From a virus: a stretch of 24,251 nt of DNA. The position numbers and the translations under genes are program-made. The notes below the pieces were generated by a model. That model was not told where the DNA came from and made no database searches. It saw only the letters and a program-made list of their open reading frames with translations. Positions 1 through 24,251 of this stretch are shown here, piece after piece (position 1 is the first letter of the stretch; each line of letters starts with the position of its first letter). The stretch is taken from positions 1 to 24,251 of the IMG/VR virus record IMGVR_UViG_3300025853_000634; one strand, given 5' to 3'.

Positions 1-351
1 TTGAACCTGTTCGTACTTGGTACGGATAGCAGCTCGTGCCGCTTCAGCCGCATCAGCGTCAGCACCAGGAATCTGCTTCATAATCACCTCATCATGAGGC
101 TTGAACTCTTCAGCACGGGCAGCACGTCGCTTGTCGTGACCGATTTGTTTGCATTTATCAATGTCGTGATCAATACAACAATCGCCCATTACCCACGCAT
201 TGCGGAAGTAACGGTCAGAGGGAATGTCAGCCTCGGAGACGATTTCGTAGGCGACACCTTCAGGCACATCCTTCAGTGCCAGTTCGACGGATTCGGTAGG
301 GATGATCACCGCTACTCCGCCAGATTCAGTTTGGTAGATGATTTTGTTCAT
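1..351 (-). CDS. Conserved phage protein downstream of tail fibre (partial, 3' end outside window)
   Basis: An open frame of 117 codons starts at an ATG (349-351, minus strand) five bases after the tail-fibre stop and reaches the left edge of the window without a stop, so the gene is truncated by the window, not broken. It has a small N-terminal part beginning MNKIIYQTESGG, a central ADIPSDRYFRNAW motif around residues 48-60, and a charged Ala/Arg-rich C-terminal part. From memory, proteins with this 'ADIPSDRxFRNAW' motif are common beside tail genes in marine phages, but I know no established function. The position suggests a tail or fibre accessory role, which is inference. The long plus-strand frame over the same bases is treated as a shadow. 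Confidence 0.75.
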   Translation of the reverse strand, partial: MNKIIYQTESGGVAVIIPTESVELALKDVPEGVAYEIVSEADIPSDRYFRNAWVMGDCCIDHDIDKCKQIGHDKRRAARAEEFKPHDEVIMKQIPGADADAAEAARAAIRTKYEQVQ

Positions 352-356
352 GGCAA

Positions 357-1625
357 TTAGCGGAAAACGGAAAGATCAATTTGCGCCGCATTGTATTGTG
401 CTGCTGCCGTGGTTTCCACGTCAACTCTGACACCAGAAGTAGATCGGTCAACTGCTGAACCTGGAACAATAGTAACTGCATCAGTTAAACTAGAAGCATT
501 AACGAGGCAAGCATAGTTTACATCAGGCATTGCCGTTATAAAGTTTACTCTAAAAGAACCGGTGCCAAGGTCTGCAATGCTGCTTATATTGCCACTGCCT
601 CTAATCGTGTTCCTTCTTAGCGTAATGTTTCCGCTAGTCAATTTAGACGTGCCAGCAGTATATGTGAAAGTATCAGCATCAGTTACGGTTGCAACAGTGT
701 AAGTACCATCCACACCAGTACCACTGGTTATGTCTACATAAATTGTGTCGCCCACTATCAAACCGTGAGCTACAACAGTAACGGTTACATCGGTTGCAAC
801 TTGAGAATAGGTGCCAGTAAGATTGTTGTTAGTAATACCATCAAAATTAACCCACGCCCGACAACCATAAGCTGTAGCAACACTACCGTAGCCAGAGTCA
901 AATTTAAGTGTTCCAGCAATTGACTGATTACCTGTACCGTTGACAGTCAGGTTGTTTGTAACAGTTGCATTACCTGTGACAGTAATGTTATCTCCAGATA
1001 TATCTCCAGTGGTAGTAATGTTATCTCCAGATATATCTCCAGTGGCAGTAACATTACCAGTGGCAGTAATATTATCTGCAGATACGTCACCAGTAGTCAC
1101 TATGTTTTGACTACCAAAACTTGGAGAAACTTTAGTTCCAGCAATAGCAGCACTAGCATTAACGTCAGCATTAACAATAGTGCCGTCAGCAATCTGAGCT
1201 GATGTAACAGCACTATTAACAATGTTATTAGTGCTAACAGCATTATTAGCTAATTCAAATCCAGTAATTGAATCTTCTGCAAGATTACCTGTTGAAGCAG
1301 CAACGGTAATGTTGGCCGTTTCTTGAGCAATATACAGTTGCTGCAAAAAGTTTTCATTAAGATCAGATGCACGAATAGCAGAACCAGCAAAGAATGTAGC
1401 TGGTGGTGCATCTTGAGCAGTTTGACGATAAATTCTAATTGCTACTCCATTTCCTGGGGCAGTAACAAAACGAATGTTAGTGGCATTTTCTACAGAGTAT
1501 TCAGTTGTAATCTGGTCAACACCATCAAGACTTACCTTAATGTCTGACTCGTTTAGATATTCAAATGTAAAATTAAACAGCGTAGAGCTGTCGTCTCCAG
1601 TATGTAGTTTTTCAGTAGTTGCCAT
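357..1625 (-). CDS. Tail fibre protein (T7 gp17-like N-terminus)
   Basis: This 422-residue protein is the likely receptor-binding fibre. Residues 1 to about 110 resemble the T7 tail-fibre N-terminal domain that anchors fibres to the tail (SSTLFNFTFEYLNESDIKV near the start, AGSAIRASDLNENFLQQL near 80-97). Residues about 130-230 are low-complexity Ile/Thr/Asn/Gly repeats, including an exact 11-residue duplication (about 194-215), as expected for a trimeric beta-rich shaft. Residues about 257-422 form the distal part: an 'RAWVNFDG' strand, an insert of about 75 residues (265-340), then IRGSGNISSIADLGTGSFRV and a C-terminus ending VFR. T7 gp17 is longer (553 residues). It follows the gp16-like core gene by 22 bases and has no clear Shine-Dalgarno. 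The fibre identity is strong; receptor specificity cannot be read. Confidence 0.9.
   Translation of the reverse strand: MATTEKLHTGDDSSTLFNFTFEYLNESDIKVSLDGVDQITTEYSVENATNIRFVTAPGNGVAIRIYRQTAQDAPPATFFAGSAIRASDLNENFLQQLYIAQETANITVAASTGNLAEDSITGFELANNAVSTNNIVNSAVTSAQIADGTIVNADVNASAAIAGTKVSPSFGSQNIVTTGDVSADNITATGNVTATGDISGDNITTTGDISGDNITVTGNATVTNNLTVNGTGNQSIAGTLKFDSGYGSVATAYGCRAWVNFDGITNNNLTGTYSQVATDVTVTVVAHGLIVGDTIYVDITSGTGVDGTYTVATVTDADTFTYTAGTSKLTSGNITLRRNTIRGSGNISSIADLGTGSFRVNFITAMPDVNYACLVNASSLTDAVTIVPGSAVDRSTSGVRVDVETTAAAQYNAAQIDLSVFR
981..1046 (-). repeat. 33-bp tandem duplication in tail fibre shaft
   Basis: Bases 981-1013 and 1014-1046 are identical except for the last base (T versus C). 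Each unit encodes 11 residues of the TGDISGDNIT type. More diverged copies of the same unit flank it (about 961-980 and 1047-1100). The in-frame near-perfect copy points to recent slippage or recombination that lengthens the shaft. Confidence 0.9.
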
Positions 1626-1647
1626 TTAAGGTGCCACAAAAAAATGG

Positions 1648-4600
1648 TTAATCTAATCCGGCGTACCGGCGAATGGTGTCAATGTCAGCTTTACTAAAGT
1701 CACCTTGTGCTGCCCTTTGCCTCCGATACTTTTCTTCGGCAACAAGCAACAAGTAAGATTGGTCTAGCTTTTCCAACTTTTGAAGCGCGGTTTTCTTGTA
1801 TTTGTTAATTTCTTTCTTCAACATAGCAATATGAGGAGGGTTAACCTCATTTTCGTTGAGGAAAGTTTCGGTATTAACAGGGCGTCCCCGGTATGCCTTA
1901 GCCATAGCCTGCCACTCATCACTACGCATAATAGTTTCTAAGCGCTTAGACAAACCACTCTTTGCCAAAATCTTGGCAAGTGATTCGCGGTGCTGAGGCT
2001 CAAGGCTAACACCATAACGGCCAGTCTTAACAATGGTATTAGCAGGAATACCAAGCTCAGACAGCTGCTGGGCAACGTAATTATCGTTTACATCTTGGAT
2101 GCGGATAGGAGAAACCGCATTAAATAGACCACCACCGATAGAGTTCAGGGGTTTGCCAGTAATCCAAGAGGTAACAGAAGGCAGATCATTTCCGTAACCA
2201 GGGGCTGCTTGGACCAACATACGATCCAATTCACCTCGGGTCTCCTTCAGATAAGGATTCATGGCGTTAGCAAGTGCTCGACGTACGCCAGAGTACGGAG
2301 TATAGTTATTAAGGGCATTCAGAGCCATACGGAGACCGCTGGGGTCGTTGAGGTTCTGAGGGGTAAGGATTTCACCAATCTCAGACAGACCAGCCAGGAA
2401 GCTCTTTTCGGTGTAACTTACAACAATAGAATACCAAGCTTGTCCCACAATACGAGAAGCTGCCTCTGCGCCACCCATTTTTGCCAAGCGAACTGCATCA
2501 GCAGTGATTGCCATGAGCGAGTTGATAGGTTCAATGGATTGATAAGACACCCACTTGTTACCCACCTTGATTGACATAGGAGGACGACCCTCTGCTTGCC
2601 AAGCCTTACGTTCAGCTGCGTCAGGCGGATAGTTGCCGGTCACGTCGGTGAACAGAGCAGTAGTGAGCAAGGTAGTCATCACCATCATGCCCGTTGCGGA
2701 ACGTCCCTCAAGCTCAGCCATTAGGATCTTGTCGCCGCTTTCTTTTGCTGCTTTGTAAGTAGCATCAAAGTTACGAATGGCGTGGTTGATTCCTGGTATG
2801 TGTTCAAATCCATAACCAGCCAGGTTACCTGGGGTACGGACAAAGGGAAGGAACAAACGACCAGTACCAAGAGGCAAAGAATCAACAAAGTTACCCAGTG
2901 CGTTTACAATAGCGCCAGGGTCTTGCTGGAACGTAGCTCGTTCTGCGTAGTCAAGAAGATCTTTGTCAAGGATACGTCCAGTAGCTGGATCAATGCCCTG
3001 TGAGAACTTCTTAAGGTATAAATCCATCATTGCTTTGGGATCTTCCCCAGGAGCCGCATGACGGATAGATTCGTATTTTGCTTTGGAATACAAACGATAA
3101 CGAGCAGACAAATTCTTAAAGAAATCGTCACTTGCCATCAAGGCACGGTTAGGCCAGCTGATCCAAGGGTTATGTACGAAACGATAGCTATTCTCTACAA
3201 ACGCAGCACCAAACTGTTCACCAGGAGTACTTGCAGCCATTTTGAGCTGCTTGATCATGGCTTGAGCTTCAAAGTCATCAATAGCAAACTTGGTATTAAA
3301 GTTAACCGAAACACCAGTTTTGTAGGTTTGCTTAAGAATACGGAATGAATCCCCTAAACCTTGAACCATGCCGTGAAGACCGGCAATTGCAGATGCTTGA
3401 ACGTCTGAGTCGCCCTTAATGACACCACGAATGTACGCAGAGAACGGACGCTCAAACGTTGAGTAGGTGTTACCCAGAAGGTTTCTAAGGTGAGTAATAG
3501 GACCAGACAGAAGTGACTGGTACATGGCACTGGTTGCATTCTTGAAACCAAGAGTAATAGCAGCATTCAAGAACTTAACTTGCTTACTGGGGTCACCACC
3601 AGCAAGAACCATAGTATTCACAAGCCTCATCACTTCTTCGTCAGCGGCTGGGTCACCACGACGGATAGCTGCTTTGAGCTTAGTAGACCAATCACGGACT
3701 TCCTTAATACTCAGAACCAGATTATCATCAGCTGCATCACCGGCACCCATGCCAATGACACGCTTAAATGTCTGGAGGGTTGAGCCGGCATCGTAGGCTG
3801 TGGTCTTATGGAACTCCAAAAGAGTAGAAAGACGATCAACCAAACGATCAATCTGGTTGCCCACAGGAACGCCCTGTGCGCGGCTAGAAGCAGCGTTGAC
3901 AGCAAGCGAATGGATTTGCTCAGCAGTGTCACCGATCAACGCCTTAGTGACCAGAATGCCTTCCTTCGACAGAAGCTTGGCATCAAGTGTGGTCTTGGCC
4001 TTAAGCATTCCAGCTTCGTCCATCATGCTGATGAGCGTCTTTTCTGGAATGTCAGAATTTAAGGCATTGCGGAAGTCATCCAGAATCATTGCTGCGTTCT
4101 GGATAATCTCAGCAGCAGGACGCTTGAGCTGGGCTGCCATCTTCTGAAGTTCAACCCGACCCGAATACTTACGAATCAGTTCTTCAACCTCAGGCTTATA
4201 CCTCATGCGGTCATACTGAGCGTCCGTCATCATGTGGTAAGAACCACCACGCTCAATGGGAGTGATGTCGGGACGAGCAAACGGATCAGAGGTTACCTGC
4301 TTAGTGCCTTGGGTAGGCGGAGTGTCACGCAGGATCTGCTGCTTAATAGTCAGGTTTGGATCGGCTGGTTTGTTAAAGGCAGCGTTATCCTGTTGAGGAA
4401 TACCCCGAACATCATCAGGGTTGTAACCATTGGCAATCTTTTCGTCAATCTCTGCCGTATGCTTCCGCACATCCTCAAGGGTTTCGCGTAAAGCAGCCAG
4501 CTTTGGATCAACGTCAGAGATGCCAGACGCACGCAATGCTTCGATGCGTTCGGTCAGGCTGCGTTCTTGCTCCAACAGCTGCATCAGTTGATCAGCGTTG

Positions 4601-5628
4601 TTCTCGTCGAACAGCTCGCCTTCCTTGGCGATAGCTTTGGTGTTGTACGAATCCACCTCAGCCATTTTTTCTTTGGCTGCTTTGACGCCCTTCTTTAGGG
4701 CTTCTTCTTTTGTACCACCAGCATTAATCACTGCTTGCCCAGCCTTGCGACCCCACATGAGCCACAACAGTGAGTCAGCAGCAGCGCCAATGGCACCTCC
4801 TTCAATGGCACTCTTAAGCTTTGCCGTAAAGGGGTCGTCGTTTTCTTCGCTCCGTAAAGCAAAGACAAAAGAATCGTGAAGAGGACTATCTTCGGGAATG
4901 AAGTTGTTGACCATTGCCGAGAAGTTTCCATCCTCAGGTGTGGTCGTAATAAAGTCAGCCACAGCACCAGGCACCAGACCCGACGCCACAGCGCCTTTTA
5001 GTCCCTTGCCTTTAGTACCCAGACCAATAAGAGCCTTAGGCGCACGGACCATAAATTGCCGCATGATCACGGCAGTCTTTAGAATCTTAGAAGCAAACTG
5101 ACCAACCTCAGTCCGGGGACCACGCATACCAAAGCTGTAAGCAGCTGCGGTATAGCGGTCACTAAACGGATCTTCGGTTGCCTTAGTCTCCACACCACGC
5201 ATGGAGTTGACGCCTTTCTTGACGACATCACCCAGCAGGTCAGCAGTGTTAAGGGTGTCTTCTACGGTGCCAGTAACAACATCTCCGACAACTCTGACGG
5301 ATTCAGAAGCAAGAGTTCCAATAGGAGTTGAGTATGCTTCTTCTTCGAATGCAGTGTCTTGTTCCTTTTGGATCTCACGAGCTTCAGCAACTCGTTGACG
5401 ATAGGCATCGCCCTGACCAAAAAGATCAGCGACGGCACCTACAGTATTTTGAAGGGCATCAGGAATAGCTTGAAGAGGGTTGACCGTTTGAGGCTCACCT
5501 TCTTTTTGAACTTCGCCAGTCTGCTCGTCGTACTGCTGTTGTTCTTCTGCTTGTTGTGCTTCTTGTTTTAGTTTTTCTTCTTCGTAGAAACGCCGGTCGC
5601 GTTCTGGATCATAAACAGCTCTAGGCAT
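1648..5628 (-). CDS. Internal core / ejectosome protein, T7 gp16-like
   Basis: This is the largest gene (1326 residues) and sits where T7 has gene 16, between the gp15-like core protein and the tail fibre. In T7 the gp16-type protein is ejected with the genome and helps form the channel across the cell envelope. The N-terminus is very acidic and Gln/Glu-rich (residues about 10-60), followed by helical, Ala-rich sequence. A hydrophobic stretch near residues 975-995 (GMMVMTTLLTTALFTDVTG) could insert in a membrane, followed by a Pro/Arg-containing segment of the kind seen in large phage virion proteins. T7 gp16 is 1318 residues, so length matches, but I find no lytic transglycosylase motif at its N-terminus; that domain is at the end of the neighbouring gp15-like protein. 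It starts with ATG after a terminator-like hairpin (5658-5693). Confidence 0.85.
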   Translation of the reverse strand: MPRAVYDPERDRRFYEEEKLKQEAQQAEEQQQYDEQTGEVQKEGEPQTVNPLQAIPDALQNTVGAVADLFGQGDAYRQRVAEAREIQKEQDTAFEEEAYSTPIGTLASESVRVVGDVVTGTVEDTLNTADLLGDVVKKGVNSMRGVETKATEDPFSDRYTAAAYSFGMRGPRTEVGQFASKILKTAVIMRQFMVRAPKALIGLGTKGKGLKGAVASGLVPGAVADFITTTPEDGNFSAMVNNFIPEDSPLHDSFVFALRSEENDDPFTAKLKSAIEGGAIGAAADSLLWLMWGRKAGQAVINAGGTKEEALKKGVKAAKEKMAEVDSYNTKAIAKEGELFDENNADQLMQLLEQERSLTERIEALRASGISDVDPKLAALRETLEDVRKHTAEIDEKIANGYNPDDVRGIPQQDNAAFNKPADPNLTIKQQILRDTPPTQGTKQVTSDPFARPDITPIERGGSYHMMTDAQYDRMRYKPEVEELIRKYSGRVELQKMAAQLKRPAAEIIQNAAMILDDFRNALNSDIPEKTLISMMDEAGMLKAKTTLDAKLLSKEGILVTKALIGDTAEQIHSLAVNAASSRAQGVPVGNQIDRLVDRLSTLLEFHKTTAYDAGSTLQTFKRVIGMGAGDAADDNLVLSIKEVRDWSTKLKAAIRRGDPAADEEVMRLVNTMVLAGGDPSKQVKFLNAAITLGFKNATSAMYQSLLSGPITHLRNLLGNTYSTFERPFSAYIRGVIKGDSDVQASAIAGLHGMVQGLGDSFRILKQTYKTGVSVNFNTKFAIDDFEAQAMIKQLKMAASTPGEQFGAAFVENSYRFVHNPWISWPNRALMASDDFFKNLSARYRLYSKAKYESIRHAAPGEDPKAMMDLYLKKFSQGIDPATGRILDKDLLDYAERATFQQDPGAIVNALGNFVDSLPLGTGRLFLPFVRTPGNLAGYGFEHIPGINHAIRNFDATYKAAKESGDKILMAELEGRSATGMMVMTTLLTTALFTDVTGNYPPDAAERKAWQAEGRPPMSIKVGNKWVSYQSIEPINSLMAITADAVRLAKMGGAEAASRIVGQAWYSIVVSYTEKSFLAGLSEIGEILTPQNLNDPSGLRMALNALNNYTPYSGVRRALANAMNPYLKETRGELDRMLVQAAPGYGNDLPSVTSWITGKPLNSIGGGLFNAVSPIRIQDVNDNYVAQQLSELGIPANTIVKTGRYGVSLEPQHRESLAKILAKSGLSKRLETIMRSDEWQAMAKAYRGRPVNTETFLNENEVNPPHIAMLKKEINKYKKTALQKLEKLDQSYLLLVAEEKYRRQRAAQGDFSKADIDTIRRYAGLD

Positions 5629-5657
5629 TTAGGAAAAGGCCCGCAGGCAAAAGAGGG

Positions 5658-5693
5658 AATAAAAAAAAAGAAAGGACCAGCGCACCAGTCCTT
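5658..5693 (-). terminator. Rho-independent terminator between gp15-like and gp16-like genes
   Basis: On the minus strand AAGGAC...GTCCTT form a 6-bp perfect stem, extendable by G-T wobbles and a G-C pair to a four-base loop. It is followed by a T-rich tract (TTTCTTTTTTTTTATT). The stop codon of the gp15-like gene lies inside the stem. There is no T tract in the other direction, so it acts on leftward transcripts. Expression of gp16-like and fibre genes must then rely on read-through or a promoter I cannot see. Confidence 0.8.
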
Positions 5694-8268
5694 ACTGTTG
5701 AGTTTTCAGAGTTCTAAGGGCTCTGTAAGCGGCAGGAAGATACTGCCGATAAGCGCCAGTGCGATACACCGTCCAAGCATTATAGCCGCTCTTAAGGACG
5801 TATGCCATGCCTCTAGCGTTGGTTTCAGGGTCAGCCAGTTGCATGTTATCTGTAAGACCCAAAGCACGGCGACGATCAGGACCAAGTGCCCCTAGCATGT
5901 TAATCTGCCAAAGACCATAGGACTCGTCACCGGTTGATTCATTAAAGTTGTGGTTGCCGGGTTTACCAGCAGATTCAGCCAAAGCAATAGCAGTCATGAT
6001 TACTGCCTGTTGTTCTGACAAACCTTGATTCAAAGCCAGCTGGAGGATGTCAGTGTCCGGCATAGCCGTCATTCCATCTGCTGGCGTTTCTACTTTTTTA
6101 CCGGCAAGCTCCGACTGACGTTGGTAGTGGGCTTGACGTTGCTTGCCTTGTGCAATTCGCTCTGCTTGGCGGAGCTGCTGTAAAGTGTCTTCGGAGTTGT
6201 AGTACCGAGACGTTGCCAAGGGGGCGGCAGCTGCGGACTCGGATTCAGCGCGATCACGCTCGCCGCTAAAATAAGGGGTAGGGTCAATACCATGATGAAG
6301 TGCTTGGGTTTTAAGGAACGCCTTGGTGTCCATCCCACGAGTAACGCGGCTGTCCCTCACGCGTCCAGTCAGCTGCTGACCATCACGGAACCTTTCCAGG
6401 TTAGCCTGAGTTTCGTTTTTGGACAACAAAATAGCCACATTAGGATGTGAGTACTTAATGTTTAGTTGCTCAGGTCTTAGGTTGCTGGCGTCGTAGACAG
6501 TATCGTCTTGAGCGTTTTGCTGGGTTATGACAGCATTAGCAAGCGGTTTTGGCTTTTTGGTTTCTACATCATAGTACTGGACATAGGTTTCTTTTGAAAT
6601 CTTTTCCAGTTCCCTTCCAAGTTCATCCATGCTTGGCACTTGGCCATTTTTCTGGACATAATCTTCATGCCAGGTAAACAGCTTGTCTTCAACAGCTTGC
6701 GTATAGGCGTTGTAAGCCTCAGGAGATTTGTTAGGTTTGCCATAATCGTCAAAGGTAATAACTTCACCACCTTGAGCTTCAATAGCAGCTTTGGTTGACT
6801 GTTTGATTTGGCTGCCGTAAGTTGATTCAAACTGAGTACGGTTGCGATCACTCGCCATGTTCCGAAGCTCCTTTTTACGGTCTTCAGAAATAGGCAGAGC
6901 ATTGATTTCATCCAGGGTCATCTTGCCTGCTAAGGCATCTTCCCTTGCTCGGTTAAATGCAACTTCTTGCTCGGGAAGAATGTAATCACCCTGAGCTTGC
7001 ATTGCGTTAATGTTAAGACGATCAACGTATGGCTGAAGTGCCAGTCGTGTCTGTTGCTCAATCTCTGCAAGTCTGACTGGATCCTTTTCTTCCCTTCGCG
7101 CACGGTCACGCAAGGCAATAATTTTAGCCACCTCTGCGTTATCTTCACGCAGGTTCTGGGCTTCGATCTGATCTTCCTTGTTTAGAATAGCTGCCCTGGT
7201 TTCTTGGAACTCAGTAATGTGAAGACTACCAAGCGTACCCATCTGAGGGTCTTTAACGGATTTAGGAACCTTAGCCAGTTCATCCAAAACCCTAAGACCT
7301 TCATCAGGAGGCAGAGCTTTAATAGCTTCCAGCTGGGCAGCCAGAGCTACCTTGGCAGCAGTTCCGCGTCCAAGACCACCTTCAGAAATCAGACGATTAA
7401 AGTTGGTCTGATAGGACAAAGACAAATCTTCAGCAGTTACATTGTCTTTGTTAACATCTACCTTGAGTTGATTGCTGATGTCTAAGACAGCACCATCACG
7501 GTTGTTCTTTGCAACCTCAGCAATGGCGTTTGTCTTGATTTGAGACTTAGCAGCCTGGAATGTAGGAGCAAACTCCTCAGCCAAAATGACAGGGTTAATG
7601 CTATGCAAACCTTTTTTCTGGAACATCTCTTGCTGACCAATCGCCAAAGCAGCGTCAATCTCAGCAGGAGTACCAGAAGTACGAATTTCAGCAGGCGACT
7701 TCAAACCGTCTGGAGTAGGAACGATCTTTTCAGTGCGCTCCATGAAACCCATCAGAAAACCCTGAGTGTCCAGAGCTGCTTTTTTAGCCGTACCCACAGC
7801 ACGTCCGTAGGCACGCCAACCACGAATTGCTTTGCTTTCTTGACGAAAGGTTGTGGCCAATTCTTCGTTTTCAATACTATTGGCAACCTCACCATCAGCC
7901 GTAGCAGCTGCTTCCAGCGTGCTTACTTCTGCGTTGTGCTTTTGAAAAACTTGCTCAGGGAACGAAGCATTCCCATTCATCACCTCAGCAAGACCAAGTT
8001 TGTATTCTTTGTCGTTTTGTTTCTTTTGATAATCGACAAGGAACTCACTCAGGGTGTCACTAAACTGAGACAGTGCCCTAAGGTCATTTTCTTGATTCTT
8101 TGCGATGTCAGCACCGAGACGCTGAACACCTTCTTTATAGCTGGCAAAAGCATCCTGCCGGTACTGGGCGTCCTGCTTTGCCTGCTGCATCATCTGACCA
8201 GATTTATCGTAAACCTGTTCAGCTTTAAAGCCGCGAGGGCCTTGGTATCCGGTTAGTTGTACTGCCAT
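5692..8268 (-). CDS. Internal core protein, gp15-like, with C-terminal lytic transglycosylase domain
   Basis: This 858-residue protein lies where T7 has gene 15. Most of it (residues 1 to about 740) is helical and rich in Gln, Glu and Ala, as expected for a stacked core protein that is ejected into the periplasm. The last 110 residues carry an SLT-type lytic transglycosylase signature: the catalytic Glu is E765 in an ALAESAG context and SYGLWQINM at 783-791 is the classic second motif. Such domains cleave peptidoglycan between MurNAc and GlcNAc to let the tail pass the wall. In T7 this domain is at the N-terminus of gp16, so the fusion partner differs here. It starts three bases after the gp14-like gene and ends within a terminator stem. 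T7 gp15 is 747 residues; the excess roughly equals the added domain. Confidence 0.88.
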   Translation of the reverse strand: MAVQLTGYQGPRGFKAEQVYDKSGQMMQQAKQDAQYRQDAFASYKEGVQRLGADIAKNQENDLRALSQFSDTLSEFLVDYQKKQNDKEYKLGLAEVMNGNASFPEQVFQKHNAEVSTLEAAATADGEVANSIENEELATTFRQESKAIRGWRAYGRAVGTAKKAALDTQGFLMGFMERTEKIVPTPDGLKSPAEIRTSGTPAEIDAALAIGQQEMFQKKGLHSINPVILAEEFAPTFQAAKSQIKTNAIAEVAKNNRDGAVLDISNQLKVDVNKDNVTAEDLSLSYQTNFNRLISEGGLGRGTAAKVALAAQLEAIKALPPDEGLRVLDELAKVPKSVKDPQMGTLGSLHITEFQETRAAILNKEDQIEAQNLREDNAEVAKIIALRDRARREEKDPVRLAEIEQQTRLALQPYVDRLNINAMQAQGDYILPEQEVAFNRAREDALAGKMTLDEINALPISEDRKKELRNMASDRNRTQFESTYGSQIKQSTKAAIEAQGGEVITFDDYGKPNKSPEAYNAYTQAVEDKLFTWHEDYVQKNGQVPSMDELGRELEKISKETYVQYYDVETKKPKPLANAVITQQNAQDDTVYDASNLRPEQLNIKYSHPNVAILLSKNETQANLERFRDGQQLTGRVRDSRVTRGMDTKAFLKTQALHHGIDPTPYFSGERDRAESESAAAAPLATSRYYNSEDTLQQLRQAERIAQGKQRQAHYQRQSELAGKKVETPADGMTAMPDTDILQLALNQGLSEQQAVIMTAIALAESAGKPGNHNFNESTGDESYGLWQINMLGALGPDRRRALGLTDNMQLADPETNARGMAYVLKSGYNAWTVYRTGAYRQYLPAAYRALRTLKTQQ

Positions 8269-8271
8269 TTG

Positions 8272-9033
8272 TTACCCAGCTAATTTAGGCATTTTCATTG
8301 CATCAGCAAAGCTGACATTTGTAGAAGAAGGAAGAGTTACACCAGAGCCTGCCGCATTACCAGCACCCGCTGCCGGAGCAGCAAGACTCATACCAGTAGT
8401 CACACCACCGAGGATAGACTGACCAATGCCTAAGACCATCCCAGCAGCGCTTGGAGCGGGTCCAGAATAAGGCTGGGCTACAAACCCCTTGATCGGTTCA
8501 ATCATGCGCCTAGAGGCTGCCATAGCGTTAGCAGACTTAGCATCCAAATAGATTTGTTCGGCTTGCAAGCTATAGGCATCACGAGCATAGCCAAGGTTAG
8601 TTCCAAGGGCAGCAAGGTCACGTCCATAGTCACGCTCTGCGTCGGACGCCAGAACCTCAACTGATTTACCAGTACGACCCACAGCAAGAACTTGTCCCTG
8701 TTTCTTGATCTTGTCGATCATTAACTGCTGTGCTTGTTGAGAGGCTCTATCATATTCACCCTTTAGTTGAAGCTGTTCATACTGGTAAGCTCGGTTAGCC
8801 GCAGCTGCGTTAGCTTCGATCTGTGAATTGTAGGCTTCTTGAGAGGCATGATAAGCTGCCATCTCTTGGTTGTAACGGGCAGTTGCGTTAGCCTGTTCAA
8901 CCTGATACTGATACTGCTGAGCTTGTTGTTGATAGGCATACTGTGCTTGCTGTTGCTGATAACCAGCAATAGACTGAAGCGTACCAAGACCAGCAGTAAC
9001 TACACCGAGACCAATAGATACTGGATCACACAT
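8272..9033 (-). CDS. Internal virion protein, gp14-like
   Basis: A 253-residue protein with a hydrophobic Gly-rich N-terminus (SIGLGVVTAGLGTLQSIAGY), then a long Gln/Ala/Tyr-rich helical region (residues about 25-100), and a Gly/Ala-rich C-terminal third. This pattern and its place between the gp13-like and gp15-like genes match T7 gp14, the small core protein that is ejected and inserts in the outer membrane during infection. T7 gp14 is 196 residues. Its ATG overlaps the end of the gp13-like gene by 8 bases, suggesting translational coupling. The call rests on composition and synteny, since this family is poorly conserved in sequence. Confidence 0.82.
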   Translation of the reverse strand: MCDPVSIGLGVVTAGLGTLQSIAGYQQQQAQYAYQQQAQQYQYQVEQANATARYNQEMAAYHASQEAYNSQIEANAAAANRAYQYEQLQLKGEYDRASQQAQQLMIDKIKKQGQVLAVGRTGKSVEVLASDAERDYGRDLAALGTNLGYARDAYSLQAEQIYLDAKSANAMAASRRMIEPIKGFVAQPYSGPAPSAAGMVLGIGQSILGGVTTGMSLAAPAAGAGNAAGSGVTLPSSTNVSFADAMKMPKLAG

Positions 9034-9478
9034 TTGTCAATTTAGCAAATTCTACATACGTTAGTTTTTGTGGTCCAACCGTTGCGTAACCAAGCTTCTT
9101 AAATCCAAGCATATGGAGAAGCTTCATGTGCATTCGGTTTCGTGGATCAGCTATGTTATGAAGCACAGCATAGGAGGACTGTTGATCGACCCATTTCTTA
9201 GCCTCCTTAAAAAAGAGTTTTGGATAAGGGCGGACATGATCTGTGGTCAACATCCAAATCGCACCACAGTTGGCATCTGTTCTGGATACCCCCGCCATCC
9301 CACACAGCTTACCCTTTACAAGAAATGTAATAGGGTCTTCTAGCTGTGAAAAGGACTCGGGTAGAACCTGATAAGGATTGTGGCCCCACCCGAGGATTTC
9401 GTTAAGGTCATCCGCCTGAAGGTGTTCAGCCAAATAGATAGTATCTTCAATTGTAGCTGGGCGGATTTCGTGGATCAT
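9026..9478 (-). CDS. T7 gp13-like virion assembly protein (DUF2833 / GNAT-like)
   Basis: A 150-residue protein in the position of T7 gene 13 (internal virion protein A). It starts IRPATIEDTIYLAEHL and has a WGHNPYQVLPESF segment, then a central strand-rich part and MLHMLGFKKLGYATVG near residues 122-137. This arrangement resembles a GNAT acyltransferase fold, and the T7 gp13 family (DUF2833) has the same look. Whether any acetyltransferase activity remains is unknown. T7 gp13 is 138 residues. The start ATG overlaps the tail-tube B stop (ATGA), which indicates coupled translation. Confidence 0.85.
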   Translation of the reverse strand: MIHEIRPATIEDTIYLAEHLQADDLNEILGWGHNPYQVLPESFSQLEDPITFLVKGKLCGMAGVSRTDANCGAIWMLTTDHVRPYPKLFFKEAKKWVDQQSSYAVLHNIADPRNRMHMKLLHMLGFKKLGYATVGPQKLTYVEFAKLTNV

Positions 9479-12162
9479 ATGCGTTTGATTCCTTTGTTAT
9501 TGTAAGTGCCTTCCCATTCTAGCGATACAAGCGCAAGAGGGAAAGGGGCATTACAAATAATTTTAAGATCAATGTCAGTTCCTTTGGTCATGATTGGGAT
9601 GATGTTGTCAGCGGTCCTAATCATAGGAACTTGGTTGGCAGCACTAAGGTTTGCTGTGATTTGTGGAAGAGTTAAGGTAAATTGATTACGACCTGGGACA
9701 TTAAGTTCTATCTCAAATGGACCAGATTCATAACTAAACAAACGAACGCGGTGAACTACTGGGATGTTAGTTTCGTCCGCTATGTTTTCTCGTTTGATAT
9801 AAAATCCAGGGAAGCGAGCTTCGGATGTGATTTGATACCCGATAGCATACTCCTCTGCGGTTTGATCACCGTCAACAGTAACATAATACTTCTGTCCAGC
9901 AGGAGCCGCAGCGTCATAAGTTACCGTAGGATAGGTGGCATAACCAGAATCATTAGTGCTGATCTTAACCAAAGACACAGTGCCGTCGCTGATGCGGGCT
10001 CCTTCTTTTAGGAAGATCTTTGTTTGTTTATCAGCAGCCACATAAGACTTGCTTGGATAATAATCAAACAAATCTAACCTCAGGTCAATGTATTTATCTT
10101 CAAACAAGATAGCACCACCTGGAGTCTCTGTCATTAGCTCTGAGTGGCAGATGACTGGACCATCGTCTGTGTTAAGAATGATAAAAATCTCATCCTCGTG
10201 GAACTCACACATCAAGACATCCGCTGGGAATGTCCACCTAAACCAAGACGCCAACAAGCGTTCGTTTTCTTGAGTGTAATACCTAAAGAGATAAATACTT
10301 CTTGGTTCTCGATCTGTAAGGATTCCCATAAGCGACACACTAAGACTGTTAAGAGTTGTGTGTACTTCGTTAGGGATATACGATGGGATAATTTTGCTCA
10401 GCTCAATCTTGTTTGGAGCTGTAACAGTGCTAGCTTTAATGTTAAGTTGGTTAACAGCTACGGATGTATTGTTTTCTTCAAGAACAACAACCGAACCACC
10501 AAGGTCAACAGGAGGAATGTCAATGCTATGACTATAGCTAGTAATCAGGTTAAGTTCTGCCGTAGCTGGAGAAAATGCTTCGGTTCTGGTCTGAAGAATA
10601 TACTGTGAGTTATCAGCAAATAGAATAAGACCCGTTGATTCTTGAATGCCGTCTCTAAATTCAATACGAGTTACGGCACCTGCGGATAGGTCAATAGGAT
10701 CACTATCAATAGCAGTAATAACAGTACCAGCATAGAAGTTTAAGAACTCACCAGCAACTGAACAAATGATGTTTTCATTGCTCATCAATACCAGTCGATT
10801 CTTAAAGAATGAAATACCAGTAATATAAGAATCAATAAAGCTTGGACTTAGATTGCTATTCTCATCACCAACCTGTCGCTGCTGCCAATACTGAGTTGCC
10901 CACGTCGTACCGGGTAAGGTCTGTGTTGCTACTGTGTTGATGGTAAACGTATCACCCTCTAAGTTATTAACCACATCTGCTGCGGTATAATCTTGACCAG
11001 CACGTTCAATAGCTACACCTGTAATTTGCCGACTAGCATTTGTACTTGTTACTCGAAGACGTAGGTGTTGTCCTGTGCCTCCATAACAAGAAAAGGTTTG
11101 ACCCACATTCCAACGAGCAGCTCCATTGCTGGTAACACTGACATCCGTAGGAATACCATTGACCGACGTAGAGGTAACATAAGAACTAGCAGCCGACTCA
11201 CTAAGCTCACGGAACGTATAAGTACCGTCTGCTTCACGAATAAGCGCATGAGGCATGGTAGTAGCATCTACGCCTAACTCTGCGCCCGGAGCAATCGTTT
11301 CAATCCAGATACCAGCACCAGCTGATCCTCCATCGCTGGTTTGGAATTTAAGGAAATAGTCATCTTTTCCATTGATGTCAGATCCAGCTACCTCAATAAT
11401 TTTATTATTAAGAAATGTAGAAGGCAGTGCTTCAACACCAGACACAGAACCCTTGTAGGCTTTAATTGCCGTGCCAGCTGTTCCGCCTCTTGCTTCCACA
11501 CTAAAGTCAGCACCATCCACCCTTTCAATATGGATATTGCTGCCTACACCAGTAGCGGTATAAGTAGCACTAGGGATTGCACTGATTAAACCATTGATAA
11601 CATCTTGAATGGAGAAGCCACTGGAAGGGGCTGAGTGAGACGAATAGGTATATGACGTACCATCAAGAACAACCACATACTCAGTATCGTGAACAATCGT
11701 ATCAATACTGATGTAAGCATATGGTGTGATTGACGGAGCAGTAAGTCCGTCATCTGTTACCAAGATAGTACGATTAAGAATAAAAATAAAATCGTTAATT
11801 TGAAGAACCTTTAGGTCATCAAATTTTTCGTGGGTAGCGTAGGTTGTAGCAGATGCTGAGGGAGTATTGACAGTATACGGCACACCACTCTGAGCATCCC
11901 AAAGCTTTACAACACCAGCTTTTGTAATCTGAAGAAGAAGCTTTTCGTTTAGACCTTTACAAATAAAAAACCAGCTGCTATCACCTGCGGATACGTTTGC
12001 TAGTTTTTGAATAAATTGAGTCCCTGGTCGTTTAATAAGACCAAAGGTTGGGTCAGGATAGAAGTTATCACATTCTCTAAACTGACCATCAAGTTTAAGA
12101 GAATCCGGTTGCTGCGATACCCCACCAATCAATCCTCTTAGTTTTTGTGAGATAGCAGGCAT
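9475..12162 (-). CDS. Tail tubular protein B (T7 gp12-like)
   Basis: An 895-residue protein that forms the lower tail nozzle in T7-like phages and carries fibre contacts and host contact surfaces. It opens with the family's conserved pattern 'LRGLIGGVSQQPDSLK...ECDNFYPDPTFGLIKRPGTQFI' (residues about 8-50), which is diagnostic. The rest is beta-rich with Ser/Thr/Gly-rich segments and ends LEWEGTYNNKGIKRI, a typical C-terminus. T7 gp12 is 794 residues, so it is about 100 longer. The ATG is three bases after the tail tubular A stop, and the 3' end overlaps the gp13-like gene by four bases. Confidence 0.95.
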   Translation of the reverse strand: MPAISQKLRGLIGGVSQQPDSLKLDGQFRECDNFYPDPTFGLIKRPGTQFIQKLANVSAGDSSWFFICKGLNEKLLLQITKAGVVKLWDAQSGVPYTVNTPSASATTYATHEKFDDLKVLQINDFIFILNRTILVTDDGLTAPSITPYAYISIDTIVHDTEYVVVLDGTSYTYSSHSAPSSGFSIQDVINGLISAIPSATYTATGVGSNIHIERVDGADFSVEARGGTAGTAIKAYKGSVSGVEALPSTFLNNKIIEVAGSDINGKDDYFLKFQTSDGGSAGAGIWIETIAPGAELGVDATTMPHALIREADGTYTFRELSESAASSYVTSTSVNGIPTDVSVTSNGAARWNVGQTFSCYGGTGQHLRLRVTSTNASRQITGVAIERAGQDYTAADVVNNLEGDTFTINTVATQTLPGTTWATQYWQQRQVGDENSNLSPSFIDSYITGISFFKNRLVLMSNENIICSVAGEFLNFYAGTVITAIDSDPIDLSAGAVTRIEFRDGIQESTGLILFADNSQYILQTRTEAFSPATAELNLITSYSHSIDIPPVDLGGSVVVLEENNTSVAVNQLNIKASTVTAPNKIELSKIIPSYIPNEVHTTLNSLSVSLMGILTDREPRSIYLFRYYTQENERLLASWFRWTFPADVLMCEFHEDEIFIILNTDDGPVICHSELMTETPGGAILFEDKYIDLRLDLFDYYPSKSYVAADKQTKIFLKEGARISDGTVSLVKISTNDSGYATYPTVTYDAAAPAGQKYYVTVDGDQTAEEYAIGYQITSEARFPGFYIKRENIADETNIPVVHRVRLFSYESGPFEIELNVPGRNQFTLTLPQITANLSAANQVPMIRTADNIIPIMTKGTDIDLKIICNAPFPLALVSLEWEGTYNNKGIKRI

Positions 12163-12165
12163 GGT

Positions 12166-12765
12166 TTATCGAGCAATAGCACGGAATGGAGTATAGCTGA
12201 TGTAAAGGTTTTGTCCAGTCTCTTGGCCAAAGATATTCACATCGGAACTGCTGGTGTCATAAGCAAGGCAGTTGGCACGCAGCAGGGCTTCGTCTTGAGC
12301 ATTAAAGGTTACCATTTCTTGGGAACCCAAAACCCGTCCAGCAAAGACACGGGTAGCACGTTGAGTAATGTAGTCTTTAAAAACCTGAGGAAGATCCTCA
12401 AAGTCAAATTTCCAGACAACATCACATTTTACAGTGGACCCGGCAGTAAACGTATAGGTGTGGTTGATTTTATCATAGAGCTTGCCATCACGCAATACGG
12501 TCTGGTATTTCTGATTGTTAGCAAACTTGTTATCCGAAATCTGAAGGACATTAGATGCAACACTAATGTTACCAGAAGTATCAGCAACAAAAGGATAAGC
12601 AACTTCGGTATTAAAGTGCCAACCTTCTCCTTGTACTTCTCTATCTACTTGCTCCAGAATATCAAGGGCAATAGAGATTTCGGGGTTAGCGACATCTAGG
12701 CTCACCACCGGGGCTTGCCCGATGCCACTCAGCATCTGGTTGATAGCTTGTAGTTGGGTAGTCAT
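12166..12765 (-). CDS. Tail tubular protein A (T7 gp11-like)
   Basis: A 199-residue protein that forms the adaptor ring between portal and nozzle. The start MTTQLQAINQMLSGIGQAPV is characteristic of this family, as is the YITQRATRVFAGRVLGS region near residues 137-153. An in-frame upstream start at 12807 would lie inside the terminator after the capsid gene and adds residues without family similarity, so I place the start at the ATG at 12765. T7 gp11 is 196 residues. It is followed after three bases by tail tubular protein B. Confidence 0.93.
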   Translation of the reverse strand: MTTQLQAINQMLSGIGQAPVVSLDVANPEISIALDILEQVDREVQGEGWHFNTEVAYPFVADTSGNISVASNVLQISDNKFANNQKYQTVLRDGKLYDKINHTYTFTAGSTVKCDVVWKFDFEDLPQVFKDYITQRATRVFAGRVLGSQEMVTFNAQDEALLRANCLAYDTSSSDVNIFGQETGQNLYISYTPFRAIAR

Positions 12766-12776
12766 TATTATCGGGC

Positions 12777-12805
12777 AAGAAAAAAGGGGGCCACAAAGGA
12801 CCCCC
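12777..12805 (-). terminator. Rho-independent terminator after major capsid gene
   Basis: On the minus strand GGGGG...CCCCC form a stem extended by a T-G and a C-G pair around a short loop (CTTTGT), followed by TTTTTTCTT. It lies 22 bases after the capsid stop. T7 places its single main terminator, Tphi, at the same point, where it raises capsid transcript over tail transcript. Function here is inferred from that parallel. Confidence 0.88.
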
Positions 12806-12827
12806 ACAAAACACTAACGTAAGCGTA

Positions 12828-13829
12828 TCAGGCCACGTTACGGAAAGCGCCAGCCACGGCAGGGCGGACAGAGCCAGCACCATAAGCCAGACGGCCAACG
12901 ATCACGTCACCTTGGTAGATCACCTTGGTGTCGGCACCGGTGGTTTGCACGCTGGGGCCAATAGCCTCAACGACACCAGCAGCGTCACGGTGGAAGATCA
13001 GACCACAGGAGTTGGTGAAGTCGGTACGGATACCGTAGTCATTGTTCTCACCGGTCACAGCAGCTGCGTCGATCAGGTCGCCGGTAGCAGAGCCGTAACG
13101 GGTCAGGAAGGGGATGTTGTTGGACTTGTAGATCTTAATGCCAGCGATTTCATACAGACCCTCACCGCTGTTCAGGCTGCCACCAGAGGCGCCAAAGTCA
13201 CGGTTCAGGATGTTGGTATCAACTTGGCTGATCAGAGCATAATACTGACGAGGGCTGAGCACCGCGACGCGTCCGTCCTGGGGCGCTGCGACTTCGTCCA
13301 GACGGGCAGCAGCTTCGAAGAAGCCATCAACCAGGGCTTGAGCGTTGTACTCGTTGCCAACGCCAAGGTTGACTTCGAAACCACCAGGCTCGCCGGTCAC
13401 AGGGGCAGAAGCTTCAGCGGCTTGATCCAGCACGCGGAAGATGCGGCGGTCATAAAATTCTGCGAGGCTCTGGCCGATTTGACGGGCGATGGGGCCACGG
13501 ATGTCATACTGTGCCAGAACTTCGTCAAGGTTATCAACGAAGGCGGAAGCGACCAGCAGGTCGTCCATTGCGATCGTGGTCTCTGCCACGTTCGGATCGC
13601 CGCTACCAAGGATAGCGTTGCCGGGGGTATGATACCCAGCCGACACACGACCGGTGTGAATGAATTGTGCTTCCTTGCCGTTACGCAGGGTGCGGTTCAT
13701 CACCAGACCCTTAGCAATCGTAGCATTACGGAAGGCCTCATAGACCTCACCGGTAAATAGTTTCAGGTAAAGAGCCTGAGTATCGGCACCACCATTAATG
13801 GCACCGAGCTGAGTTACAGTTGCAGTCAC
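12828..13829 (-). CDS. Major capsid protein (T7 gp10A-like)
   Basis: A 333-residue HK97-fold capsid protein, similar in length to T7 gp10A (345). The N-terminal arm contains 'LYLKLFTGEVYEAFRNATI' and the E-loop region follows (AQFIHTGRVSAGYHTPGNAI, residues about 53-72), as in podovirus capsids. Further landmarks are the spine-helix region (AEFYDRRIFRVLDQAAEA) and a central domain with LSPRQYYALI. The only available start is a GTG (13827-13829): an in-frame TAA lies eight codons upstream, so no ATG can replace it. It is followed by a strong terminator and preceded by a 184-base structured leader. Confidence 0.95.
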   Translation of the reverse strand: MTATVTQLGAINGGADTQALYLKLFTGEVYEAFRNATIAKGLVMNRTLRNGKEAQFIHTGRVSAGYHTPGNAILGSGDPNVAETTIAMDDLLVASAFVDNLDEVLAQYDIRGPIARQIGQSLAEFYDRRIFRVLDQAAEASAPVTGEPGGFEVNLGVGNEYNAQALVDGFFEAAARLDEVAAPQDGRVAVLSPRQYYALISQVDTNILNRDFGASGGSLNSGEGLYEIAGIKIYKSNNIPFLTRYGSATGDLIDAAAVTGENNDYGIRTDFTNSCGLIFHRDAAGVVEAIGPSVQTTGADTKVIYQGDVIVGRLAYGAGSVRPAVAGAFRNVA

Positions 13830-13905
13830 TTGTCTAAGAAGTTGAAGAGTTTATAGATTAAAGAGTGTCCCGGGAAAAATTATTTAGTTGTGGGGTTTGT
13901 CCTTT

Positions 13906-13936
13906 GTATTGGGTATCCACCGCAGCGGGCCAATAC
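13906..13936. repeat. Inverted repeat GTATTGG/CCAATAC
   Basis: Perfect 7-bp arms (13906-13912 and 13930-13936) flank 17 bases that themselves contain CCGCAGCGG. The element could fold as a stem-loop on either strand, or be a dyad binding site. The plus-strand arm continues as ATTGGGTATCC. Confidence 0.7.
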
Positions 13937-13937
13937 T

Positions 13938-13951
13938 CCAGTCATGACTGG
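13938..13951 (+). repeat. 14-base palindrome followed by T5 on the plus strand
   Basis: CCAGTCATGACTGG is a perfect palindrome. On the plus strand it is followed by GTTTTTAAC, so it resembles a short rho-independent terminator facing against the genes. On the minus strand it is preceded by A5 and would not terminate. It starts two bases after the preceding inverted repeat. Confidence 0.65.
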
Positions 13952-13987
13952 GTTTTTAACGAGGTTATCCCATCCTCAATAGGCATG

Positions 13988-14005
13988 GGGGACATTGCAG
14001 TCCCC
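13988..14005 (-). repeat. Hairpin after scaffold stop codon
   Basis: GGGGAC and GTCCCC form a 6-bp perfect stem around a six-base loop, eight bases after the scaffold stop. No T tract follows on either strand, so it is more likely an RNA stability or processing hairpin than a terminator. Confidence 0.65.
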
Positions 14006-14013
14006 ACGATCCA

Positions 14014-14856
14014 CTAGAGCAGATCGCCGCTTGCAGCCAGTCGTTCTTGAATGTCCAAGCGATAAGCTGGATCATTCCGGTAACGAGGATCACCAATGGC
14101 ACGAGCTAGTTCCGCTTGACTACGGAAGGCCTTGGCAGATTGTGCTTTAACTGATTTACCAGAAACACGCTTGCCTTCAAAACCAACAGCATCTTTGTAC
14201 CGTTGGTTAAGGGCTTGAACAGCAAAGAAGATAGCGTCTTTGTTTCCGCTATTAACTACGTTATCAAACGCAGCAACCTCTTCTGGTTTTAGATTATCTG
14301 CTGCCCAAGCAAGGGTTTCATTGTAAGCAGATTCACCACCAACAGAATTGAGGATAGCATCCGCATCCGTATCTGATAGTTGTTGGGTTTGAATGGTAGC
14401 ATTCTTTTGAAGTTCCAGATAAGCATCAATGAGTTGCTCAGACGGCATCTCCTTGAGCTTTTGGACTGTCTCTGGTTTTAGTTGGTTGGAGTTACTGAAA
14501 TACTCTTCGGAAGCTTCTTGGATAAACTTGGCAGTTTCGGAGACAACTTCTTCTGGTTCTTCGGCAGGTACATCTTCAGTAGATTCCTGGTCGTTGTCCT
14601 CAGAACTTGTCTCTTCTTTCTGTCCAAGTTTCTTTTCCAATTCTTTGTATGCCTTTTCCAAGTCCTCAGCGGATTTGAATTTACCGGCATAACGCAGTTC
14701 TGCTTCTGCGTCTCTTTGAGCTTGTTCATACTTTGCAAGATTGCGACTTTCTTCTTCGGCAATCAGCTTATCACCAAGCTCAGTTAGCCTCGCTTCCTCA
14801 GCCTGTCGAGCTTCGGTTACTGCGGGGTCTGTTCCTTCGAAAGTGATTTCAGCCAT
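14014..14856 (-). CDS. Capsid assembly scaffolding protein (T7 gp9-like)
   Basis: A 280-residue, highly charged helical protein immediately before the capsid gene. It is acidic in the middle (residues about 77-105 rich in Glu, Asp and Ser) and has heptad-like helices, as expected of a scaffold that is present in the procapsid and leaves during maturation. The C-terminus (FRSQAELARAIGDPRYRNDP followed by AYRLDIQERL) is the conserved capsid-binding tail seen in T7-like scaffold proteins. T7 gp9 is 307 residues. It starts at ATG after a short gap from the Lys/Pro-rich ORF, with no obvious Shine-Dalgarno. Confidence 0.92.
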   Translation of the reverse strand: MAEITFEGTDPAVTEARQAEEARLTELGDKLIAEEESRNLAKYEQAQRDAEAELRYAGKFKSAEDLEKAYKELEKKLGQKEETSSEDNDQESTEDVPAEEPEEVVSETAKFIQEASEEYFSNSNQLKPETVQKLKEMPSEQLIDAYLELQKNATIQTQQLSDTDADAILNSVGGESAYNETLAWAADNLKPEEVAAFDNVVNSGNKDAIFFAVQALNQRYKDAVGFEGKRVSGKSVKAQSAKAFRSQAELARAIGDPRYRNDPAYRLDIQERLAASGDLL

Positions 14857-14870
14857 AGGTGGTGGATGGT

Positions 14871-15059
14871 TTAGTGAGAAACAAGGGTGACCTTACCAAG
14901 ACCAGGAGTGATAACCTTTTTCTTGGGTTGGGGGGTGACTTTATTAGTCTTGACTGTTGCCTTACCTGCTGCTTTCTTTTTAGGAGAAAGGGGAGTAGGT
15001 TTAGCTTCGGGAAGTTCAGCCGGCTGGGGCTGGGGGTTGGGTTGATTGAGCGATTCCAT
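14871..15059 (-). CDS. Small Lys/Pro-rich protein between portal and scaffold
   Basis: A 62-residue frame (start ATG at 15059, MESLNQPNPQPQPAELPE) that overlaps the end of the portal gene by 44 bases and ends 14 bases before the scaffold gene. It is rich in Pro, Lys, Ala and Val with a basic middle (SPKKKAAGKATVKTNK), and ends in KVTLVSH. It has no recognised domain. Without it there would be an unexplained gap of about 160 bases between two tightly packed genes, which favours a real gene. A GTG 30 bases upstream is an alternative start. Basic unstructured character suggests DNA or capsid binding, but this is inference. Confidence 0.55.
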   Translation of the reverse strand: MESLNQPNPQPQPAELPEAKPTPLSPKKKAAGKATVKTNKVTPQPKKKVITPGLGKVTLVSH

Positions 15060-16650
15060 TGACAGTGTTTTGCATAGCTTCCATGACACCAGGGTTCTTG
15101 TCGGGATCCATCATCGGTGCTTTTGCAAGCTGACCGGCTTGACCCAACAAAGTGCCTTGTGCCATTTGTTGACGCATTTGCTGTTCCTCTTGTTGACGTT
15201 GATCAGCGGTCTTAACCAGCTTAATCGTATCAATACCTTGAGCAGCAGCAAGACGTTTAATTGCTTCTTCTGGATCGACGAACTTAACCATAGCCTCAGG
15301 ACCAAGAGCCTGTGACACGGTTTGAAGGAACATCATTAGTGATTCCCTATCTTGCCCACGACCGACACCTTCGATGCCAGCAATGACAGTGGGGAATACA
15401 ACACCCTTAGGAAGCTTGGGAAGGATCTTAGAACGTTGCAACACAAACAGCTTACGCTGAAGATAAGGCTGCAACAGTTCGGTAGTCAGGTTCCCATAGA
15501 TACCACCCAACTGTTCGTTAAGTTCTTGTTGGGTAGCGCGAATCTCTTCTGCGGTGGTACGTTCTGATTGACGTACCGTAAGAATAAGAAACGCTTCACT
15601 CAGCCTTTGAGTAAGCTGAGTAATCATTTGATATGCGGTAGCAAAGTCAGCCTGCTTGGCTACTTGTACCACGGACACATCTTCTTGACGGCCTTGGATA
15701 ATTGCTCCATTCCCGGCCTTTGCCAAAGTAGCAGGCTTAACGGTAGCAGAAGGAGATACCAGAAAGACCACCTTAGCAGCAGCAGCGGAGCCCTCAACCA
15801 TAGCTTGCATGAGTCCCTCAAGCGACTTAAGATCACCGAGGTATTCTTCAATGCGTCCCCGTCCATAGTCTTCTCCATCAACGATGTTAAAGCGAAGGGG
15901 CAGCCAGGGGGTCTGGGTCTTTGGAGCTTTGCCGTAGCTATCTTCTATGATTTCTCCATCAACTTCTTGACGCCAACGCCATTGTCCATCTTGAAGTTTA
16001 GCCCATGTATATACAGCGGCTTCATCTTCACCGACAGTTACGTCAACAGAAGGAGTAGCAGTATTGTCATCTACTGGATTGATGGAGCGTTTTGGCTTTT
16101 GAAATTTTTCAGGTAAAAATTGACGGTTGATTGATTCAACAGTAACGATCTCAGTGGGTTGACCCTCTCCATCACGGACGACCACAAAACGGTCAAGAGG
16201 ATACAACTTGACACCACTCGAACCCATGTAGACCAGGACATTCCCGGTTACAATTAGATGTTTCATTGCCTGGTGTAGGACCACTCGGTCCTGTGATTCG
16301 GCAATGTGTTGCATGATGACCCGCTCCATTTTGGAGAGGCTCAAGTCGATCTCAGATTTGATCTTTACATCTAAGCTGGGGTCCGAGGCGAGTTTACCGT
16401 CGTTGATCTGAAGCTTAAAGAACGTAGCTGTTACTGGGAACAGACTAAGCATAAGCTTCGAGGCCATGACGTTCGCGCCTTTGGCACCGATTGATTGCCA
16501 AGGAGTAGGCAGCTTTTGTCCATTTACCACACCCGTAGGAGTAAGGAGGTAAGGAAGACTTAGCCGCGCACATTCCCTGGCAGTATCGAGAAAGATCGTT
16601 CTGTCGCTAGAGAGTCGGGCATACCGAGAAGCGGCAGACGAGGTTTCCAT
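15016..16650 (-). CDS. Portal / head-tail connector protein (T7 gp8-like)
   Basis: A 544-residue protein, close to T7 gp8 (536), that forms the dodecameric DNA entry and exit ring. Landmarks are an N-terminal 'LSLPYLLTP' segment followed by TPWQSIGAKGANVMASKLML (residues about 49-68), which matches the connector family, a central 'NVLVYMGSSGVKLYPLDRFV' region, and helices with FLILTVRQSERTTAEEIRAT before a C-terminal Gln-rich tail (QQEEQQMRQQMAQG). The gene starts with ATG three bases after the proline-rich gene, and its 3' end overlaps the next small ORF. Confidence 0.95.
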   Translation of the reverse strand: METSSAASRYARLSSDRTIFLDTARECARLSLPYLLTPTGVVNGQKLPTPWQSIGAKGANVMASKLMLSLFPVTATFFKLQINDGKLASDPSLDVKIKSEIDLSLSKMERVIMQHIAESQDRVVLHQAMKHLIVTGNVLVYMGSSGVKLYPLDRFVVVRDGEGQPTEIVTVESINRQFLPEKFQKPKRSINPVDDNTATPSVDVTVGEDEAAVYTWAKLQDGQWRWRQEVDGEIIEDSYGKAPKTQTPWLPLRFNIVDGEDYGRGRIEEYLGDLKSLEGLMQAMVEGSAAAAKVVFLVSPSATVKPATLAKAGNGAIIQGRQEDVSVVQVAKQADFATAYQMITQLTQRLSEAFLILTVRQSERTTAEEIRATQQELNEQLGGIYGNLTTELLQPYLQRKLFVLQRSKILPKLPKGVVFPTVIAGIEGVGRGQDRESLMMFLQTVSQALGPEAMVKFVDPEEAIKRLAAAQGIDTIKLVKTADQRQQEEQQMRQQMAQGTLLGQAGQLAKAPMMDPDKNPGVMEAMQNTVNGIAQSTQPPAPAG

Positions 16651-16653
16651 TTA

Positions 16654-16917
16654 TTAAGCCTTAGGGGTTTGGGGAATGTTAAGACCAGTAACTTGACCAG
16701 TCATTCGTTGGGAGGTAGGCATTCTGAGGGCAGCCGCACCGCTGGGTTGACGGCCCGTCTTACCGCGAACAGTAGCACCAATGGTAGATACCTTAGCGGG
16801 TTGTTTTTGCACGCCCACAGGGGGCGCTGGAGGCGGCGGAGGCGGGGGCGGAAGTTCGGGCATCTGCGGCGGCGGGGGAGGCGGCGGCGGAGCCGGCATA
16901 CTAGGAGCTAGACACAT
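16654..16917 (-). CDS. Proline-rich small virion-type protein (T7 gp7.3-like)
   Basis: An 87-residue protein with two polyproline runs (about residues 8-17 and 22-33), a basic middle (VRGKTGRQPSGA) and a C-terminal pattern ALRMP...TGLNIP. It lies directly before the portal gene, where T7 has gene 7.3, and the T7 gp7.3 end (SLSVARSSGGGINI) shows a similar 'small-Leu-x-x...Gly-Ile/Leu-Asn-Ile' arrangement. T7 gp7.3 is a small tail-associated protein needed for adsorption. The similarity is weak and partly from position. Long polyproline stretches normally need EF-P for translation. The gene is two bases after the preceding stop and four bases before the portal start. Confidence 0.7.
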   Translation of the reverse strand: MCLAPSMPAPPPPPPPPQMPELPPPPPPPPAPPVGVQKQPAKVSTIGATVRGKTGRQPSGAAALRMPTSQRMTGQVTGLNIPQTPKA

Positions 16918-16919
16918 AG

Positions 16920-17111
16920 CTAATCTCTTTTTGTTTTACTTTTTAAGTACTTAATTACAGCAATAGCTCCGGCGCGATAAGCTAGCTCACGCTCGGAGAT
17001 AGTGTGTTCTGGAAAGCGGTCTGGGTATTGTTCTTCAAGCTCAGCAATGAGTCGAAGAAGATCAACTTTGCCCCCAACAACCATGGTCAGGGGCAAGGTA
17101 TCATCATCCAT
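16920..17111 (-). CDS. Small protein of unknown function after ribonucleotide reductase
   Basis: A 63-residue frame starting MDDDTLPLTMVVGGKVDLLR at an ATG (17109-17111) that overlaps the last bases of the reductase beta gene by 8. A longer in-frame start at 17201 would lie deep inside that gene and is less likely. The protein has a short strand-rich beginning and two probable helices (LLRLIAELEEQYPDRF and SERELAYRAGAIAVIKYLK) with a basic end. I recognise no domain. It is the last gene before the virion block. Confidence 0.7.
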   Translation of the reverse strand: MDDDTLPLTMVVGGKVDLLRLIAELEEQYPDRFPEHTISERELAYRAGAIAVIKYLKSKTKRD

Positions 17112-17832
17112 ATTGTGGAAGGTCAACGTTAGAAGCCTCAAAGAACGCGGGCATTCTGCTTCGCTGGGTATCCTTGAGGCCTGGTGCTTTGCCCCGCTCA
17201 TAGAGCGAGTCAGATTGATTCATCCAGAAGTCCTTATCCAGGTACTTATTCTCAGAAGAACCAAGAGAATCCATTACCCATCCAACAGTCGCTCTGCGTA
17301 GGCGATTGAGGCTTGGTGTGGACTTGAGGCCCAACTCGGAGCAGACCATCGAGTGTATGGCGACGTGCGTTTGCTCGTCTCGGCTGATGTCTGCTGCGGT
17401 GCTGCGGATTCCGATGTCTCCATTGAATCGGAAGAAGGGGAGGATGACGAAGAAGACACTGCGCTCAAGGATAGCTGCTTTCAGAATTGGATGCTCTGGT
17501 GCGTCTAGCCAAGCCTTGAGGATGTGCTTTGCTTCATCTTCATGCTTCTGGTTTGCACCGTGGGCATCAATGACATAGTTCAAAGCCTGGTCGTGGCGTT
17601 CTTCATCCAATTGATTGGACAACAACGCTTCACGCAAGCCAGGCGTGTTGGGTAGTTCGCGTTCAAGCCCTTGTTGAAGGAACTCACGCACAGGCAATTC
17701 AAGATGACGAAGCCCAAGGGCACGCTTGAGCGTGTCCTCAGACCCATCAACTATCTTGCCCTTTTGCACAGCCAAAGGCGTCCATTTACGCTTTCGGCTG
17801 ACGACTTGATCGTAAGGGGAAGTTGCGTTCAT
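17104..17832 (-). CDS. nrdB: Ribonucleotide reductase beta subunit (class I, NrdB-like, no radical Tyr)
   Basis: A 242-residue ferritin-like protein that should carry the metal cofactor starting the radical for dNTP synthesis. Visible ligands are E77xxH80 in DEERHDQALNY, E123 in ILERSVFF, and E153xxH156 in DEQTHVAIH; the first carboxylate is probably E45 or E50. It is much shorter than E. coli NrdB (376). The residue four after H80, where E. coli has the radical Tyr122, is Leu84; the nearest Tyr is Y86. The C-terminal tail ends DLPQYG, and that Tyr may play the role of Tyr356. The ATG overlaps the alpha stop (ATGA), so the subunits are translationally coupled. A TTG six codons upstream is a less likely start. 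Cyanophage enzymes of this kind were long misannotated as class II alone. Confidence 0.85.
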   Translation of the reverse strand: MNATSPYDQVVSRKRKWTPLAVQKGKIVDGSEDTLKRALGLRHLELPVREFLQQGLERELPNTPGLREALLSNQLDEERHDQALNYVIDAHGANQKHEDEAKHILKAWLDAPEHPILKAAILERSVFFVILPFFRFNGDIGIRSTAADISRDEQTHVAIHSMVCSELGLKSTPSLNRLRRATVGWVMDSLGSSENKYLDKDFWMNQSDSLYERGKAPGLKDTQRSRMPAFFEASNVDLPQYG

Positions 17833-19250
17833 TCTCCGCAGGGAATACAAATTTCGTTTTCTGGTTTGACTTTGGGACAGCCGCAGTCCGGGTCTACTTC
17901 TTCCTCTTCAAAACCAAAGAGGTCACGGAAGTCTTCGTCAAGGGCAGCAAGGGCGTCGTCCTTAGACTGAGTATCCGGTTGGACCTGGAGGCTGTAGTAG
18001 AGGCTCGTTTGGGGCGAGTACATCCACTCATAAAGGAAGTCCCGATCGTAGGTAACAACGTCGCTCCAGCTGTTGAAGCTATATCCGTGGAAGAGAAGTG
18101 TGTTCTGGTATAGACGGACTATACCATCAACCACTGCCTTGTAGTCCTTCCAGCCTACCTCAGATGCAATCTCTACATCCGGCGGGTAGTCATAAGATTG
18201 GACTCCAAAAGTCCCACTGTCCCTATCGACGTGACGACTGATAGGAGGGGCCAACTCTGGGGCAGAAGTATAGCCACGCAGATCGACGTTGTTGTAAGAG
18301 CAAGAAGCCGTGGGCGCGATAGCAAATGCTCGGTCCATGTTGTGGATGCGAGCGACTTGAGACGCAAGCTCAATGGCTTTTGCGAGTTCAGATACAATGC
18401 GATAAGCCGGAGTGTCCTCCGGTTGATGAGAATGGAATTGGGTAAGGGCGTTTCCAAACTCTTTATAAGTTACGCCGTTCTGGCAAAGGAAGTTAGCCAG
18501 ACCCAGGATACCAAGACCAACCTGACGGTCAGACTCGGGGGGAAGGTACTCCCCGGTTTCACCCACACCAGTCTTGCCGTGGAGATCCACCAGGGAAGTC
18601 ATTCCTTCCACAAATGCATCCGCAAGTTCACTAGGTTCACATGCAGCAAGGTTAATATGCTGAAGCAAACAAGTGCCACGACTACGGAGATAAACCTCAA
18701 GGCATACATTACCGTAGATACGATTACCGTAAGGATCGTGGCGGATCTTGTTGAGCCAGATGTCACCCTTCTTAATGCCTTCTAGGGTGGCGTCAATCAG
18801 CTTATCGGATGCCTTAGTAAGGAAGTCTTCATCTACATCAAGACAACGCTTAACCCAAGGTAGTTCAGCTCGTGATGCGTTAACGAACTCAAGTGCATCG
18901 TCATGCGTATAATCGAGGTGCAAAACGCAAGCGCCGTTCTTATAATGTCCACCCCGTCGAATGACCTCGTTAAGAGTAGAGTAAATCCGACCAAAGGATA
19001 CCGGACCAGAAGCAGTCAAGCCCTTGCCATTCTCATGTCCCTTGGGACGGAGCTTAGAAAGGTGGACGGCAACACCGGCACCATTCCGCAGAGCGTGGCT
19101 GACGTAGCGCCACGAAGCTTCAATTCCTTCCGGTCCCTCCATGCTGTCATCGACAACAAAGACGGTACACGAAACGGGAAGGCGTGATTCAGGATTATCA
19201 ATCCAATTTTGAACACGGCCAGTGCGTGCAATCTTTTGAGGGGTTGTCAT
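17829..19250 (-). CDS. nrdA: Ribonucleotide reductase alpha subunit
   Basis: A 473-residue catalytic subunit making deoxyribonucleotides from ribonucleotides. Key residues visible are C28 (first redox Cys, PVSC), N181-x-C183-x-E185 (Asn, thiyl-radical Cys and Glu of the active site), C194 (second redox Cys), PTASCSYNN near 313-321, a Tyr-Tyr pair Y418-Y419 in TSLYYSLQ matching E. coli Tyr730-Tyr731, and a C-terminal reductant motif CIPCGE. There is no N-terminal ATP-cone, so no dATP activity site. The C183-to-C194 spacing of 11 is that of class II enzymes, while the Tyr-Tyr pair and the adjacent beta gene argue for class I. It starts one base after the MazG-like gene stop. Confidence 0.9.
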   Translation of the reverse strand: MTTPQKIARTGRVQNWIDNPESRLPVSCTVFVVDDSMEGPEGIEASWRYVSHALRNGAGVAVHLSKLRPKGHENGKGLTASGPVSFGRIYSTLNEVIRRGGHYKNGACVLHLDYTHDDALEFVNASRAELPWVKRCLDVDEDFLTKASDKLIDATLEGIKKGDIWLNKIRHDPYGNRIYGNVCLEVYLRSRGTCLLQHINLAACEPSELADAFVEGMTSLVDLHGKTGVGETGEYLPPESDRQVGLGILGLANFLCQNGVTYKEFGNALTQFHSHQPEDTPAYRIVSELAKAIELASQVARIHNMDRAFAIAPTASCSYNNVDLRGYTSAPELAPPISRHVDRDSGTFGVQSYDYPPDVEIASEVGWKDYKAVVDGIVRLYQNTLLFHGYSFNSWSDVVTYDRDFLYEWMYSPQTSLYYSLQVQPDTQSKDDALAALDEDFRDLFGFEEEEVDPDCGCPKVKPENEICIPCGE

Positions 19251-19251
19251 T

Positions 19252-19635
19252 TCAGATGAGGTCGTCGAGAACAGGAGGTTGGTAGTTTGGTCCCTTCAAT
19301 ACTTTTCCATCGTCACGGCGAAGGGGCTTACCGTCAACGAGTTTACTCATGTTCGACTCAAACACGCGGTTCATCGCAGTGTCTAAGTCCCAGCCACGAG
19401 CAGCTGCAAATTGATAGCAAACAAAAACAAGATCAGAAAGTTCTTTGAGTTGGTTTACTTTGTTTTCATCCAAAGAACCAAGACTGCTAAACTCATGATC
19501 GAAAGCTTCATCGAACTCATGCCACTCCTCTTTGATAAGGCGGTGCTGAAGCTCGTGAACCGTTTCATCTTTGGTGTTCAGAGGCTGACCCATAGCCACT
19601 CGAAACTCGACGGCTTGCTGGAACAGTGGTTTCAT
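19252..19635 (-). CDS. MazG-like nucleotide pyrophosphohydrolase
   Basis: A 127-residue all-alpha protein with the MazG-type metal motif: E36-E37-x-x-E40 in IKEEWHEFDEAF and E65-x-x-D68 in KELSDLVFVCYQF. Enzymes of this superfamily hydrolyse nucleoside triphosphates or related phosphates to monophosphates. In cyanophages such proteins may lower dNTP damage or adjust host nucleotide pools, but the substrate here is unknown. Length fits a single-domain phage MazG. Its ATG overlaps the DUF3310 stop in an ATGA junction, and it ends one base before the reductase alpha gene, which places it in a nucleotide-supply operon. Confidence 0.87.
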   Translation of the reverse strand: MKPLFQQAVEFRVAMGQPLNTKDETVHELQHRLIKEEWHEFDEAFDHEFSSLGSLDENKVNQLKELSDLVFVCYQFAAARGWDLDTAMNRVFESNMSKLVDGKPLRRDDGKVLKGPNYQPPVLDDLI

Positions 19636-19847
19636 TTGGACTGGAGGTGTTGGATCTTGCGGTTGACATAGGCTTGGACCTTGAGCCAGTCATCTAGCTC
19701 AGTCTCTTCGCCCTTGTACCCTGCGCGACAAATGTACTTAATACAATTGCCAGCAAGGTAGTCCAGGTCTTGATCAATGATAAAGTCCCAGACTTCAATC
19801 GTCCCCCTTTTGTAATGACTGGGACTTGATTTTGTCGAAGAGGTCAC
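19632..19847 (-). CDS. DUF3310 (SaV-like) protein
   Basis: A small protein containing the DUF3310 pattern: PSHYKRGTIEVWDFI, then LAGNCIKYICRAGYKG and a final helix (WLKVQAYVNRKIQ). The family is frequent in phages near replication and nucleotide genes and has no settled function. The frame is open to an ATG at 20027, but that would overlap the membrane protein gene by 233 bases and gives a Ser-rich N-terminus without family similarity. The GTG at 19847 (MTSSTKSSPSHYK, 71 residues) gives the usual family length and a 53-base overlap, so I choose it; no clear Shine-Dalgarno supports it. Confidence 0.75.
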   Translation of the reverse strand: MTSSTKSSPSHYKRGTIEVWDFIIDQDLDYLAGNCIKYICRAGYKGEETELDDWLKVQAYVNRKIQHLQSK

Positions 19848-20097
19848 GGTAGGCAGGGTTTCTCTGGATTTGGTAGAGTTGGATTTCCGTAAGTAATCGT
19901 CCCAAAATTCCAGGTCGGAAAGACTGTCGTTCGATAAACAGTCTTGCTTTGAGTTGAGTTCCTCTGACTCTGAGTGCCACCCATGTGGGTAGTCCGGTGA
20001 TGAGAAGGAGAACGTATTCGAATGCATTAGGTGCTACGACATAAATAATCAAAGCAACAAGTGCTACGTCGAGCCCGTAGATGATGGAGGGGTCCAT
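19795..20097 (-). CDS. Small membrane protein of unknown function
   Basis: A 100-residue protein with two predicted membrane segments near the N-terminus (about residues 4-22 and 24-43, GLDVALVALIIYVV and FEYVLLLITGLPTWVAL) and a basic, soluble C-terminal half (LRVRGTQLKARLFIERQ onward). It starts MDPSIIYG with a good Shine-Dalgarno (AGGAG, 8 bases before ATG), which decides the start and overlaps the exonuclease gene by 34 bases. The 3' end overlaps DUF3310. I do not recognise a family. A membrane protein inside the replication and nucleotide block is unusual; it could tether replication to the membrane, block superinfection, or aid lysis, but nothing in the sequence decides. Confidence 0.75.
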   Translation of the reverse strand: MDPSIIYGLDVALVALIIYVVAPNAFEYVLLLITGLPTWVALRVRGTQLKARLFIERQSFRPGILGRLLTEIQLYQIQRNPAYRDLFDKIKSQSLQKGDD

Positions 20098-20828
20098 AGG
20101 ATTGGCTCCTTAGTGGTTGAGTTGTACTCACCAGGACGGAGGATCCGAGCGAGACGTGCGTTGCGAATGGCATCGTCAAGAGTCAGGCCTGCTTTCTCGT
20201 AAGAGGCAACAACAGCCTGCCATGGATCTTCGGCTTTGGCAAGGATCTTTTCGGCACCTTTCGCACCGATACCAGGAACGCCTTTGTAGCCATCCACCGG
20301 GTCACCCGTCAGGCACTGTCGCCAGAACCAGTAGTCAGCTTCTTCAGGAGTTGTGTAAGTCAGCTCATCCCCATTAAAGAGGTTACAGCTGATCTGTTTC
20401 ATGTCCTTGTCAGGACTAATAAGAATAAAATCGCTAGGATCGAGGTGACATTCCAGACCCAATGCGTCGTCTGCTTCGAGGTTGTCATAACGGATAGTCT
20501 TGTAATGGTTATAGCACCATTCAAGAAGCCGCTTGTACCCGACAGGCTTACGTTTGGTGCGATTACCCTTGTACTCAGGGTCAACGGTTTTGCGGAAGTT
20601 CTTGCTGTCTGAGAAGAACAACAAGACACGGTCAGTGTCGAAGCGACGCTTTAGTTTATCAATCTCAGCTTGGAAGCAACGGACTACTTCCTTAAAGTTG
20701 CTGTGGATTGTAATGACATCAGCGCCCCAGTCAAGCTCTGTTTCGTTGACTTGACAAGTCCGATAGCCATAGAAGTCAGCATCAATACGAAGCTCTGGTT
20801 CAATGACAATCGGCCCAGCTGTCTCCAT
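20064..20828 (-). CDS. 5'-3' exonuclease (T7 gp6-like)
   Basis: A 254-residue exonuclease of the FEN/5'-nuclease superfamily. It removes RNA primers and degrades host DNA to supply nucleotides in T7-like phages. Motifs in order are an N-terminal RIDADFYGYR with the first Asp (D16), FFSDSKNFRKTVDPEYKGNR (about 71-90), the metal-binding LEADDALG (117-124), SPDKDMKQI (138-146), and the helix-three-turn-helix GVPGIGAKGAEKIL (183-196). T7 gp6 is 300 residues. The chosen ATG at 20828 has an AGGGGAA site 8 bases upstream and overlaps the polymerase end by 29 bases; upstream in-frame starts at 20864 and 20912 lack this support. Confidence 0.93.
   Translation of the reverse strand: METAGPIVIEPELRIDADFYGYRTCQVNETELDWGADVITIHSNFKEVVRCFQAEIDKLKRRFDTDRVLLFFSDSKNFRKTVDPEYKGNRTKRKPVGYKRLLEWCYNHYKTIRYDNLEADDALGLECHLDPSDFILISPDKDMKQISCNLFNGDELTYTTPEEADYWFWRQCLTGDPVDGYKGVPGIGAKGAEKILAKAEDPWQAVVASYEKAGLTLDDAIRNARLARILRPGEYNSTTKEPILWTPPSSTGST
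20106..20110 (-). promoter_or_regulatory. Shine-Dalgarno for membrane protein
   Basis: AGGAG on the minus strand, 8 bases before the ATG at 20097. It fixes the start of the membrane protein. Confidence 0.75.
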
Positions 20829-22611
20829 CTTTTGCTTCCCCTGCGAGCGGGACTTTGAGGTCATAGTATTCGCCCGCTTGGACGATTGACCATTCGAGCG
20901 CGAACTTGACATCTTTGGTTAGTTGTGGTTTGACAGCGAGTTGAATTTCATCGTGGATCCATCCGAGCCATTGGTAATCAACGCCCCAGATGTAGCCGTT
21001 TTGTTGGAACCAATCGTAAAGGATTACATTCCACCGCTTACAGCAGATCGCCCCAGCGCTTTGCAAGCAGTAATTAAGCGCTGCGTGTCGCTTTCCTTGG
21101 AGTTTGATTGGCCTGCCATCCAAGCCAACAATAATGTCAGACTCAGCACGACGCCCAATAGCGTCAAGGAGACCTTCGAGTCCTGGAATTGCTGCGAGAA
21201 ATTTCGCCCTAATTTTTTTGCCAAGTTTTTTCGCATCAGTTTCGTTTAACGATTTGTCTAAACTTGATCCGATTTTCTTATCGGATGCCCCATAAATAAA
21301 GGCGTAAGTTAGGGTCTTGACCTCTTTGCGAGTACAGCCAACTCGATCAGCATTCTGTTGGTGAATGTCTCCGTTGACTACAACGTCAGCGAACGCACCA
21401 CCATCAAAGTAACTGAGATAATGACCAAGCATCCGCAGCTCCAAGCCGGAAGCATCGGCAGCAACCTGACGCATACCGCTACCAGGACCAAAAAGTTGAC
21501 GACAACGAGGGTCTGAACTCGTCTGGCCAAGATTTGGTCGGGAATGGGCGTTGCGTCCGGTGTTGGTTGCAAGTTGGCAAGTATGGTGGATCCTTCCTTC
21601 GTTTGTGACCATTTTAAGCCACGCGTTTGTTCCATCGCTGAGCTGCCCGAGGGCTTTTTGTAGCTCAAGAATCCGAGCAAAGATGCTGGCTTCTTCTGTG
21701 TCGATGGATTGTAAGACTCCTTCGTCAATCTTAGGTGCTCCGGTATCTGTGAATTGATCAGGCTTCCAGTCCCTCCAATTATGGAAAGCCCAAGCGATGT
21801 GCTGGCGGCTTGTGGGGTTGAACTCCTTAATCTTACAGAATGGAGCGTTCTCGAAGTAGCCCTTGGTTTTGTTGTTACGCTTGGGGGTCATTTCCCCACC
21901 GTCTACATACGGGAAGGTTTCTCGCATGTGGTCGGCAAGCTTATCCATCTCTGTTCTGAGAGTGGATTCTAGCTTCTGTGCTTTCTCAACATCAAATGGC
22001 CAGCCAGAGGCTTCCTGCTTAGCCATGATGGCTGCTAGGTCATGCTCTAGCTTGATGGCTCCTGCGTGACGCTCCAGGCGGTTCATACCCTTATCATCCA
22101 GGCGCTCAACAAAGGTGCGACTGTAAAGAGTTTCAACCACATGGACATCCTGTTCGCAGTAGTCCTCCATTTCTTGGGACCACTCAGACCAGTCAGTGTC
22201 CTTACCAAACTCACCCTTGTAATCACCGAGGCGATAGCCCCAAGCTTCAAGGCTGTGGCGTCCATAGAGCTTACCAGGCATAGCCGTAGGGCGTCTGCGG
22301 TAGTCAATGGACAGGATGTCTGGGTAGAACATCCGACTAAGAATTAGTGTATCCAGCAGGCTACACGTTGGTTCAAAGAACGGATAGATCTCTTGCAAAG
22401 CTGGTATGTCAAAGCCAACTATGTTGTGGCCGACAAGGAGGTCTGCTTCAGCAAGCATGTTGACACCAGTAGTCACAGACTCGTGAGTACCGCTGTCGTT
22501 GTACCGAAGGACTTCTCCGGTATCGAGGTTTTTGGTGACGATGCAGTGGACACAGCTCATGCCTTTGCGAGGCAAGCCGTTCGTCTCAATGTCGAAGGCT
22601 AACCTAGTCAT
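20800..22611 (-). CDS. DNA polymerase I-type with 3'-5' exonuclease (T7 gp5-like)
   Basis: A 603-residue family A replicative polymerase. The proofreading domain shows FDIETNG (6-12), GHNIVGFDIPAL (61-72) and YCEQD (151-155). The polymerase domain has motif A VAADASGLELR (383-393, D386), motif B RKEVKTLTYAFIYG (428-441, K432 and Y436), and motif C GWIHDEIQL (550-558, D554). Y436 corresponds to E. coli Pol I Phe762 and T7 Tyr526, the residue governing dideoxynucleotide selection. T7 gp5 is 704 residues, so about 100 residues are missing; a missing or short thioredoxin-binding loop would explain this (inference). Its ATG overlaps the zinc-ribbon gene stop as ATGA. Confidence 0.96.
   Translation of the reverse strand: MTRLAFDIETNGLPRKGMSCVHCIVTKNLDTGEVLRYNDSGTHESVTTGVNMLAEADLLVGHNIVGFDIPALQEIYPFFEPTCSLLDTLILSRMFYPDILSIDYRRRPTAMPGKLYGRHSLEAWGYRLGDYKGEFGKDTDWSEWSQEMEDYCEQDVHVVETLYSRTFVERLDDKGMNRLERHAGAIKLEHDLAAIMAKQEASGWPFDVEKAQKLESTLRTEMDKLADHMRETFPYVDGGEMTPKRNNKTKGYFENAPFCKIKEFNPTSRQHIAWAFHNWRDWKPDQFTDTGAPKIDEGVLQSIDTEEASIFARILELQKALGQLSDGTNAWLKMVTNEGRIHHTCQLATNTGRNAHSRPNLGQTSSDPRCRQLFGPGSGMRQVAADASGLELRMLGHYLSYFDGGAFADVVVNGDIHQQNADRVGCTRKEVKTLTYAFIYGASDKKIGSSLDKSLNETDAKKLGKKIRAKFLAAIPGLEGLLDAIGRRAESDIIVGLDGRPIKLQGKRHAALNYCLQSAGAICCKRWNVILYDWFQQNGYIWGVDYQWLGWIHDEIQLAVKPQLTKDVKFALEWSIVQAGEYYDLKVPLAGEAKDGDSWADCH
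20837..20842 (-). promoter_or_regulatory. Shine-Dalgarno for exonuclease start
   Basis: AGGGGA on the minus strand, 8 bases before the ATG at 20828, inside the end of the polymerase gene. It supports that ATG over upstream in-frame starts. Confidence 0.7.
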
Positions 22612-22829
22612 AGGCCCCAGTACCCTGGTTCTTCTGTGTCAAGGGTTTGTTGCGTGATTGGATCCGGCTTACCGCATTCCAAACAGAAATAGCCATCAGG
22701 CTCCATTTCCGAATAAAAGAAGGCGTTACTACCGCAGGTACAAACAGCATCTAGTTTAATATTCTCCAAATGGGTCAGATGCTCCGTCAAATGATCGTTT
22801 GGATGAGGATGAGCCATCAAATTCTGCAT
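22608..22829 (-). CDS. Small zinc-ribbon protein between helicase and polymerase
   Basis: A 73-residue frame with four cysteines arranged CxC (CTCGSNAFFYS) and CxxC (GYFCLECGKP) about 16 residues apart, which fits a zinc ribbon. The last part is acidic (TLDTEEPGYWGL). The frame overlaps the helicase C-terminus by 74 bases if the first ATG (22829) is used; ATG at 22817 or TTG at 22769 (giving MENIKLDAVCTCGS) are alternatives and the last reduces overlap most. Its stop overlaps the polymerase ATG. Zinc ribbons bind DNA, RNA or protein. It could be a replication accessory or transcription regulator; I do not know a named family. Confidence 0.78.
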   Translation of the reverse strand: MQNLMAHPHPNDHLTEHLTHLENIKLDAVCTCGSNAFFYSEMEPDGYFCLECGKPDPITQQTLDTEEPGYWGL

Positions 22830-24251
22830 TTAGATCTTCAATCATACGACCAGTTTCCTGGTTGTAAACAATAGTGGATGCTTTACCTGTCTGTCCGTTG
22901 AAGCGATTCTTCAACACACGCACAGCAGCGTGGCTGTGACCAGAGGAAAGATTGCGTTCGATAGCAACAACCATGTCGGATAGCTGGACAATACTGTGAC
23001 TGCCTCGTAGCTGTCCAAGGCTGACTTGCTGACCGTCTTCGTGCCCCTTGTCTCCTTGAGGACGTTTGAGGTGACTGATCAGAATCATGCCGACTCCTGT
23101 CTCTTCAACAAAGGAACGAAGCTTGGTCATCGTAACGTCAATTAGCTTCCTTTCGTCGTGCGACTCATTCCCAGACATGAGAATCGAGAGGTGGTCCAGG
23201 ATGATCCACTTGACCTCCTTAGCTTGCGCCATAAATCGGCAGTCACTAAGGATCGCATCAGGATCAACCGAACCAAAGCCATCACGGAGGAAGACTTGCC
23301 CCGTACCAAGCGAGGCATCAAAGGCTTCTTTGAGTTGTTCTGGTGGCAGCTCATTGTTGAGGTGGAGCGGCTTTTGTGCTTTGACAGACATCAAGCGAAG
23401 AGCCGTGCGTTGCAATGACTCTTCAAGCGCAATGTAGCCAACCTTTTGAGATTGGTCAACCAATGCTTGGGCAACTTCCCCACAAAAGGTGCTTTTGCCC
23501 ACGCCAGAACCGGCTGTCACTGTAACGAGCTCCCCCAGTCGTAGTCCAGAAGTAAGCTGATCAAGGCCACTAAAAGGCCAGTCAGCATCCCGACCATGTA
23601 AAGGGCGAGAAGCCAGATCGAAGAGGTCTCTTCCGTCGATGACGGTTTTTGGAGAGTAGGGTTTCTTCTGCCAAAATGCCTGACGTATGGCATCAGGGTC
23701 TTTGGCAACGATTGCTTCGTTGGCATCTTTGTAACCACTGAGCGTGGCGATAAAGATCTTGGAGTGGCTGAACAGCTGAGCACATTCGGCTGCTGCTTCT
23801 TTCCCCGCTGAGTCGGAATCAAAGAATAGGACAATCTCTTCATAGCGATCAATAAACTTGTATTGATGCTGAAGACTGCGCTTGCCTCCTTTGGCACCGG
23901 CATCAAGGCTCACCACTGGCCAGTTAGGCCTGGCTTGCCAGACGCTCATGGCGTCCTCTTCCCCCTCCGTAATGACAATAGTTTTGTTATTGCCTTTAGC
24001 ACCTCCAAAGAGCTGCTGACCGAACAGGGCGTGGTCTGTGTTCTTGCCAACCCAACGGATGTCTTTGTCCGCTGTCTTGGTTTTGAATGCAACCAGCTGT
24101 CCCGAGGCGTCGTAGTAAGGGAACCGTAGTGTTCTTGATTCGGGGTCATACCGAACGTTGAACTTCTTTACGGTGTCCTCAAGCAGACCCCTGGAACGAA
24201 GAGGAATGATGTCCCCGGTAAATTCCATTGCGACGTTGGTGCGTTGCGGCT
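22756..24251 (-). CDS. Primase-helicase (T7 gp4-like), open at right edge
   Basis: A DnaB-like replicative helicase joined to a TOPRIM primase. Counting from the ATG at 24228, the primase part has ITEGEEDAM (86-93) and LFFDSDSAGKEAA (134-146); the helicase part has Walker A GSGVGKST (240-247), ALEES (267-271), WIILDHLSIL (Walker B, 341-350), ILISHLKRP (382-390) and LRGSHSIVQLSD (407-418). The acidic C-terminal tail ends DPFGEY, recalling the T7 gp4 tail whose acidic residues and terminal Phe contact polymerase; here the last residue is Tyr. The frame stays open through 24229-24251 with no stop, and T7 gp4 has an extra N-terminal zinc-binding domain, so the true start is probably outside the window. 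Confidence 0.94.
   Translation of the reverse strand, partial: PQRTNVAMEFTGDIIPLRSRGLLEDTVKKFNVRYDPESRTLRFPYYDASGQLVAFKTKTADKDIRWVGKNTDHALFGQQLFGGAKGNNKTIVITEGEEDAMSVWQARPNWPVVSLDAGAKGGKRSLQHQYKFIDRYEEIVLFFDSDSAGKEAAAECAQLFSHSKIFIATLSGYKDANEAIVAKDPDAIRQAFWQKKPYSPKTVIDGRDLFDLASRPLHGRDADWPFSGLDQLTSGLRLGELVTVTAGSGVGKSTFCGEVAQALVDQSQKVGYIALEESLQRTALRLMSVKAQKPLHLNNELPPEQLKEAFDASLGTGQVFLRDGFGSVDPDAILSDCRFMAQAKEVKWIILDHLSILMSGNESHDERKLIDVTMTKLRSFVEETGVGMILISHLKRPQGDKGHEDGQQVSLGQLRGSHSIVQLSDMVVAIERNLSSGHSHAAVRVLKNRFNGQTGKASTIVYNQETGRMIEDLNAEFDGSSSSKRSFDGASDPFGEY

Follow-up and report, generated by a model that had tools for sequence, protein, structure and literature searches.

A cyanophage RNR beta subunit with leucine at the radical-tyrosine position

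The 24,251 bases of DNA analyzed here (the window) are a virus record with a T7-like set of phage genes on the minus strand, including those for a primase-helicase, DNA polymerase A, an exonuclease, a MazG-like hydrolase, the alpha and beta subunits of an RNR, the portal, the capsid and internal virion proteins. The source is a marine cyanophage, and the order of genes from exonuclease to portal is that of Synechococcus phage Syn5. The gene for DNA polymerase A (20800-22611) contains the motif RKEVKTLTYAFIYG, with Tyr at the equivalent of E. coli position 762, a residue that has been tied to fast lytic cyanophages (PMC6370689). The subject of this report is the beta gene, whose principal features are as follows.

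17104-17832, minus strand: Cyano SP / class Ø RNR beta (ferritin-like) subunit, 242 aa
17782-17784, minus strand: Trp17, candidate transfer-pathway residue
17698-17700, minus strand: Glu45, putative first metal ligand
17605-17607, minus strand: Asp76, second-sphere residue
17593-17604, minus strand: E77xxH80, putative metal-ligand motif
17581-17583, minus strand: Leu84 (codon TTG), at the radical-tyrosine position (Y122 of E. coli)
17575-17577, minus strand: Tyr86, at +6, ruled out as a radical site common to the family
17464-17466, minus strand: Glu123, putative metal ligand
17365-17376, minus strand: E153xxH156, putative metal-ligand motif
17110-17112, minus strand: Tyr241, candidate C-terminal radical-transfer tyrosine (Y356 of E. 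coli)

The beta gene runs from an ATG at 17830-17832 to a stop codon at 17104-17106, and the sequence ATGA, which joins its start to the stop of alpha, gives the two genes four bases in common. This overlap, together with the Syn5-like gene order and 67% identity to Syn5 gp34, indicates that the gene is real. Its product matches phrog_6799 over nearly its full length (residues 5-242, E=1e-113), and relatives are found in 56 phage records. The original prediction had the coordinates right; it had remarked on the short length of 242 residues but missed that the finding, this length included (Burnim et al. 2022, PMC9531940), had already been published for the family. A small ORF (16920-17201, phrog_4970) follows, with a possible start inside beta that would give an overlap of up to 98 bases. 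Its true start is probably later, as the counterpart in Syn5, gp35, is a shorter ORF with an overlap of just 8 bases.

The residues that had been singled out (E77, H80, L84, Y86, E123, E153 and H156) are all where they were said to be, and to them we add E45, D76 and D152, which had been left unnamed. The predicted ligand set is E45, E77xxH80, E123 and E153xxH156, with D76 and D152 in the second sphere. The role of E45 is assigned by correspondence with Table 3 of PMC6370689, in which the first metal ligand is Asp in classes Ia and Ib and Glu in classes Ic and Id. An hhalign comparison aligned E123 with E. coli E205, at low probability, and also supplied the assignment of E153xxH156, in which case Asp152, just before E153, is E. 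coli D238 (counting Met1). To see how far these residues are kept we carried out a census of 211 distinct beta proteins, drawn from the genomes of phages, from IMG/VR and from genome contigs. W17, E45, D76, E77, H80, E123, D152 and E153 were invariant, and H156 was present in 210 of the 211, the remaining one being unread. Trp17 is probably the counterpart of E. coli W48, judging from its position. The chain ends in Y241-G242, and Tyr241 was found in 210 sequences, with one gap; its role is that given in PMC9531940. In an eight-sequence alignment of ordinary R2 proteins, the residues that correspond to W17 and Y241 are both invariant.

In that same alignment an invariant Tyr lies four residues beyond the His of the EXXH motif (H119 and Y123 in E. 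coli, Met1 counted), and L84 likewise lies four residues beyond H80. Classes Ia and Ib are characterized by a Tyr at this +4 spacing from the His of the first EXXH motif; here its place is taken by Leu84. The census confirmed the claim that Leu occupies the radical-tyrosine position: the column was Leu in 199 relatives and Phe in 12, and in none of the 211 was it Tyr. Nor is Leu84 an error of sequencing or assembly, since three other IMG/VR contigs encode beta proteins with a 100% match and the column is never Tyr in relatives.

Could another tyrosine, Tyr86 or one elsewhere in the core, have taken over the radical role, making the protein in effect a shifted class Ia enzyme? Tyr86 is the natural candidate, being kept in 193 of the 211 relatives and lying two residues farther along the same helix as L84. 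In the other 18, among them Pedosvirus S28C3, it is replaced by Phe, Leu, Met or Asn, and on the alpha tree position 86 requires at least 11 changes, as compared to three for the exchange of Leu and Phe at position 84. Y86 can therefore not be a shared radical site. A side chain two residues along a helix would, moreover, point some 200 degrees away from that of the +4 residue, and the class Ic R2 of C. trachomatis likewise has a +6 Tyr, if a weak profile match is followed. The remaining core tyrosines fare no better, none being invariant (Y7 is kept in 204 and Y197 in 178 of the 211); the sole Tyr that is always present, save for the one gap, is the C-terminal Y241. On the evidence of the sequences, then, no core Tyr, Y86 included, can serve as a radical site for the family as a whole, and we consider a relocated tyrosyl radical very unlikely. 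Y86 or another Tyr at the radical site, the outcome by which the original prediction would have been refuted, was thus not seen at the level of sequence, where no such Tyr is shared across the family, and the description of the protein as Tyr-free holds in that the site is never Tyr and Tyr86 is dispensable.

At the level of sequence, beta can hardly be recognized as similar to known R2 proteins. Searches of NCBIfam and Pfam with beta gave no usable match (the best in Pfam had E=0.076), a single-sequence search of PDB sequences returned nothing, and hhalign of the beta profile against eight R2 proteins aligned them only weakly and locally, around the second EXXH, with a probability of 2%. The best match of the profile in the PDB, itself weak (E=0.2), was to the class Ic R2 of C. 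trachomatis; in it Phe127 falls opposite the column of residue 84, and the counterpart of Y86 is the Tyr two positions farther on. A search of the literature on Tyr129 and Phe127 of C. trachomatis R2 found no paper. A confident AlphaFold2 model of beta, built with 59 sequences (pLDDT 89.7, pTM 0.86), predicts an R2-like fold in which E77 through Y86 fall within one helix (residues 66-91). When the model was used as a query in Foldseek, it matched R2 structures of several subclasses, including the Mn/Fe NrdB of C. trachomatis (4d8f), with moderate TM scores of 0.4-0.6.

These matches raise the question of whether beta is a true class Ic (Mn/Fe) protein that is merely short. Like the C. trachomatis R2 (1syy, 4d8f), it has a (predicted) R2 fold, a Tyr site occupied by a residue that is redox-inert, a Glu for its first ligand and a +6 Tyr. 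Its first-sphere set, E/E/H/E/E/H, is that of classes Ic and Id, its Tyr site is Leu or Phe, and nothing in the PDB matches its profile better than the class Ic proteins of C. trachomatis, though these matches are insignificant. Phe alone, which the original prediction gave for this site in class Ic, is incomplete: PMC6370689 uses Phe, Leu or Val for the subclass. Against membership, the C. trachomatis protein is about 100 residues longer and has Glu in the second sphere (E119; PMC6370689, Table 3) where beta has Asp76, invariant in the 211 relatives, and a second-sphere Asp is what marks the Cyano SP pattern off from other subclasses (PMC6370689, Table 4). The Cyano SP betas also lie away from class Ic (NrdBzc) in all of the trees of PMC6370689, and the partner alpha is nearer to class II (PMC9531940), as is reflected in its NCBIfam matches, among which NrdJ leads. 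Given the second-sphere Asp and the separation in published trees, beta should not be filed under class Ic, and we regard that assignment as improbable.

By the features of the family, beta is instead a Cyano SP / class Ø protein: it is homologous to phrog_6799, has the E/E/H/E/E/H set with D and D, carries L84, is of about 240 aa with a Tyr near its terminus, and is immediately preceded by a class Ø alpha with a Tyr dyad. The features of that alpha gene, with cysteine roles taken from the text on the S-CBP4 structure (PMC9531940), are as follows.

17829-19250, minus strand: RNR catalytic alpha subunit, 473 aa, phrog_367; E=2e-203 to the alpha structure of Synechococcus phage S-CBP4 (7urg)
19167-19169, minus strand: C28, reducing pair (181 of 191 relatives, others unread or missing)
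18702-18704, minus strand: Cys183, finger-loop catalytic cysteine (191 of 191)
18669-18671, minus strand: C194, reducing pair (190 of 191, the other unread or missing)
17994-17999, minus strand: Tyr418-Tyr419, radical-transfer dyad (Y418 191 of 191, Y419 190 of 191 with one unread)
17838-17885, minus strand: C-terminal cysteines CGC (456-458) and CIPC (468-471), from the sequence

The tail of alpha is of some interest in its own right. Class Ø alphas have been described as ending in either CXC or CXXC (PMC9531940), and a double tail of the CGC+CIPC type was found in 49 of the 191 alphas, clustered in the subclade of the window. We asked whether the double tail might link the two tails already described but rejected this idea, because the tree nests it among CXXC members, apart from the CXC clade.

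The alpha partner bears on a further alternative, namely that beta no longer makes a radical and is a ferritin-like protein that has degenerated or been repurposed. The protein is, after all, very short, and it lacks both the radical Tyr and the long C-terminal tail by which beta binds alpha (PMC9531940). Yet the ligands, W17 and Y241 are strictly kept across 211 sequences, and the conserved Tyr dyad of alpha would be pointless if there were no radical donor. An alpha relative is also present on 249 of the beta-carrying loci. We give this alternative almost no credence.

The reading that we favor, with a probability of roughly 80%, is that beta is the radical-generating subunit of a minimal cyanophage RNR with a two-metal oxidant store, working like class Ic without being class Ic itself. 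According to this model, beta and alpha would be made together to supply dNTPs during infection, and the site formed by E45, E77, H80, E123, E153 and H156 would hold two metal ions that react either with oxygen or with one of its reduced species. As in class Ic, the oxidizing equivalent would remain with the two metals, because Leu84 is not oxidizable, and would pass by way of W17/D152 to Y241 and from there to Tyr418-Tyr419 and finally Cys183 of alpha. The analysis shows the sequence, its conservation, the prediction of an R2-like fold and the alpha partner; metal binding, the identity of the metals and storage of the radical on them are what we infer. Thus, of the Tyr-free, metal-based radical store originally envisaged, the absence of Tyr is borne out by the census and the metal store is the best inference, which is also the published one. 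The accompanying idea that such a store might suit iron-poor seawater is unsupported here. A 2026 preprint (PMC12918982) reports that Cyano SP abundance is anti-correlated with iron but explains this by the distribution of the hosts and by metal pools inside the cell.

Syn5 gp33/gp34 are the closest from a named phage (beta as given above, alpha 66% identity) and share the exonuclease-portal order, but the Syn5 alpha has CXXC only, unlike the alpha of the window. The P-SSP7 protein YP_214198.1, a Cyano SP beta, is 50% identical, shows the same ligand pattern including the second-sphere Asp, lacks the Tyr and is encoded directly downstream of alpha; the two betas do not differ in substance, and it is the alpha of the window that has the extra C-terminal cysteines. 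S-CBP4 (class Ø) is alike in alpha and has a beta of about 240 aa with a C-terminal Tyr and Phe/Leu in place of the radical Tyr, its alpha tail being CXC as compared to CXC plus CXXC in the window. More distantly, the freshwater Microcystis phage Mic1 has a beta (locus L086, 3001-3771) with 35% identity, and its alpha is not adjacent but about 12 kb away. Finally, we note that a class Ø-type beta with 46% identity to that of the window is encoded by the cyanobacterium Calothrix membranacea FACHB-236 (NZ_JACJPX010000124.1; locus L186, 2926-3717), on a cyanobacterial contig with cellular genes around it. It keeps all of the ligands and has Leu at 84 and Asn at 86. No alpha was found beside it or anywhere in the 8.8 Mb genome, making it an orphan beta, and a search of 292 other genomes of the order to which Calothrix belongs found no full-length beta, only one partial match (E=9e-4).

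Leu at the radical site is not new, as every element of the finding had already been published for the Cyano SP / class Ø family. The P-SSP7 beta was recognized by Harrison et al. (2019, PMC6370689), who noted that the Cyano SP clade lacks the Tyr, set out its ligands in tables (E/E/H/E/E/H, with D and D in the second sphere) and put forward a new subclass. The name class Ø comes from Burnim et al. (2022, PMC9531940), according to whom the betas average 240 aa, hold Phe or Leu at the site, have a Tyr near the terminus and are difficult to handle. The recent preprint (PMC12918982), which also describes a marine "Ic-like" clade with Ile/Val, still calls the Cyano SP group biochemically uncharacterized. 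It is conceivable, at somewhat less than even odds in our judgment, that the Cyano SP betas, in which the Tyr site is redox-inert and the second-sphere Asp unique, differ from class Ic in their metal cofactor or oxidant and hence constitute a new RNR subclass, for which the names "If" (PMC6370689) and "class Ø" (PMC9531940) have been proposed.

The window thus contributes a further clean member of the Cyano SP / class Ø family and rules out the +6 tyrosine as a radical site common to its members, leaving the picture of the family otherwise unchanged. The metal pair that would lie behind nucleotide reduction in these abundant marine cyanophages bears on the origin of oxygen-dependent RNRs.
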